DNA of 64,000 bases from assembly GCF_003254055.1 (NCBI RefSeq), contig NZ_QKZT01000004.1:186001-250000 (forward strand). The letters are read 5' to 3'. Source of the stretch: Algoriphagus chordae (GTDB taxonomy: Bacteria; Bacteroidota; Bacteroidia; Cytophagales; Cyclobacteriaceae). Below, one piece after another: positions 1 through 64,000 of this stretch (position 1 is its first letter; each line of letters starts with the position of its first letter). The translations under genes and the position numbers were made by a program. The notes beneath the pieces were generated by a model. It saw only the letters and a list, made by a program, of their open reading frames with translations. It was not told the DNA's origin and did not search any database.

Positions 1-556
1 ATTGAACTGTTCTCACGTTTCCATTCGCGTTGAAACCACGTGTGTTGAAAGACTTAAATAGGAGAGACTGTGTACTCATTTCCACGCCTTTCATATTATT
101 AATCGCATCGTAGAAACTCGCTTGTGGTGCATCTCGAATTGCGATGATGTCCATTTTTTCCACTGATACTGGAGATTGAAGCACACTTTCTTCAACTCTA
201 GATGCAGAAACTACAACTTCCTGACCTAGGATGGCTGTTTCTACCAGTTGAACATCCAGTGTGGTTTGGGAACTTGTAACCTCTACCTCTTGGCTATCGT
301 AGCCCACCATCGAGAATACTAAGGTCAATGGAGGTTCTTGATTGACATCCAGCGCATACTTTCCTGAAAGATCGGAGATAGTTCCGATTACTTTGCCTTT
401 CACTAAAATATTGACTCCTACTAGAGTCTCTTTAGTGTCTGCGTCAGTTACGGTTCCAGATATCTTAGTCTGGCCGATAACTTTACCTGCTGTTAGGGAA
501 ACCAAGAGTGTTACCAAGAACACTGAGGCCCTGATTTTGTTTGTAAAATTGCTCAT
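1..556 (-). CDS. TonB-dependent outer-membrane receptor, N-terminal part (cut by window edge)
   Basis: Translating the minus strand from the ATG at 556 gives about 185 open residues that run off the left edge. The protein starts with a signal peptide of about 28 residues ending in VIGQ. It continues into a carboxypeptidase-regulatory-like beta domain (ISGTVTDADTKETLVGVNI, about residues 31-115) and then the start of a TonB plug domain (QEVVVSASRVEES, later FKSFNTRGF). This architecture is typical of Bacteroidota outer-membrane importers that move large substrates with TonB energy. The substrate cannot be read from this part, and the barrel lies outside the window. A SusC-type or siderophore-type receptor is possible. 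Confidence 0.85.
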   Translation of the reverse strand, partial: MSNFTNKIRASVFLVTLLVSLTAGKVIGQTKISGTVTDADTKETLVGVNILVKGKVIGTISDLSGKYALDVNQEPPLTLVFSMVGYDSQEVEVTSSQTTLDVQLVETAILGQEVVVSASRVEESVLQSPVSVEKMDIIAIRDAPQASFYDAINNMKGVEMSTQSLLFKSFNTRGFNANGNVRTVQ

Positions 557-832
557 AGGCTATTTTATTAATATTTAGGGTTTATTGGATTTAGGGTGGA
601 AATCCATTAAGTAATACCTGAAAATTAGCCGAAAAAACGAATAATTAGTGCTTTGAGGCCAAAATATAATATCAAACAAAAACTTTGAAATACGACTTCG
701 CTTGGAAACTGAGGCATTCACTTAAAAATTTAAAAATAATTGCTGTGTTTATTATTGATCCTAAAGCCAGCCAACTGTTTTGTTAACAAATCATAAAACA
801 ATAATATTTTTGATCTTTAGCTGGTGAAAACA
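557..832. other. AT-rich intergenic region
   Basis: This is the upstream region of the minus-strand TonB receptor, bounded on the other side by the gldC terminator. I see no credible ORF or RNA. It must hold the receptor promoter, but I could not place a convincing TAnnTTTG element. Confidence 0.4.
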
Positions 833-859
833 AAAAAGCCCAGCAATGCCGGGCTTTTT
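833..859 (-). terminator. Intrinsic terminator after gldC
   Basis: An inverted repeat AAAAAGCCC / GGGCTTTTT with a 9-base loop lies 20 bases beyond the gldC stop codon. The T-run on each side makes it usable in both directions. Confidence 0.8.
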
Positions 860-878
860 GACGCGAAAAAAGGAGAAT

Positions 879-1217
879 TTATCCTTCTTTATTTTCTTCA
901 TTTACATGTTTGACTAAGCGATCACAAAGTTCTTTGATCTCCTCAGACATATATTCGTCAGCAGTACTATTCAAGATTGTTTGAGCCATTCCACCAAGTA
1001 TGTCGATATAGAACCTTTTCATTTCCACTACAGACATTTCTTCTGTCCATAGATCAATACGAAGTGTAGAGTGATTCTGATTGTCCCAGACGTTTAAGCT
1101 GATGCTTTTGGTATCTTCTAGGCCTGCACCTTCTTTGTCTGATGCATCCCACTTGATTGATTTTGGGAAACTGTTTTCATCTAAATCGACTTGGAATTTA
1201 ATCTCTGAGTTTTTCAT
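879..1217 (-). CDS. gldC: Gliding motility protein GldC
   Basis: This 112-residue soluble protein has the GldC pattern: KNSEIKFQVDLDEN at the start, then IKWDASD, TKSISLNVWD, LRIDLWT, MKRFYIDILGG and a C-terminal ELCDRLVKHV. GldC is a small cytoplasmic protein associated with Bacteroidota gliding and type IX secretion. Its biochemical role is unclear, and it is found beyond gliding species. Length matches the family and there is no signal peptide. It stands alone here, about 190 bp from scoB, and is followed by a strong terminator. Confidence 0.85.
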   Translation of the reverse strand: MKNSEIKFQVDLDENSFPKSIKWDASDKEGAGLEDTKSISLNVWDNQNHSTLRIDLWTEEMSVVEMKRFYIDILGGMAQTILNSTADEYMSEEIKELCDRLVKHVNEENKEG

Positions 1218-1407
1218 CTGTTTGTTATTATCTTTTTACGATCATCTCGATGCCTATCGGGAGGAATCTCGCACATGTTATTAGCAAAGTACTGGGCAAA
1301 ACTCGATTTCATACTTTATAAGTTGATCCCGATGTAAGCCTGTCTTGATTTTGCAAAATTAATCAGGTTAACTTCACGAGCCTTGTCTGAGTTCATTTTT
1401 ACTGATC

Positions 1408-2067
1408 TTATTCGAAAATCATTTCAGGAATTTCTCCTTCTATTATCATTTTACCAGCTGTTTTGGACTTGATTTCTTCTATCGAAACACCTGGTGCTCT
1501 TTCACGCAAGATAAAACCACCTGAGGGAGAGATTTCTAAAACAGCAAGATCAGTGACTATTTTCTTTACACAGCGAATCCCTGTGATTGGAAGGGAGCAT
1601 TCAGCGAGCAGTTTTGATTCGCCTGATCGAGAGCAATGCTGCATCGCTACGATGATGTTGTCTGCTGAAGCCACTAGATCCATCGCTCCACCCATTCCCT
1701 TGACCATTTTTCCCGGAATCTTCCAGTTGGAAATATCTCCGTTTTCGGACACTTCCATAGCTCCGAGTATGGTCAAATGCACATGCCCACCTCGTATCAT
1801 AGCGAAGGATTCTGCGGAGTTAAACAGTGCTGAGCCTTTCGCCATGGTCACGGTTTGCTTTCCGGCATTGATAAGATCTGGGTCAATCTCTTCTTCAGTA
1901 GGGAAGGGGCCGATACCCAGTAATCCATTTTCCGATTGAAGCACGACTTCCAACTGGTCAGGTATGTAATTAGCTACTAAGGTCGGAATACCAATTCCTA
2001 AATTTATGTATTGCCCATTCTTCACCTCTTTGGCGATTCGTTGAGCGATTTGATCTTTTGTAAGCAT
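1408..2067 (-). CDS. scoB: 3-oxoacid CoA-transferase subunit B
   Basis: This is the small subunit of a family I CoA transferase (succinyl-CoA:3-ketoacid type), which moves CoA between succinyl-CoA and acetoacetate in ketone-body or butyrate-type metabolism. The N-terminal INLGIGIPT and the catalytic motif SENGLLGIGP are visible, with the nucleophilic Glu at about residue 46. The 219-residue length is usual for subunit B. It follows subunit A after a 43-base gap on the same strand, so the two form a heteromeric enzyme. The exact acyl substrate cannot be read from sequence. Confidence 0.9.
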   Translation of the reverse strand: MLTKDQIAQRIAKEVKNGQYINLGIGIPTLVANYIPDQLEVVLQSENGLLGIGPFPTEEEIDPDLINAGKQTVTMAKGSALFNSAESFAMIRGGHVHLTILGAMEVSENGDISNWKIPGKMVKGMGGAMDLVASADNIIVAMQHCSRSGESKLLAECSLPITGIRCVKKIVTDLAVLEISPSGGFILRERAPGVSIEEIKSKTAGKMIIEGEIPEMIFE

Positions 2068-2110
2068 TTTGGGTTTGTTTTGAAGTCAAAAGATAAGTTC
2101 AATCTCGTCT

Positions 2111-2806
2111 TTACTGAGAGACTGTTCTTTGTTCAATTCTCTTCTCATAATTTTCTCCTTGGAAAATCCGCTGAACATAGATACCGGGAGTATGGATTTC
2201 ATTGGGATTGAGATCCCCAGCAGGCACCAACTCTTCTACCTCGGCTATACAGATCTTTCCGGCCGTCGCCATAATAGGATTAAAGTTTCTAGCCGTTCCT
2301 TTGAAAATCAAATTGCCAGCCGTATCGCCCTTCCATGCTTTGACGATGGAAAAATCAGCTTTCAACCAACTTTCCAACAGGTACATTTTTCCATCAAATT
2401 CTCGGGATTCTTTTCCTTCGGCTACTTCAGTGCCTACTCCTGCAGGGGTGAAAAATGCAGGGATTCCTGCGCCACCCGCTCGTACGCGCTCGGCAAGTGT
2501 CCCTTGTGGGATCAGATCTACTTCCAATTCTCCACTGAGTAATTGGCGCTCAAATTCAGCATTTTCGCCTACATAGCTTGAAATCATCTTTTTGACCATT
2601 CGCTTTTTCAGCAACAAGCCAATACCAAAATCATCTACACCGGCATTGTTTGAGACAATCGTCAAACCTGAAATATCTCTTTCTAAAAGTGCTGAAATAC
2701 AGTTTTCGGGAATGCCAGTCAAGCCAAAGCCTCCCATCATCAGCATGCAATTGCTGGGAATGTCTGCTACTGCTTCACGAGCATTTTTTACAGTTTTGTT
2801 GATCAT
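2111..2806 (-). CDS. scoA: 3-oxoacid CoA-transferase subunit A
   Basis: This is the partner subunit of scoB. The glycine-rich CoA-binding start [10 protein letters not shown] (about residues 25-34), [12 protein letters not shown] and the later [12 protein letters not shown] are standard for the A chain of family I CoA transferases. The 231-residue length is normal. The start lies only 11 bases after the ribF stop, so it may be co-transcribed with the ftsX-ribF run even though its function is unrelated. Confidence 0.9.
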
Positions 2807-2817
2807 ATATTTTGGGT

Positions 2818-3741
2818 TTATAGCAAGTTCTTGGCATTCTTCTGATCCAAAAACAGTTGTTTTTTCAATGCTTCGAGTCCATCGAATTTTTGCTCCTCAC
2901 GAAGAAATGCTTTGATGTAAATCGTAATCTGCTTGTCATACAAATCTCCCTGAAAATCGAATAAATTGGCTTCTACAGTCTTCTGAGTTCCGCTGACTGT
3001 AGGTCTATTTCCGATGTTCAGCATGGCTTTGTACAAGGCCCCGTTCACTACAGCCTCTACTGCGTAAACGCCATCTTTGGGGATAAGTTTGTAATCGTTA
3101 GGAATATGAATATTGGCTGTAGGAAAACCGATAGATCTGCCTATTTGCTGCCCTTTGATTACCAAACCATTCAATTCATAAGGTCTGCCGAGGTAATTGA
3201 TAGCAGTATTTATATCACTTGTCTCTAAGGCATGACGGATTTTGGTACTGGACACACCTATGTCCTCTACATCTTGTCTGGAGATTTCTTCCAGCTCAAA
3301 TCCGTACTCTTTATGATGCGCTTGCAGGTATTCGAAACTTCCTTCACGGTTTTTACCAAAGCGATGATCGTATCCTATAACCAGTTTCTTGGTTTGAATC
3401 GTATCGACTAAGACAGATTCAATAAATTCTTGGGAAGAAAGCTGAGAAAATTCTTTGGTGAAAGGAATCGTGACCAAGTGATCAATACCAAATTGCCGAA
3501 GCAACTTAGCTTTTTCCTCAAAGGTGCTGAGCAACCTGAGGTTGTGCTCATCAGGATAAAGTACCAGCCGAGGATGTGGCCAAAAAGTGATTAAAACCGT
3601 CTCTCCATTAATGGAACGAGCGATTTCTCGAATTCGATGAAGGATTTTCTGATGCCCAAGATGCACTCCATCAAATGTTCCGCTGGTAACGACCGCATTG
3701 GAGAGCTTTGGAAAATCACTTAGGCCTTCATAGATCTTCAT
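2818..3741 (-). CDS. ribF: Bifunctional riboflavin kinase / FAD synthetase RibF
   Basis: RibF phosphorylates riboflavin to FMN and adenylates FMN to FAD. The N-terminal FAD-synthetase (nucleotidyltransferase) half shows [13 protein letters not shown] with the HxGH motif near residue 28, and [12 protein letters not shown]. The C-terminal riboflavin kinase half begins near residue 185 with GFPTANI and [10 protein letters not shown]. The 307-residue length is typical. It overlaps the end of truB by 14 bases, and truB-ribF adjacency is widespread in bacteria, so translational coupling is likely. Confidence 0.95.
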
Positions 3742-4411
3742 GTGTTCTTGCTTTGATTTCTTCTACTAATGCTAAAAGCTCATGCGCTTCTGAAAGTTTG
3801 AAATTACCAATTCTTGTCCTGCAAAGCGAACTCATATAGGCTCCGACATTCAATTTATCTCCCAGATCTCTGGCCAAGCTACGGATATAAGTTCCTTTGG
3901 AGCAAACAATCCTAAATTCAACAACTGGATTTTCAAATTTGGTGATCTCGAACTCAGACACTTGGACTGGGCGAGGATCCATTTTTACTACTTTGCCTTT
4001 TCTGGCGGATTCATAAACACGCTTTCCATCTACTTTGATGGCAGAATGCATAGGAGGGATCTGCAAAATGTCTCCTGTAAGTTCGGCCACAGCGGCTGTC
4101 ACTTGTTCCAAAGTAATATGAGAAGGGTCTGCAACAGGAATTATCGGCTGTTCCAAATCAAAGGAATCTGTTGTAGCACCGATCACAAAGGTACCTGTGT
4201 ATTCCTTTTCTTGACCCATAAAGGAATCTATTTGCTTGGTCATCTTACCAGCACAAACGATGAGTAGGCCAGTAGCTAGGGGGTCAAGCGTTCCGGCATG
4301 CCCAACTTTCTTAATTCGGAGGGCGTTTCTGACTTTTTTTACTACATCAAAAGATGTCCATTCTAGCGGTTTGTTGATTAAAAAAACTTCTCCGTAAGGC
4401 TCTTCGTTCAT
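3728..4411 (-). CDS. truB: tRNA pseudouridine(55) synthase TruB
   Basis: TruB isomerises U55 in the T-loop of tRNAs. The motif HAGTLDPLATGLL is present with the catalytic Asp at residue 43. The protein also shows VGHAG, IPPMHSAIKVDG and CSKGTYIRSLARDLG. At 227 residues it is a compact form without the long C-terminal PUA extension of the E. coli enzyme, as is common in Bacteroidota. Its start is one base after the uppP stop, and its end overlaps ribF. Confidence 0.95.
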   Translation of the reverse strand: MNEEPYGEVFLINKPLEWTSFDVVKKVRNALRIKKVGHAGTLDPLATGLLIVCAGKMTKQIDSFMGQEKEYTGTFVIGATTDSFDLEQPIIPVADPSHITLEQVTAAVAELTGDILQIPPMHSAIKVDGKRVYESARKGKVVKMDPRPVQVSEFEITKFENPVVEFRIVCSKGTYIRSLARDLGDKLNVGAYMSSLCRTRIGNFKLSEAHELLALVEEIKARTHEDL

Positions 4412-4412
4412 C

Positions 4413-5207
4413 CTATAAATATAATCCAGCTATAACTGCAATCACCCCCGCAATAAGGCAGTAGATAGAGAAATAGCTGAGTTTACTGTTTTTTACTAAT
4501 TTAATCATCCAGGTACAAGCTACAATACCTGCAATAAAAGCGGCTAAAAACCCCGCGGTCAGATAGCCAAATCCTTCAGTTTCCATAGATAGTTCTCCTC
4601 CCAAAATATCCTTGGCAATTTTCCCCAAGATCAGAGGGACAACCATCAAAAATGAGAATCTGGCTGCTTTACCTTTATCAATTCCCAATAGCACTGAAGT
4701 AGAAATTGTAGCTCCAGAACGGGAAATCCCCGGAAGAATAGCGATCGCTTGAGAAATACCGATGATGATTGCTTGTCCGAAAGTCACAGGTTGGTTGGTG
4801 AATTTGGCTTTGTCAGCAAGGAAAAGCAAGATTGCTGTCAAAATCAACATACAGCCTACAAATACGATTTGACCACCGAAAAGTGTCTCTAATTCTTCTT
4901 CAAATACAACTCCAACAATAGCCGCGGGAATCATGGAAAGGACTATTTTGGCAGCAAATTGAGTTTCCTCATTCCATTGAAACTTAAATAGGCCAGCGAA
5001 TATCTCTGCTATGTCTTTTCGAAATACAACGATCGTGCTTAAAGCCGTGGCAAAATGAACCACCACTGTGAACATCAAGCCTTCGGCAGGCATTTTACTT
5101 TCTCCTAAAATAGCCTTCCCCAATTCCAAATGACCGCTGGAGGATACAGGCAAAAACTCGGTCAATCCTTGGATGATTCCAAGGATAATCGCATCAATTA
5201 TTTCCAC
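4413..5207 (-). CDS. uppP: Undecaprenyl-diphosphatase UppP (BacA family)
   Basis: This integral membrane phosphatase recycles undecaprenyl pyrophosphate to the monophosphate carrier for peptidoglycan and other envelope polymers, and it confers basal bacitracin tolerance. Family motifs are GLTEFLPVSSSGHL near the N-terminus and LPGISRSGATIS near residue 160. About seven to eight hydrophobic segments are visible. The 264-residue length is normal. It sits between DUF3098 and truB with gaps under 10 bases. Confidence 0.95.
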   Translation of the reverse strand: MEIIDAIILGIIQGLTEFLPVSSSGHLELGKAILGESKMPAEGLMFTVVVHFATALSTIVVFRKDIAEIFAGLFKFQWNEETQFAAKIVLSMIPAAIVGVVFEEELETLFGGQIVFVGCMLILTAILLFLADKAKFTNQPVTFGQAIIIGISQAIAILPGISRSGATISTSVLLGIDKGKAARFSFLMVVPLILGKIAKDILGGELSMETEGFGYLTAGFLAAFIAGIVACTWMIKLVKNSKLSYFSIYCLIAGVIAVIAGLYL

Positions 5208-5215
5208 GCTTCTTT

Positions 5216-5428
5216 TTACTTATTACTATCTGTTTTGGCAAAAATGGCATAGAATTCAAAAATAAATCCAGCCAAAGTAACTATTGGGCCTATGGTTAAG
5301 CCTAATACGCCATTACCATGTGGATCGCTGTCCAGGCCTATAATGATGAAACCTAGAATGATCAGACCGATACCGATAAACATTAGCTTGTAATTTTTGC
5401 GGGAAAAGGGGAATGAAGATTTGCTCAT
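5216..5428 (-). CDS. DUF3098 small membrane protein
   Basis: This 70-residue protein has an N-terminal FSRKNYKLMFIGIGLIILGF and two predicted transmembrane helices (about 14-32 and 42-62) split by a short polar loop with DPHGNG. It matches the DUF3098 family, conserved in Bacteroidota between ftsX and uppP. The function is unknown. The fixed location next to FtsX and UppP suggests an envelope or cell-division role, but that is inference. Confidence 0.8.
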   Translation of the reverse strand: MSKSSFPFSRKNYKLMFIGIGLIILGFIIIGLDSDPHGNGVLGLTIGPIVTLAGFIFEFYAIFAKTDSNK

Positions 5429-5432
5429 TATA

Positions 5433-6323
5433 TTAATAGAGTTCGTCCAAAGACATATTTAAATACTTGTTTACTGCACGCAAGGTACTCAAGACAGATA
5501 GAATTCCGCCCACGGAGATCAAAATACCAAAAAGCACTAGGAGTAATTCTTGATTTTGAAGCATGGCAAATCCTTCGATATTTGCCTGCGTGTATTTCAC
5601 CAATCCAAAAAGAATAACCGATGCAAAGGCTCCTGCCATCATGCCAAACAAGAATGCTCTAGAGAGAAACGGTTTTCTGATAAAACCTCTGGTAGCACCA
5701 ACTAACTGCATTGAACGAATCAAGAATCGCTGAGAGAACAAGGCTAGTCGAATAGTATTATTGATCAACATGACCACGGTGATAATCAAAATCAGGATAA
5801 ATCCTCCTAAGACCAAACTCACCTTCAGTAGGTTCTTATTAATAGAATCAACCAAATCGGTCATATAGGAAACTTCAAAAACTCCTGGAATCGCCTGAAT
5901 TTCTGTGACGATAGCTTCTAGCTGCTCGGAGGTTTGAAACTCCTCGGCTATTGTCAACACAAAGCTGTCTCGGAGCGGATTGTCCTCGAGAAACTGTGTG
6001 AAATCTTCTCCAGTACTTTCTATAAAAGTGGCTGCAGCCTCCTCATCAGAAACATACCTGAGGTTTAGTGTATCTCCTTTTTGAAGGATAAATGATCGTT
6101 GGGAAAGATTGTCATGAATGGCATCTAGGTCCTTTTGCTCCATGTTTTTTTCCAAAAACACCTGAACTTCGATATTCTCTCGGATCATGCTTGTCAGCGT
6201 TTTTGCTTGGATCAAGATCACTCCGAAAAGACCTACTATAAAAAGCGATAAGGTAGTACTGAAGAGAACGCTCCCAAACTTGAAGTGTCCTAATGTCTTT
6301 TTCTTGCGTGGGTATTTGGCCAT
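5433..6323 (-). CDS. ftsX: Cell division ABC-type permease FtsX
   Basis: FtsX is the membrane half of the FtsEX complex, which couples the divisome to peptidoglycan hydrolase activation. The protein has a short basic N-terminus, one TM near residues 17-39, an extracytoplasmic domain (about 45-165) and three C-terminal TMs, with the FtsX-domain signature FLIRSMQLVGATRGFIRKPF between them. Length 296 is usual. No ftsE is adjacent, which is common in Bacteroidota. It is the first gene of the run ending at ribF or scoB. Confidence 0.93.
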   Translation of the reverse strand: MAKYPRKKKTLGHFKFGSVLFSTTLSLFIVGLFGVILIQAKTLTSMIRENIEVQVFLEKNMEQKDLDAIHDNLSQRSFILQKGDTLNLRYVSDEEAAATFIESTGEDFTQFLEDNPLRDSFVLTIAEEFQTSEQLEAIVTEIQAIPGVFEVSYMTDLVDSINKNLLKVSLVLGGFILILIITVVMLINNTIRLALFSQRFLIRSMQLVGATRGFIRKPFLSRAFLFGMMAGAFASVILFGLVKYTQANIEGFAMLQNQELLLVLFGILISVGGILSVLSTLRAVNKYLNMSLDELY

Positions 6324-6638
6324 AGATTAGTTTTTCTGCTCAAAAGTAACTCTCCCCAAGGATATTGCCAATCTATTCTTGATAAAGGATTTTGATGATA
6401 TTTTCTTCAATTAAACTAGGAATCTGATGATTTGTCCTGAATCGCACTTTATTTGATAAGAATAACTAGCCTTAATTAGTTGTGACTGTCCTGTTTAGTT
6501 AAATGTGATTTTGCTTAAAACAAAACCAGAGGGCTATAAGTTGAATAGGAGAATTGATAGATAATTTGATATGATTTTAACCCAAAAATGGATATATTCA
6601 ATTCTAGCCATCCTAAGTATTACAAAAACCAACTTTTT
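6324..6638. other. Divergent promoter region between ftsX and the DUF2147 gene
   Basis: This holds the 5' regions of two outward-facing genes. It is AT-rich with no further ORF worth calling. I found no clear riboswitch or operator. Confidence 0.4.
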
Positions 6639-7082
6639 ATGAAAACTGCTCAATACACCTTACTAAGCATTTGTATGCTGTTCCTTGGTATAGAATCTGC
6701 CCAGGCACAAGCTAAGTCTAAAATAATAGGAGTGTGGTTCAATATGGAAAAGACAGCTCAGATTGAGATCATGGAAAATGATGATCAGCTGATCGGGAAA
6801 CTTATTTGGATCAAACATGATGAAGGAGATCCAGAGAGTTTTTTAGACGTTGTGAATTCGGATTCCAGTCTGAGGGATCGTCCATTGATGGGCTTGACGA
6901 TTTTGGATGGCTTGAAATATAAAAATGGAGTTTGGTCAGATGGTAAGATTTATGATCCGGAATCAGGAATTTCCTATATCTGTGAACTACAACTCAAAAA
7001 GAAAGATCTGCTTGAGATCAAAGGATACCTCGGCGAATCTTGGGTAAGTAGGACAGTAGAATGGAATAGAGTAAAAAAATAA
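6639..7082 (+). CDS. DUF2147 secreted protein
   Basis: I start this gene at the ATG at 6639 and not at the upstream in-frame ATG at 6588. From 6639 the product begins MKTAQYTLLSICMLFLGIE with a clean signal peptide ending AQA, whereas the longer form adds a polar leader. The mature part shows IIGVWFNMEKTAQIEIM and GLTILDGLKY ... GKIYDPESG, the DUF2147 pattern of a small lipocalin-like beta-barrel found in Bacteroidota and Proteobacteria. The function is unknown and the location is probably periplasmic. It is monocistronic, ending in a terminator shared with metX. Confidence 0.82.
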   Translation: MKTAQYTLLSICMLFLGIESAQAQAKSKIIGVWFNMEKTAQIEIMENDDQLIGKLIWIKHDEGDPESFLDVVNSDSSLRDRPLMGLTILDGLKYKNGVWSDGKIYDPESGISYICELQLKKKDLLEIKGYLGESWVSRTVEWNRVKK

Positions 7083-7100
7083 GGCAGTGATCGCTGCCTT
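7081..7100. terminator. Bidirectional terminator between the DUF2147 gene and metX
   Basis: AAGGCAG / CTGCCTT stem with a 6-base loop sits between two converging genes, followed by ATTTTATCTT on the plus strand. The stem is short but well placed. Confidence 0.7.
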
Positions 7101-7112
7101 ATTTTATCTTAA

Positions 7113-8168
7113 TTATTTTTTTTGCTGTAGGTAAAAGGATTTGAGCAGGTAGGACAATTGTTCAAATTCAATCAGAAAAGCATCATGCCCTGCTGTGGAA
7201 GTGATTTCCTTGTACGTACCTTTTTTCACTTTTTGACTGATAAACTGAGATTCTTCTGGGAGGAATAACAAATCTGTATTCACACCTATTGCCAGTACAT
7301 TTGCTTCTATTTCTCCCAATGCATTATCTAGGCCACCTCTATTTCTTCCCAAATCGTGGGAATCCATTGTTTTGCTCAAAGTCCAATATGACAGCGCATT
7401 AAAACGTCTGGCAAGCTTTTGACCTTGGTACCTTAGGTATGATGCTGCTCGGTAATCATCGACTTTGTTGTCTGGGTCAGCTTGTTTAGCGGATAAATCA
7501 TCAGGATGTCTATAGGTTAGCATGGCAATGGCTCGGGCTGTTTCCAAGCCCTTATTTCCTGCTTGCTCATGTTTTTCTCCCCAGGTGCAATCTGACTCAA
7601 TGGCCATTCTCTGGGTTTCATTGAAGCCAATAACCCATGGTCTAGTTTTGGAAGTAGATGCAAGAATCACGGCATTCTGAAGCTTTTTGCCCAAAATATA
7701 CGCCCATTCTAAGCCTACTTGTCCGCCCAAAGAACCACCGATAAGCGTATGAATAGATTCTATTCCCAAATGAATCCTTAAGCGCTCCAATCCCTGAGCA
7801 AGATCACGGGTGCTCATTTGAGGGAAATCATAATAATAAGGCTCCTTGGTCTCAGGATTGTCGCTAAATGGCTGGGTAGAACCATAGCAGGATCCTAATA
7901 GATTTGCACAGATGATGAAATGATCTGCAGGATCAAAGAATTTATCTTCTCCTATCAAACCATTCCACCATTCTTGCGCATTGGAATCTCCAGTAAGCGC
8001 ATGTATGACCCAGATTACATTGGATTTATCTGAGTTGAGCTGGCCATATGCGGTGTAGCCAAGATCAAATTCAGTGAGGAATTCTCCTGATTCCAACGGC
8101 AAAGGTGAACTTGAATGAAATATTTCCTGGGTCATGGTAATCGATGCGTACTGACTTTTAAGATTCAT
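7113..8168 (-). CDS. metX: Homoserine O-acetyltransferase MetX
   Basis: This alpha/beta-hydrolase-fold enzyme transfers an acyl group (normally acetyl) to homoserine, activating it for methionine synthesis. The nucleophile elbow LIGGSLGGQ has Ser146. VIWVIHALTGDSNA, the acidic residue in VNTDLLFLP and the His in AGHDAFL complete the usual triad. The 351-residue length fits. It follows metY by 8 bases and so shares the SAM-I leader control. Sequence alone does not separate the acetyl from the succinyl donor in MetX-fold enzymes. Confidence 0.93.
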   Translation of the reverse strand: MNLKSQYASITMTQEIFHSSSPLPLESGEFLTEFDLGYTAYGQLNSDKSNVIWVIHALTGDSNAQEWWNGLIGEDKFFDPADHFIICANLLGSCYGSTQPFSDNPETKEPYYYDFPQMSTRDLAQGLERLRIHLGIESIHTLIGGSLGGQVGLEWAYILGKKLQNAVILASTSKTRPWVIGFNETQRMAIESDCTWGEKHEQAGNKGLETARAIAMLTYRHPDDLSAKQADPDNKVDDYRAASYLRYQGQKLARRFNALSYWTLSKTMDSHDLGRNRGGLDNALGEIEANVLAIGVNTDLLFLPEESQFISQKVKKGTYKEITSTAGHDAFLIEFEQLSYLLKSFYLQQKK

Positions 8169-8176
8169 TTGTTGAG

Positions 8177-9671
<1,495 letters not shown>

Positions 9672-9761
9672 GATTATCTCATTTGGCAGGAATTGGCACC
9701 TTGGACTTTCCAGGTTGCCAGAGGGTCTATGAGCCTGTCTCTCGCCTCTTCTATATAAATC
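9672..9761 (-). ncRNA. SAM-I (S-box) riboswitch upstream of metY-metX
   Basis: Read on the minus strand, the core shows AGAAGAGGCGAGAG, then CUCAUAGACCCUCUGGCAACC, then AAGGUGCCAAUUCCUGCC, and ends UGAGAUAAUC. These are the conserved S-box landmarks: the k-turn/J1-2 region, the GGCAACC pseudoknot partner and the GGUGCCAAUUCC block. The P1 stem can form between GAUUUAU at the 5' end and AUAAUC at the 3' end. The element precedes the methionine genes metY-metX, as expected for feedback by S-adenosylmethionine. Confidence 0.88.
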
Positions 9762-9797
9762 CGAGCACTAAAAGTGAAAGGATGGTACAAATAAAGA

Positions 9798-9838
9798 AAC
9801 CGCGAGTGAGAAATCAAAATGATTTTCAGCTCGCGGTT
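9798..9838 (-). terminator. Terminator after the carbonic anhydrase gene
   Basis: AACCGCGAG / CTCGCGGTT forms a GC-rich outer stem that continues with imperfect pairing of GAAAATC/GATTTC. On the minus strand it is followed by TCTTTATTT. It lies 14 bases beyond the end of the carbonic anhydrase gene and just upstream of the metY leader. Confidence 0.85.
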
Positions 9839-9851
9839 CAAAAAACTATAA

Positions 9852-10499
9852 TTACTTATCTAATTCATCTAGATCATATCTGAAGATAGGATTTATATTC
9901 TTTAGATCCGGTTCGATATTGACTAGTTCTTTTACAAGACCATCATTCAATCCATACACCCAACCATGAATAATAGGCGCAGTTCTAGCTTTCCAGGATT
10001 TTTGGATGATGGAAGTTTTTAGTAAATCTTGGCATTGCTCGATTACATTGAATTCCACCAATTTATTTACTTTATCCTCCTGGTTTTCGATTGCATCAAC
10101 TTCTGTTTGATACATCTTGTAAACTTCCTTGATGTTTCTCAGCCATTTATTGATAAGGCCCAGATTCTGATGTCCTAGTGCAGCGCCGACACCACCACAG
10201 CCGTAATGTCCACAAACGATGATATGCTCTACTTTAAGTACTTCTACCGCATATTGCAATACACTTAGCAGGTTCAAATCGGTATGCACCACCATATTGG
10301 CAATGTTGCGATGAACAAATATTTCACCAGGATCTGTACCCGTAATCTGATTAGCAGGGACTCTACTGTCAGAGCATCCTATCCAAAGGAATTTTGGAGA
10401 TTGCTGCTTTTCCAGTCTACCAAAAAAGTTCTCATCTGTCTGCTTTTGGTCATCAGACCAAGCTTTGTTCTGAATTAATAGTTTCTCGTAGGGGCTCAT
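9852..10499 (-). CDS. can: Beta-class carbonic anhydrase
   Basis: Interconverts CO2 and bicarbonate. Zinc ligands of the beta class are visible: Cys42-x-Asp44-x-Arg46 in GCSDSRVP, and His98 and Cys101 in VCGHYGCGG. The 215-residue length matches Can/CynT-type enzymes, and there is no signal peptide, so it is cytoplasmic. Its start overlaps the stop of the SulP transporter by 4 bases (ATGA). The pair therefore probably handles inorganic carbon together. Confidence 0.95.
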   Translation of the reverse strand: MSPYEKLLIQNKAWSDDQKQTDENFFGRLEKQQSPKFLWIGCSDSRVPANQITGTDPGEIFVHRNIANMVVHTDLNLLSVLQYAVEVLKVEHIIVCGHYGCGGVGAALGHQNLGLINKWLRNIKEVYKMYQTEVDAIENQEDKVNKLVEFNVIEQCQDLLKTSIIQKSWKARTAPIIHGWVYGLNDGLVKELVNIEPDLKNINPIFRYDLDELDK

Positions 10500-12037
10500 A
10501 TATTTTCGTGTATTTTAAACTTATATCCTTCTACTGCAATTCTAATATTCCTATCTGGACAGGAAGCTATAAAATCATTTAAAACTTCTTGAATATCATG
10601 ATCAATAAATTGCGCTTTTTGTGCATTGATCACCACCTTACTTTCTGATGGAATCTTTGCTAGATACTTCATTAGCAAAGCTTTGTTGAGGAAGGAGACA
10701 TCTTTTTGAAGTTTCACCAAATAGTTTCCATTCATTTCTGTCAAGGTTACAGAGCGAACGAAATTCGTTTTTACAACAAAGAATAATCCGAATACCATTC
10801 CAATACCTATTCCAACTAATAGATCAGTAAACAGGATAGCTACCACAGTGACAATGAATGGAATAAATTGATCCCAACCGTGTTTGTAGATATTGACAAA
10901 TATAGATGGCTTGGCCAGCTTATAGCCTACAATGAATAACACCGCTGCTAAACAACTCAACGGGATCATATTTAGGATATTTGGAATAGCCAAGACTAGA
11001 ATCATCAACAGGATACCGTGAAAAATCGCGGACATCTTTGTTTTGGCTCCCGAAGCTACGTTGGCAGAACTCCGTACAATTACTGCTGTAACTGGTAATC
11101 CACCGATCAAGCCAGAAAGTGTATTACCCACACCTTGAGCTACTAGTTCCTTACTTGGAGGTGTTACTCTTTTGTGAGGGTCAATTTTATCTGCCGCATC
11201 AATACTTAGCAAAGATTCAAGACTACCGATAATTGCAATCGTAAGTGCAACGATCCAGAAAGCACCTTCACCAATCATTGAGAAATCTGGAAAAGTCATC
11301 AAATCACCCATTTCACTAATACTGTCCAAAACAGGAATATTCACCAAATGATCACCTCCCAGCTGCCACTCCGGCTTCCATATACCATAAAGAGAATTAA
11401 TTACAATTCCAGAAATAACAGCCCATAAGGCTCCAGGAACAGCTCCAAAAATTTTATGTTTTTGAATTTTAGGTTGTTCAAAAAGAATCAAAATAGCCAT
11501 TGCTACCAAGACAATTGGAATGGCTCCTATACTATGATATTTGATGGCATACCAAATTTCCGAGAAGGTATTGTGATTATCAGTCTGCAAAAAAGCCTGA
11601 TCACCCATCAAATCCACATCGTAGCCAAGCGCATGTGGTATTTGTTTCAAAATAAGAATCAAACCAATGGCAGTAAGCATTCCTTTGATTACAGCGTGGG
11701 GAAAATAATAACCAATGACACCAGCTTTTACTATTCCTAAACCTAACTGAATCAAACCTGCCACCACTAGTGTAGCAAGAAAAAGAGGGAAGGTTCCCAT
11801 ACTACTAATAGAATCCAGGACTATTACCGTAAGTCCTGCCGCAGGTCCACTCACAGAGACGTGAGATCCGGACAATGCTCCAACGACTATACCACCAACG
11901 ATTCCTGCAATAAGTCCTGACATGGGAGGAGCACCACTTGCTATTGCAATACCTAGACAAAGAGGCAAGGCAACCAAAAAGACCACTAAACTGGCCTTTA
12001 AATCATACTTGAGATTACTTCCTAAAAGGGTGTTCAT
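10496..12037 (-). CDS. SulP-family anion permease (candidate bicarbonate transporter)
   Basis: This membrane protein has about 11-12 TM segments and the SulP blocks GLIAGIVGGIVVGALSGS, VSGPAAGLTV and TPPSKELVAQGVGN. The C-terminal STAS-like region (about 440-513) contains VVINAQKAQFIDHDI. SulP proteins carry sulfate, bicarbonate or other anions. The overlapping carbonic anhydrase gene favours bicarbonate by context, as in BicA-like systems, but sulfate cannot be excluded. The 513-residue length is usual. Confidence 0.87.
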   Translation of the reverse strand: MNTLLGSNLKYDLKASLVVFLVALPLCLGIAIASGAPPMSGLIAGIVGGIVVGALSGSHVSVSGPAAGLTVIVLDSISSMGTFPLFLATLVVAGLIQLGLGIVKAGVIGYYFPHAVIKGMLTAIGLILILKQIPHALGYDVDLMGDQAFLQTDNHNTFSEIWYAIKYHSIGAIPIVLVAMAILILFEQPKIQKHKIFGAVPGALWAVISGIVINSLYGIWKPEWQLGGDHLVNIPVLDSISEMGDLMTFPDFSMIGEGAFWIVALTIAIIGSLESLLSIDAADKIDPHKRVTPPSKELVAQGVGNTLSGLIGGLPVTAVIVRSSANVASGAKTKMSAIFHGILLMILVLAIPNILNMIPLSCLAAVLFIVGYKLAKPSIFVNIYKHGWDQFIPFIVTVVAILFTDLLVGIGIGMVFGLFFVVKTNFVRSVTLTEMNGNYLVKLQKDVSFLNKALLMKYLAKIPSESKVVINAQKAQFIDHDIQEVLNDFIASCPDRNIRIAVEGYKFKIHENI

Positions 12038-12086
12038 TCTGATGATTGGTTTTATTGAAGATTAGAATTTTCTTCGTTATTTCGTG

Positions 12087-12094
12087 CAAAAATA
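12087..12094 (-). promoter_or_regulatory. Putative -7 element for the SulP-carbonic anhydrase operon
   Basis: TATTTTTG on the minus strand fits the Bacteroidota TAnnTTTG -7 consensus, about 50 bases before the sulP ATG. No good TTTG is seen at the -33 position, so support is weak. Confidence 0.3.
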
Positions 12095-12145
12095 AATTTT
12101 TATATGGAATGATTCTAATTAAATCAGTAAAACATGACAAAAGTC

Positions 12146-13480
12146 TTATTTTAGAAGATCTTCGAATGATTGTTCTATCTTCTTAAAATTAAATAGTTTG
12201 ATAGAGTTTTGCATTTTTTCATCTATTTCCTGAAGATTTAAATTACCTATACTTCCTTCATGGGAATGATTCAAATGCAGTTGATCTGGAGCGAAATTAT
12301 CTGACTCTATATCCATCCCAACTTGTTTGTAAGCATCTCTAAAAGGAGTGCCTTTCAGGACTAGCTCATTGACTACTTCAACAGAGAAAAGATGTTTATA
12401 AAATGGGTCTGCTAATATATTCTCTTTTACTTTAATTGAACTAAGCATGAAGCCAGTCATACGAAGGCAATTTTTCAAGGTTTCTATGCCAGGAAATATA
12501 TCCTCTTTGAGCAACTGCAGGTCTCGATGATATCCTGTGGTGGTATTGGTCAATAGCAATGCAATGGCATTGGGGATTGCTTGAATCTGATTGGTTTTAG
12601 CTCTGATTAGCTCAAATACATCAGGATTCTTCTTATGTGGCATTATACTACTTCCAGTAGTCAAATCATCAGGAAATCCTATAAAGGCAAAATGCTGATT
12701 CATAAAAATACAAACATCAGAAGCCAAGCGGTTTAGTGTTCCAGCCATTCCGGCCATCGCAAAAGATAAGGTACGCTCAGTTTTCCCTCGACTGTTTTGT
12801 GCATTTAGCACATTGTGATGTAGGTCCGCAAAACCAAGTAGTTCGGTAGTCATGGTTCTATTCAAAGGAAAACTTGAACCATAGCCTGCCGCAGAACCCA
12901 GCGGGTTTTTATTAGCTAGGTCAAAAGCTGCCTTCAGTAATCCCATGTCCTCTGATAAGCCTTCGGCAAAAGAGCTAAACCAAAGTCCAAACGAAGATGG
13001 CATTGCCAATTGTGTGTGGGTATATCCTGGCATCAGATCATTCTTGTGCTTTTCTGAAAGAGAAATAAGCAAATCGAATAAGCTAGTACATTCTTCAACA
13101 AGCTCCTTAATCGAATTTCTATAGTATAGCTTCAAATCAACTAGAACTTGATCATTGCGGCTTCTACCACTATGAAGTTTCTTGCCTACATCTCCATAGC
13201 GTTCTGTTAGCAAAAACTCCACCTGTGAATGGACATCTTCCACTCCCGGATCAATTTTGAAGTCGCCATTCTGTATCTCAATATATATTTGCTTTAAGCC
13301 TTGCTGAAGTATCTCATTTTCTTCTGCAGTCAGCAAGCCAATGGTGGATAACATCTCTGCATGAGCCATGGATCCTAGCACATCAAAGGGAGCTAGTAGT
13401 ATATCAAATTCAGGATCACGACCTATAGTAAAGGATTCTACTTCCTTTTTGCTTCCTGTTTCTTTTTGCCAAAGTTTCAT
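12146..13480 (-). CDS. argH: Argininosuccinate lyase ArgH
   Basis: This is the last step of arginine synthesis, splitting argininosuccinate into arginine and fumarate. The fumarase-superfamily signature GSSIMPHKKNPD is present, as are SGRSRNDQV and the N-terminal MKLWQKE. The 444-residue length is close to the family norm. It is the final gene of the eight-gene minus-strand arginine cluster, starting 2 bases after the M20 deacylase stop. Confidence 0.95.
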   Translation of the reverse strand: MKLWQKETGSKKEVESFTIGRDPEFDILLAPFDVLGSMAHAEMLSTIGLLTAEENEILQQGLKQIYIEIQNGDFKIDPGVEDVHSQVEFLLTERYGDVGKKLHSGRSRNDQVLVDLKLYYRNSIKELVEECTSLFDLLISLSEKHKNDLMPGYTHTQLAMPSSFGLWFSSFAEGLSEDMGLLKAAFDLANKNPLGSAAGYGSSFPLNRTMTTELLGFADLHHNVLNAQNSRGKTERTLSFAMAGMAGTLNRLASDVCIFMNQHFAFIGFPDDLTTGSSIMPHKKNPDVFELIRAKTNQIQAIPNAIALLLTNTTTGYHRDLQLLKEDIFPGIETLKNCLRMTGFMLSSIKVKENILADPFYKHLFSVEVVNELVLKGTPFRDAYKQVGMDIESDNFAPDQLHLNHSHEGSIGNLNLQEIDEKMQNSIKLFNFKKIEQSFEDLLK

Positions 13481-13482
13481 TT

Positions 13483-14568
13483 CTAAGTAGTTTGAGTAAG
13501 CATGTCTGCGTAGGTTTCAAGTATCTTGATATAGCCTTCTATGCCGTTCTGAATTTCGTTCAAATAAATATATTCATCTGCAGAATGTGATCTTGCTGAG
13601 TCACCAGGACCGATTTTGACAGATGGGTAGGGGATCAATGCCTGATCAGATAGGGTAGGACTGCCATAGGTTTTCTTGCCTAGTTTTTCTCCTACTTTCA
13701 ATATCAAATGACCTTCTGGTACGTGTGAAGATTGAAGTCTAAGTGATCGAGGGGTTAGCTCTGCACTTATGGAGCTTTTCAATTCCTCCAAAGCTTCTTC
13801 CAAAGAATAAGCATCAGTGACGCGGACGTCCAATACAAATTCACAAAGATCAGGTACAACATTATGCTGCTGTCCTGAATGAATAACAGTTGCCGAAACT
13901 TTAGTCTTTCCTAGGAATTGAGAGATCTTCTTGAACTCAAAATCCCTGATTTTTTGAAGATCACCCAGGGCTTCGTAGATAGCATTTATGCCTTCCTCAC
14001 GTGCTGCGTGTCCAGCTTTTCCCTTAACTTTTGCATCAATCACCATCAAGCCTTTTTCGGCCACGGCCATATCCATCAAAGTAGGTTCTCCGACGATAGT
14101 CAAATCACAGGGAGGAAGCTGATCTATAACTGAAGCTATTCCATTCTTACCCGAAATCTCCTCCTCGGCAGATGCAATCATTATCAGGTTGAATGGAAGA
14201 TCTTCTTTTTCTTGAAAATGGGAAAAGGCTGCCATGAGACTAACAAGTGGTCCTCCTGCGTCATTACTTCCTAATCCGAAGAGCTTTCCATCTTCCGTAA
14301 TTGCCTGAAAAGGATCTTTGGTGTAGCCAGCGTTTGGTTTAACTGTGTCGTGGTGGGAATTCAGCCAAATAGTTGGCTTATTTTTATCAAAGACATTTGC
14401 AAATGCCCAGATGTTATTTCCTGATTTGTGGACTTCTATGTTTCTAGCAGTGAAAAATTCTTCAATTATATCAGCAGTAGCACTTTCTTCCTTCGAATAA
14501 GATGGCGTTTCTATTAACTGAGATAGAAGTTGTACCGCATCATCATATAAACCCATCGTTAATTTCAA
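13483..14568 (-). CDS. M20 family deacylase (ArgE-like; predicted N-acylcitrulline deacylase)
   Basis: This is a zinc peptidase-fold amidohydrolase with the metal-binding blocks NSHHDTVKPN, GSNDAGGPLVSL and ASAEEEISGKNG, and a C-terminal GPGDSARSHSADEY. In this cluster carbamoylation is done on acylated ornithine. The acyl group should therefore be removed from N-acylcitrulline and not from acetylornithine. Acetyl versus succinyl is undecided from this gene, but the carbamoyltransferase next door points to succinyl. The 361-residue length is normal. Confidence 0.85.
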   Translation of the reverse strand: MKLTMGLYDDAVQLLSQLIETPSYSKEESATADIIEEFFTARNIEVHKSGNNIWAFANVFDKNKPTIWLNSHHDTVKPNAGYTKDPFQAITEDGKLFGLGSNDAGGPLVSLMAAFSHFQEKEDLPFNLIMIASAEEEISGKNGIASVIDQLPPCDLTIVGEPTLMDMAVAEKGLMVIDAKVKGKAGHAAREEGINAIYEALGDLQKIRDFEFKKISQFLGKTKVSATVIHSGQQHNVVPDLCEFVLDVRVTDAYSLEEALEELKSSISAELTPRSLRLQSSHVPEGHLILKVGEKLGKKTYGSPTLSDQALIPYPSVKIGPGDSARSHSADEYIYLNEIQNGIEGYIKILETYADMLTQTT

Positions 14569-14577
14569 TTTTGTTGT

Positions 14578-15378
14578 TTAGTAGAGGTCATATCGACTTC
14601 TCTCTATGGTTGTTCCAGAAAGCTTGCCTTTCGCTGCCAAATGAAGGTTCTCTGCTTTCCCGATCCAAACATGATTTACTCCCTTTTCTAATGCCTCAAA
14701 AGCATTGTCCAATTTGGGAATCATACCGGAGTGTATCACATTTTCTTTGCGAAGCTCCTCGTAGATATCCTCATTGATCATGGGTACAATGGAGGTTTCA
14801 TTCTTCTCATCTAGCAATACTCCACTTTTGTTAAAACAGAAATATAAATTAACCTGATGTTCCTTAGCAAGGCTGGTGGCTAGCGCAGAAGCTATACTAT
14901 CTGCATTTGTGTTTAATAACTGGCCTTTGGCGTTGTGGGTAATCGCATTGATTACCGGTAGTAAATTCCCTGAAAGTAAATGATCAATCAATTGGGTGTT
15001 AACAGTCTGTATATCACCAACAAATCCATAATCAATTCCTTTCACTGGACGTTTGATAGACTGTATGATATTGCCATCTGCACCACACATTCCTATCGCA
15101 TTTACTTTGAGCGCTTGGAGTTTGGCTACGATGTTTTTATTAATCAAACCAGCATACACCATCGTCACTACATCCAAGGTATCCTTGTCTGTAATTCTTC
15201 TCCCATCCACCATTTCGGGCATTACACCTAGAGATTCTCCAAAGCGGGAAGCCATGATCCCGCCTCCGTGAACCAAAATTTTGTGCCCGGGAAATTTGGC
15301 GAAAAGGGCTAAAAATTCATCTAGCTTTTCAGGAAAGTCGATGACATTGCCTCCGATTTTAATAATGCTAATTTTCAT
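14578..15378 (-). CDS. argB: N-acylglutamate kinase ArgB
   Basis: Phosphorylates N-acetyl- (or N-succinyl-) glutamate. It has the amino-acid kinase fold, with the start KISIIKIGGNVID, the substrate loop KILVHGGGIMASRFGE, and the C-terminal GMIPKLDNAFEALEKG. The 266-residue length is typical. It lies between the deacylase and the carbamoyltransferase. If the pathway is succinylated, as suggested by Val97 of the carbamoyltransferase, this kinase would accept N-succinylglutamate. Confidence 0.93.
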   Translation of the reverse strand: MKISIIKIGGNVIDFPEKLDEFLALFAKFPGHKILVHGGGIMASRFGESLGVMPEMVDGRRITDKDTLDVVTMVYAGLINKNIVAKLQALKVNAIGMCGADGNIIQSIKRPVKGIDYGFVGDIQTVNTQLIDHLLSGNLLPVINAITHNAKGQLLNTNADSIASALATSLAKEHQVNLYFCFNKSGVLLDEKNETSIVPMINEDIYEELRKENVIHSGMIPKLDNAFEALEKGVNHVWIGKAENLHLAAKGKLSGTTIERSRYDLY

Positions 15379-15391
15379 TGGGCGTAAGTCT

Positions 15392-16363
15392 TTATTTATT
15401 TCCTAACAAGTAGCTGATGGCTGCTTGAGCAGCGAATATTCTATTTTTGGCTTGGTGCTGTACCAAAGAGCGCTCCCCATCCAGAATCTCATCAGATAAC
15501 TCCAGATTTCTTCTCACAGGAAGGCAATGCATAACTTTAGCATTATTGGCATTCTCAAAATGATTTTCAGTAAGCATCCAAGATGAATCTGTAGATAGAA
15601 TCTTACCGTAATCATTGAAAGATGACCAATTCTTAACATACACAAAATCAGCATCCTCTAATGCTTTACTTTGATTATATTCTATGGTCGCACCTTTGGT
15701 GAATTCCTCATCCAATTCATAACCTACAGGATGAGTAATCGTGAGATCATGATCCATTCCAAGGGTCCATTCTGCAAAGGAATTGGCAACTGCATGAGGA
15801 ATAGCTTTAATATGCGGACCCCAAGTCAAGACTACTTTCGGCTTCTTTTTGCCAGCCCAATTCTCTCTGATCGTGATCTGATCGGCAAGACTTTGAAGTG
15901 GATGTCGCGTGGCAGATTCCAAACTTACCACTGGAACTCCAGAATACTTTACAAATTGAGAAAATACAAAATCACTTGTGTCTTCTTCCTTATTTGTCAA
16001 AGAAGGAAATGCACGAATCGCCAGAATATCAAAGTATGAACCTAAAACAGCAGCAGCATCTTTGATATGCTCCACCGTACCACGGTTCATGACAGCTCCA
16101 TCCTGCATCTCCAGCGCCCAGCCTTCCTTGTCCATATTCAGCACAATTGGTTCCATACCTAGGTTCAATGCTGCTAGCTGAGTAGAAACACGTGTCCTAA
16201 GTGAAGGATTTAGGAAAATGCATCCTATGCGTTTTCCAGCGCCTTTTGCTTGATCTAGACTTGGATTGGCCTTGTATAAAAGTGCTTTCTCGATTAACTG
16301 GTTGCCCAGGTCGAAAGATTCAAATTTTGTAAAATGCTGTAGTGGCTCGATAATGTTTGCCAT
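15392..16363 (-). CDS. N-acylornithine carbamoyltransferase (predicted N-succinylornithine type)
   Basis: The carbamoyl-phosphate motif SLRTR lies at residues 54-58. TRHPLQSLAD and the C-terminal MHCLPVRRNLELSD, in place of the HCLP.H of ordinary OTCase, place it with the acylornithine enzymes. Aligned by eye to the Bacteroides fragilis succinyl enzyme, Val97 (in RGTVEHI) falls on Pro90, which corresponds to Glu92 of the Xanthomonas acetyl enzyme. Published mutagenesis found that E92V (also P, S, A) turns the acetyl enzyme into a succinyl enzyme. I therefore predict N-succinylornithine as substrate. Length 323 residues. Confidence 0.88.
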   Translation of the reverse strand: MANIIEPLQHFTKFESFDLGNQLIEKALLYKANPSLDQAKGAGKRIGCIFLNPSLRTRVSTQLAALNLGMEPIVLNMDKEGWALEMQDGAVMNRGTVEHIKDAAAVLGSYFDILAIRAFPSLTNKEEDTSDFVFSQFVKYSGVPVVSLESATRHPLQSLADQITIRENWAGKKKPKVVLTWGPHIKAIPHAVANSFAEWTLGMDHDLTITHPVGYELDEEFTKGATIEYNQSKALEDADFVYVKNWSSFNDYGKILSTDSSWMLTENHFENANNAKVMHCLPVRRNLELSDEILDGERSLVQHQAKNRIFAAQAAISYLLGNK

Positions 16364-16366
16364 TTG

Positions 16367-17512
16367 TTAACTGGAAGGGGATTGACTTAAGATTTCTTTT
16401 AATGCGGTTAAAAACGAATTTAACTGATTCCACTCGATATTTAAAGGAGGCAAGAGTCTTATCGTGTTCTTGCCAGCTGCACTTCCTGTGAACATGTGAT
16501 ATTTTTTCACCAATTCTGAGCGAACAGGGCCAGCTTCCCGATCCAGATCAATACCAATAATCAAACCTGTACCACGAATAGCCCTGATTCCAGGGATTTC
16601 TTTCAATTCGGTCAAAAGCTTTTCACCAAGTTTAGTAGCATTTTCCAGAAGGTTTTCTTTTTCAATAACTTCCACTACTGCCAGACCTGCCGCACAGGCA
16701 AGGTGATTGCCTCCAAAAGTAGTTCCAAGTAATCCGTAACTGGCTTTGAACTCCGGTGAGATTAAGATTCCACCGATTGGAAATCCATTCCCCATACCCT
16801 TTGCCATACTGATGATATCTGGTTTAAGCCCGTCAACCAACTGATGCGCAAAGAATTTCCCAGTTCTGCCAAAACCTGACTGTACCTCATCCAAAATCAA
16901 TTTGGCATTGTATTGCTTTGCCAGAGAGGCTAAACCTAGAAGAAAGTCTGAACTAGGAACCTGAATACCGTTTACTCCTTGGATTCCTTCGATGATTATT
17001 CCAGCGATCTCCTTTGCCTTCAAAGCATCTTCTACAGCAGCCAAGTCCTCCCAAGGAAGAATATGAAAATCATCTCGTTCATTACAAGGAGCAACAATTT
17101 TTGGATTATCTGTCAAAGCTACTGCACCAGATGTTCTGCCATGAAAACCTCCAGAAAAAGCAATAAAACCTGATTTTCCTGTTGCGAAGGAAGCTAGCTT
17201 GATTGCATTCTCATTGGCTTCAGCACCTGAGTTACAAAGGAAAAGCTGGTACTCAGGATAGCCTGAAAGTTCGCCTAGTTTTTCAGCATATTCCTTTTGG
17301 ATAGGAATCTGAATGGAATTGGAGTAAAAAGCGATCTGATCCAATTGATCCTTGATGCGCTTTAGGTAGTGTGGATGTGTGTGACCAATGGAAATCACTG
17401 CGTGACCACCATATAAATCTATATATTCTTGTCCTTGATCGTCCCAAAGTTTAGCGCCATCAGCTTTTGCGATGGTAACTGGGATGAGAGGATATACATC
17501 AAATAAGTTCAT
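16367..17512 (-). CDS. argD: Acylornithine aminotransferase ArgD
   Basis: This class III PLP aminotransferase converts N-acyl-glutamate semialdehyde to N-acylornithine. I start it at the ATG at 17512 (MNLFDVYPLIPVTIAKADG). The in-frame ATG at 17563 would add 17 atypical residues from low-complexity intergenic DNA. The PLP lysine lies in ISMAKGMGNGFPIGG and the Asp in LILDEVQSGFGRTGK. Length is 381. It follows argC with a 157-base gap, the only sizeable gap in the operon apart from the one before argG. Confidence 0.93.
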   Translation of the reverse strand: MNLFDVYPLIPVTIAKADGAKLWDDQGQEYIDLYGGHAVISIGHTHPHYLKRIKDQLDQIAFYSNSIQIPIQKEYAEKLGELSGYPEYQLFLCNSGAEANENAIKLASFATGKSGFIAFSGGFHGRTSGAVALTDNPKIVAPCNERDDFHILPWEDLAAVEDALKAKEIAGIIIEGIQGVNGIQVPSSDFLLGLASLAKQYNAKLILDEVQSGFGRTGKFFAHQLVDGLKPDIISMAKGMGNGFPIGGILISPEFKASYGLLGTTFGGNHLACAAGLAVVEVIEKENLLENATKLGEKLLTELKEIPGIRAIRGTGLIIGIDLDREAGPVRSELVKKYHMFTGSAAGKNTIRLLPPLNIEWNQLNSFLTALKEILSQSPSS

Positions 17513-17669
17513 AAGAATTGACGAATTACGATTGACGAAATACGAGGTAATTCTGTGCCTCATAGATCTATTTCAAAATTGAAGAATATTGAATGCTGAA
17601 TGATGAACACTTAATTTTGAAGTGACTATCACACAGTCTTGAATCTTATGTCTAAAGTCTAATATCTAA

Positions 17670-18638
17670 TTAAAACCCTATACTTTTTAGATTCAAGCCC
17701 ATCCTCTCTTCAAGTCCAAATGCCAAATTGTAATTCTGAACTGCCTGTCCAGAGGCTCCTTTGAGTAAGTTGTCAATGGCGGAGTAAATCACCAATTGTC
17801 CAGCTTCTTTTTGTACGTGAACGATACACTTATTTGTGTTCACTGCTTGCTTCATATCGATGTCGATATCAGAAACGTGAGTAAAAGCAGCGTTTTTATA
17901 GAACTCCTTGTAGGCAGCTACAGCTTCTTCTTGAGTTCCATCAAAAGGGAAATAAGCTGTAATCCAAATTCCTCTAGGGAAATTGCCACGGTATGGAACA
18001 AAGAGCATTTCAGATGAAAAGCTAGCATTGAGCTGCTTGAAAGTCTGATTAATCTCCTTTAGATGCTGGTGTGTAAAAAGCTTATAAACAGACATATTTG
18101 AAGATCTGTAGCTGAAGTGGGATGTCTCAGCTAGTTTCTTGCCTGCACCCGTACTTCCAGTGACTCCAGAGATATTTATTGTGTCTTTCACCCAGTCTTT
18201 TGCGATAGCAGGAAGTAGTGCTAATTGAATGCCTGAAGCAAAGCAGCCGGGATTAGCAATCTTTTTAGCAGTCTTAATTTTCGCAGCATTTACTTCTGGA
18301 AGACCATAAGTAAAGCCATTGGACTCGTCACGGAAATCAGTAGACAAATCGATCAAAACTGTCTCAGGAGAGAAGGAGTGTTGCTCCAAAAACCCTTTGG
18401 TTTGGCCATGTGGCAATCCCAAGAATACAGCTTCTATTCCCTCAGTTTGTACTTCGTCAGTAAAAATGAGATCACAATCCCCGATGAGGTCAGGGTGAAC
18501 CTCAGCTACTTTTTTGCCCTTCTGGCTATTGCTATGTACGTAGACCAGTTCGCAAGCAGGATGATGAACTAGCAGACGAAGTAATTCGCCACCAGTATAG
18601 CCTGCTGCCCCTATGATCGCTGTTTTAATTTTAGTCAT
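17670..18638 (-). CDS. argC: N-acylglutamyl-phosphate reductase ArgC
   Basis: This NADPH-dependent reductase makes the glutamate semialdehyde derivative. The N-terminal Rossmann motif is GAAGYTGGELLRLL, and the active-site Cys132 lies in ANPGCFASG. STDFRD and the H-containing KLFTHQHLKEI block are also present. Length 322 is normal. It overlaps the 3' end of argG by 8 bases, so the two are translationally coupled. Confidence 0.95.
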   Translation of the reverse strand: MTKIKTAIIGAAGYTGGELLRLLVHHPACELVYVHSNSQKGKKVAEVHPDLIGDCDLIFTDEVQTEGIEAVFLGLPHGQTKGFLEQHSFSPETVLIDLSTDFRDESNGFTYGLPEVNAAKIKTAKKIANPGCFASGIQLALLPAIAKDWVKDTINISGVTGSTGAGKKLAETSHFSYRSSNMSVYKLFTHQHLKEINQTFKQLNASFSSEMLFVPYRGNFPRGIWITAYFPFDGTQEEAVAAYKEFYKNAAFTHVSDIDIDMKQAVNTNKCIVHVQKEAGQLVIYSAIDNLLKGASGQAVQNYNLAFGLEERMGLNLKSIGF

Positions 18639-19824
18639 TGTCAGCGTTAACTTTATGGAAAATCGAGGTTTGGTTGCCCAAAATACGTGTGAAACCTTTC
18701 ACGTCTTCAGCTGTATAGCCTTTGTTCATTTCTCCGTAGCTACCAAACTTGTTGGACATCAGATCATGATTAGAAGTGATTCCAAGCAAAGTGAATCGGA
18801 ATGGCTGAAGCAAAACCCGAACTTCACCAGTCACATAAGTCTGCGTGCTGGCCATGAACTCTTCCATGTTTCTCATCACTGGATCTAGGTAATGTCCCTC
18901 GTGAAGATGATTACCATAGAACTCAGCCAATTGATTTTTCCAGAAAAGCTGCCACTTGGTAAGTGTGTGCTTCTCCAGCAACTGATGTCCTTTGATGATG
19001 ATCAAGGGAGCAGCAGCTTCGAAACCAACTCTGCCTTTGATTCCGATAATCGTATCACCGACGTGAATGTCACGGCCGATTCCATAAGGAGCTGCCAAAG
19101 CTTGGAGCGCCTGAATAGCTTCTACCGAATCCTCATACTTTTTACCATCCACACCTTTCAATTCACCTTTTTCGAAGGAAAGAATCAATTCTAAAGGCTC
19201 AGTTTCCGTAGCTTGGATAGGCCAAGCTTCTTCAGGAAGGTAATCGGAAGAGGTTAGTGTTTCTTTTCCTCCTACAGAAGTTCCCCAGATTCCCTTATTA
19301 ATAGAATAAGCAGCTTTCTCGAAATTCATCGAAACACCATGCTTTTTCAAGTATTCAATTTCTTCAGCGCGACTCAGTTTCAGGTCACGGATAGGAGTGA
19401 CGATCTCGATATCTGGAACGATCGTTTGAAAAATCATATCAAATCGAACTTGATCATTTCCAGCTCCAGTAGAACCATGAGCTACCGCTTTTGCTCCAAT
19501 TGATTTGGCGTATTCAGCCAGTGATTTGGCCTGAAGAATACGCTCCGCGGAAACAGATAGGGGGTAAGTTTGGTTTTTCAATACATTTCCGAATACCAAA
19601 TACTTGATCACTTCATTATAATAGGTGTCCATCACATGAAGTGTTTTGAAAGAAGCTACGCCTAAGCCTTTTGCTCTTTCTTCAATATCTGTCAATTCTT
19701 CTTCAGAAAACCCGCCTGTGTTTACCAAAACGGCATGCACTTCATATCCTAGTTCTTTGGAAAGGTGCAAAGCACAAAATGTGGTATCCAAGCCTCCACT
19801 GTAGGCTAAAACTATTTTTTTCAT
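18631..19824 (-). CDS. argG: Argininosuccinate synthase ArgG
   Basis: Condenses citrulline and aspartate using ATP. The PP-loop AYSGGLDTTFC lies at the N-terminus, and AHGSTGAGNDQVRFD and LKSRAEE-like segments follow. Length 397 is as expected. In Bacteroidota argG commonly opens the arginine gene run, right after the GNAT gene, as here. The 159-base gap to that gene contains no obvious terminator. Confidence 0.95.
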   Translation of the reverse strand: MKKIVLAYSGGLDTTFCALHLSKELGYEVHAVLVNTGGFSEEELTDIEERAKGLGVASFKTLHVMDTYYNEVIKYLVFGNVLKNQTYPLSVSAERILQAKSLAEYAKSIGAKAVAHGSTGAGNDQVRFDMIFQTIVPDIEIVTPIRDLKLSRAEEIEYLKKHGVSMNFEKAAYSINKGIWGTSVGGKETLTSSDYLPEEAWPIQATETEPLELILSFEKGELKGVDGKKYEDSVEAIQALQALAAPYGIGRDIHVGDTIIGIKGRVGFEAAAPLIIIKGHQLLEKHTLTKWQLFWKNQLAEFYGNHLHEGHYLDPVMRNMEEFMASTQTYVTGEVRVLLQPFRFTLLGITSNHDLMSNKFGSYGEMNKGYTAEDVKGFTRILGNQTSIFHKVNADND

Positions 19825-19983
19825 ATGATTCTAATTTTTTCTTTCGACTTCCTGATAGCAATCAGGAGAAATTTAGTAAGCTGATTTAGATACCAATCGG
19901 GATAATCCCTAATGTACCGTTCTTCGCTATGCTCGATTTCATCGAAATATGATTTTTCTTCCTGAAGGGAAGAATAGATTTAT

Positions 19984-20679
19984 TTATAGAAAGATGCTCG
20001 AAATGCTGTCCTTAGACTTGTTCAATTTAAGCATCACGTATTTCTTTAATCTTACCCAGCGATCAAATAATTTGAGATCTTTTTTGAAATTCTCCCGGAG
20101 CGCCAACTCTTGCGTATGATTTCTCTTGGAATTAGGATCGTAAAGCATGGCTGTACATAGGCAGTTTTGCCTGTTTTTACTCACCAAAATCTCATAATTG
20201 ACGCAACTTTGGCAGCCTTTCCAGAACTCATTATCATCAGTCAAATCAGAATAGGAAACAGGAATGTAACCTAACTCAGAGTTGATTTTCATCACCGCAG
20301 CTCCTGTGGTCAATCCAAATATTTTAGAATCTGGATATTTCAATCGGCTAAGCTTGAATACTTCATTCTTGATCAAGCGCGCCAATCCGTACTTTCTGAA
20401 TTCAGGTGAAACAATCAAGCCGGAGTTTGCAACGTACTTACCATGACCCCAAGCCTCAATATAGCAGAAGCCAGCCCACTTGCCATCAGAAGTCAATGCG
20501 ATTACTGCTTTCCCTTCTTCCATTTTGGTCTCTACATAAGCAGGGCTACGTTTGGCTATACCTGTGCCACGAGCTTTTGCAGAGTTTTCCATCTCATCTG
20601 TGATCTGAGTGGAATATACCGTGTGAGAAGGATTTGCTACAATTATCTGGAAAGAAATGTTATCCATTAGGGATTGCAT
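19984..20679 (-). CDS. GNAT acyltransferase, candidate N-acylglutamate synthase of the arginine operon
   Basis: This 231-residue protein has a GNAT core: VIALTSDGKWAGFCYIE, then VANSGLIVSPEFRKYGLARLIKNEVF (acyl-CoA loop and following helix, about residues 92-117), and FGLTTGAAVMKINSELGYIPV. A Cys-rich tail (KGCQSC ... NCLC) follows. No ArgA or ArgJ is seen in the cluster, and GNATs in this position have been proposed as the missing first enzyme, acylating glutamate. That role is inference from context. A metal- or redox-related function for the cysteines is possible. The second in-frame ATG (residue 5) is an alternative start. Confidence 0.75.
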   Translation of the reverse strand: MQSLMDNISFQIIVANPSHTVYSTQITDEMENSAKARGTGIAKRSPAYVETKMEEGKAVIALTSDGKWAGFCYIEAWGHGKYVANSGLIVSPEFRKYGLARLIKNEVFKLSRLKYPDSKIFGLTTGAAVMKINSELGYIPVSYSDLTDDNEFWKGCQSCVNYEILVSKNRQNCLCTAMLYDPNSKRNHTQELALRENFKKDLKLFDRWVRLKKYVMLKLNKSKDSISSIFL

Positions 20680-21085
20680 GTGTTAATTCCGAAGAAATCG
20701 GAAGATGGGTAAATAAATCAAAGTGTAAAAGGGCGAGTGAGTACTCCACGTAGGAGTACAATTATTTATCGAAGGGTTAAACCCTATAGAAAAATCTACA
20801 CGTCCTTATAGGAGTGAAAAAAGCAATAGCATCAACCTTCAGCTCTACCGTAGTAGCTGTTGTATAAGTTGGGGCTATGTGATTTACTTGTGTCATGCGT
20901 AATAGGGAGGCAAAATTCATTCCTTAGGAAGGAAAATGCAAGGGTTTTTAAGAATAATTTAACGTTAGACCGAAATTTTTACAGATTTGGAAAAAGATAC
21001 TTGGCTATTTCGCTCTATTTGCCATGTGCAGAATATAATTTGGTTTCTAATTATCAATTAGGCAATCCTGAATGCCTTGGTTGAA
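20680..21085. other. Leader region of the arginine operon with two inverted repeats
   Basis: This 406-base gap holds the 5' region of the GNAT-argG operon. Two perfect or near-perfect inverted repeats are visible: GTACTCC/GGAGTAC (20741-20759) and AGGGTT/AACCCT (20773-20785). They lie 60-105 bases before the start codon and could be operators or leader hairpins. No ARG-box of the E. coli type was recognised. The short ORF on the plus strand at 20860-21084 looks non-coding. Confidence 0.45.
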
Positions 21086-22345
21086 TTATGCATTACCGGA
21101 CATTTCTTTCAAAGCCAGAACAAATTTGTCCATCTCAGCTTCAGAGGTATAGACATTCGGGGAAATTCGGCAACCATTTACTCCACCAGCACCATTGATC
21201 GCTACGGTGAAAATCTGATATTTATCCAATAGCATAGTTGCCATATCGGCTGTACTCATAGCGTCTATGCCCACATTTGCAATTCCACAAGAGCGATGCG
21301 GGTCTTCAGGTGTATTTACGTTGATCCCGGGGAGATCACGAACCTGATCCGACCAATAGCGCTGAATGTATCTCAACCGATCCTCTTTCCGCTTAGATCC
21401 CATTTTGTTGAGAAAGTTGACAGCATCGATGACGGACAAATCTGTGGAAACAGCATGTGTACCGGTATGATTGAGATTCAAAAGGGTTGTTTGATCCAAT
21501 TCATAGGGTGCAAGAAGCGGTCGAATTTGAGTACTCTTTCCTTTCTTGACATACAGCATTCCGCAACCTAGTGGTACACTTAGCCATTTGTGCAGACTGG
21601 ATCCATAATAATCACAATCCAGCTCGGAAATGTTGAAATCAAAATGACCCACAGCATGAGCACCGTCTAGCATAACCTCCACACCATGTCCATGTGCCAT
21701 ATCAGCTATTTTCCTAACAGGCAAAATATGTCCAGTGATATTCACAATATGCGGCACCATCATCAGCTTGGTTTTGGAAGTAATAGCCTTTTCATAGACA
21801 GCGACGATTTCCTCATCATTTTCCGGATGCATAGGAATATCTATACGCTTGACTTTGATCCCATACCTTCGTTCAGCTAACTCAAACATATTCAGCAAAC
21901 TTCCATAATCCTGATTCGACACAATTGCTTCATCACCGGATTTCCATGGATAGCCAGAAATGATCAAGTCGATGGACTCCGTTGTGTTTCTAGTAAGCAC
22001 CACTTCCTCAGGAGAAGCTCCCACCAATTCAGCAACCATCGCAGCACTTTTGGCTTTATTGTCCCACTGCACAGTACGCATATAGCTTGAAGCCTGATAA
22101 TTGACATCTCTAAGATGCTTGATGTAGTTGTCTAGTGTTTCTTCTGGCAAAAAGCAGTAATAACCATTCTCAAGATTTATATAATCCGGCTTCAATTTGT
22201 AAGCAGCACGGATCTGCTCCCAAAAGTCAGGAGCATTGGGATCTATTTCAGAGATTGTTTTAGCAGATGCTGTTTTTGTGGAGAAAATAGATCCTGAACC
22301 TATTCCGAGAAATGCCAGGGACTTTAGAAACTTTCGCTTTTTCAT
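21086..22345 (-). CDS. Class V PLP-dependent aminotransferase (isopenicillin-N-epimerase-like), exported
   Basis: I start this at the ATG at 22345, because the longer frame up to 22432 overlaps a different small gene. The product opens MKKRKFLKSLAFLGIGSGS and then a hydrophobic stretch, a Tat-like signal with KR in place of RR. The body has LTRNTTESIDLIISGYPW, DGAHAVGHFDF and the PLP lysine in YGSSLHKWLSVPLG, as in class V enzymes related to isopenicillin N epimerase and cysteine desulfurases. Length is 419. The substrate is unknown. A folded, cofactor-loaded enzyme fits Tat export. Confidence 0.85.
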   Translation of the reverse strand: MKKRKFLKSLAFLGIGSGSIFSTKTASAKTISEIDPNAPDFWEQIRAAYKLKPDYINLENGYYCFLPEETLDNYIKHLRDVNYQASSYMRTVQWDNKAKSAAMVAELVGASPEEVVLTRNTTESIDLIISGYPWKSGDEAIVSNQDYGSLLNMFELAERRYGIKVKRIDIPMHPENDEEIVAVYEKAITSKTKLMMVPHIVNITGHILPVRKIADMAHGHGVEVMLDGAHAVGHFDFNISELDCDYYGSSLHKWLSVPLGCGMLYVKKGKSTQIRPLLAPYELDQTTLLNLNHTGTHAVSTDLSVIDAVNFLNKMGSKRKEDRLRYIQRYWSDQVRDLPGINVNTPEDPHRSCGIANVGIDAMSTADMATMLLDKYQIFTVAINGAGGVNGCRISPNVYTSEAEMDKFVLALKEMSGNA

Positions 22346-22371
22346 AACTATGCTGATTAATCTTGCCTTGC

Positions 22372-22527
22372 TTAGAGTATATAGCTGACGATCCAAACTA
22401 TCAATAAAATAATTGCTAGCCAAGCTATCCAAGGGGACCTTTGAGGGAATTCAAATTTACAAATTGGACATATTTTCGCTTTAGAATCTATCTCCATCGC
22501 ACAGGAAGGGCATTCTTTAGTTTTCAA
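22372..22527 (-). CDS. 51-residue zinc-ribbon plus single-TM protein (TTG start)
   Basis: Minus-strand reading from the TTG at 22527 gives MKTKECPSCAMEIDSKAKIC, then PICKFEFPQRSPWIAWLAI and a hydrophobic tail, ending at 22372. Two CPxC knuckles (residues 6-9 and 20-23) form a zinc ribbon, followed by one TM helix (about 33-50). Short proteins beginning MKTKECPSC with this layout are common in Bacteroidota. No in-frame ATG precedes it, so TTG is the best start. It ends 26 bases before the aminotransferase and is probably co-transcribed. The function is unknown. Confidence 0.72.
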   Translation of the reverse strand: MKTKECPSCAMEIDSKAKICPICKFEFPQRSPWIAWLAIILLIVWIVSYIL

Positions 22528-22673
22528 AATTGGCTGAACTCTTTTGGGTAAATTTCTATTTAGACATAAGTAAAGAAAATTGATATGAAATCGAGCATGA
22601 TTTTGAACTAATCCACGGAGATAGTTCTGTATTGCCAGCGAGATTCCATATGACCTTTAAAAACAATAATCAG

Positions 22674-23381
22674 ATGAAAATAGAAATATGGTCGGATGTA
22701 GTTTGTCCTTTCTGCTACATCGGAAAAAGAAAAATGGAAAAGGCGATCAATAATTCGCCTTTCAAAGATAAAATCAAAATAGAATGGAAAAGCTTTCAAC
22801 TTAATCCAGATCAGGTAACTGATCCATCTCTCAACACCCTTGAACAACTTTCTAAATCAAAAGGATGGTCGATGGAGCAAACCTTAGAAATCACGGATAA
22901 TGTGGTCAATATGGCTGCTGCTGAAGGTTTGGATTTTCAAATGGGAAAAACTGTTGTGGCAAACACGATGAATTCACATCGTTTGATTCATTTAGCCAAA
23001 GGATCCGGAAAAGGAGGAGAGATGAAGGAGCGTTTGTTGAAAGCCTATTTCACAGACGGGCTAAACATTGATGATACTGATACATTGGTTTCTTTGGGCA
23101 AGGAAGTGGGTTTGGAAGAAGAGCCAATCAGGCAAATGCTAGCTTCTGAGCTATTCAAAGATACTGTGGAGCAGGATATCTATGAATCCAGAACAATAGG
23201 AGTGAAGGGAGTACCTTTCTTCGTGCTAGATAGAAAGTTTGGAATTTCAGGAGCGCAGCCCGACGAAGTCTTTGCTCAGACCTTGGATAAAGCTTGGGAT
23301 GAATACAACAAAGCAAATCCAAGTCTTGAAATCGCTGAAGGAGATGGAGAAGCCTGTGATGTCGATGGGCAAAATTGCTAG
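22674..23381 (+). CDS. DsbA-family oxidoreductase (FrnE-like)
   Basis: I start at the ATG at 22674 (MKIEIWSDVVCPFCYIGKRK). The upstream ATG at 22632 adds 14 unusual residues. The thioredoxin-like active site CPFC lies at about residues 11-14. The helical insert is typical of FrnE/2-hydroxychromene isomerase-related DsbA proteins, with GVKGVPFFVLDRKFGISGAQ holding the cis-Pro loop near residue 180. No signal peptide, so cytoplasmic. It ends in the acidic, cysteine-containing tail GEACDVDGQNC. A terminator follows. Confidence 0.88.
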   Translation: MKIEIWSDVVCPFCYIGKRKMEKAINNSPFKDKIKIEWKSFQLNPDQVTDPSLNTLEQLSKSKGWSMEQTLEITDNVVNMAAAEGLDFQMGKTVVANTMNSHRLIHLAKGSGKGGEMKERLLKAYFTDGLNIDDTDTLVSLGKEVGLEEEPIRQMLASELFKDTVEQDIYESRTIGVKGVPFFVLDRKFGISGAQPDEVFAQTLDKAWDEYNKANPSLEIAEGDGEACDVDGQNC

Positions 23382-23410
23382 TAAAAGTACCTCGTATGCT
23401 TCAAAATTAC

Positions 23411-23439
23411 GGCTACCTAACCTAAGGATTAGGTAGCCT
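23411..23439 (+). terminator. Strong intrinsic terminator after the FrnE-like gene
   Basis: GGCTACCTAA / TTAGGTAGCC forms a perfect 10-bp stem with a 9-base loop, followed by ATTTTATTT. Confidence 0.9.
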
Positions 23440-23573
23440 ATTTTATTTACATTCTATTGGAAAGGATATTTTTTCTGAATTTCAATTACCTGATATTTAG
23501 TACAATAAGTCGAAACTCTTAAACAGAGTTAATTTTTTATTAAACCTTATTTAGATTAATTATAATTAAAGAC

Positions 23574-23581
23574 TAGTTTTG
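23574..23581 (+). promoter_or_regulatory. Putative -7 element of the TonB receptor / DUF4374 operon
   Basis: TAGTTTTG matches the Bacteroidota TAnnTTTG element, about 22 bases before the receptor ATG. The -33 position reads TTTA/TTAG and not TTTG, so support is moderate. An AGGAG at 23597-23601 is a good ribosome binding site. Confidence 0.4.
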
Positions 23582-23603
23582 CACCTGTTAAACACGCAGG
23601 AGC

Positions 23604-26018
23604 ATGATGAAAAAAGTTTTCACTTCCATATTTTTTAGTATTTGTCTTTATACCTCCTTTCTTTCCTACGCACAGACCGGGATTGTAAGTGGTAAATTGA
23701 CCTTTGAAGATGGGCAACCTGTCGCATTTGCTACGGTATTTATCACATCTATTAATAAACATAGCCTATCTGACGAGTTGGGAAGCTATACCATTGAGGC
23801 AGTTCCTTATGGAAAGTATATGGCGCAGGTTTCCAGTTTGGAGATCGAGAAGAAAGAATTTGAGATTGAATCTACTGTTGCTTCCAAGCCCATCACTACT
23901 GTTTTAAAAAGATCAAGTCATACCGACTTGGATGAGGTCAGCGTTATCGGGGAGTCCTACAAGACGCAGGTGGAAAAATCCGGATTTGCTGTAAATATTA
24001 TTGATACCAAGGAGGCTAGTCTACGAAATATTCAAACAAATGAATTATTGAATACCACGGTGGGAGTTAAAATCCGTCAAAACGGCGGTTTAGGTTCTGA
24101 AGTCAATTATAGTTTAAATGGTTTATCAGGAAATGCTGTTCGAATTTTTATCGATGGCATTCCCATCTCCGCTTATGGCAACTCATTTAACCTGAATAGC
24201 ATCCCGCCTTCAATGATTAAAGAAATTGAGGTGTATAAGGGGGTAGTTCCTGGTCATTTGGCGGATGATGCCTTAGGGGGAGCTATCAATATTGTGCTTC
24301 AAAATTCTACTCAATCGAGTTTTAATGCCTCAGTTTCTTATGGTTCTTTTAACACCCTTCAGGCTAGCGTCAACGGACTTTACCGTTTTAAAGAATCAGG
24401 CTTTACGGTTAAAGGATCTCTATTCCATAATTACTCAGATAATGACTATGAAGTCTCGGGCAGAAGTGTAGTTGTGACAGGAATAGGAGGGGTTCAAACT
24501 CCTGTGACTGCCCGACGATTCAATGATGCATACAGATCTTCTGGTGGAATGTTGCAGATTGGCTACACAGACGTAAAATGGGCAGATCAATTTTTAGTTG
24601 GCTTTACAAGATCAAGTGATTATAAAGAAATTCAACATGGGGCTTTTATGACAATTACCCCTTATAAGGATCGATTTATGGAGTCGGATGCCATGTTGAT
24701 GAATTTAACCTATCAAAAGAATAATCTCTTTGTTAAAGGGTTAGATGTAAACATCAATGGATTGTACGGCAAACGAAACCGTATGGTAAGCGATACGGTA
24801 GCTTGGGCATACAGCTGGAACGGTGAAAGGGCAATTGATTTTAAAGGAAATGAATATAAGTATACATGGGGGTCCCAGCAGGAAGGAGGGCCTACCTTGG
24901 CTAAAATCAATAGAAATGTATCCTCTATAAGGACCGGCATTTCTTACACTATAAGTAAAAATCACAGATTCATGGCAAATCATGTCTACAGTGGCATAGA
25001 TCGAGTAGATAGTGATGAATTAAGATCGGTTTTAGAAAATACTTTCCAGGGAACTAGAGATTTACAAAAAAATATAATCTCACTAACCTATGAGTTAAAT
25101 GCCTTCGATGAAAAACTCAAGGCAAATGTATTTGGAAAATACTACCAGCAAAACACGGTAAACATTGACCCTGAGATCAATGAAGAAACCAATGAAATAG
25201 TAGATGAAGTCACAAGTGCCAACACGGAGAATGAGGGCTACGGATTTACTTTATCCTATGCTGTACTTCCAACTATTACCTTGTTAACTTCCGCAGAAAA
25301 GGCAGTCAGATTGCCAAATGAAAGTGAAGTATTTGGTAACGACGGTGATAATGTGGTTGCCAATCCAAGTATCAGGCCAGAGCTTAGTAACAACATTAAT
25401 TTAGGATTTCGCCTAGGAACATATCACCTAAACAGGCATGATTTTACCTTCTCTTCCAATCTCTTTACGCGAAATATTAAAGACAGAATTGGATTGCCCA
25501 TTGAGACATCTTCAAATGTCAACGATGAAACCATACTCTATGAAAATCAGGGAAATGGCACATCAAAAGGATTTGATGCTCAGTTGGACTATACCTACAA
25601 TAATAATTTTGGTTTCAACTTCAATGTCTCACGCTTTGATTTGAAAATTGTAAACAGAGGAGTAGAGATTGACGTGCCCAATACACCTTTTTTCACAATG
25701 AATGGGAGCTTACGCTATTCATTTAAAGATTTAATTCAAAAAGATTCGCGATTAAATCTCTTTTATACCATGTACTTCACGGATGAATTTTCATACCTGG
25801 TACCTCAGGGATCAAATACTGTTGGAGATGAATTTTTTAAAGTACCCCAACAGTTAGCGCAAGATTTAGGACTTAGTTATGTGTTCCCAAGCAATAAACT
25901 TGTCATGAGTTTCGATGTCAAAAACATCTTCGATCAAGCCGTGTATGACAACTTATCGGTGCAAAAACCAGGAAGAGCATTTTATCTAAAATTAAACTAT
26001 AGAATCAATAATTATTAA
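23604..26018 (+). CDS. TonB-dependent receptor, XusA-like candidate
   Basis: This 804-residue outer-membrane receptor has a signal peptide (about 1-23). A carboxypeptidase-like beta domain (about 28-105, GIVSGKLTFEDGQPVAFATV) follows, then the plug (about 110-235, FIDGIPISAYGNSF and YKGVVPGHLADDALGG). The 22-strand barrel ends DVKNIFDQAVYDNLSVQKPG with a terminal aromatic. It lies 21 bases before a DUF4374-like lipoprotein gene. That arrangement resembles XusA-XusB of Bacteroides thetaiotaomicron, which import foreign siderophores. The ligand is inferred from context only. Confidence 0.9.
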   Translation: MMKKVFTSIFFSICLYTSFLSYAQTGIVSGKLTFEDGQPVAFATVFITSINKHSLSDELGSYTIEAVPYGKYMAQVSSLEIEKKEFEIESTVASKPITTVLKRSSHTDLDEVSVIGESYKTQVEKSGFAVNIIDTKEASLRNIQTNELLNTTVGVKIRQNGGLGSEVNYSLNGLSGNAVRIFIDGIPISAYGNSFNLNSIPPSMIKEIEVYKGVVPGHLADDALGGAINIVLQNSTQSSFNASVSYGSFNTLQASVNGLYRFKESGFTVKGSLFHNYSDNDYEVSGRSVVVTGIGGVQTPVTARRFNDAYRSSGGMLQIGYTDVKWADQFLVGFTRSSDYKEIQHGAFMTITPYKDRFMESDAMLMNLTYQKNNLFVKGLDVNINGLYGKRNRMVSDTVAWAYSWNGERAIDFKGNEYKYTWGSQQEGGPTLAKINRNVSSIRTGISYTISKNHRFMANHVYSGIDRVDSDELRSVLENTFQGTRDLQKNIISLTYELNAFDEKLKANVFGKYYQQNTVNIDPEINEETNEIVDEVTSANTENEGYGFTLSYAVLPTITLLTSAEKAVRLPNESEVFGNDGDNVVANPSIRPELSNNINLGFRLGTYHLNRHDFTFSSNLFTRNIKDRIGLPIETSSNVNDETILYENQGNGTSKGFDAQLDYTYNNNFGFNFNVSRFDLKIVNRGVEIDVPNTPFFTMNGSLRYSFKDLIQKDSRLNLFYTMYFTDEFSYLVPQGSNTVGDEFFKVPQQLAQDLGLSYVFPSNKLVMSFDVKNIFDQAVYDNLSVQKPGRAFYLKLNYRINNY

Positions 26019-26039
26019 CCTATTAATACTAACTACATA

Positions 26040-27404
26040 ATGAAACACACTTTTAAAAATTTGCCAAAACTGACTGCTATGATTATAGCAGGTGGGCTGA
26101 TGGTTGCATGTACTGATGACCCTACTCCAAATCCCAATCCGAATCCGGATCCAGATGCAGAAGGCCGATGGATTACCGTGGCTGCAGCAAGAATGGGAGA
26201 TAATCCTGGCGATGGAAATGGAGGAACTTTAATTTACTCTATAAATAGTGAAGAAGCCAAGGATCCTACGGTATCTATAGCGCCATTTGACAATGGATTT
26301 ATAGTGCCTTCTAACCGAACAGCCAGATTACAGTCTTCTGAAGATGGTAACACAATGTTTAACATTAGCTATGCTGGTGATACGGGTGGGAATTATACCA
26401 AATACACTGTTGGAGGTGGACAAACTTTCACTCAGTCAGGTACTGCAGTAAGTATAGCCCCGTATGTGGGATCTGCTCCTAGATGGGTTAAATTATTTGA
26501 TGGAGATAATACTGGAGCTGCAGTTTATGTTTCCACAGAAGATATTTTTGATGATAATGGCACGCCTTCAGACGCTACAGACGACACTTACGTCCGCACT
26601 GAGTCTACCATGGGAGTTGTAACCTTGGACTTGGTAAATTCTACAATCAATGAATTTCAGGAAAGCATCGTCTCTTTGACTGAAGAGGAAGAAGCAAATG
26701 GCTATTACATTTCTAGAATTGACATGCCTACCTTAAACGCTGCAGGAGATAAATTATATATTGGTGCACGCGTGAGTAAAGTTGATCCTGCTACTGGTGA
26801 AAGTGATAATTCGGGAGAAATTTTAAACTCTAAAACAATTGTACTTGACTATCCTTCATTAGTAAACCCTACAGTGATTAGTTCTGCGGTGGGACAGGGA
26901 GATACGAATGGTTATCGTAGTATCAATTCTTTCGAATACAATGGAAGTGTTTATCAAGCCAACCAAGGTGATCCAGAAGGTTCTCACATCTTAAAAATAG
27001 ATGCGAATAATCAATACGATGATTCTTATGTGTTCAATTTAGATGCTGCTCTAGGTGTTGAAGACGCTTATATTTTGGCCTGGAGACCTGCTGCTAATGG
27101 AAAAGCCGTAGTTGCTTACAGAGATGCAAGTTCTGAGGAAGGTGTGGCAGGAGCACAGGGATTTTTTGCTTTGGTTGATTTAAATACCAAAACAGGACAA
27201 AGAATTGATGATATCCCTTACGAAGCAGACTTTTACTTATTCCAATATCAAGGATTTGTAGTTGAGGGTACTGAAATTTACCTTACTCAAGCACCTGTAG
27301 GGAAAAACGGAAATATCTATGTTGTAGAAACTGAAACAGGAGAAGTAACTAAAGGAGCTCAACTAGAAAATGTTGCAGGAAGTCACTATATAGGATTGTT
27401 CTAA
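26040..27404 (+). CDS. DUF4374-like surface lipoprotein, XusB-like candidate
   Basis: This 454-residue protein has a lipoprotein signal (LMVACTDD, lipid Cys at about 24) followed by a Pro-Asn-Asp linker. The rest is a beta-rich repeat body suggestive of a propeller. The C-terminal end, with IYVVETETGEVTKGAQ and a final VAGSHYIGLF, resembles the close of DUF4374 proteins such as XusB, which binds ferric siderophores at the cell surface. It directly follows the TonB receptor, as in xusAB. The PepSY reductase XusC is not next to it. The family call is by pattern, not alignment. Confidence 0.65.
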   Translation: MKHTFKNLPKLTAMIIAGGLMVACTDDPTPNPNPNPDPDAEGRWITVAAARMGDNPGDGNGGTLIYSINSEEAKDPTVSIAPFDNGFIVPSNRTARLQSSEDGNTMFNISYAGDTGGNYTKYTVGGGQTFTQSGTAVSIAPYVGSAPRWVKLFDGDNTGAAVYVSTEDIFDDNGTPSDATDDTYVRTESTMGVVTLDLVNSTINEFQESIVSLTEEEEANGYYISRIDMPTLNAAGDKLYIGARVSKVDPATGESDNSGEILNSKTIVLDYPSLVNPTVISSAVGQGDTNGYRSINSFEYNGSVYQANQGDPEGSHILKIDANNQYDDSYVFNLDAALGVEDAYILAWRPAANGKAVVAYRDASSEEGVAGAQGFFALVDLNTKTGQRIDDIPYEADFYLFQYQGFVVEGTEIYLTQAPVGKNGNIYVVETETGEVTKGAQLENVAGSHYIGLF

Positions 27405-27426
27405 GATCATTCAAAATCTTGTCTTC

Positions 27427-27486
27427 CCTCAGCTAGCTGAGGAAAGTCAAATAAAATCCCGGTAGATTTAGACCTACCGGGATTTT
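27427..27486. terminator. Palindrome plus bidirectional terminator between the lipoprotein and SMP-30 genes
   Basis: A perfect 16-base palindrome CCTCAGCTAGCTGAGG (27427-27442) is followed by a strong hairpin AAATCCCGGTAG / CTACCGGGATTT (27454-27486). T-rich flanks on both sides serve the two converging genes. Confidence 0.85.
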
Positions 27487-27501
27487 TCGGTTTTTAACCT
27501 T

Positions 27502-28416
27502 TCACCAAACGCCCCTTGATTTCATCTGAAGGGTGTAAACAGCATCCATTGCTGTGATAAACAATGTTTTCCTGTCCAAAGCTCCGAAAACAACATTTGC
27601 AGTCCACTTGGCTGGAACTGGAATATGGGCGATTTGTTCACCTTTTTTATTAAATACAGTCACACCATCGCCAGTTAGATATAAATTTCCTCGGTCGTCG
27701 ATAGTCATTCCATCAGATCCCATTTCACAAAAAAGCGATTTATTGATGAGGTAACCATCCTCTCTGATATCATATTTGTATGTTTTCTTTGCTCCGATAT
27801 CCGCCACATATAAGTGTTTTCCATCAGGAGTGCCCACTATTCCATTTGGCTTTACTAAGTCATCTGCAACTTTGAATAATTCTGTTTTATCAGCAGACAA
27901 AAAATACACATCCTGACCTTCTTGCTCTGACTCTTCAGATCTGCCTTCCCAGTAAGGTCTAGGATAGAGCGGATCAGTAAAGTAAATTCCTCCTCGAGGC
28001 TTTACCCACAAATCATTTGGCCCATTCAGTTTTTTACTTCTAAAAGCCGTGATCCACACTTCGTGGTTTCCATCGGTGTCAATAGCCCAAAGTTCATTTT
28101 TGTTATCAGCACAAGCGATCAAGGTTCCGTCAAGCATAAAGTACATGCCATTTGATCTTCCCGCATCTTCTTTGAAAACACTTACTTCATTGGACAAGGC
28201 ATTCCACTTATGGATTTTGTTGTTCGGTTGATCAGTGAAGTATATATCTCCAAATCGGTTGACTGCTGGGCCTTCAGTAAACTCAAAGCCATCTTGTACT
28301 TTTACTAATTCAGCGTTTTTGGCAACGATGCCTTTTTTGTCTTCTATTTCTTGCGAAAAAGCCTGCGATCCAATAAGAAGCGCCGCCATAAAAAGGGTTG
28401 ATTTAATAGGGTTCAT
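27502..28416 (-). CDS. SMP-30/gluconolactonase family secreted protein
   Basis: This six-bladed beta-propeller hydrolase-like protein of 304 residues has a signal peptide ending QAFSQ. Blocks DGFEFTEGPAVNRFGDIYFTD, KLNGPNDLWVKPRGGIYFTDP and VKPNGIVGTPDGKHLYVAD contain the metal-binding Glu, Asn and Asp expected for SMP-30 enzymes. The substrate is probably a sugar lactone, in the periplasm. It lies 9 bases after the upstream TolB-like propeller gene, so the two form a short operon. Confidence 0.88.
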   Translation of the reverse strand: MNPIKSTLFMAALLIGSQAFSQEIEDKKGIVAKNAELVKVQDGFEFTEGPAVNRFGDIYFTDQPNNKIHKWNALSNEVSVFKEDAGRSNGMYFMLDGTLIACADNKNELWAIDTDGNHEVWITAFRSKKLNGPNDLWVKPRGGIYFTDPLYPRPYWEGRSEESEQEGQDVYFLSADKTELFKVADDLVKPNGIVGTPDGKHLYVADIGAKKTYKYDIREDGYLINKSLFCEMGSDGMTIDDRGNLYLTGDGVTVFNKKGEQIAHIPVPAKWTANVVFGALDRKTLFITAMDAVYTLQMKSRGVW

Positions 28417-28425
28417 AGTGTATTG

Positions 28426-29304
28426 TTATTTTCTATTCATTGCGACCACAAGCACATTTAAATCTTCGCTATAGGCCATTCGGGTGATGTTTTCGTGAGT
28501 ATCAGAATTTATTTTACCAAGCGATTTCCAGTTTTCATCCTTGTATTTCCTGATAAATATTTCATTTCCAGAAGCCATCAGGAGGTGGTTTTTATCGATC
28601 CAAATGAAATCCTGTGCGCCTGAAATTCCAGTAAGATATACTTCTCTTTTTCCACTTTCTATATCAAAGCTTTTAATTATACCCGAAACTTCTTCAGATG
28701 GCTGAGTCATGTAAGTGATTTCAGATGTTTTAGGTCGTTTCTTGACTGTTCGGGCTATTCCTGAGTCTATTTCTACCAAATCATTTCTTCCTCTTGCATA
28801 GATCAGTTTGTTTGGATCTCCCAGGACAAACATTGCTGCTTTATTGTCATACCAATCGTAATATCCCACAGGTTCTATATCATCGTATAGTAATTCAGCA
28901 TCTTCGAAACTGGTAGGGTATAACCAAATCCGCTGCTTTTTGTCGGGTTCCATTACTACCGCTGCGATATACATACCGCAATCGGTGATACTTGGAGAAA
29001 ATTCACTGCGATCGGAAGTTTTGGAAAGGTTGGTAAATTTATCTGACTCGAAATTATAGACGATAATATCGTGATTTCCATTTTCATCAGCAGCAGAAAA
29101 TACCAATTGGTATTCATTGATAAAATTAGGCTGGTTATCATATTCTGCTCTATCGGTCAGGGTATGAGCAGATTCAGTCAGCAATTTTAGATTACTTCCT
29201 TTTCCACTCGTATTCATCACCCATAGGTCTGTACCAGTCTGTGCCTGAAGGGAAAACATACTTGCTAAGAATAAAATGTAGCAAGTAGCAAATAGGTATT
29301 TCAT
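28426..29304 (-). CDS. Secreted TolB/WD40-like beta-propeller protein
   Basis: The 292-residue product has a signal peptide (about 1-21, ending LQAQ). It then has repeated propeller-type segments such as DLWVMNTSGKGSNL, NQPNFINEYQLVFSAAD, DIIVYNFESDKFTNLS and RSEFSPSITDCGMYIA, typical of TolB-like PD40 repeats. No catalytic motif is seen. It is probably a periplasmic binding or scaffold protein. It precedes the SMP-30 gene. Confidence 0.75.
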   Translation of the reverse strand: MKYLFATCYILFLASMFSLQAQTGTDLWVMNTSGKGSNLKLLTESAHTLTDRAEYDNQPNFINEYQLVFSAADENGNHDIIVYNFESDKFTNLSKTSDRSEFSPSITDCGMYIAAVVMEPDKKQRIWLYPTSFEDAELLYDDIEPVGYYDWYDNKAAMFVLGDPNKLIYARGRNDLVEIDSGIARTVKKRPKTSEITYMTQPSEEVSGIIKSFDIESGKREVYLTGISGAQDFIWIDKNHLLMASGNEIFIRKYKDENWKSLGKINSDTHENITRMAYSEDLNVLVVAMNRK

Positions 29305-29430
29305 TAGGAGCTGTAATTTGAACTGCCAAAATACAAAATGAAGATGAAATACAAGTTGAAAACTAGGATAGACCTGATTTTCGTAGAACTAGATAAGTCC
29401 TAGTTGAATTTGTTTATCCTAGAATAATTC

Positions 29431-29446
29431 TGTTCATTATCGAACA
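29431..29446. promoter_or_regulatory. Inverted repeat TGTTC-N6-GAACA in a divergent intergenic region
   Basis: A perfect 5-bp inverted repeat with a 6-base spacer lies 63 bases before the DUF2752 start. It could be an operator, but the short arms could also arise by chance. Confidence 0.3.
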
Positions 29447-29508
29447 TGTTTTTGTACGTTTCCTTTGCATAAAAATTGCCCAACCTGCGAAATTCGTGAT
29501 TTAAGGCT

Positions 29509-29853
29509 ATGTTTGGGGAATGGCATCTTTTTCGTATTAAACAGAACATGAAGGTAATTCCTCAATGGATATCAAACTTGCCGCTAGAGTTGATCTTTTG
29601 GATCGGTAGTTTAGTAGCAGTTCTATTCTTAGATCCTCACGGCGGCACACACTTTAGTCTCTGCCCACTGAGTCAATTGGGATTTGATTGGTGTCCGGGC
29701 TGTGGACTGGGAAGGTCTATGAGTCTTCTTGCAAAAGGAGAATTTCAAGCTTCCTGGGAAATGCATCCTCTGGCTTTGCTAGCGTATGTGGTGATTATCT
29801 CTCGAATCTGGCAACTTATTAGAAACTTAAAAACAACACACAATTATGGCTAA
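29509..29853 (+). CDS. DUF2752 membrane protein
   Basis: This 114-residue protein has two TM helices and the DUF2752 core FSLCPLSQLGFDWCPGCGLG, followed by RSMSLLAKGEFQASWEMHP. The CP.C..G cysteines are characteristic. The function is unknown. An internal ATG at 29548 (MKVIPQWISNLPLE) gives a more usual length of 101 residues and is an alternative start. Its 3' end overlaps the TM2 gene by 8 bases. DUF2752 with TM2 is a recurrent Bacteroidota pair. Confidence 0.82.
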   Translation: MFGEWHLFRIKQNMKVIPQWISNLPLELIFWIGSLVAVLFLDPHGGTHFSLCPLSQLGFDWCPGCGLGRSMSLLAKGEFQASWEMHPLALLAYVVIISRIWQLIRNLKTTHNYG

Positions 29854-30229
29854 TGTATTAAGACATCTTCCTGAATTGGAAGGAATGGAACTGGGTTACA
29901 TCCAGGGTTTGATGAAAAATATGGATGAAGACCAAGCGTCACTTTTCGCACAGGTTTACCGTGCTAGAAGAAAGGACTCGCAAATGATTTTGATCTTGAC
30001 TTTACTAGGATTCTTTGGTTTTGCAGGATTGCACCGATTTATACTAGGTCAAGTAGGATTGGGTATTTTATACATATTGACTTTCGGACTTTGTTTCATT
30101 GGTACTATTGTCGATTTGGTCAATTATAAGAGCCTTGCTTATGAGTTCAATATCAAAGTGGCTCATGAGACAATGAATATGCTGAATGCAAATTATCCTG
30201 GAGATGTGACTAACACGCCAACCACATAA
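29846..30229 (+). CDS. TM2 domain-containing membrane protein
   Basis: This 127-residue protein has a soluble N-terminal segment (about 1-45) with LPELEGMELGYIQGLMKNM. The TM2 domain follows: TLLGFFGFAGLHRFILGQVG, then LYILTFGLCFIGTIVDLV, two helices joined by a short loop. The LHRF..G motif marks the family. The role is unknown. It is translationally coupled to the DUF2752 gene by an 8-base overlap. Confidence 0.85.
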   Translation: MANVLRHLPELEGMELGYIQGLMKNMDEDQASLFAQVYRARRKDSQMILILTLLGFFGFAGLHRFILGQVGLGILYILTFGLCFIGTIVDLVNYKSLAYEFNIKVAHETMNMLNANYPGDVTNTPTT

Positions 30230-30250
30230 TAAACTTAACTACTGAGAGAG

Positions 30251-30274
30251 AGCCGGGAGAAATTCCGGCTTTTT
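30251..30274 (+). terminator. Terminator after the TM2 gene
   Basis: AGCCGG / CCGGCT stem with an 8-base loop followed by TTTTT, about 20 bases after the TM2 stop. Confidence 0.8.
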
Positions 30275-30281
30275 CCATTTC

Positions 30282-30313
30282 AACCGTTGAGGTTTCTAAA
30301 ACCTCGACGGTTT
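30282..30313. repeat. Long hairpin AACCGT-GAGGTTT / AACCTC-ACGGTT
   Basis: A 32-base near-perfect inverted repeat (one mismatch pair) with a 4-base loop lies just after the first terminator and 25 bases beyond the end of the hydrolase gene on the other strand. It may terminate that gene or be a REP-like element. Confidence 0.7.
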
Positions 30314-30337
30314 CATTTTCTTAGTATATCGTTGAAG

Positions 30338-31189
30338 CTATTCAATTATAACCACTGGCTCTTTTTCCAAATAGCCTAAAGATTGAAGGAAATCATCGGC
30401 AGCTTGAACCGTCTTTTTGTAATACTCAAAATTGGTGTAGTTGAAGAAACCATGAGGCTGATCTTCGTACAGAATCAGATCACATCTGTTTCCCACTTTT
30501 TCCATCACCATCTGATAGTACTGAGCAGTCACGACAGGAACGAGATTGTCTTTGGTGCCCAATAAAAATAGGGTAGGAGGAGCACCTGCCTTGATGTTGT
30601 GTAGTGGTGAAAAGTCCTTGTACTGATCTCCGATTCTTTCATATCCATAGCCTCCAGGACCATTGTCTATGACAGGATTGAATAGTATCAAAGCATTGGG
30701 TATGGAACTGAATCCCATATCATCACTTGTGGCATTATATCCATCTATTAAAGCCGTAGCCGCTGCCAAATGCGCTCCAGCAGAACCACCCGAGGCTATG
30801 ATTTTGTCCTGATCAATATGATATTTACTGGAATTTTCCCTCAAATACCTCATAGCTGATTTGGCATCAGATATGGATTCATAAGGCGAAGTTTTATGCT
30901 CGTTTTTCGTCCTGTAGTCTACCAAAAAACAAACCAAACCTCTCTTGGCAAAATATTCCGCCTGATGCTCGAATTGTGCTCTGCTACCTGAATTCCAACC
31001 TCCGCCAAAGTAGAAAACCAATGCTGGATATTTCTCAGTTGTATCCATTTGCTCAGGATAGTGTACCTCCATCATAAGCTCGGTAGTATCCACTGTTTTG
31101 TATGAAAACAGCTCCTGGGCAAAGGAAAAACTAGCAGTCAAAAAGAGAACTGAAAAACAGCACAAAAACTTTGAGGTAATTCTATTCAT
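30338..31189 (-). CDS. Secreted alpha/beta hydrolase (esterase/lipase, BD-FAE-like)
   Basis: This 283-residue protein has a signal peptide of about 24 residues (ending FSFAQ). The oxyanion-loop motif ALVFYFGGGWNSG, the nucleophile elbow IASGGSAGAHLAA, the acid in LLGTKDNLVPV and the His in DQPHGFF give a complete triad. It resembles BD-FAE carbohydrate/feruloyl esterases and related acetyl esterases of Bacteroidota. The substrate is unknown. It is not next to a polysaccharide locus, although a GH29 gene lies about 0.6 kb away. Confidence 0.88.
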   Translation of the reverse strand: MNRITSKFLCCFSVLFLTASFSFAQELFSYKTVDTTELMMEVHYPEQMDTTEKYPALVFYFGGGWNSGSRAQFEHQAEYFAKRGLVCFLVDYRTKNEHKTSPYESISDAKSAMRYLRENSSKYHIDQDKIIASGGSAGAHLAAATALIDGYNATSDDMGFSSIPNALILFNPVIDNGPGGYGYERIGDQYKDFSPLHNIKAGAPPTLFLLGTKDNLVPVVTAQYYQMVMEKVGNRCDLILYEDQPHGFFNYTNFEYYKKTVQAADDFLQSLGYLEKEPVVIIE

Positions 31190-31327
31190 AACTTTCCATT
31201 AAAGTTGAGTAATCCCAAAGTACTTGGACTAACTAGTTTTAAATCCATGATTAATTGCATTCCACTCATAGTTTTATAAAGGTTCTCTGATTGATTTGGT
31301 TTGTAGGACAAAGACCAAGAAAAAGAA

Positions 31328-31777
31328 CTAAACCTCCATTGTCATCTCCACATGCTCGATACCGTCTTCTAGGTACCTTTCTCCTGCATCCTCAAATCCT
31401 AAGGATTTATAAAATTCGTTCAGATAGGTTTGAGCGCCAATTCTAATGGTACAGGAACCATATTCAGATTTAACAAAGGCAATTGAATCTTTCATCAACC
31501 TTTTGCCAGCTCCAGTTCCTCGTGCTTTTTTATCACTCACTACTCTGCCTATGGAAGCCTCTGCGAAAGTAGTACCAGCAGGTAACACTCTCGCATAAGC
31601 CACTAGGAAATCACTTGATTTGATCATAACATGAAAAGCTAATTGATCTTTGTCATCAGCATCCTGAAAAACGCAATCCTGCTCTACCACAAAAACCTCA
31701 TTTCGAAGTTTGATGATCGCATAAAGCTCACGATTGCTGAGCTCGTCGAAAGGCTTTATTACCGTAATCAATTCCAT
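31328..31777 (-). CDS. elaA: ElaA-type GNAT acetyltransferase
   Basis: The 149-residue protein has the ElaA blocks FDELSNRELYAIIKLRNEVF, VVEQDCVFQDADDKD, IGRVVSDKKARGTGAGKRLM (acetyl-CoA loop) and EFYKSLGFEDAGE. The substrate is unknown in most species. Its start codon abuts the stop codon of the fucosidase gene with no intervening base, so it is likely translated from the fucosidase message. Confidence 0.88.
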   Translation of the reverse strand: MELITVIKPFDELSNRELYAIIKLRNEVFVVEQDCVFQDADDKDQLAFHVMIKSSDFLVAYARVLPAGTTFAEASIGRVVSDKKARGTGAGKRLMKDSIAFVKSEYGSCTIRIGAQTYLNEFYKSLGFEDAGERYLEDGIEHVEMTMEV

Positions 31778-33217
31778 TTATTCAGAAACGTAAGTCAGCA
31801 CGATAGCTGGAGAATTCGAGAATTTTTCTTGCAAGTTCTTTGGAAGAGAAACTACCGTTTTACCGTCAACGGTTTTCCATTTAAGTGATTTCTTCTCACC
31901 TAGAATAGTGATTTTGCTGTCTTTTTTAGGTGCGTTTAGAGTCCATGAGATGGTCTCTCCAACTTGTTCTCCCTCAGCAAGAGGCATCAAAGCATACATT
32001 TCTTTAGCTTTTCCTTGGGTGAAATACAGTTTGTCATCTTGGAAGTTCTCGATTGCACGGGTATCGTAGATTCCTGCACCATTCACTTCAAGCCACTGCC
32101 CGATTTCTTCCAATCTAGAAATTTGCTCAGGAAGGAATAGTCCATCAGCTGTAGGGCCAACTCCAAGCAATAAATTTCCACCTTTAGCCACAATCTCGAT
32201 CAGCAAGTGAATTACCTTTCTGGAAGGCTTGAATTTGTCATTGGGTACAAAACCCCATGCTCCGCCCAAGGTGATGCAGCTTTCCCAAGGATCTGAAGAC
32301 ATTTCAGCAGGAATCCCCTGCTCTGGAGTACGGTAGTTTTCGAAAGGTCCATGAACCGTACGATCCACGATTAGGATTCCTTCTTGATTTGCTCTAACGG
32401 TCTCCGCAACCTTTGGCATATTGATCTCCTGATCGAAATCTGGGATCGGTGCTCCCCAACTCAAAACTTCATCATTAATGGTAGACTTTGGTCTTACCCA
32501 GCCACCATCTAACCAAAGGATATCTATATCTCCGTAATTGGTTGTGATTTCATTTAGTTGATTGTGCGTAAACTGCACATACTGTTTCCATCTCCATGGA
32601 TGCTTACGAATATCATAATTGACATTTCTATCTGGCGTAGCGCGGTAGTCCCACCAGTAATATTGAGAATGCCAATCAGGCTTAGAATAATAAGCTCCGA
32701 TCATCATGTCCTTTTCTCGAAAAGCATCAAAAACATACTTAGCTACATCTGCTTTGGGATTACTTGCAAAAGGCCCATTGGTGATCTTGTAGTCTGTAAA
32801 CTGAGTATCAAACATATTGAACCCATCATGATGCTTGGTGGTAAAAACCACGTATTTCATTCCGGCTTTATCCGCAGCATCAGCCCACTGATTCGGGTCA
32901 AATCCCTGTGGATTAAACTTTTCACTCAATCCAAAATACCATTTCTTGTAGTCATCATAACTCTGAGTGGTATCTTTTCTATTGATCCAATCCTCATTAT
33001 TGATACTCCATGATTCTACAATTCCCGGCACAGCATAGATTCCCCAGTGAATCAAAATTCCAAATTTCTGATCTCTCCACTGCTCGAGTTTCTCTGCAAC
33101 TTTGGGATCTGTAGGGTATTCATATTCCGAGGAAGTAGGGTGTAGGGTGTTCTGCGCATTGGCCTGAAATGAAATGACAGATGCAAATACAAGTAGCCAG
33201 ATGAGTTTTTGGGACAT
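31778..33217 (-). CDS. GH29 alpha-L-fucosidase, secreted
   Basis: Hydrolyses terminal alpha-fucose from glycans. Signal peptide about 1-21 (FQANA). GH29 blocks are visible: RDQKFGILIHWGIYAVPG, VFTTKHHDGFNMFDTQFTDY, the nucleophile Asp in DIDILWLDGGW (about residue 236) and LLLGVGPTADGLFLPEQ. Length 479 is typical for the catalytic domain with a short C-terminal beta part. Periplasmic or exported. It stands outside any visible Sus-like polysaccharide locus. Confidence 0.93.
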   Translation of the reverse strand: MSQKLIWLLVFASVISFQANAQNTLHPTSSEYEYPTDPKVAEKLEQWRDQKFGILIHWGIYAVPGIVESWSINNEDWINRKDTTQSYDDYKKWYFGLSEKFNPQGFDPNQWADAADKAGMKYVVFTTKHHDGFNMFDTQFTDYKITNGPFASNPKADVAKYVFDAFREKDMMIGAYYSKPDWHSQYYWWDYRATPDRNVNYDIRKHPWRWKQYVQFTHNQLNEITTNYGDIDILWLDGGWVRPKSTINDEVLSWGAPIPDFDQEINMPKVAETVRANQEGILIVDRTVHGPFENYRTPEQGIPAEMSSDPWESCITLGGAWGFVPNDKFKPSRKVIHLLIEIVAKGGNLLLGVGPTADGLFLPEQISRLEEIGQWLEVNGAGIYDTRAIENFQDDKLYFTQGKAKEMYALMPLAEGEQVGETISWTLNAPKKDSKITILGEKKSLKWKTVDGKTVVSLPKNLQEKFSNSPAIVLTYVSE

Positions 33218-33377
33218 GGGAAATGAATAAAAGCTAAAATTTAAGAATGCTCAAAGGTAAAATGGAAAGCAAAGAGTCAAAAGGGAAATCTCTTCTAATT
33301 CTTTTCCATGAAATCTCAGATTGCTGAAATTTAAGATTCGGAAACACAAAGTGTATGGGTGATTCTACTTCTTGATT
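33218..33377. other. Intergenic region upstream of the fucosidase gene
   Basis: This holds the fucosidase 5' region. The short minus-strand ORF at 33234-33425 runs into the tandem repeat and lacks coding character, so no gene is called. Confidence 0.4.
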
Positions 33378-33766
33378 TTTGAATTTGAATTTTGCCCAGT
33401 GATCATTTTCAAAGCACATAGCCACATAGGAAACATAGATCTGCTCCCCAATCAGAGGGAATAATTCTTATCAGTAAGGCTTTATTCCCTTAGTTCCTTT
33501 GTGGTAAAAAAAAGTCTCTACCACAAAAGTCATAAAGAGAACAAAGGGTTTTAATCTTTGAATTTGAACATTGCCCAATGATCATTTTCAAAACGCATAA
33601 CCATATAGGAAACATAGAGCTGCTCCCGAATCAGAGGGAGTAATTCTTATCAGTAAGGCTTTATGCCCTTTGTTCCTTTGTGGTGATAAAAAGTATCTAC
33701 CACAAAAGTCATAAGGAGAACAAAGGGTTTCTATCTTTGAATTTGATTATTGCCAATTGATCATTA
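33378..33766. repeat. 179-bp direct tandem repeat, about 2.2 copies, each with a long hairpin
   Basis: Unit 1 starts at 33378, unit 2 at 33557 and a third truncated unit at 33736, a constant 179-base period. Shared text includes GCTGCTCCC-like blocks, TAATTCTTATCAGTAAGGCTT and CCTTTGTGGT. Each full unit ends in a nested inverted repeat: CCCTTTGTTC / GAACAAAGGG outside and CTTTGTGGTA / TACCACAAAAG inside. The units differ at scattered positions, so the duplication is not brand new. No ORF spans it. Confidence 0.88.
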
Positions 33767-33772
33767 ATTACC

Positions 33773-34483
33773 TCACCAATCCTCGTCTTCATCAACCTTA
33801 TTTGAATCTATGCCATCTAATTGCCCAAAGATCCCTTGCCCTTTTTCAGAAAGGGTCAAATGAATTCCATTCAACTTCTTGTGAATGGACTGTAAAGTCT
33901 CAAAATCAGGTTGTTGTACATGGAATGGAATACTGATCAAGTTTTCTGCTTTCTTAGAAAAAGGGGGAGGAGTATCGCTACCAAAGAAGTACGGCCAGAG
34001 TGTTTTGCCACAGCTAATTCCCCAGGTGCTAATCGCATAATTATCTTCATACTGCTGAAGACGTTCGTTGATTTCTTCGAAAAACTGCTCAGATTCTCCC
34101 AGTCTCAGTCTAGAGCCAGCTCTTGATTTACCCTTTGTTTTTAAGTATTTGATCTGGCTTTTTCCCTGCTTCTGACGAACCATATAGGCCCGAAAAACTT
34201 TGTGATCGAGCATTTCTCCATTATGAAAATATCCTGTAACGGCTATTCCTGCTCTAATCATCACTAAGCCCAGATGAAAATCATCTTTGACCTGTAAGTG
34301 CCCCTGTTCATTTGGAGAAGTATTCCAAGGTATGGAGATCTTGGCCAGCCAAGTATCCGAATCAGAAATTTCCCATTGATGCTTAGCCAGATCGAAAGAA
34401 CCTAGTAAGCCCTTCTCATGGGAGACTTCCAATAAAGACTGGTACTTTTCTAGACTTATTAACTTTGGATTGCCGGAAATCAT
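33773..34483 (-). CDS. Bacterial VLRF1 (Vms1/eRF1-like) release-factor candidate
   Basis: In this 236-residue cytoplasmic protein the central part (about 70-140) has the VLRF1 layout: a strand GIAVTGYFHNGEMLDHKVF, then YMVRQKQGKSQ with the Gln110 that corresponds to the catalytic Gln of the Vms1 GxxQ motif, then SRAGSRLRLGE matching the SAGS.LRR.NE block, then a helix FFEEINERLQQY. Vms1 cleaves peptidyl-tRNA on stalled 60S subunits. Bacterial relatives are predicted to act in ribosome rescue. The acidic C-terminus is divergent. Recognition is by motif, so moderate certainty. Confidence 0.68.
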   Translation of the reverse strand: MISGNPKLISLEKYQSLLEVSHEKGLLGSFDLAKHQWEISDSDTWLAKISIPWNTSPNEQGHLQVKDDFHLGLVMIRAGIAVTGYFHNGEMLDHKVFRAYMVRQKQGKSQIKYLKTKGKSRAGSRLRLGESEQFFEEINERLQQYEDNYAISTWGISCGKTLWPYFFGSDTPPPFSKKAENLISIPFHVQQPDFETLQSIHKKLNGIHLTLSEKGQGIFGQLDGIDSNKVDEDEDW

Positions 34484-34531
34484 AGCGGGGGAGGCTTTTC
34501 ACTTATATTTACACAAATAAACCGAAAAATC

Positions 34532-35059
34532 ATGGACGAGGAAATCGAAGGCTTGATCAAGCGCATGAGCGACCCTAATGAAAAGGAAGCTTTTTATTTT
34601 GCAGACAAACTTGGCAAAAAGCTGGGAGAAAGTGGAAAGGATAAGGTCATCGAACTAGTGAAAGGTGACAACTGGGAAGTTTCATACTTAGCCTGCAGAG
34701 CACTTTCACAGTCCTCTTTTAATGAGGATTCTCTGGACGCGATTTTTGAAGCAATCAAGGATAAGAAGAATAGACCTCATCAAGGAGCCTTTGTGCAGAT
34801 TTTGGAGGAGTTTGATTTGAGCCTACGCTTCGTGGATATTTTTAGAGTTTTTCTATTTGGTAATTTCAAAGCCCAAGCATTGGCAAAGATGTATTTGGAC
34901 GAGGTGGAATTTGACATGACGCCACGTACCCTTCGAAAAGCTGAGAAACACTGGAACCATTACCTGCATAATCCTGAGGATGAAGGAAGTTTGGAACTGA
35001 AAAAATTAGAAGTGGAACCTATTCTCGCTGAAATCAAAGACCTGTTTTCTGAGGATTAA
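34532..35059 (+). CDS. HEAT-repeat-like cytoplasmic protein
   Basis: This 175-residue acidic, all-helical protein has no signal peptide. Segments DNWEVSYLACRALSQSSF and EDSLDAIFEAIKDKKNRPHQ look like HEAT/armadillo-type helical pairs, and a Trp/His-rich segment KAEKHWNHYLHN follows. No catalytic motif. It is divergently transcribed from the VLRF1-like gene with only 48 bases between, so they may share a promoter region. A scaffold or partner-binding role is a guess. Confidence 0.6.
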   Translation: MDEEIEGLIKRMSDPNEKEAFYFADKLGKKLGESGKDKVIELVKGDNWEVSYLACRALSQSSFNEDSLDAIFEAIKDKKNRPHQGAFVQILEEFDLSLRFVDIFRVFLFGNFKAQALAKMYLDEVEFDMTPRTLRKAEKHWNHYLHNPEDEGSLELKKLEVEPILAEIKDLFSED

Positions 35060-35113
35060 AAAAAATTCGCCTGATTCTTGTGTATTTACAAATACATAAA
35101 AAAGAAGATTGTC

Positions 35114-35746
35114 ATGCGAAAATTGGATGTTGTCGGGCTACACTCAGAGTTTTTTAAGGATCATGGATTTCAGTTAAATCCCTCTCAATTAGTGTTTGAG
35201 AAGGTTTTTCCACATGGTAAGCAGGTGATTTTTGTCCATTTCATAGAAGGTTCTAAAGAGAGTTATCTAGAGTATCACTTGGGTATTCGCATCAATGAAG
35301 TGGAAGAATTAATCCATAAGTTCCTCCCAACACTGAGTAATCATGCTGAGCAATCGATTACATTAGCCCAAACACCGGACAAACTGGGGAGTTCTTACCC
35401 AAAAAAAATCACAGTTGGAGATAGTGATGAGATGTCTCAAGTAATTATTTCATTCGAAAATTTCTTTTTGAACACAGGATTTAAGTGGTTGGATCAAATG
35501 ATCGATCCTGTAGTTCTTGAACAAGAATTTCTGCACCATAAAGAAGATCCTTTTGAAGCTTATAACTTAATAGATTCAGCATTTCGCTCTACAGCACTAA
35601 GCAGGCTGTATAATCCAGAAGATTACCCTGTTCTTAGACAGTCATTCTTGGAGAAAATTACATCTCAGGAAATGACGCCATTTACCATTGCCACTTTCCT
35701 ACAATTATTGAATTATCTTGACAAGGTGGAATTAGTGGCGGCTTAA
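35114..35746 (+). CDS. Uncharacterised cytoplasmic protein
   Basis: I start at the ATG at 35114 (MRKLDVVGLHSEFFKDHGF). The frame opens at 35078 with a low-complexity leader. The 210-residue product has alternating strands and helices (FEKVFPHGKQVIFVHFIEGS, YLEYHLGIRINEVEELIHKF) and a helical C-terminus. It reads like the DUF4304-type fold found in small Bacteroidota proteins, but I do not recognise it firmly. It follows the HEAT-like gene by 54 bases and converges on hrpB, overlapping its stop by 4 bases. Confidence 0.65.
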   Translation: MRKLDVVGLHSEFFKDHGFQLNPSQLVFEKVFPHGKQVIFVHFIEGSKESYLEYHLGIRINEVEELIHKFLPTLSNHAEQSITLAQTPDKLGSSYPKKITVGDSDEMSQVIISFENFFLNTGFKWLDQMIDPVVLEQEFLHHKEDPFEAYNLIDSAFRSTALSRLYNPEDYPVLRQSFLEKITSQEMTPFTIATFLQLLNYLDKVELVAA

Positions 35747-38229
35747 GACCTCCTCTTTACTCCTCTAATGGCCTGGGCATCTAATGGATTCTCAGGCCAT
35801 TCGTGCTTTGGATAGCGTCTCTTCAATTCTTTCTTGACTTCGAAATAGCCATTCTGCCAAAAGCTTTTCAGATCCTGTGTGAGTTGCACAGGTTTATATC
35901 CTGGAGAGAGCATTTCGATTAGCACATTTACTTTTCCATTGTTCACGGTGGGTGTTTCCAGCAAACCAAACAATTCTTGAAGTCTCACAGCCAAAAGTGG
36001 AATATCCTCTTTTCTATATTCCAGTTTAATTTTACTTCCAGAAGGAACTTCTATAGTGGCTGGTGCCAGTTGGTCGAGTTGCTTTTGAAGTTCAAAATCA
36101 AGACTACTAAAAAGAATCTGAGCCAGATCTAGTTTTTTGAAGTCATCGTTTTTGCTGATATTCTGAAGATATGGAGCTATCCAAGTCTCAGGCTTTTCGC
36201 AAAGAGTTGCCACCGACCAATCTGGCCAGTTTTGATCTGGATACCATTGTTTCAACGATTGCACACGCAAAATCAATTGCTCCACATTATTAGAGAAATC
36301 CAACAAATATTCCCCATCCTCACGAATAGCCTCCAAGATCGCTTCGGTCACATCTCCTGCGGCGTACTTTGCCAAAGGCCGAGTGCCCAGAATAATCGAA
36401 CCAATTCTAATCTCTGAATGTGCTTGAAGTCCACCTTTTTTCCTATCCCATTTCAGCACTTCCTTGGTCTTCAGCATAGGAGCCAAATCTTTAGGGTTAA
36501 TAGGAGCAGCCATCCAGATTTTGCCCATTCCTTCCCGCGCATCCACATGAGCTACTGCTAGCCAAGACTCATGAGCTAGATCATCCTTGTGTGCAATCTG
36601 AGCTATTTTCCCATTGGCCAACTGGAATTGGGCATTGTTGCCAGGACGAGCTGCAGCGATGCGCTCAGGGTAAGCGTATGCGAGGAGCAAACCGGTCTGC
36701 CAGGGATCAACTGGGCTGTTATCCGGCTGGATGGAAAACATGCGACGATAGGAAGCCGCCATCTTTTCGATCTTCTTGATCCCAGCTATGCTCACATCGT
36801 GTTTTCTATACCTGCGAAGAGCTTCGATTCGGAGATTCAAATCCACTCCAGCTTCAGGGCCTAGCGGATCTCGCTCATTCAAGATCGCGGCTATATCTGT
36901 AGCCAAACCCAACTGTTTGATTTCTGCCGCATTGATAAGCATGTGAGCAATTCGTGGATGCGTAGGCAATTTGTGAATTTCCTTACCGTGAGGTGTAAGT
37001 TCACCTTCCACTATAGCCTCTATGGATTCTAATGTCTTTTCTGCCAAAGCCAAGGTGCCAGCTGGAGGAGGAGTGAGCCAAGTCATGGAGCGAATATCCT
37101 GCTTGCCCCAAGCTTTCATATCTAGTACCAAAGCAGTCAAGTCAGCTTCCAATAATTCAGGTGTTCGATACTCATTCAGCTGATTTTGAATTGCTTTGGT
37201 CCATAACCTATAGCTATGACCCGCGGTCAATCTACCAGCACGGCCAGAGCGTTGATCTGCAGAATCTAGGCTGATTCTATGGAGTACTAATCGTGATAAA
37301 CCGGATCTTGGATCAAATCTATTTGATTTGGCAAAACCTGAATCCACCACCACTTTGACTCCTTCTATTGTCAAAGAAGTCTCCGCAATATCTGTAGAAA
37401 GCACAATCTTTCGTTTTCCAGAGGGATGTGGCATGATCGCTCTGTTTTGATCTGCTGGTGAAAGCTGTCCATATAGTGGTAATACCAAATCATCCGGTAA
37501 TGCATTTCTAAGAATTTCCTGTGCTTTTCGGATCTCTCCCTGTCCCGGAAGGAAAACCAAGAAATCTCCCTCATGAATTTTGGTCAGAGGAATAATCTGC
37601 CTAGCCGCATCTTCCCCAATCGAATATTCATCTACAGCGTTCATGTAATTGACTTCTACAGGATACTGCCGCCCCTTGCTCTCGATCACGGTGGATTTCA
37701 GCATGCCAGAAAGCTGCTTTGCATCTATAGTCGCCGACATCAGCAAAATCCGTAGATCAGGCCTTAGGATTTGCTGAACCTCTCGAATTAGAGCAAGTGC
37801 AAGCTCAGAATGAAGATTGCGCTCGTGAAACTCATCGAAGATCACCAAGCCCACATCTTCCAGAGCATTGTCTGTATGAAGCATGCGGGTCAAAATTCCC
37901 TCCGTGATTACTTCCAGTCTGGTGTGTGCAGAAATAGCCGATTCAAAGCGAATTCTATAACCGATCAGATCTCCCAACTTGGTATCCGTCATAGACGCCA
38001 TGCGCTGAGCGTTGGTCTTAGTCGCCAATCGCCGAGGCTCAAGCATAATGATCTTCTTGCCAGCCAGCCAAGGTTCATCCAGCAGAGTCAATGGTAGGAG
38101 CGTACTCTTTCCCGCACCCGGAGGAGCCTGAATTATCAGAGAATTAGCGGTTGAAAATTGGGATTTTACTTGAGGAATTATCTCCGCAACAGGGAGGTCA
38201 AATGACAGTGGATCGAAATGATTAAGCAT
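35743..38229 (-). CDS. hrpB: ATP-dependent helicase HrpB
   Basis: This DEAH/RHA-family helicase of 828 residues has Walker A in QAPPGAGKSTLLPL (about 34-47), DExH box IFDEFHERNLHSEL, motif III SATIDAK, motif V STDIAETSLTIEGV and motif VI QRSGRAGR. Helicase-associated HA2 and HrpB C-terminal domains follow, ending HEWPENPLDAQAIRG. The bacterial role of HrpB is not settled; it is probably RNA remodelling. Length agrees with E. coli HrpB. No partners are evident. Confidence 0.95.
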   Translation of the reverse strand: MLNHFDPLSFDLPVAEIIPQVKSQFSTANSLIIQAPPGAGKSTLLPLTLLDEPWLAGKKIIMLEPRRLATKTNAQRMASMTDTKLGDLIGYRIRFESAISAHTRLEVITEGILTRMLHTDNALEDVGLVIFDEFHERNLHSELALALIREVQQILRPDLRILLMSATIDAKQLSGMLKSTVIESKGRQYPVEVNYMNAVDEYSIGEDAARQIIPLTKIHEGDFLVFLPGQGEIRKAQEILRNALPDDLVLPLYGQLSPADQNRAIMPHPSGKRKIVLSTDIAETSLTIEGVKVVVDSGFAKSNRFDPRSGLSRLVLHRISLDSADQRSGRAGRLTAGHSYRLWTKAIQNQLNEYRTPELLEADLTALVLDMKAWGKQDIRSMTWLTPPPAGTLALAEKTLESIEAIVEGELTPHGKEIHKLPTHPRIAHMLINAAEIKQLGLATDIAAILNERDPLGPEAGVDLNLRIEALRRYRKHDVSIAGIKKIEKMAASYRRMFSIQPDNSPVDPWQTGLLLAYAYPERIAAARPGNNAQFQLANGKIAQIAHKDDLAHESWLAVAHVDAREGMGKIWMAAPINPKDLAPMLKTKEVLKWDRKKGGLQAHSEIRIGSIILGTRPLAKYAAGDVTEAILEAIREDGEYLLDFSNNVEQLILRVQSLKQWYPDQNWPDWSVATLCEKPETWIAPYLQNISKNDDFKKLDLAQILFSSLDFELQKQLDQLAPATIEVPSGSKIKLEYRKEDIPLLAVRLQELFGLLETPTVNNGKVNVLIEMLSPGYKPVQLTQDLKSFWQNGYFEVKKELKRRYPKHEWPENPLDAQAIRGVKRRS

Positions 38230-38620
38230 GCGATGTAAAAATAGGGATTCTAGGGTAGAAAGGGAATTGTGGGAGGCTTAAGTCACTGCGAATGGTAAGG
38301 AAGTACACGAGCATTACCACCTTCAAATTAGTAAGTCTCTATACAATTTGCGAATTGTGATTTACCATTTACGAGAGGAACAATTGCCTGTTGATCTCCA
38401 AAACTATCTGAGTGTTTTTTCGATTATCTAAGTTAATGTTAGCAAGAAACCAATCTTGAATCTCACCAATCTGTACTATATCCTAATCAGGCATTTCACT
38501 TTTTTTTATTAGCTTACAGAATCACGGGGATATTTTATCCAGTAAAACTATGAATACGAACCATGAGATTCTTGCTGACAGAAATCCTCCTTCATTTGTA
38601 ACTTTAAATGATTTTTGAAT
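38230..38620. other. Divergent intergenic region upstream of hrpB and a lipoprotein gene
   Basis: These 391 AT-rich bases hold two 5' regions. I see no ORF with coding character, no clear hairpin and no convincing promoter. Confidence 0.4.
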
Positions 38621-39229
38621 ATGAAAAACACTTTAATTCTAGCCCTTATCGGGATCATCTTCTTTTCTTGCTCAGGAGAGAAAGCAACAGAAATCACCCA
38701 AGAAATGGGTAGCAGGGTAGAAGATTCTGGATCCAGCTCGGATGAAAGAGAAAAGATAGCAAAGGGAGAAGCCAATTTCTCCGTATCAGTTTCTATCGAT
38801 GGGAAGGAAATGGATTTCAGTGCAATCAACACAGAAGACAATATTGTTTTTATGAATAATGCACTAAATCTGAAGCTTGTTGACGAAAATCAGAACGTCT
38901 GCATGGTCAATCTTTTAGGAGAGGGTGTGTATGAAAGTACTCCCAATTCTTTTACTCTCCAGAACTCAGAGTTATCTCAGGAAGAACAGATGACCTCCAA
39001 GAAAAAACGATCTCATGTGGAAGTTTATTGGCCGCAAACAAACACACAGTATGATAAAAAAATACTCTACTCTGGGGAAGTTACACTGGAAAAACTAACT
39101 GATGACATCATAGAAATCTCTTTTACAGGAGAAGGAATAGACTATGGAAGATCTCCAAATAAAGGCCCTTTCTATCCAATGACAGGCAAAATAAGACTAG
39201 AAAATTACAATAGTTACGACATCAGATAA
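38621..39229 (+). CDS. Small lipoprotein of unknown function
   Basis: The ATG at 38621 is chosen over a TTG six bases earlier. The product of 202 residues has a lipoprotein signal (IGIIFFSCSGEKATE, lipid Cys at about 19), a charged linker and a beta-rich domain (NFSVSVSIDGKEMDFSAINT ... GKIRLENYN). It probably sits in the outer or inner membrane facing the periplasm. No known family recognised. The next gene codes for another short lipoprotein, 37 bases downstream. Confidence 0.75.
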   Translation: MKNTLILALIGIIFFSCSGEKATEITQEMGSRVEDSGSSSDEREKIAKGEANFSVSVSIDGKEMDFSAINTEDNIVFMNNALNLKLVDENQNVCMVNLLGEGVYESTPNSFTLQNSELSQEEQMTSKKKRSHVEVYWPQTNTQYDKKILYSGEVTLEKLTDDIIEISFTGEGIDYGRSPNKGPFYPMTGKIRLENYNSYDIR

Positions 39230-39266
39230 ATCAATTTTCATTTTTAAAATTTAATAGCAAACGCTT

Positions 39267-39782
39267 ATGAACAAATTGAACATACTACTTCTAGCCCTTT
39301 TTCTTTTTTCATGTAATGGAGATAATACAAGTGAGAAAACGCTGGAAGAATCATCCACAGATTTAGATGAGACTGTAAAGGCAGAAAAAGCCTCTGACTA
39401 TCCATGTGACTTATATACTGAGTCCTTTATCAAAGAATATTTTCCAAATGGAGAAAATTTCGTCAATAAGCCAAGTGGAAGTTCTTACCCTACATGTAGA
39501 TATAGTTTTACGGTAGATGGTGAGGATTATCGTGCTGAGCTTACAGTTGCAGATTTTGGTGGAAAGGAATCAACTTTTGATAAGGCGATGAGTTTCCAAT
39601 CTAAAAAAGAAGAAGTTTCTGGCTTCGAAAACAAAGCCTATTACATGTCAGGTCAAGGTCAAATTTCTACTTATAAGGGTAAAAAAATGATGCACATTAG
39701 TATGTCAAAGGATCAAGGAACAGCTGGTGAATTCAAGGATCAAACAATTCAGGCTGCCAAGGAAATATTAGCAAAACTGTAA
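39267..39782 (+). CDS. Small lipoprotein of unknown function
   Basis: This 171-residue product starts MNKLNILLLALFLFSCNGD with lipid Cys near residue 16, then an acidic linker. The folded part begins SDYPCDLYTESFIKEYFP, has a second Cys in YPTCRYSF, and ends in a helix AAKEILAKL. The two cysteines could form a disulfide. It shares layout with the preceding lipoprotein, so the two are probably co-transcribed. The function is unknown. Confidence 0.75.
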   Translation: MNKLNILLLALFLFSCNGDNTSEKTLEESSTDLDETVKAEKASDYPCDLYTESFIKEYFPNGENFVNKPSGSSYPTCRYSFTVDGEDYRAELTVADFGGKESTFDKAMSFQSKKEEVSGFENKAYYMSGQGQISTYKGKKMMHISMSKDQGTAGEFKDQTIQAAKEILAKL

Positions 39783-39854
39783 AATTGTAGAGGCGAATAA
39801 TCTTTCGCCCTTCAATAGAATCCATTCCTTGCTTATTTACACTATAGTCTAAAC

Positions 39855-40427
39855 ATGATTATCCGGAAGGCGCTGCTTGAAGATTCCGAGGCGATTACTG
39901 AACTGCTGATGCTAGCCTCTGGAAAGGTGATGTATAAGTTTATGGGCGAGAAGGATTACCTCAAAGCTGTGGGCTTTTTACATTATTTTGTTCAGAATAC
40001 AGGAAATCAATATTCTTTCCAGAACTGCTATGTAGCTGTGGACAATGGTGAGATTGTAGGAGCGATGTTAGTGTATGATGGAGCCAAATTGCAGGAATTA
40101 AGAAAGCCAGTTTTGGAATATATCCATCAGCATTTTGATAGGAATATGCATGTAGAAAAAGAAACCCAAGCTGGTGAGTATTATATAGATTCTTTGGCTG
40201 TATTCCCTACACAGCAAGGAAAAGGTATCGCATCAAAACTGCTTCAATTTCTCATTCAAGTAAAGTCTGAGCATGGAGATGCTACCCTAGGCTTGCTAGT
40301 GGACAGGACAAATCCTAGAGCTAAAAAGCTTTATCTGAAATTGGGATTTAAGCTTGTAGGAGAGAAAGAACTATTGGGAATTTCCCTTGAGCATCTACAA
40401 TTGAAGTTGTCTTCGTCTAAACTATAG
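39855..40427 (+). CDS. GNAT family N-acetyltransferase
   Basis: This 190-residue acetyltransferase opens MIIRKALLEDSEAITELL. The acetyl-CoA motif lies in DSLAVFPTQQGKGIASKLLQ (about residues 112-131), followed by LLVDRTNPRAKKLYLKLGFK. The substrate is unknown. It is close to GNATs annotated in Bacteroidota with stand-alone position. Confidence 0.88.
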   Translation: MIIRKALLEDSEAITELLMLASGKVMYKFMGEKDYLKAVGFLHYFVQNTGNQYSFQNCYVAVDNGEIVGAMLVYDGAKLQELRKPVLEYIHQHFDRNMHVEKETQAGEYYIDSLAVFPTQQGKGIASKLLQFLIQVKSEHGDATLGLLVDRTNPRAKKLYLKLGFKLVGEKELLGISLEHLQLKLSSSKL

Positions 40428-40730
40428 GATTGAATGAGGTAGGGGCGAACGATTTTTCACCCTACTCTAATATTTTAAAACAGACTGCTACGTGCCCAAT
40501 GACGGATTGTGTTTTCACCACAATTCGAGTCTGTCCGAGCGAAGTCGAGGACAATAATTTTATATATTTTAATAGAGGCTTCGACTTCGCTCACCCTGAC
40601 CCGTCATCACTCTCTTGTAAATTCTAAATTATTCTTACTCGAAGTGCCGTATAAAAAGACATAAGCTTTTCTCTGTGAGCTCCTCGTCATCCTCCGTGTA
40701 CACCGCGATAAAATCCCCTAATCCACAAAA
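40428..40730. repeat. Intergenic region with a REP-like GTCCGAGCGAAGTCGAGGAC element
   Basis: GTCCGAGCGAAGTCGAGGAC (from 40532) and CTTCGACTTCGCTC (around 40583) form an imperfect inverted repeat around an AT-rich centre (ACAATAATTTTATATATTTT). The same pair of blocks recurs at about 47612-47670. No ORF here has coding character; the frame at 40430-40627 is a repeat artefact. Confidence 0.75.
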
Positions 40731-40756
40731 AAACCACGAGAAAAATCCCGTGGTTT
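40731..40756 (-). terminator. Terminator after the DUF2911 gene
   Basis: AAACCACG / CGTGGTTT stem with a 10-base loop and an A-run that reads as a U-tract on the minus strand, 24 bases beyond the DUF2911 stop codon. Confidence 0.85.
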
Positions 40757-40779
40757 CAATTTCAATTAGCTTGGAAAGC

Positions 40780-41286
40780 TTATGAGCCTAACTTGGCTGA
40801 AGCTTTTCCATATTCCCATCTAATCTCAAAGCTTGAAGGCTTTACTTCATATACAAGACGCTCTTCCATAGTAGATGTCTGGCCAGAAGGAACTGTAACT
40901 CTCAATGCATCTTCTTTTGAATCATAATCAAATGCTCCCCATTGCTTAGCAACTTTGTTGAAGATAAATGTAGAAGAAGCCTCACCTGGGATCACGAAGA
41001 AACTATAAGTTCCCGCAGGCAATTTCTTTCCTTCTACCATGATATCCTTAGTAGTCGTGAAGGTAGTTGCATCATTTGCGCCAGCTCTCCATACTTCTCC
41101 TAAAGGCACCAAATCTCCCCAGATCATACGGCCTTTTACCGCAGGAGAGGAATAATTGATAGTGATTTTAGCATCGCCTACCGTTCCTTCAGCGGTTTTG
41201 GCTGGGCTAGCTTTCTCTTGAGCAAATGCCGCTAAACCTATAAATGCAAGTAGGGCAGTGGCTAGTAAATTCTTTTTGAAATTCAT
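40780..41286 (-). CDS. DUF2911 secreted protein
   Basis: This 168-residue protein has a signal peptide ending AFAQ. The DUF2911 core is INYSSPAVKGRMIWGDLVPL, then EVWRAGANDATTFTTTKD, KLPAGTYSFFVIPGE and WGAFDYDSKEDAL. The family is widespread in Bacteroidota, beta-sandwich-like and of unknown function, probably periplasmic. Confidence 0.88.
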   Translation of the reverse strand: MNFKKNLLATALLAFIGLAAFAQEKASPAKTAEGTVGDAKITINYSSPAVKGRMIWGDLVPLGEVWRAGANDATTFTTTKDIMVEGKKLPAGTYSFFVIPGEASSTFIFNKVAKQWGAFDYDSKEDALRVTVPSGQTSTMEERLVYEVKPSSFEIRWEYGKASAKLGS

Positions 41287-41403
41287 GGTCCTTAGTTTTT
41301 GTTATTACATATGAAAAATAAAGAAATTTATTAATTCCTCTAGTTTCCAAACTGACATTTCTGTGAAAAGGTTACAAAAGGGGGAAAACGTCGGGTGCGG
41401 GAT

Positions 41404-41454
41404 GTTGGGTGACCGATGTATGCTTCACCGGACATCAAACCTCCAACACCCAAC
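41404..41454. repeat. Inverted repeat GTTGGGTG ... CACCCAAC near the oxidoreductase 3' end
   Basis: Arms of 8 bases surround about 35 bases that include GATGT/ACATC. The element lies right after the stop of the Gfo/Idh/MocA gene and may be its terminator or a small dispersed repeat. Confidence 0.5.
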
Positions 41455-41461
41455 AATCGCA

Positions 41462-42610
41462 TTAAATCTTCACCCAACCTTCTTTCTCATTACTTTCTAC
41501 GATCGCATCACCGATGATCAACTCTCTCAAGCCGTCAGCAAAAGTTGGGAAAGTAGGTTTTTCTGGTTGTTTGCCTTCTCTGACTGCGGCATAAACTTCC
41601 TTGAAAAGCTGCTTGGAAGTATCTGGGAAGCCTTCTTGGTGACCTCCTGGGAAGCTTACTAAAGAACGAGCCCCTTCGTCTACCAAGGCAGGATCTTTCA
41701 TCAAAATAGAATTGGCAGTTTCTCTCTTACCGATCCAAAGTTCGTTTGGCTTTTCAGCATTAAATTCGAAGCTCGACTTAGATCCAGAAATTTCGATATT
41801 AAGGCGGTTTTTACGTCCAGCGTTGATTTGGCTGACGGTAATCGAACCTGTGTTACCATTATCAAAACGAAGCAAAATAGTAGCATAATCTTCAGATGTC
41901 ACATCATACTCTTGGTAATCTGAAGGGTCTAATTCTTTTCCAGAGAAAGATTCTACTGCTTTCAAAGGCTTCAGGCGCTTAGGATGCACAGTGGAGAAAT
42001 CAGCCATTACAGCAGTGATTTTCAAACCAGTCACATATTCAGTCATATCTAAAAGGTGAGATCCAATATCTGCTACTGCTCTTGAACCACCAGATTGCTT
42101 AGGGTCCAACCTCCAGCTATAGTCAGTTTTGAAGTATAACCAATCCTGTAAGTAAGAACCCATCACGGAATATACATCTCCCAACTCACCTTTTTCACGC
42201 ATCACTTTCATCTGGCGAACCATAGGATAATAACGGAGGTTGAAGTGAACTGCATTGATCATTCCTTTTTCTTTTGCAAAAGAAACAAGCTCCTGCGCCT
42301 CCTCAACTGTCATTGAAAGTGGTTTCTCGCAGACAACATGCTTACCAGCTTCCATACAGGCTTTTGACTGCGGAAAATGAAGGAAGTTTGGAGTACAAAT
42401 ATGTACTACATCAATGCTGTCATCTTTCAGCATATTTTCAAAAGTGTAGGCATTTGGGATTCCAAGCTCTGCAGCTTTGGCATCTGCTACTTCCTGATTT
42501 ACTTCTACAAGGCCTGTCACCTCGATATTAGGAATTCTTCTAAGTGCTTCTAAATGTGCCGGTCCGATAAATCCGGTGCCAACGATAGCTGCTTTGATAG
42601 TCTGAGCCAT
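41462..42610 (-). CDS. Gfo/Idh/MocA family oxidoreductase
   Basis: This NAD(P)-dependent sugar or inositol dehydrogenase-type protein has 382 residues. The Rossmann motif AAIVGTGFIGPAHLEALRR lies at the N-terminus, the catalytic-Lys motif HVVCEKPLSMTVEEA near residue 95, and SGGSRAVADIGSHLLDMTE holds the conserved His near residue 190. No signal peptide. The substrate is unknown. The sugar-isomerase-like gene at 55.7 kb might serve a related catabolic route, but they are not linked. Confidence 0.9.
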   Translation of the reverse strand: MAQTIKAAIVGTGFIGPAHLEALRRIPNIEVTGLVEVNQEVADAKAAELGIPNAYTFENMLKDDSIDVVHICTPNFLHFPQSKACMEAGKHVVCEKPLSMTVEEAQELVSFAKEKGMINAVHFNLRYYPMVRQMKVMREKGELGDVYSVMGSYLQDWLYFKTDYSWRLDPKQSGGSRAVADIGSHLLDMTEYVTGLKITAVMADFSTVHPKRLKPLKAVESFSGKELDPSDYQEYDVTSEDYATILLRFDNGNTGSITVSQINAGRKNRLNIEISGSKSSFEFNAEKPNELWIGKRETANSILMKDPALVDEGARSLVSFPGGHQEGFPDTSKQLFKEVYAAVREGKQPEKPTFPTFADGLRELIIGDAIVESNEKEGWVKI

Positions 42611-42757
42611 AGGTTTTTTAGGTTGAATTGAATATAATTTGAAACCTTAAATTAGGAAAAATGCCTCAATTCATTCCCATTCCCAAAACTAGATTTCAAT
42701 ACTATCTCGGATTGAAATGGACAAAAGCAGTTAGAAATACCTAGGACTTTGAGTCTA

Positions 42758-43927
42758 TTACTTGGAAATCATCTGTTTAGTCATGGATGTGGGTTCTAAC
42801 CACCATTGACGTGTTGTTTCTAGATTTTTGTCCAACTCGATGAATTCACCAATCTCAGGAACAAATATTGGCTGATTGATTTCTGTAGCTTTCACCAAAA
42901 CGCGTTCAATCGGATCTCTCCAGGAGTGCATCGCTAAAGTAAAGGCCGCCCAATGAATTGGCATAAAAACGTCTGCCTTGATATCCATTGCCGCCTGAGC
43001 AGTTTCTTCGGGCAACATATGTATATCCGACCAGCGCTCATTGTACTGACCACATTCCATCATGGCAAAGTTGAATGGACCATATTTCTCTCCTATCTGC
43101 TTGAAGTGTGGACCATAGCCACTATCACCACTAAAATAGATATTATCTTCTTTGCCTTGGATCACCCAAGAACCCCAGAGTGTAGAGAATCTATCATTCA
43201 AACCACGTCCAGAAAAGTGTCGAGCAGGAGTTAAAGCTAAAAGCAAGCCATCCGCTTTGATTTCATCCCACCAGCCCAACTCGTGGATTTTGGAAGAATC
43301 TACTCCCCATTCTTCGAAATGCGCTCCCATTCCTAAAGGCATGTAAAAGGACTTCGTTTTATCCTTCAGCTTCTGAATAGAACCATAATCCAAGTGATCA
43401 TAATGATCGTGTGACATGATGATCATATCGATCTGCGGCAGTTTTTCTATGGAAATAGGCAGCTCCTTGCTATAGCGCTTTTTGCCCAAATACGGGCTAG
43501 GAGAGGGTACCTCACCAAACATAGGATCGATCAGAATATTCTTTCCTTCGATTTGGAGTAAAAAAGTAGAGTGCCCAAACCACACTAAGCGAGTAGGATG
43601 ATCCTTAGTAACTAACTCCAAAGAATCACGATGCTCTATGGGTAGTTCGAAATTTGGCTGACGGCTAGGGTCATTTTTGAAAAAATCAGGTATCATCTTT
43701 ATCGCCTCTGTGAAATCCATGTCCATATTAGTAGGTATGAGATTGCTGAATTTTCCATCTTCGAAATAGTCCAATTTCTCAAATTGTGCTAGCTTTTGTT
43801 TGGATTGAGTTCCGCCAAATTGTGGACTAAGATTAACAAAGAGTATAGCAATGATAGCTAGTATGACTACAATTGAAATGATGCTGATCATTAGGTATTT
43901 CAGAGTTTTGAATAAAGACTTGAACAT
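42758..43927 (-). CDS. MBL-fold metal-dependent hydrolase with N-terminal membrane anchor (UlaG/NAPE-PLD-like)
   Basis: I start at the ATG at 43927, which gives 389 residues; the ATG at 43966 adds 13 residues with no support. One TM helix (about 12-36) precedes the metallo-beta-lactamase-like domain: VWFGHSTFLLQIEGKNILID, the metal site SHDHYDHLD, YFSGDSGYGPHF and MPIHWAAFTLAMHSW. This is the NAPE-PLD/UlaG branch of the superfamily. The substrate is unknown, possibly a phosphodiester lipid. Confidence 0.87.
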   Translation of the reverse strand: MFKSLFKTLKYLMISIISIVVILAIIAILFVNLSPQFGGTQSKQKLAQFEKLDYFEDGKFSNLIPTNMDMDFTEAIKMIPDFFKNDPSRQPNFELPIEHRDSLELVTKDHPTRLVWFGHSTFLLQIEGKNILIDPMFGEVPSPSPYLGKKRYSKELPISIEKLPQIDMIIMSHDHYDHLDYGSIQKLKDKTKSFYMPLGMGAHFEEWGVDSSKIHELGWWDEIKADGLLLALTPARHFSGRGLNDRFSTLWGSWVIQGKEDNIYFSGDSGYGPHFKQIGEKYGPFNFAMMECGQYNERWSDIHMLPEETAQAAMDIKADVFMPIHWAAFTLAMHSWRDPIERVLVKATEINQPIFVPEIGEFIELDKNLETTRQWWLEPTSMTKQMISK

Positions 43928-44096
43928 AGGAGCTTGAAAAGCTAGGGTATAAACTATTGGCTTCAACTGCGAAACCTATAAAAAGGTGCGAGTTAGAAGG
44001 GATTTTATTGATTTTTTATCAAAGAGTTCCAAGCTGTACAAAAGCTAATATCTAAAGCAATTGCGACTTCAGATAGCAGGTAAGCAGGGTATGAAA

Positions 44097-44128
44097 AGCG
44101 TTGCGCCGTTGGGTCGCCACGAGAGATA
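44097..44128. repeat. GC-rich dispersed repeat, copy 1
   Basis: GCGTTGCGCCGTTGGGTCGC followed by CACGAGAG stands out from the AT-rich surroundings. It is related, in reverse orientation, to the block at 48924-48975 and, directly, to that at 49142-49173. It lies about 85 bases before iorA. Confidence 0.6.
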
Positions 44129-44209
44129 AAGCCACCTATTTTTTATAGTCGGTTTCTATACTCTTCTGATTTTCTTTATCTTAAACGTGTAAAACTTAAT
44201 CAATAACCC

Positions 44210-44668
44210 ATGGCACTTATAAACCTCAAAATCAACGGAAAGGCAAATTCGGTTGATGTAGAAGAAGATACCCCCTTACTTTGGGTACTTCGGGATCATC
44301 TTGGATTGGTCGGCACCAAGTATTCTTGCGGCATCGCTCAGTGTGGTGCTTGCACTGTTCACAAAAATGGAGAGGCTATTTTTTCCTGCATCACTCCAGC
44401 GGCTAGTCTCACAGAAGACGAAATCACAACAATAGAGGGGCTCTCGGAAGATGGAGATCATCCAGTTCAAAAAGCCTGGGCAGAAGTAGACGTTGCCCAA
44501 TGTGGCTATTGTCAAGCTGGGCAGATTATGAACGCTTCGGCCTTTCTTGAAAAGAATCCAAAGCCATCTATGGAAGAGATAGATGAAGCAATGAACAGAA
44601 ATATCTGTAGATGTGGTACTTATCATAAAATCAGAGAAGCCGTTGCAATGGCTGCTAAATCCAAATAA
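44210..44668 (+). CDS. iorA: [2Fe-2S] subunit of an isoquinoline 1-oxidoreductase-like molybdenum hydroxylase
   Basis: This 152-residue electron-transfer subunit has an N-terminal plant-ferredoxin-like cluster (YSCGIAQCGACTVH and IFSC). The C-terminal [2Fe-2S] domain has CGYCQAGQIMNA and NICRCGTYHKIREA. It pairs with the large molybdopterin subunit, whose gene starts 2 bases after its stop. No FAD subunit is present, which fits the Ior-type two-subunit aldehyde/N-heterocycle oxidoreductases. The substrate is unknown. Confidence 0.92.
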   Translation: MALINLKINGKANSVDVEEDTPLLWVLRDHLGLVGTKYSCGIAQCGACTVHKNGEAIFSCITPAASLTEDEITTIEGLSEDGDHPVQKAWAEVDVAQCGYCQAGQIMNASAFLEKNPKPSMEEIDEAMNRNICRCGTYHKIREAVAMAAKSK

Positions 44669-44670
44669 TC

Positions 44671-46836
44671 ATGGCTACACTGACAAAAACTAACCGAAGA
44701 GACTTCCTCAAAATAGCAGGAACAACTGCGGGAGGATTATTTATAGGCTTCAATTGGATGAGCTGTGACTCACCAAAAATGGAAGTTCTCAGCACTGAAG
44801 AGGTGCTTGCAAATGCCAAGAATTTCAATGCGTTTTTGAGCATAGCGCCATCTGGGGATATTGTGATTTATTCTCCAAATCCTGAGTTGGGACAAAATAT
44901 CAAGACTTCCTTTCCAATGGTTGTAGCTGAGGAATTGGATGCAGACTGGAGTAAAGTTCGGGTAGTGCAAGCCAATCTGGACACTGAGAAGTATCAGCGT
45001 CAATTGACAGGTGGATCTGGAGCTATGCCTCACTCTTGGGAACGGCTTCGCAAAGCTGGAGCTACGGCAAAATATCTTTTGGTAGCTGCAGCAGCGAGCA
45101 AATGGGAAGTTTCAGCCGATGAGCTAAGTACTTCAGAAGGTATTATTTATCATAAAGCCAGTGGAAAGAAAATAGGATACGGGGAAGTTGCTAATGATGC
45201 AGCACTTTTAACTGCTCCGGAGGAGATTACTTTAAAGGACAAAAAGGACTTTAAAATTATCGGGACTCCCGTTAAGAACGTGGACAATGAATCTATTTTT
45301 TCCGGTAAGCCACTATTTGGACTTGATTTTTATAGAGAAGGAATGCTTCATGCAATGATTCAACGTGCGCCTTTTGGAATGAAAATCAAATCTATTGATG
45401 ATGCCGCTGCGAGAAATGTAGCGGGAGTGAAGGATATCATCACTTTTGAAAACTCTGTGGCAGTAGTCGGATCATCGACATGGCCATTGATGAAAGCCAA
45501 GAAGCTTCTAAAAGTAGAATATGAAGCTGATGGAAAAGTAGAGAGTTCGGCTGATCATGATGAGATTTTCAAAGAACTTTTGGCAAACGGTAAAGCCGAA
45601 GTAAAGCGAAAAGATGGTAATGTCAATACTGCGTTTAGAAATGCCGCTCAAGTAGTAAATGCTGAATATCAGTGTCCATTTCTATCACATTCTCCTATGG
45701 AGCCTATGAATTTTTTTGCTCATGTGATGGAAGGTTCCGTAGAATTAGTTGGTCCAACTCAGACTCCGGAAAGTGCGAGAAGAGCGGCTGCTGAAGTGAC
45801 AGGAATTGCTCCAGAGAATATCACAGTTGAAATCACCAGATTGGGAGGAGGTTTTGGTAGAAGGCTTAGGGCAGATTATGTTTCTGAAGCAGTTCATGTT
45901 TCCAAAATGATGAATGCTCCAGTGAAATTAACTTGGAGTAGAGAAGACGATCTAACTGGCGGAGCCTATCGTCCAGCAGTGAGATATAGATTTGAAGCAT
46001 CTTTGGATGCGGATGGTAATATGACAGGCTACAAACTTCGTGGTGTTGGTATGAACGCTGGTAATAGTACTAGAGAAAATAACTTCCCTGCTGGAGCAGT
46101 CGATAATCTCTTGATTGAAAATGTGAATTACAATTCATCGATTACCACCAATGCCTGGCGTGCGCCAATTACCAATTTCCTGGCTTATGCCGAACAGTCC
46201 TTTTTAGATGAAGTTGCACTAGCAGCTAAGAAAGATCCTGTAGATTTTAGACTAGAGCTATTTGAAAAAGCGAAAGCTAATCCTGTGGGCGGAGAACTTC
46301 GCTATGATGTAGATCGCATGATCGGTGTTACAAAAATGGCCAAGGAAAAATCAAATTGGGGAAAGAATCCAAATGTAAAGCAGGGATTTTCTGTGTATTT
46401 CTCTCATAGAACTTATGTGGCACAAGTCGCTGAAATTGAGATGGAAAATGGCACTCCATCTCTAAAGAAGATTCATGTAGTTACAGACTGCGGAATGGTA
46501 GTAAATCCTACTGGTGCCAATCACCAAGTTCGCGGTGGAGTGGTAGACGGGATGGGACATGCGATGTATGGAAACCTGACTTTCGAGGGAGGGCTTCCTA
46601 CCCAAACCAACTTCGATAAGTATCGCTTGATACGTATGAAAGAGGTGCCAGCTGTAGATACTTATTATGTAGATAGCGGTTTTGATCCAACAGGTTTGGG
46701 TGAACCTTGCCTTCCACCAACTGGCGGAGCAATAGCAAATGCGATTTTCAGCGCAACCGAAAGAAGACTAAGAAGCCAACCTTTTATAGATCAGAAAGAG
46801 TTTCAGGATCTGAATTTGGGTATAAAAAGAGCGTGA
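44671..46836 (+). CDS. iorB: Molybdopterin-binding subunit of an isoquinoline 1-oxidoreductase-like enzyme, Tat-exported
   Basis: This 721-residue large subunit has a Tat signal NRRDFLKIAGTTAGGLF (twin Arg at residues 9-10), so the folded heterodimer is exported to the periplasm. Mo-cofactor segments are visible: TRLGGGFGRRLRADYVSEA, the TNAWRAPITNFLAYAEQSF region, and the C-terminal GLGEPCLPPTGGAIANAI with the conserved Glu of molybdenum hydroxylases. At 721 residues it is typical of IorB-like proteins. The native substrate cannot be read from sequence. Confidence 0.92.
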   Translation: MATLTKTNRRDFLKIAGTTAGGLFIGFNWMSCDSPKMEVLSTEEVLANAKNFNAFLSIAPSGDIVIYSPNPELGQNIKTSFPMVVAEELDADWSKVRVVQANLDTEKYQRQLTGGSGAMPHSWERLRKAGATAKYLLVAAAASKWEVSADELSTSEGIIYHKASGKKIGYGEVANDAALLTAPEEITLKDKKDFKIIGTPVKNVDNESIFSGKPLFGLDFYREGMLHAMIQRAPFGMKIKSIDDAAARNVAGVKDIITFENSVAVVGSSTWPLMKAKKLLKVEYEADGKVESSADHDEIFKELLANGKAEVKRKDGNVNTAFRNAAQVVNAEYQCPFLSHSPMEPMNFFAHVMEGSVELVGPTQTPESARRAAAEVTGIAPENITVEITRLGGGFGRRLRADYVSEAVHVSKMMNAPVKLTWSREDDLTGGAYRPAVRYRFEASLDADGNMTGYKLRGVGMNAGNSTRENNFPAGAVDNLLIENVNYNSSITTNAWRAPITNFLAYAEQSFLDEVALAAKKDPVDFRLELFEKAKANPVGGELRYDVDRMIGVTKMAKEKSNWGKNPNVKQGFSVYFSHRTYVAQVAEIEMENGTPSLKKIHVVTDCGMVVNPTGANHQVRGGVVDGMGHAMYGNLTFEGGLPTQTNFDKYRLIRMKEVPAVDTYYVDSGFDPTGLGEPCLPPTGGAIANAIFSATERRLRSQPFIDQKEFQDLNLGIKRA

Positions 46837-46905
46837 TCTATACGCTAGATTTTAGACATAAGTATCAAGACTATAGAATCTAGAAAACAGATTCAAGAAC
46901 CAAGA

Positions 46906-46938
46906 AAAAGCACTTCCATATGTACTGGAAGTGCTTTT
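46906..46938 (+). terminator. Terminator after iorAB
   Basis: AAAAGCACTTCCA / TGGAAGTGCTTTT is a perfect 13-bp stem with a 7-base loop followed by TATTTAAT. Confidence 0.9.
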
Positions 46939-47078
46939 TATTTAATGGTAAGATCTATAAAAATTCGTAAATCCTAGTAATTCTTATTTCCGGTTTTTAA
47001 TCTAGGCTCTCACTTTTTGTGTCTAAAGTCTAAATACAATTATCTAGCTACTTGATACTTATGTCTTAATACTAGTAT

Positions 47079-47423
47079 CTAGATTTCGTCCATTTCCCGT
47101 TCAGGCCAATAAGCTCCTTTGAGATTCAGCTTGTCATTTTCTATCTCAAATGTGATTTTCATCTGATCCCGTTTTTGGTCATGAATAGCCAGACAGGCAT
47201 TGTAGTGAATCAAGTCAAATTCTAATTCAAAATCCCCTGAGCTTTCATCTTTGAAATTAATCTCAGAACCCAGATTCACTTTTTCGGCAAGTGCACCATC
47301 TTTCTTATAATAGTAGGAGAGGAATATCCCTAAATCCTTCTCGTTTTCGGTCAAAACTTGCTTGAGCTCTTCTGAAGTAGGCTTTTCAGATGATGGGAGT
47401 GTTAATGTCCAGGTTTCTTGCAT
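47079..47423 (-). CDS. Uncharacterised small protein
   Basis: The 114-residue product begins MQETWTLTLPSSEKPTSEEL and is rich in charged residues, with likely beta strands (NFKDESSGDFELEFDLIHYN and MKITFEIENDKLNLKGAYW). No signal peptide or known motif. It sits alone between the iorAB terminator and the cysteine desulfurase region, on the opposite strand. I do not recognise the family. Confidence 0.6.
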   Translation of the reverse strand: MQETWTLTLPSSEKPTSEELKQVLTENEKDLGIFLSYYYKKDGALAEKVNLGSEINFKDESSGDFELEFDLIHYNACLAIHDQKRDQMKITFEIENDKLNLKGAYWPEREMDEI

Positions 47424-47779
47424 ATCTAAATTTAAAGCATTCTTATCAGACTCTTAGTAATGGCATATTATGTAGCATTCAGGTAACCGCAATTAGTCAC
47501 TGAGCGATGACAAATTGTAAATATTTCCAAATCAATAAAAATTTACTGAAATGGTTTAGACTTCGCTACCAAGGATTGATATGAGGACACGAAACGCTGG
47601 TCAGTCCGGGAGGAGTCGAGGACAATAATTTCACTTATTTTAAAGATCCTTCGACTTCGCTCAGACAGGCAACATCATCGGTCTTTTTTTAATTTCAATT
47701 GTTCTTACTCGGACTGACACGTGATATTATGATTGAAATATGTAATTCCTTCCCATATAAAATTGCCTATTTTGCACTC
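47424..47779. repeat. Intergenic region with a second REP-like GTCGAGGAC / CTTCGACTTCGCTC element
   Basis: GTCCGGGAGGAGTCGAGGAC ACAATAATTT-type text at about 47608-47634 and CTTCGACTTCGCTCAG at about 47648-47665 repeat the element seen near 40.55 kb. The following TTCTTACTCGGACTGACACG resembles the ATTCTTACTCGAAGTGCC at 40.63 kb. The long in-frame extension of the cysteine desulfurase into this region is rejected. Confidence 0.7.
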
Positions 47780-48922
47780 ATGAATTACCCCATTTACCTT
47801 GATTACAACGCGACCACTCCCTGCGCTCCAGAAGTGATTGAAGCTATGATTCCATGGTTTGGAGAGCACTTCGGGAATGCAGCGAGCAAATCCCATGGCT
47901 ATGGATGGGTAGCAGAAAATGCAGTTGAGACAGCTAGAGAGCAAATCGCTAATTTGATCGGAGCTCAGGCAAAGGAAATCATTTTTACCTCAGGAGCTAC
48001 AGAAGCAATAAATCTTGCGATCAAAGGTACTTTTGATTTATACAAGGGAGCAAAGCATCATTACATCACTTGCCAAACTGAACATAAAGCTGTTTTGGAT
48101 ACCATGAAAGCCATTGAGGTAAATGGTGCCGAAGTGACTTATTTGCCAGTTGATAAGCATGGAAATATTGATCTAGAATTATTGAAATCTAACATACTTC
48201 CGCACACTAAAATGATTTGCTTGATGTGGGCAAATAATGAAACTGGTGTCATTCATCCTATTTCTGAGATTGCAGAATTGGCCGAAGAAAATGACATTAT
48301 CTTTTTTACCGATGCGGTGCAGGCAGCTGGTAAGATTCCAATTTCTGTAAAAGGGATTCATTTAATGGCTATTTCTGCCCACAAGCTATATGGACCAAAA
48401 GGCATCGGGGCCCTTTACATCCGACATAATCACTCACTTCCTAAGCCAATGTCTCAGATTCATGGCGGTGGACATGAAAAAGGATTTCGAAGCGGAACAC
48501 TTAATGTTCCGGCTATCGTAGGTTTCGGAAAGGCTGCCGAAATAAGGCTCTCGGTAATGAAGGAAGAATCAAACCGCTTGGAAAAGCTACGTGATATACT
48601 GGAAAACAAACTTTTACAGATTCCTAACACATCTTTGAATGGAGGTCAAAACAAACTTACTCATGTCTCAAACATCGCTTTTGGAGGAGTAGAGGGAGAG
48701 GACTTACTTCGTAAAGTATGTCAGAAGGTAGCAGTAAGTTCAGGTTCTGCCTGCACCAGCATTTCACCAAAACCCTCTCATGTGCTCCAAGCAATGGGTT
48801 TGGATTCCGATCTAGGAAGAGCTTCTATTCGTTTTAGCTTGGGTAGGAATACCACAGAGCATGATGTGCTGAATGCAGCGGAATGGGTGGGAAAGGTAAT
48901 GGGAGAGTTGAGAGGGAAATAA
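47780..48922 (+). CDS. Cysteine desulfurase (NifS/IscS family)
   Basis: I start at the ATG at 47780 (MNYPIYLDYNATTPCAPEV), the usual family start; the frame extends to 47699 only through repeat DNA. The 380-residue PLP enzyme shows FTSGATEAINLAIKG, the PLP lysine in AISAHKLYGPKGIGALYIR, the catalytic Cys in SSGSACTSISPKPSHVL and RFSLGRNTTEHDV. It makes persulfide sulfur from cysteine. The neighbouring iorAB and XdhC genes suggest it feeds the sulfido ligand of the molybdenum cofactor, but a general Fe-S role is also possible. Confidence 0.92.
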   Translation: MNYPIYLDYNATTPCAPEVIEAMIPWFGEHFGNAASKSHGYGWVAENAVETAREQIANLIGAQAKEIIFTSGATEAINLAIKGTFDLYKGAKHHYITCQTEHKAVLDTMKAIEVNGAEVTYLPVDKHGNIDLELLKSNILPHTKMICLMWANNETGVIHPISEIAELAEENDIIFFTDAVQAAGKIPISVKGIHLMAISAHKLYGPKGIGALYIRHNHSLPKPMSQIHGGGHEKGFRSGTLNVPAIVGFGKAAEIRLSVMKEESNRLEKLRDILENKLLQIPNTSLNGGQNKLTHVSNIAFGGVEGEDLLRKVCQKVAVSSGSACTSISPKPSHVLQAMGLDSDLGRASIRFSLGRNTTEHDVLNAAEWVGKVMGELRGK

Positions 48923-48923
48923 T

Positions 48924-49197
48924 CTCTCACGGCGGCTCAACGGTGTGGCGAAAAATCCCGCGCTACGGCGCAATTTTTAAACTTTCTAAATGCACAGTAC
49001 AGGCCTAACTTATATTAACTCTTAAGAAGGAAGGAAAATAAAGTATAAGATAGGATTACGAAATGAAAGGGGATTTTATTTGAAAACCTGTGATGTGTCA
49101 CCCTTCAACATCGTTCGGGGTAACACCTCCAAGGTTAACAGAACGTTGCGTCAACGCGCCGCTGCGAGAAAAAAAAAGCGCCTTTACGCGGGATACT
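48924..49197. repeat. Pair of GC-rich dispersed repeats in inverted orientation
   Basis: One block (48924-48975) holds CTCACGGCGGCTCAACGGTG and ATCCCGCGCTACGGCGC. The other (49142-49197) holds CGTTGCGTCAACGCGCCGCT, GCGAGA and AGCGCCTTTACGCGGGAT. The second reads as a rearranged reverse complement of the first, and both relate to the copy at 44.1 kb. They lie between the cysteine desulfurase and the nucleotidyltransferase genes. The ORFs on the plus strand here are repeat artefacts. Confidence 0.6.
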
Positions 49198-49200
49198 ACA

Positions 49201-49782
49201 TTACAAATTCAAATCCCTCAAATCCTCTTCAGTATCAATATCCACTTTACCTTTTGGGAAGGCTACAGTGACTAGATCATGCTCATGAGCAAGTACAATG
49301 CTTTTAGCTCCTTCGTCACCTGTAAGCTCCAGCAATTCTTTGAAATAAGCAGATCCGAAAAGTATCGGAACTCCAACAACTTTGGCATATTTACATGCAA
49401 CGATGCCTTTTGATTCCTTCTCCTGAGTGGCAATTAGCTTATTGAGAATCTTTGCATCCACAAAAGGCTGATCACAAAGCATGATAATCACCTGATCCGG
49501 CTTGTCGAATTTCAGCATGTACTCCAATCCAACTTTGATGCTGGAAGACATGCCTTTTTCGAAATATGGATTGGGAATATTTGGGATGCTGGATCCCGGA
49601 AAAGTCTTCTTGATCTCATCACGATTCGCTCCCAAAACAAGTACTCTCTTATCTGCATTGGAATCATTTGCGGCATCTATGGCTAGTTGAAGCAGGGTCT
49701 TCTCTTTGTATTTTGCTATTTGTTTTGGATAGCCAAGTCTGGTTGATTCTCCTGCTGCAAGTATGATAATTCCTGTCTTCAT
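49201..49782 (-). CDS. MocA-like NTP transferase (molybdenum cofactor cytidylyl/guanylyl transferase family)
   Basis: This 193-residue nucleotidyltransferase has LAAGESTRLGYPKQIAKYK (nucleotide and Mo-cofactor loop), LVLGANRDEI, EKGMSSSIKVGLEYM and MLCDQPFVDAKILN with the Asp that binds metal. The C-terminal VDIDTEEDL is typical. MocA-type enzymes attach CMP to molybdopterin for molybdenum hydroxylases. The pairing with XdhC (7-base gap) and the nearby iorAB supports this role. Confidence 0.88.
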   Translation of the reverse strand: MKTGIIILAAGESTRLGYPKQIAKYKEKTLLQLAIDAANDSNADKRVLVLGANRDEIKKTFPGSSIPNIPNPYFEKGMSSSIKVGLEYMLKFDKPDQVIIMLCDQPFVDAKILNKLIATQEKESKGIVACKYAKVVGVPILFGSAYFKELLELTGDEGAKSIVLAHEHDLVTVAFPKGKVDIDTEEDLRDLNL

Positions 49783-49788
49783 CTAATT

Positions 49789-50895
49789 TTAGTGTATGGG
49801 GCCTGTCTTATTTCGCAGAAAGGTACCTTGTTTTTTTGCCAAAACCGCTTTCACCTCTGCCAAAATGGACAAAGCAATCTCTTCCGAACCTTCGGCGCCT
49901 ATATCCAAACCCATTGGGGAGTAGATAGCAGCTTGATTGACAGCCAGTCCTTTCTTCTCCAATCGTTCAATTAGTTTTTCAGACTTTTTCTTTGGGCCCA
50001 AAATCCCCACATACGGGAGTTCCAGCGGAAGCAAATCTTCCAAAACCTGAGCCTCATAGTCAAAATTGTGCGTCATCAACAATGCTGCAGTATGTGCGTC
50101 AGTATTCAATTGCTTCACTACTTGATCACCTGATCCAGTTACAAGTTGAATAGCCGCTGGAAAACGTTGAGCAGTGGCTAGATTTTTTCTGCCATCTATG
50201 ACTATGACTTCCAATCCCAATACCTCAGCGATTTTAGCCAATGGAATCGTGTCATTTCCTGCTCCAAAGAGTAATACTTTAATTACAGGTTTGATGGATT
50301 CTATGAATACCTGCACATCATCAAAAGCTTCATATTTAAGAATGATATGATGATTAGAATCAGCCTCTTCTATTTCATTTTGAACCTGCTTCCAAAGTGA
50401 ATTATCCAGACTTTCTTTATCCCCAAAGACCTGATTTTCTTTCAAAAGGACTTTGGTTCCAACTTGCTCTTGCTTGGAATATTTGACAGAAAATACAGTG
50501 ACCAATCTACATAACACACGATCCTGAGTTGCTATTTTTAGCAATTCAATTGGGTTTATAGTATTTTGATAATCAACAGGTTCTATTAATACATGTATAA
50601 TTCCATTGCAGCCTAGACCAATTCCGAATTTCTGATCATCATCGTCTGTAGTGTCGTAAGTGACCAGCATAGATTTTTGCTGGAAGATCACCGTTTGAGC
50701 TTTGCGGAGCGCATCACCTTCCAAGCATCCGCCTGAGATAGCACCAGTTAATTCACCGTCCTCGGATACTAACATTCGAGCTCCCGGTCGTCTATAGGCA
50801 GAGCCATCGACCTGTACTACCGTGGCCAACGCAGTTTTCTTTCCTGTGATTTTGTACTGCACGTAAGCTTGTATAATGGCCTGAAATTCTTTCAT
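49789..50895 (-). CDS. XdhC/CoxI family molybdenum-hydroxylase maturation protein
   Basis: XdhC proteins bind molybdopterin, accept sulfur from a cysteine desulfurase and insert the sulfurated cofactor into the hydroxylase. The XdhC/CoxI N-terminal domain shows VDGSAYRRPGARMLVSEDGE and AISGGCLEGD. The C-terminal Rossmann-like domain shows VLLFGAGNDTIPLAKIAEVL and VGILGPKKKSEKL. Length 368 is normal. It is the first gene of a two-gene unit with the MocA-like gene, on the strand opposite iorAB and the desulfurase. Confidence 0.93.
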   Translation of the reverse strand: MKEFQAIIQAYVQYKITGKKTALATVVQVDGSAYRRPGARMLVSEDGELTGAISGGCLEGDALRKAQTVIFQQKSMLVTYDTTDDDDQKFGIGLGCNGIIHVLIEPVDYQNTINPIELLKIATQDRVLCRLVTVFSVKYSKQEQVGTKVLLKENQVFGDKESLDNSLWKQVQNEIEEADSNHHIILKYEAFDDVQVFIESIKPVIKVLLFGAGNDTIPLAKIAEVLGLEVIVIDGRKNLATAQRFPAAIQLVTGSGDQVVKQLNTDAHTAALLMTHNFDYEAQVLEDLLPLELPYVGILGPKKKSEKLIERLEKKGLAVNQAAIYSPMGLDIGAEGSEEIALSILAEVKAVLAKKQGTFLRNKTGPIH

Positions 50896-51148
50896 AAATT
50901 AAAATCTGAAGTCATTAAGATAAGCGACTACCTTTCCAATATCAAAAGAATAAATATGAACGGGAGCAAAGGTTTGATTTTCGTATAAATTTGTTTGAAA
51001 TGTACCCTAATAAGCATACTCGATGCACAGATCAATTTCATGACTTACACTTCTTTTTAATTAGAAGAATCACTTGTTTTTCGATAGGTATGAAGCTTGA
51101 TCGGTAAAAATTGTTAAAATTTGATCTAGTCATTTACCACCCTTTACC

Positions 51149-51625
51149 ATGAAAATCCCAAGTCTCGCGCAACTCAAGAAAGAACTCAGCTATCTCAACG
51201 AGAAAGAATTGATAGATTTGGTGGCGGACTTGAGCAAATTCAGCAGGGATAACAAGTCCTATTTATTTTTTAAGTTGAATGAGAAAGATAATCCGACACT
51301 CTATTTAGAAATGGTGCAGGAAGAACTGGAGCTGGATTTTCAAACTGCAAGAGGCGATCATTCCTACTATGCGAAAAAGTCTGCTCAGAAACTACGGCGT
51401 AAAATGAACAAATTGCTTAAACTGAGTAAAGTGAAAACGGATCAGATAGAAGTGCTTTTATTTTTCTGTGAAAAGCTAAAGGAATACGGCTTCCTCAGAC
51501 ATAGAAATCAAGTTTTGGATAATATCTATCAAATGCAGTTGGGTAAAGCGGTAAAGCTGATTTCAGGGCTTCACGAAGATCTGCAATTTGATTACGAGGG
51601 GAGAATCGAAGAATTGACGAGTTGA
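51149..51625 (+). CDS. Uncharacterised helical cytoplasmic protein
   Basis: This 158-residue product, MKIPSLAQLKKELSYLNEKE, is highly charged and probably all-helical, with a basic middle (KKSAQKLRRKMNKLLKLSK, about 84-102). No signal or known motif. Similar short proteins with a LKKELxxL-xxxEL opening occur in Bacteroidota, but their function is unknown. The next 160 bases hold a degraded esterase fragment. Confidence 0.65.
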   Translation: MKIPSLAQLKKELSYLNEKELIDLVADLSKFSRDNKSYLFFKLNEKDNPTLYLEMVQEELELDFQTARGDHSYYAKKSAQKLRRKMNKLLKLSKVKTDQIEVLLFFCEKLKEYGFLRHRNQVLDNIYQMQLGKAVKLISGLHEDLQFDYEGRIEELTS

Positions 51626-51790
51626 AACAAGTGGACAAATGTCTACATGAAATATGAAATGCCTCCTTATAATACCGATATGCTGAATGGAGATTTGGCT
51701 TGGCGACAGCATGATGGAGGTCATACAGATGGACCGAATATGCAGCACTTTATTCCTTGGGCTAATCGGGTGCTGGAATACGAGAAATAA
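51626..51790 (+). pseudogene. C-terminal remnant of a secreted alpha/beta-hydrolase or esterase
   Basis: Directly after the preceding stop, the plus strand reads NKWTNVYMKYEMPPYNTD, then GDLAWRQHDGGHTDGPN and HFIPWANRVLEY, ending at TAA 51790. The QHDGGHTDGPN.HFI.WA pattern looks like the catalytic-His end of large Bacteroidota esterases. There is no upstream catalytic domain in any frame, so this is a leftover 3' end. The family is inferred from a short segment. Confidence 0.55.
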
Positions 51791-51799
51791 GACAAAGAA

Positions 51800-51827
51800 A
51801 AGGGGAAGTATTTTTTGACTTCCCCTT
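51800..51827. terminator. Terminator between the esterase remnant and the metzincin gene
   Basis: AAGGGGAAGT / ACTTCCCCTT stem with an 8-base loop. On the minus strand it is followed by TTCTTTG, on the plus strand by GTTATC. Confidence 0.85.
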
Positions 51828-51851
51828 GTTATCATATTCAATCCAAGACTA

Positions 51852-52799
51852 TTAGTTATTTGGCCAATTTCCCCAAATACCACAATGTCCACCATTATCT
51901 GTTCCTTTGATTTGAGTCTGTACACCAGTATATGAAGCGTTCATCACTGCTCTTGGTGCAAATTGTATTCCTCCCTTATTCTTAATAAAGGCTTTTCCAA
52001 AATGTCCTTGACTCAAACCATGCCCCATTTCATGCAGTGCTATAGTTTCTACATCTACTAGTTCACCATCTCCCCAGTAAAAGTTGTCATTGTAATATAT
52101 TTCTCTCAAGCCTACGTCAAATTTTCCATCGCCATTAGTGTCAATGTATTCTCCATTTTCATCTATTAGTAGCAAGGTAAAAGTGACGCCAAGTATAAAT
52201 TGACTACCATTTGGAGCTAAAAAATCAAAGAAACTAGCTGGCATCCAGCCTGCATGATTTACATCAGCGATGTATCCTGGAATACTTGGATAACCTAATT
52301 CATATGCTACAATTCCAATAGGTAGCGGTAGTCCGTCAACTTTGTACAATCCAAAATCAGAACAATTCACACCATCCCATGTAGCGGCAGCTCGATCTAT
52401 AGCCGCTTCTTTAGTGGCTAAATCCAAATCAGTTCCTGGCCTTACCTGATCTACATAGTAAGAAATATCAGGTGTCTCGTTCAGCTTGGCAATAGGTGAA
52501 AAATCAAAATCTAATTTCTTTGATCCTCGATCGGAGAAGATCACAGTTTGCCCAGCCATATTACTCTCTGGTGCAGTAATGTACTCAGCACTGACTAGTT
52601 CGACCTGATAAGGAGAATTGGTAGTTCGCGCATTAGGATCAATTGTTTTTACATCAATTGGTTTCCAATCCAAGTCCTTATAAACAACTTCCTCGTTGAT
52701 CTGACTCTGATCCAATACATCACTAGTTGGATCTACATCCTGACATCCTTGCACGGCTAAAGCTAGAAGTGCAATGCTTGCTATTTTTAATTTTTCCAT
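51852..52799 (-). CDS. Metzincin-type zinc metalloprotease lipoprotein
   Basis: This 315-residue protein has a lipoprotein signal (ALAVQGCQDVD, Cys19). The zinc site ALHEMGHGLSQGH is at 256-266: His256, Glu257, His260 and His266 match HExxHxxGxxH except that the usual Gly is Ser263. A Met-turn candidate is Met286 in RAVMNASY. A calcium-loop-like segment DTNGDGKFD lies at 220-228. It resembles matrixin- or M57-like Bacteroidota proteases. Probably a surface-exposed peptidase. No inhibitor or secretion gene adjoins. Confidence 0.83.
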   Translation of the reverse strand: MEKLKIASIALLALAVQGCQDVDPTSDVLDQSQINEEVVYKDLDWKPIDVKTIDPNARTTNSPYQVELVSAEYITAPESNMAGQTVIFSDRGSKKLDFDFSPIAKLNETPDISYYVDQVRPGTDLDLATKEAAIDRAAATWDGVNCSDFGLYKVDGLPLPIGIVAYELGYPSIPGYIADVNHAGWMPASFFDFLAPNGSQFILGVTFTLLLIDENGEYIDTNGDGKFDVGLREIYYNDNFYWGDGELVDVETIALHEMGHGLSQGHFGKAFIKNKGGIQFAPRAVMNASYTGVQTQIKGTDNGGHCGIWGNWPNN

Positions 52800-53235
52800 A
52801 AAAAAGAGGTTTTAAGTGGTTGATAATTAATACTGTATTAATATATGTATATCTATTGAGAAATTTATGGACTTAGTAATAAACAGATGAAATATGAAAA
52901 GTCTGCCGTAGATCCGAAAGGCAATAAATACAGTTGTAGATATAGTTCTTCCTACTAATTTACCGTTGGAATGCGAGAAATGCACAGGTATCATTTCCAT
53001 ACGAATGGAGTAGAAGGAAAAACTTGAGGCTTTGTCTAAGTTAAATTTCGCAGTCAATTCATTTGAGCTAAGTAAAAAAAAACTTGAGTATTTAGATGCC
53101 TACACTTATTTCTACTTCTTTTTTGAACTTAGATTGTTACTATTTCAACTGTTTTTTGTAGTTTAATTATCAATATATCAATCGTTTAAATTGAATTTTT
53201 AAGAATAGTTTTTTAACAATTTTATTACAAATGCC
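52800..53235. other. Long AT-rich intergenic region
   Basis: These 436 bases contain the 5' regions of the minus-strand metzincin gene and the plus-strand membrane protein gene. No ORF has coding character and I see no repeat or RNA. Confidence 0.4.
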
Positions 53236-54390
53236 ATGACAGGACTAGTCGTACTTGACGTTTTTATCAGTTTGGTGTTCATTTATCTGCTCTATAGTCT
53301 CTTTGCGATGACGGTTATTGAGGCCATAACCACCAGCTTTAGCTCTAGAGCAAAAAATCTAATCACTGGAATTGATCGCTTACTCGCGGATGATCAGCAA
53401 TCGAACAGTATCAATCATACCGTTCTGAATCTCTTTTATGTCAAAACTGACAATCCCTTGACGAAGGCTTTTTACAAGCATCCTTCCATCAAATATCTAG
53501 GACATAAAGGAATTAATTCCAAGCCTTCCTATATCTCCAAAGACCGTTTTGCAAGTACTTTGTTTGACTTGCTCAAGCAAGGAAGTTATCTAGATGAGGT
53601 CGATAATATTTCCGCTACACTTGGGATGATTCCAGAATACGATTCAAGTGGATTGGTAGCCCGAATTAAAAGGACAGAAGAGGAATTGAAAGCATTGGGG
53701 CAATCTCCTGATCCAGATAAGATAAGCCTTGAATCTCTAACTGAAGAACTTAACTTTCTGAAAGAGGAACTATTTCAACGAAACAATAAAGAACATCCCT
53801 GGGAAATAGAAGGATTTTCCCTCGGTGATGAAACCAAGTACCAACTTAAAACACTCTGGAAAAACGCAGCCAATGATAAGGCTAAGTTCCGTGCCCTGAT
53901 GGAAAACTGGTACGATGATCAAATGGATCGAATCGCTGGATGGTATAAGCGTAAACTGACTTTATTGACCTTTTTCGTAGGATTGATCATCGCTGGATTA
54001 TTCAATGTGGACACTATAAAACTCACCACTGATCTTAGTAAAAACGATGATATGCGGGCCCTTTTGGTAGATAGTGCCAAGTCTCATATAGCGGAAAATC
54101 CTGAAGGAGGAACAACTGCCACTTTGGATTCCCAGATGAAATACATAGACTCTTTGAATACCACACTCAGTAAATATAATGCTGTATTGGGAGCCAGTAA
54201 GGATGATGATTATACCTTCTGGACCTATCTAGGTTGGTTGATCACTGCCTTTGCTATTTCCCTAGGAGCTCCATTTTGGTTTGACATACTAAACAAGCTA
54301 ATGAAGGTCCGAAATTCCGTTCAAATCCCAGTTAACACAGCTTCAGCTTCTACATCATCTGAAAGCAAGAGCACAAACGTAGTCGGCTAA
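53236..54390 (+). CDS. Membrane protein of unknown function, coupled to the YdjC-like deacetylase
   Basis: This 384-residue protein has an N-terminal hydrophobic segment (about 4-34, VFISLVFIYLLYSLFAMTVI). A long charged, helical middle part is followed by a TM helix near 245 (LLTFFVGLIIAGLFNVDTI). After a second loop comes a C-terminal TM near 337 (FWTYLGWLITAFAISLGAPF) and a Ser/Thr-rich tail. I do not recognise the family. Its stop codon overlaps the start of the deacetylase gene by one base, so the two are co-translated. Confidence 0.75.
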   Translation: MTGLVVLDVFISLVFIYLLYSLFAMTVIEAITTSFSSRAKNLITGIDRLLADDQQSNSINHTVLNLFYVKTDNPLTKAFYKHPSIKYLGHKGINSKPSYISKDRFASTLFDLLKQGSYLDEVDNISATLGMIPEYDSSGLVARIKRTEEELKALGQSPDPDKISLESLTEELNFLKEELFQRNNKEHPWEIEGFSLGDETKYQLKTLWKNAANDKAKFRALMENWYDDQMDRIAGWYKRKLTLLTFFVGLIIAGLFNVDTIKLTTDLSKNDDMRALLVDSAKSHIAENPEGGTTATLDSQMKYIDSLNTTLSKYNAVLGASKDDDYTFWTYLGWLITAFAISLGAPFWFDILNKLMKVRNSVQIPVNTASASTSSESKSTNVVG

Positions 54391-55634
54391 TGGGAACTTA
54401 CAAAGGAATCATAAAGCTTCATGTAAACCTTAGAGAGTTTTGGCCATCGGTTAATTCGGACGTGTTCAAAGTTCTCAAACCAAATGATGAAGTGGAAATT
54501 TCGCATGCAGTGATAGGGGAGCCTTACTTAGATTCTGACATTTGGTATGTTTTGACAAATCATAGTTTTGTCTGGAGCAAGGCTGTTTATGCCAGTTCTG
54601 AAATCCCTCTAATAGATAAGAAAATCATAGTCACTGCTGATGATATAGGGATTGTGGATCAAATCGACGTAGGTGCTCAAATTGCCTTAAAAGAAGGCTG
54701 GATTAATTCTCTCGCTGTACTAGTCAATCGACCAGATGATCCCAAAGAGGAATACCTAAAACGGTTTGCAGAAACATTAAAGAATCACAACCGGAATGGT
54801 AGTTCCAAAAGCTTATTTGAAACTACTCACATAGGGCTTCATTTTACCATAACTTCTGGTGAACCAGTTTCAGATTGGTCAAGAATTTGGCGATTAGTTG
54901 ATGATGATCACAAGTTTCTCAACTTTCGTAAATTCGATAAGAAATTTGAAAACTCAGATTATGTGGATCAAATCAAGCTGGAGTTTCTAGCTCAATATGA
55001 AAAATTCAAACGGATATTTGGCCGTGAACCTGATCACCTTACATCTCATCATGATGTACTTACTTTCAACAATCCTTTATTTCACTTTATGCACGCTTGG
55101 TCTAGAGAGAAAGGAATCCCTTTAAGAAACCATCGTTTTTTACCTTCTTCCAAGCGATTTTGGTATGATACAATAGCTCTCACGCAGGTTAATTTACCTT
55201 CTATAAGCACTATGAATTCTTGGGAAACGGGCTTTGGTGAAGCAGAGTTTGAAAGCCCGCAACATACGGTAGTAGAGCATTACGGGCCAATTCCTCCTTT
55301 TGGTGTTACTTGCTATGAAAGTACCAAAAGGAAAAAGCAAGAGAAACTTATCAAATGGACAAGTGATTTCCTTGTGAGCACAGACAGCTGCAGAGAGATC
55401 GTCATTCACTTGATTAAAACTGATTTTCGCGACCAACGTGAATTCGTTGAATTTTATGATCCACTTCGATCTACTTATCCTGGCATAGAAATCAAGTATT
55501 TTGACGGTAGAGCTGCAGAATACCTTTCACTTCATGAAAAGAGACCCTGGACTACACATCCAGCTCTTGATTTATCTCCAGCCTATTTCCGACCTTTTAT
55601 GAAGTCTGATGACTGTCGAGCCCTCAAGGTGTAA
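54390..55634 (+). CDS. YdjC/ChbG-family carbohydrate deacetylase with N-terminal SH3-like domain
   Basis: Residues 1-70 (LHVNLREFWPSVNSDVFKVL, EVEISHAVIG, IWYVLTNHSFVWSKA) look like a bacterial SH3 cell-wall-binding domain. The rest is YdjC-like: ITVTADDIGIVDQIDVG-like metal Asp pair, HIGLHFTITSG, and HLTSHHDVLTFNNPLFHFM with metal-binding His residues. Such enzymes remove acetyl groups from oligosaccharides such as chitobiose. No signal peptide is seen at 54390. The substrate is unknown. It is coupled to the preceding membrane protein. Confidence 0.8.
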   Translation: MGTYKGIIKLHVNLREFWPSVNSDVFKVLKPNDEVEISHAVIGEPYLDSDIWYVLTNHSFVWSKAVYASSEIPLIDKKIIVTADDIGIVDQIDVGAQIALKEGWINSLAVLVNRPDDPKEEYLKRFAETLKNHNRNGSSKSLFETTHIGLHFTITSGEPVSDWSRIWRLVDDDHKFLNFRKFDKKFENSDYVDQIKLEFLAQYEKFKRIFGREPDHLTSHHDVLTFNNPLFHFMHAWSREKGIPLRNHRFLPSSKRFWYDTIALTQVNLPSISTMNSWETGFGEAEFESPQHTVVEHYGPIPPFGVTCYESTKRKKQEKLIKWTSDFLVSTDSCREIVIHLIKTDFRDQREFVEFYDPLRSTYPGIEIKYFDGRAAEYLSLHEKRPWTTHPALDLSPAYFRPFMKSDDCRALKV

Positions 55635-55738
55635 TAAATCTGATGTGTCTTACTGTTTTTGAGTCAAATGCATGTATTTTCAAAGATCTGGAAATACAAG
55701 TCTGTTAGTATGAAGACTTCGTCAAAACTCATAAGCTC

Positions 55739-56596
55739 ATGAAACACTATCACTCAGTTTTTGTCATTTTATTCATGCTGTGCTCATCTTCACTTTTGGC
55801 GCAGACTAGCGATGCACTTTTTCCAGAAATACCGGGAATGGTTTCCTATACTTATAGAAATAGCCTTACCAAGGATCTCCCAGCAACACTAGACACTCTT
55901 CAGGCAATGGGAATTACTGACATGGAATTTTCTAACCTTTTCGGGCATACTGCTGCTGATATCAAAATGGAGCTTGACAAGAGAGGGATGCATTGTTCTT
56001 CTTTCGGAGTAGGATACAAGGATCTGATGGAAAAGACAGCCACAGTTGCTGAAAATGCAAAGGCCTTAGGCGCTAAATTCGTGCGAGTAGCTTCAATACC
56101 TCGCGATGGAGCTTTTACCTTGGAAATTGCACAAAAAACCATTGCTGCTTTCAATGCTGTTGGGAAGGTCCTCAAGGAAGATTTTGATCTTACTTTCTGT
56201 TATCACAATCATGGCTTTGAGTTCGAGCCCTATGGAGAAGGCACACTATATGACCTTTTGATTCAGGAGACCAATCCAGCTTATGTGAGTTTCGAAATGG
56301 ATATTTTATGGACCTTTTTCCCTGGGGCAGATCCAGCTGCTTTACTTGAGAAATATGGTAATCGCTTTAAGCTAATGCACCTGAAAGACCTACGAAAAGG
56401 AGTGAAGGGCAACCTATCTGGTGGAACACCTAAAGAGAATGATGTCATATTAGGCAGAGGTCAACTCGATATACCTGCTATTATTAAAGCCGCAAAAAAA
56501 GCTGGAGTGGAGCACTTTTACATAGAGGATGAAAGCCCCATTTACTATCAGCAGGTGCCTAAAAGTATTGAGTATTTACATAGTTTGAAGAAATAA
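55739..56596 (+). CDS. Secreted sugar phosphate isomerase/epimerase-like TIM-barrel protein
   Basis: This 285-residue protein has a signal peptide ending LLAQT. The xylose-isomerase-like TIM barrel has LQAMGITDMEFSNLFGH, GAKFVRVASIPRDG, YHNHGFEF with a conserved His, SFEMDILWTFFPGAD with a metal Asp, and HLKDLRKG. This branch is abundant in Bacteroidota and often secreted, with an unknown sugar substrate; a role in 3-keto-sugar or sugar-epimer metabolism is possible. Confidence 0.87.
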   Translation: MKHYHSVFVILFMLCSSSLLAQTSDALFPEIPGMVSYTYRNSLTKDLPATLDTLQAMGITDMEFSNLFGHTAADIKMELDKRGMHCSSFGVGYKDLMEKTATVAENAKALGAKFVRVASIPRDGAFTLEIAQKTIAAFNAVGKVLKEDFDLTFCYHNHGFEFEPYGEGTLYDLLIQETNPAYVSFEMDILWTFFPGADPAALLEKYGNRFKLMHLKDLRKGVKGNLSGGTPKENDVILGRGQLDIPAIIKAAKKAGVEHFYIEDESPIYYQQVPKSIEYLHSLKK

Positions 56597-56702
56597 GCTA
56601 ATTCTGAAACTGCAGACAACAATCCTATTAATGTTGATAGATTTTTGAAATAGGTAGCCTGATCTCAGCTTTGGATAGGAAAATCTATAGTTGAATTACC
56701 TA

Positions 56703-57614
56703 TTATAGCTCAAAGGTTTTACCTGTCAATTCTTCAGAATCCGACCATAGTTTAGCCGCTACTCCTAAGTCATGAGATCTGCTGCTAGATTTTACTTTCA
56801 CAGGATCACCTTTGAGTTCTCTGAATCCAGACGGCCCATAATACTCGCCACCTTTTGCTTCAGGATCCAAGGCTGCTCTCAATGTCGGAAGTGCTCCCTG
56901 CTTAGAGCCCTGACCTATTATGGAAGTAAGTGGGGAAAATAAAGCTCTCCCTATTGACGGAAGAAATGTACCTAGATTGGTGTCAGAAAATCCTGGATGG
57001 GCAGAAAGCGAAATCGCATCAATACCAGCAGAGTCAATTCGTCTTTGTAATTCATAGGCAAACATCAGGCAAGCCAGTTTACTCTGCGCATAAAACTTCC
57101 ACTTAGAATAGCTTTTTTCTGCATTTAAATTGTCAAAATCAATCTTACCGCTTTGATGAGCCAGACTACTAAGCGTCACAATTCTAGCTTCTGCCGTTTC
57201 TTTTATTATTGGAAAAAGTAGATTGGTAAGATGAAAATGAGCTAAATAATTCACCCCTAATTGACTTTCGAATCCATCTTTAGTTTTGGATAAGGGAGGC
57301 ATCATAATCCCTGCGTTTTCGATCAGCAAATCCAAGCGATCATATTTACTTGAAAATTCTTTAGCAAAATTTTCAATGGATTGAAGACTATTCAGATCTA
57401 GTAAAATTATTTCCAGAGCAGCGTTAGGCATCTCCAGCAGAATCTGATGCATTGCATCCTGTGCTTTTGATAGGTTTCTAGAAGCAAGTATAACTGTAGC
57501 TCCTTTTTTGGCTAGTGCCAGTGCGGTTTCATAACCCAAACCAGAATTTGCTCCAGTGACGATCGCTATTTTGCCATTTTGAGGAGGCACATTATCAAGC
57601 GTAAAAGTACTCAT
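56703..57614 (-). CDS. Short-chain dehydrogenase/reductase
   Basis: This 303-residue SDR has the NAD(P) motif AIVTGANSGLGYETALAL and the ENAGIMMPP block. The catalytic Ser lies in IVTLSSLAHQSG and the YxxxK in SKWKFYAQSKLACLMFA. The C-terminal SAHPGFSDTNLG and GGEYYGPSGFRELKG resemble retinol-dehydrogenase-like SDRs. The substrate is unknown. Monocistronic, convergent with the isomerase-like gene. Confidence 0.9.
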   Translation of the reverse strand: MSTFTLDNVPPQNGKIAIVTGANSGLGYETALALAKKGATVILASRNLSKAQDAMHQILLEMPNAALEIILLDLNSLQSIENFAKEFSSKYDRLDLLIENAGIMMPPLSKTKDGFESQLGVNYLAHFHLTNLLFPIIKETAEARIVTLSSLAHQSGKIDFDNLNAEKSYSKWKFYAQSKLACLMFAYELQRRIDSAGIDAISLSAHPGFSDTNLGTFLPSIGRALFSPLTSIIGQGSKQGALPTLRAALDPEAKGGEYYGPSGFRELKGDPVKVKSSSRSHDLGVAAKLWSDSEELTGKTFEL

Positions 57615-57848
57615 TGAGTATATGGTTTAGGTTGGAGAAATAGTTTCATCTACTATTACTCCAATACAACAGTAATGGTTCAATGAGCCCCATCAACACA
57701 AAGTATATCAGTAACTTATAGATACAAATAGCGGTAGCTAAAAAATATATTCGCTGATTTTCACTTTGAGAGGAACAAATAACATGTCACAAAAGAGCAA
57801 AGTAAAAGTCAAGTTTTTGTGCGCAAACCAACGCTTATATAAATGGTG

Positions 57849-57879
57849 TTTGTGGATTTCGAAATTTCATTTACCTTTT
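57849..57879 (+). promoter_or_regulatory. Putative promoter of the M13 peptidase gene
   Basis: TTTG, then a 19-base spacer, then TACCTTTT fits the Bacteroidota -33 TTTG / -7 TAnnTTTG pattern except for the last base. It lies 20 bases before the ATG. Confidence 0.45.
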
Positions 57880-57898
57880 TGAAAAATAACCATCAGCT

Positions 57899-59923
57899 AT
57901 GAAAAATCTGCTTTTCGCATCACTTATCCTTTTGATCTCCTGTAGCCAGCAAAATGAACCCGAAAAGGCGAAATCGGATCGTAATTTTGTAGAAGTGGCT
58001 GAAATAGATAACTCTATCAAACCAGGAGACAACTTCTTCATGCATGTGAATGGGATTTGGTATGATACCGCCAAAATCGCTGACGATCAATCAGGTGTAG
58101 GTTCCTATTCCTTTTTGAACATTCCTCAAAAAATGCTTTTACAGAATATACTCGAGGAAGTTTCTGCTGCTGAAAATACGGCAGGAAGTATTGATCAAAA
58201 GGTTGGAGATTTCTATGCCTCAGGAATGGACACAGAAGCGATCAATGCACGCGGATATGAACCTATCAAACCGATTTTGGCTCAGATCGAGACGATAAAC
58301 GATGTTCCTTCTCTGATGAGTTTTGTCACTGAAGAAATCAAATCTAACAATCAAACCATTTTGAGTTTGGGTATTTCACCTGATGCTGAAAATAGCAGTA
58401 TTAATATTGCACACTTTGGACAGACGGGATTGGGCTTACCAGACCGAGATTATTACTTCAAGACTGATTCCTCTACTTTGGGAATTCAGCAAGCATACTT
58501 GGATTACCTAGCGACGCTTTTTGAGCTGACTGGAACTGATGGGGCTACTGCGAAAAAGGATGCTGCAACCGTTTATGGGATTGAGAAAAAATTTGCTGAA
58601 TCTCATAAGACCCGAATAGAGCGAAGAGTAATAAAGGAGAATTATCACAAAATGGCTGTTGCGGAATTGGATCAGAAAGAGCCAAATATTGGCTGGTCTA
58701 GCTCTTTAAAGCAATTGGGCTTAGATGCAGATTCTGTGGATGTTCGCCAACCTGCCTATTATTCCACTCTGAATAAAATGCTGAAGTCTGTTCCCATTTC
58801 TGACTGGAAAACATATATCAAGGCTCATACCTTGGCATCCTATGCAGATGAATTGAGCAAGCCCTTTGAGGATGCGTCTTTTGCCTATGAAAAAGTTATT
58901 TCTGGGCAATCCACTCAATTGACTAGAGCTCAGCAGATGGTTCAAAAAGTAGATAGACAATTAGGATTTGCTTTAGGGCAGTTATATGTGAAGAGATATT
59001 TTAAAGAAGATGCTAAAAAGCGCGTATTGGATTTGGTCAACAATCTTCAAAAAGCATTTGAAAGTAGAATCAACCAGCTCGACTGGATGAGCGATAGCAC
59101 CAAAACTCAGGCGAAGGAAAAGTTGTATGCCATCACCAAGAAAATCGGTTATCCAGATGTGTGGAGAGAATATGATGTGAGTATAGACAGAAACAAGTAT
59201 TTTGAAAATGTGCTTGCTTTGAGACAAGATCAGAGTCGTTATCAGTTAGATAAATTCGGTAAGGAACCTAACAGAGATGAGTGGGGAACTACGCCTTCCA
59301 CGGTGACAGCTTATTACAATCCTTCATTGAATGAGATCGTATTTCCAGCGGGAATTTTACAATATCCATACTTTGATCTGTATGCCGATGATGCGATTAA
59401 TTACGGCGGAATAGGAATGGTAATTGGCCATGAGTTGACGCATGCTTTTGATGATCAGGGTGCGCAATACGATAAGGACGGCAATGTGAAAAACTGGTGG
59501 ACTACTGAAGATTACGAGAAGTTCAAAGGAAAAACGCAACAACTTATCGATCGCTATGACAGCTTCACAGTGCTAGATTCTGTGCATGTGAAAGGTGCAA
59601 TGACCATTGGTGAAAACACTGCAGACAACGGCGCGCTATACATTGCCTATGAGGCGTTTAAATTAACTGAGCAAGGTCAGGATACTACCACGATTGATGG
59701 ATTTACTCCGGACCAACGCTTTTGTCTTTCCATCGCTAGAATCTGGAGAGTAAAAACGCGAGACGAATTCCTAAGAGCCTATGTGAATACCAATTCCCAT
59801 TCTCCGGCAGTTTGGAGAGTAAATGGCCCACTGATGAATTTTGATCCTTTTTATGAGGCATTCAACGTTCAGCCAGGGGATGTAAATTATAAGTCAGAGG
59901 AGGAAAGAATTAAAATTTGGTAA
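57899..59923 (+). CDS. M13 family (neprilysin-like) metallopeptidase, lipoprotein
   Basis: This 674-residue zinc endopeptidase has a lipoprotein signal (ILLISCSQQNEPE, Cys near 16). The N-terminal M13 domain opens SIKPGDNFFMHVNGIWYDTA. The catalytic domain shows NPSLNEIVFPAGILQYPYFD, the zinc site VIGHELTHAFDDQGAQYDKD and the third ligand in GENTADNGALYIAYEAF, ending YEAFNVQPGDVNYKSEEERI-type text. The lack of an N-terminal TM anchor is normal for bacterial members. It probably degrades peptides in the periplasm or at the surface. Confidence 0.95.
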   Translation: MKNLLFASLILLISCSQQNEPEKAKSDRNFVEVAEIDNSIKPGDNFFMHVNGIWYDTAKIADDQSGVGSYSFLNIPQKMLLQNILEEVSAAENTAGSIDQKVGDFYASGMDTEAINARGYEPIKPILAQIETINDVPSLMSFVTEEIKSNNQTILSLGISPDAENSSINIAHFGQTGLGLPDRDYYFKTDSSTLGIQQAYLDYLATLFELTGTDGATAKKDAATVYGIEKKFAESHKTRIERRVIKENYHKMAVAELDQKEPNIGWSSSLKQLGLDADSVDVRQPAYYSTLNKMLKSVPISDWKTYIKAHTLASYADELSKPFEDASFAYEKVISGQSTQLTRAQQMVQKVDRQLGFALGQLYVKRYFKEDAKKRVLDLVNNLQKAFESRINQLDWMSDSTKTQAKEKLYAITKKIGYPDVWREYDVSIDRNKYFENVLALRQDQSRYQLDKFGKEPNRDEWGTTPSTVTAYYNPSLNEIVFPAGILQYPYFDLYADDAINYGGIGMVIGHELTHAFDDQGAQYDKDGNVKNWWTTEDYEKFKGKTQQLIDRYDSFTVLDSVHVKGAMTIGENTADNGALYIAYEAFKLTEQGQDTTTIDGFTPDQRFCLSIARIWRVKTRDEFLRAYVNTNSHSPAVWRVNGPLMNFDPFYEAFNVQPGDVNYKSEEERIKIW

Positions 59924-59930
59924 TGTTGCC

Positions 59931-59962
59931 AGGAGACTTAGGAATTTAATCTTGAGTCTCCT
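59931..59962. terminator. Terminator between the M13 and M20 peptidase genes
   Basis: AGGAGACT / AGTCTCCT stem around a 16-base loop, followed by AGCTTTTT on the plus strand, between two converging genes. Confidence 0.75.
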
Positions 59963-59976
59963 AGCTTTTTAAACTA

Positions 59977-61419
59977 TCAGATTTCGTTGAACTTTTTCAT
60001 CAACTGGTATGTAAACTGTATCATTTCCTTGTAGTTTTCTTTGGAGATTTTCTCGTCAATACCATGAAATCTACTCATGGATTCAGGATTGATCCGGATA
60101 GGATAAAATCTATAAACCCCGTCGGAAATCTTATAAAAGTATCGAGCGTCAGTTCCTCCTCCAATTAAACCAGGTACCACAACAGTTTCCGGAAACACAG
60201 ACCGAATAGTAGATTCCAATAGTTTGTAGGCATCCGAGTCAATAGTTGATGAGGGTGATGGATTAGTCAAGAAGCCTGATTTCTCCACTCGAACTTTATT
60301 ACTGATTGTGTTTTCGATATGCTCTTGAACGGATTCTATTGTTTCTCCCTGCAAAATCCTAAAGTTAATAGTTGCCTCAGCTACAGTGGGTATCACATTG
60401 TTTTTCACTCCACCATCAATGATAGTAGGCGCGGTGGTAGTATGTGAGTTGAGCGCTTTCAATATTGGACCTTTCAAAAGCCATAGATTGGCAAAAGCTA
60501 TTTTCTGCGCAAAGGGCATTTCGGGACCCAAGTATTCAAGTTGATATCGTACAGGATCTACCAGTCTGTAGGGACGCTGATTATTCTCCAAATCCACTAT
60601 TGCCTGAGCAAGGATACCAATAGTATTTTCCCTAGGAGGTGCAGAACTATGTCCACCCTTTGTTTCAACAATTAATTTAAAGGAGGCAAATCCTTTTTCT
60701 GCCACATTAATCATGGAAACAGGTTGATCAATACCAGGCACCATTCCCTCCGCTATCATACCGCCTTCATCTAGCGTGAAAGCTGCATGAATCCCTTTTT
60801 CTTCCAGATAGTCTGCGATTTTGGCAGCTCCGGTAGATCCCCCAACTTCCTCATCATGCCCAAAGGCAAAATAGATGGTTTGGTTTGGAACAAAGCCTTC
60901 TCTTATAAGCATTTCTGCGCTTTCCAATAAAGCAATAAGTGAGGATTTATCATCTAGTGTTCCTCTTCCTATGATATGATTCTCAGTTATTTTTCCCTCA
61001 AATGGTCCAGCCTCCCACATTTCCATGGTGGGTACATCCACGGGAACAACATCTTGATGTGACATTAAAATAATTGGCTTCTTAGCTTGATCTGACCCTT
61101 CCCAAGTGTACAATAAGCTATATTCACTGATTCTGGTTAGAGACATAGTCTCATGAACCCTAGGAAAAGTCGTTGCTAGAAATTGATGAAAACCATTAAA
61201 AATGGTAGAATCTGGAACGGCATCTTCACTAAAAGAAATAGTCTGAAACTGAATGGCTGTAGAAAGATTTTGAAAAACCTGGTCCGAAATTGTTACCGGC
61301 TGATAAGGTTTTGCTTCTACTTGTTTTGACTCCATTCTGAGAGCATTGAAAGTCAAAACCGCTCCTAATACGAGGGCCAGAACCAGTAGGCCTAAAAATA
61401 ATTTTCCAATTTTTTTCAT
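59977..61419 (-). CDS. M20 family peptidase with N-terminal membrane anchor (PM20D1/CPS1-like)
   Basis: This 480-residue zinc exopeptidase or amidase has an N-terminal TM (LFLGLLVLALVLGAVLTF). Metal ligands lie in PIILMSHQDVVPVDV, IGRGTLDDKSSLIALLES and FAFGHDEEVGGSTGAA. The dimerisation domain begins KGGHSSAPPREN and the C-terminal GGGTDARYF holds the last zinc His region. It resembles carboxypeptidase S / PM20D1 proteins, which act on N-acyl amino acids or dipeptides, and probably faces the periplasm. Confidence 0.93.
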   Translation of the reverse strand: MKKIGKLFLGLLVLALVLGAVLTFNALRMESKQVEAKPYQPVTISDQVFQNLSTAIQFQTISFSEDAVPDSTIFNGFHQFLATTFPRVHETMSLTRISEYSLLYTWEGSDQAKKPIILMSHQDVVPVDVPTMEMWEAGPFEGKITENHIIGRGTLDDKSSLIALLESAEMLIREGFVPNQTIYFAFGHDEEVGGSTGAAKIADYLEEKGIHAAFTLDEGGMIAEGMVPGIDQPVSMINVAEKGFASFKLIVETKGGHSSAPPRENTIGILAQAIVDLENNQRPYRLVDPVRYQLEYLGPEMPFAQKIAFANLWLLKGPILKALNSHTTTAPTIIDGGVKNNVIPTVAEATINFRILQGETIESVQEHIENTISNKVRVEKSGFLTNPSPSSTIDSDAYKLLESTIRSVFPETVVVPGLIGGGTDARYFYKISDGVYRFYPIRINPESMSRFHGIDEKISKENYKEMIQFTYQLMKKFNEI

Positions 61420-61619
61420 ATGAAATAATTTTAAAGGTTGTGGGTAAAAGATTGAATATAAGAAAGTAGGATGATAAATCTGATATTGCTGGTAAATCTT
61501 CGAACAGAAGTCAATTATAATCTCTAACCCATTAGATAGCCACCTCCTTCAGATAATTTCTCATCTTTAACCTACTTTACCAGCACCATTATATACTTAC
61601 ATCATTAGAAATACCACCT

Positions 61620-61880
61620 ATGTTTGACGGACCTGATTACCCTGGATCTATTACTGAAGAAATTTTCGAAACCTGGCTGGCCGAAGGAAGGGAAAGCCTA
61701 ATCAGTTATCATTTTTTGCTTATCGTATGGAATGTGTATGACGAAAAATACAATCCAGTTTATGTGGAAAAACGGGAAGAGATAGCACGTTACGAACTGT
61801 ATCCAGATGCCAGAGGATCCGAAGCTTTGATTGCTGTATATGATCTCTATTCTGAAAGTAGAATAAGCCTTGGAGTTTAG
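61620..61880 (+). CDS. Short uncharacterised protein
   Basis: This 86-residue frame starts MFDGPDYPGSITEEIFETWL and has mixed strands and helices. I do not recognise it. It lies directly before a degraded M16 protease region, so it could itself be a fragment. The amino-acid composition looks protein-like (aromatic and acidic residues spread evenly). Confidence 0.45.
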   Translation: MFDGPDYPGSITEEIFETWLAEGRESLISYHFLLIVWNVYDEKYNPVYVEKREEIARYELYPDARGSEALIAVYDLYSESRISLGV

Positions 61881-61892
61881 GTTATGAGCTAG

Positions 61893-62862
61893 CCAAGCAA
61901 TCTACTATTAGCAGAATTCGTCAGCTTGAATCCAGTCCAACTATGGTCGCTCAAAATGAATTCAATAAACTAATCTACGGCGAAGGAAAAATACGAGCTC
62001 AAAACAAACATCTTGGGAAGTATTAAAACTGTTGAAGCCATCAGCATAGATGACTTGAGAACATACTATGAAAATTTCATATCCCCATCAGTCACTCGCT
62101 TGCATGTTGTTGGGGATTTGGGCAAAATTAATATCATCTCCTCTTAACAGAACTTGATTACTTCTTGGGAAAGCAAGGAGGTGAGCATTCCTGCTTTTGA
62201 CGCTCCAGCTAGACCAGAGACTGCAAAACTGTACTTTTATGATATTCCAGACTCTAAACAATCTATTCTACAGTTTGGCTATCCAGCACTCGCCTCTACC
62301 AATCCAGATTATTATCCTGCGGTAGTAATGAATTACATCTTGGGAGGGGGAGGTTTTGCTTCCCGACTCACACAGGAATTGAGGGAAGGTAAGGGATATA
62401 CTTATGGGATTAGATCTTCTTTTTCTGGAGGAAAAGTAGCAGGACCATTTAGTATTTCTAGTGGTGTACGAAGCAACGTGACCTATGAATCTGCTCAACT
62501 GGTAAAGGATATTCTGACAAATTATGCTGCAACCTATACGCCAGAAGATTTGGAAACCACTCAGAGTTTTATGATCAAAAGCAATGCACGCGCATTTGAG
62601 ACAGCTGGTGCAAAGCTTGCCATGCTAGAAAACATCAGTGAATATGGCTGGGCTCCTGCTATGTAAAGGGTAGAGAGAAGATTGTAAGAGAGATGACTGT
62701 GGAACGTATCCAAAATTATCTAAGCGCTATCTAGATCCTGATAAGATGATTTGGTTGGTAGTAGGCGATACGAAGACTCAGTTGAAAGGACTAGAGAAAC
62801 TCGGGTTTGGAAAGCCTATTCTGATTAATGAGGAGAAGGTTTCAATGGGTGTGGATCGGTAG
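61893..62862 (+). pseudogene. M16 family zinc protease, C-terminal half, multiply disrupted
   Basis: Fragments of one M16 protease C-terminal half can be read across frames: SRIRQLESSPTMVAQNEFNK, then after a frame change ISIDDLRTYYENFISPSV and RLHVVGDLG, a stop at 62145, then 170 residues with NYILGGGGFASRLTQELREG and GYTYGIRSSFSG. A shift follows at about 62660, then REKIVREMTVERIQ, another shift, and YLDPDKMIWLVVGDTKTQL to the TAG at 62862. At least three frameshifts and one nonsense codon are visible. The N-terminal catalytic HxxEH half is absent. Confidence 0.85.
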
Positions 62863-63046
62863 GAATTGCTTGTTTGATGTTGGTTCTGATTAATTGGACT
62901 AGAATAGCTCGGTGATTAGTTGACGAGGTATTATATTGAATGAAAGAGTCAGCGGAACATTTGCTCTACCTAAGCTTTTAATGGTCGAAATGCAGAAACT
63001 GAATTGCAGGTTACAACTTCTTTAGTACAATTTAGTATATTGAATT

Positions 63047-63340
63047 ATGTCAAATTCATTAACAAAGATCGGTAAAAATAAAGCTTTGATAATTCCTGAA
63101 GAATTGATTGAGAAGTATGGTTAGGACAAAGTGATTTTGGAGGAAAAAGCTGATGGAATATTAATACGCTCAGCAGTTGATGGAAAAAGCTTCCAGAAAG
63201 CCGTAGATGAATTACGTCAATACAAAACGGACATCTATAAGAGAATTGAATCGCAAGCGAATGAACCTGAAACAATAGCTTATTACAAAAATTCGAATAA
63301 CGATCTTTCTGATATTGATCTAGATATAATCGAAGAATGA
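63047..63340 (+). pseudogene. MazE/AbrB-like antitoxin interrupted by an in-frame TAG
   Basis: From the ATG at 63047 the product reads MSNSLTKIGKNKALIIPEEL IEKYG, then TAG at 63122-63124. It then continues in the same frame with DKVILEEKADGILIRSAVDG and a helical acidic tail to TGA 63340. The first part is the AbrB/SpoVT DNA-binding fold; the tail would wrap the toxin. The TAG sits where a residue such as Leu or Trp is expected. Restart at the GTG at 63131 would give a 69-residue tail without the DNA-binding part. The stop overlaps the toxin ATG (ATGA). Confidence 0.75.
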
Positions 63341-63672
63341 GAACAGGGGAGATATGGTTAGTTGATTTTGCCCCAAAAATTGGTCAAGAAATAGACAAAA
63401 AACGACCAGCTGTTATTGTCAATCATGACAGCATGGGAGTACTTCAATTAAAAGTGGTTGTTCCTATAACTAATGCTAGTAAGGTTATAAAGGATTGGCA
63501 TATTGAACTTTATCCAAATCCTGGGAATGGGTTATCTAAAATTAGTGCTGCGGATTGTTTCCAGATTAAATCATTATCCTAAGAAAGATTCATAAAGCTA
63601 ATAGGAATCCTTTCTGAGAATGAAATGAATCAAGTGAAACTAGGATTAATGAAGATCCTGGATTTATTATAG
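63337..63672 (+). pseudogene. PemK/MazF-like toxin truncated by an in-frame TAA
   Basis: The frame opens MRTGEIWLVDFAPKIGQEID KKRPAVIVNHD and has VVPITNASKVIKDWHIEL and SKISAADCFQIKSLS, the MazF/PemK endoribonuclease fold. TAA at 63580-63582 ends it at 81 residues. The same frame continues ERFIKLIGILSENEMNQVKL to TAG 63672, the normal C-terminal helix of the family. A single change (for example AAA to TAA) would explain the truncation. The shortened toxin is probably inactive, but its core residues are kept. Confidence 0.75.
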
Positions 63673-63943
63673 AATTTTGGCGCTAAACTTCCACTTTGGC
63701 TAGAAACTCGAAAACTTAACTTAAAGATATACCAAAGGCACAGGTAATAATAACCCTGAATACTGCGAAGCGAAATTCAGGAGTACTTTGATATAATAAA
63801 TCTTTGAGTGCCAGTGGTAAGATCCATAAACTAAGTATCAGTTTCACCCCGTAGGCAAAATCTTTAGGTGAAAAAAGTTAATTGAACCTCTAGAAATACG
63901 CCTTGCCATTCGCTCCAGCATTTTTATGACAGATCCTAAAAAA
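63673..63943. other. Intergenic region near the right edge
   Basis: No ORF with coding character, repeat or RNA is visible between the toxin remnant and the final terminator. Confidence 0.4.
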
Positions 63944-63974
63944 AATCGCTCGCTGGACAATCCAACGAGCGATT
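63944..63974 (-). terminator. Strong terminator at the right edge
   Basis: AATCGCTCG / CGAGCGATT plus inner TGGA/TCCA gives a long stem with a 3-base loop. On the minus strand it ends in a run of eight T, so it probably terminates a minus-strand gene lying just beyond the window. The plus side also has TCTTATTTAT. Confidence 0.85.
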
Positions 63975-64000
63975 CTTATTTATATACCAACCCTTTTATT

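Follow-up and report, generated by a model that had tools for sequence, protein, structure and literature searches.

The gene at 15392..16363 (minus strand) of the window, by which the whole analysed stretch of 64,000 nucleotides of Algoriphagus chordae DNA is meant, appears to encode an N-succinyl-L-ornithine carbamoyltransferase (SOTCase) that would make N-succinylcitrulline; on sequence and modelled fold, we put the probability of this reading at roughly 90%. A succinyl-type enzyme within a succinyl-type arginine cluster, as proposed in the preliminary description, is thus the best reading, carried by all three diagnostic positions and by greater nearness to SOTCase in both sequence and fold. 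The inference was right, whereas the novelty attached to it was not: enzyme and pathway are already known and are typical for Bacteroidota. As both the route and Val as a succinyl residue are already present in PMC7311316, the window enzyme is a routine instance of what has been published. Its value lies in adding one more typical case of the pathway and in correcting the idea that Pro is what succinyl enzymes of Bacteroidota normally carry.

Identity and specificity residues of the carbamoyltransferase

The feature, for which the preliminary description names no strand, is one complete ORF (323 aa, with stop) on the minus strand; the plus strand of the same interval holds many stops. All the transcarbamylase motifs are present, namely SLRT at 54-57 (SxRT), HPLQ at 154-157 (HPxQ) and HCLP at 279-282 (HxLP). 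In phmmer searches, the top PDB matches were entries of the Bacteroides fragilis SOTCase (1js1, 2fg6 and 2g7m; E 3.5e-86 to 4e-86), and chains of N-acetylornithine carbamoyltransferase (AOTCase) matched at E 9.4e-50 and weaker. Among named organisms, Algoriphagus species come nearest (96% identity for A. aquimarinus DSM 23399), and the counterpart in Echinicola arenosa is 74% identical.

The predicted fold gave the same picture. The AlphaFold2 model, built from 35 aligned sequences, had a mean pLDDT of 88.0 and a pTM of 0.89, with pLDDT below 50 at residues 90-96, the loop directly before Val97; this local uncertainty of the model weighs against the succinyl reading. Its best PDB matches were the B. 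fragilis SOTCase entries (Z 42.4-43.2, 43-44% identity, 313-316 residues), the Z of 43.2 to 2g7m and 2fg6 covering 315-316 of the 323 residues at an rmsd of 2.2-2.3. AOTCase chains came second (Z 38.7-39.5, 33-34% identity) and ornithine carbamoyltransferases (OTCases) third (Z 34.1 and below); Foldseek likewise ranked SOTCase first and AOTCase second. With the B. fragilis enzyme, the window enzyme shares the overall fold as predicted, the carbamoyl phosphate (CP) site, the equivalents of His176, Arg278, Lys236 and Glu142, and Pro at the Asn185 site, but it differs in having Val97 for Pro90, Lys186 for Arg178 and Glu288 for Ile282. With the Xanthomonas campestris AOTCase (3kzc and its mutants), it shares the family, 33-34% identity and a Lys at the place of Lys182, but carries Val, Pro and Glu in place of the wild-type Glu92, Asn185 and Lys302 (PMC4581275).

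The loop at the acetyl/succinyl site reads MNRGTVEHIKDA, and Val97 (codon 16073..16075, minus strand, reckoned from the ORF) was aligned by MAFFT with B. fragilis Pro90 and X. campestris residue 92, as the preliminary description had placed it. This alignment comprised the B. fragilis SOTCase (1js1), a single AOTCase chain of X. campestris and 232 proteins from the loci, among which the window's own gene appears twice and the aspartate enzyme of the genome (L001) is also counted. For X. campestris, the row used is that of the E92V mutant (3l06), wild-type Glu92 being taken from the titles of the PDB mutants and from PMC4581275. Because the two residues after Val97, Glu and His, are each identical in 231 of the 232 rows (one row being gapped), the register of the alignment at Val97 is beyond doubt, and no Glu occupies the Glu92 position.

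According to PMC4581275, AOTCases are marked by Glu92, Asn185 and Lys302, while SOTCases have A/S/P/V/Q, P and V/I/E at the same three sites. The window enzyme has Val97, Pro189 (codon 15797..15799, minus strand; X. campestris Asn185, B. fragilis Pro181) and Glu288 (codon 15500..15502, minus strand; X. campestris Lys302, B. fragilis Ile282) at the first, second and third specificity positions, so that three out of three are succinyl-type by the published rule and none of the AOTCase trio is present. The residues that the two enzymes have in common for carbamoyl phosphate and the second substrate (list from PMC4581275) are kept, i.e., Ser54, Arg56, Thr57, Trp82, Arg117, Glu149, His154, Gln157, Lys244, Cys280, Leu281 and Arg308. 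Among the succinyl anchors of B. fragilis, His176, Arg178 and Arg278 (PMC4581275), the first and last are retained (His184 and Arg284), but the place of Arg178 is taken by Lys186, the residue found in the acetyl enzyme (X. campestris Lys182), which counts against the succinyl reading. This objection is weakened by Lys being the commoner form at the anchor position across the phylum (114 of 150 sequences, as against 33 with Arg).

The mechanism is known from B. fragilis, and the genetics from Bacteroides, Echinicola and Pedobacter (PMC4581275, PMC7311316). In the window enzyme, the short side chain of Val97 would accommodate the longer succinyl tail, which Glu92 keeps out in the acetyl enzyme, and His184, Lys186 and Arg284 would hold the succinyl group as their B. 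fragilis counterparts do. The loop bearing residue 92 reaches in from the neighbouring subunit. The E92P, E92S, E92V and E92A mutants on which the preliminary description relied do exist as PDB entries (3l04, 3l05, 3l06 and 3l02) with titles naming a complex with 'N-succinyl-L-nor...', and the single-residue switch from acetyl to succinyl is cited in PMC7311316. The PDB also holds K302E, K302A and K302R mutants of the X. campestris enzyme with ligand, Glu288 lying at this Lys302 site.

The residue at the specificity site was further counted across the phylum, from which 395 genomes had been drawn evenly; 141 of them had a match with E no higher than 2.6e-81, and the 150 sequences aligned were the best listed matches, own gene included, nine being more distant (37-39% identity). 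Among these best 150, the site held A in 47, V in 45, S in 32, T in 11, Q in 10, P in 3, and I and G in one each, with Glu in none. Since T, I and G (13/150) lie outside the published succinyl list, the rule leaves some rows uncovered. When 152 rows were placed in a FastTree tree, Pro was restricted to a clade of six rows that includes B. fragilis, and the window enzyme fell in a 45-row clade in which 40 have Val; at least seven changes are required to account for Val against all other states. In a second collection, V/P/E occupied the three positions in 74 of the 80 nearest loci. By these counts, Val belongs to the two most frequent states and Pro is exceptional, and the earlier view of Val as a departure from a Pro norm does not stand. 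Although all 45 Val rows of the 150 carry Glu at the Lys302 site, covariation of Val97 and Glu288 was rejected: only four independent pairs lay on supported branches (sign test, p 0.5), and the pairing is thus mostly shared descent.

The eight-gene arginine cluster

In reading direction, the cluster runs from 20679 down to 12146 as GNAT, argG, argC, argD, carbamoyltransferase, argB, M20 deacylase and argH; all eight genes share the minus strand, and neighbours are 2 to 159 bases apart except for one overlapping pair. The GNAT protein (19984..20679; PF00583 just below cut-off) is a probable N-succinylglutamate synthase by analogy with BT3761 (PMC7311316). It is followed by argG for argininosuccinate synthase (18631..19824; PF00764/PF20979, with TIGR00032 at 251.7 bits, below the 268.2 cut-off), argC for acylglutamyl-phosphate reductase (17670..18638; TIGR01850 at 287.8 bits, above cut-off) and an argD-type acylornithine aminotransferase gene (16367..17563; PF00202, with TIGR00707 at 347.7 bits, below the 410.05 cut-off). 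Beyond the carbamoyltransferase gene lies argB (14578..15378; TIGR00761 at 192.2 bits, above cut-off), encoding an acylglutamate kinase that would probably phosphorylate N-succinylglutamate. The M20 deacylase (13483..14568; PF01546/PF07687, TIGR01910 below cut-off) is a probable N-succinylcitrulline desuccinylase by analogy with BT3549 (PMC7311316), and argH for argininosuccinate lyase (12146..13480; TIGR00838 at 331.9 bits, above cut-off) closes the run. The genes argG and argC overlap by 8 bases (18631-18638), which suggests coupled translation.

The full order and orientation recur in 63 of the 80 nearest related loci; the remaining 17, several of them short records, hold parts of the eight-gene order, and one locus (L044) has the carbamoyltransferase alone within 12,963 bases. 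A GNAT match upstream of argG was found in 68 of the 80.

A succinylated arginine route has been described for Bacteroidetes, with S, P, A or V as the succinyl residues, and mutant fitness in Echinicola vietnamensis and Pedobacter indicates that most candidate pathway genes are needed without arginine (PMC7311316). This route (GapMind, PMC7311316) comprises GNAT, ArgB, ArgC, ArgD, carbamoyltransferase, deacylase, ArgG and ArgH, and the window holds all these genes in one run. From gene order and published genetics, we infer that succinyl compounds would be the substrates of GNAT, ArgC, ArgD and the M20 protein. The latter would deacylate N-succinylcitrulline to citrulline, from which ArgG and ArgH would complete arginine.

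The acetyl-type gene set and alternative substrates

The host genome (5.19 Mb, 45 contigs, 99.97% complete) differs from the published succinyl route in adding an acetyl-type run elsewhere. This tight argB-argD-argC-argJ run lies outside the window (genome G000, contig C7; locus L236, 13587 down to 9144). Its ArgJ was matched by PF01960 at E 1.6e-138, a search whose controls matched in 10 of 14 known genomes, and retains the stretch KGSGMIHPNMATML, which we take to be the self-cleavage and catalytic site. Each of the four proteins exceeds one or more NCBIfam cut-offs (ArgJ 450.9 against 351, ArgC 435.4 against 233.6, ArgD 500.6 against 410.05 and ArgB 223.4 against 151.3 bits); the ArgC and ArgB of the window pass the same cut-offs, but its ArgD (347.7) does not. 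Between the two sets, identity is 29% for ArgB, 37% for ArgC and 38% for ArgD. A search of the genome for another ornithine-type carbamoyltransferase found none, PF02729 and TIGR00658 each matching the window carbamoyltransferase and the aspartate enzyme only, a result that speaks for the SOTCase reading.

Since the genome is apparently also able to make N-acetylornithine, the carbamoyltransferase might use both substrates, i.e., N-succinylornithine from its own cluster and N-acetylornithine from the argBDCJ run, with the M20 protein removing either tag. Such dual use is improbable. Both pools are predicted in the genome and no ornithine carbamoyltransferase was found, which would suit it, but ArgJ, by removing acetyl from ornithine, would compete. 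Furthermore, an additional 26 loci of the host family, drawn from genomes with and without ArgJ, all read Val/Pro/Glu, so that the site is unchanged by the presence of the second run.

A slightly poorer case can be made for an AOTCase acting in a cluster that runs on acetyl compounds. The match of Lys186 to X. campestris Lys182 and the acetyl-type run in the same genome agree with it, as does the nearest NCBIfam equivalog, which is N-acetylornithine carbamoyltransferase, though at 268.8 against a cut-off of 288 and hence below it. The reading was dropped, and we consider it very unlikely, given that the markers Glu92, Asn185 and Lys302 are all missing and that SOTCase is nearer by sequence and fold; the published genetics of Echinicola (PMC7311316), whose member E. 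arenosa has the 74% identical carbamoyltransferase, also argue against it. A plain OTCase was dismissed on a TIGR00658 score of 122.4 bits (curated cut-off 280.85) and on the lower rank of OTCases in the fold comparison.

With an argBDCJ run present but no ornithine carbamoyltransferase found, the acetyl set should end in free ornithine. We regard it as an even proposition that two parallel routes lead from glutamate towards ornithine in one cytoplasm and are separated by their acyl tag, the succinyl route proceeding to citrulline and arginine without release of ornithine and the acetyl route delivering free ornithine for another purpose. If true, the use of succinyl instead of acetyl would insulate two pathways that share their chemical steps, and the second set could matter more than the window enzyme.

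The acyl pocket of the kinase, with Arg as against Leu, Gln or His beside a substrate-binding Arg, would help to separate the two routes. In Escherichia coli ArgB, Arg66 is substrate-binding (PMC3236213) and is adjoined by Leu65; the window argB reads GRRIT where the E. coli enzyme reads GLRVT. The two ArgB proteins of the host have Arg (14578-15378, succinyl cluster) and Leu (L236, 12772-13587, acetyl set) at the Leu65 site. Among ArgB matches, some genomes being counted twice, Arg occupies this site in 129 of 129 linked to SOTCase as against 1 of 58 linked to ArgJ, the latter having mainly Gln (27), His (18), Leu (9) and Met (2). An Arg at this position could contact the succinyl carboxylate, or the sorting may reflect descent alone. 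Nine other ArgB columns also separate the two groups fully, and the Leu-to-Arg change was therefore rejected as independent evidence.

ArgJ alongside SOTCase and the use of free ornithine

The main text of PMC7311316 mentions ArgJ once, as not identified in B. thetaiotaomicron, and at the level of titles and abstracts no report of ArgJ beside the succinyl route was found among the open-access papers listed. Across 295 genomes of the host family, which from its named relatives should be Cyclobacteriaceae, ArgJ was matched in 69, spread over 25 of 84 genera and including 4 of 17 genomes within the genus. Each of the 69 also has a match to the window enzyme with E no higher than 2.3e-97 (the two family tables being paired by hand, and the specificity residue being read in the 26 further loci and the alignment loci only), so that a strict exclusion of ArgJ and SOTCase is rejected. 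A third carbamoyltransferase match at E 0.001 was absent in 67 of the 69 and present in two (G429 and G648). Among the 69 ArgJ matches, that in G556 is weak (26% identity), that in G535 is distant (44%), and those in G464 and G431 are each split into two pieces. Of 22 genomes reached via named loci, which partly overlap the 295, 11 have ArgJ, namely A. aquimarinus (two), A. resistens, Rhodonellum psychrophilum, three Belliella, Aquiflexum lacus, two Cyclobacterium and Cecembia lonarensis; no ArgJ match was found in Echinicola arenosa. In the phylum draw, ArgJ occurs in 2 of 141 genomes with a strong SOTCase match as against 153 of 254 others (Fisher; matched by hand, the genomes being related).

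No clear consumer of ornithine emerged as a conserved neighbour in 21 argJ loci (host genome and 20 relatives), where argJ and argC are present in all 21, argD in 19 and argB in 18, and the next families in 8, 6, 5 and 5. Possible users elsewhere in the genome are an ornithine aminotransferase (659.4 bits) and an ornithine cyclodeaminase family protein, neither being tied to argBDCJ; as ProB is present, proline need not derive from ornithine. A PF13444 protein beside an acyltransferase-like ORF, likewise not tied to argBDCJ, is another possible user, and the pair could presumably make amino-acid lipids. Near argBDCJ in L338-L341 and L343 lie genes for an epimerase, an FAD oxidase and an aldehyde dehydrogenase, accompanied in four of these loci by a dihydrodipicolinate synthase-like gene; judged from family features, we take these neighbours to resemble a hydroxyproline breakdown set.
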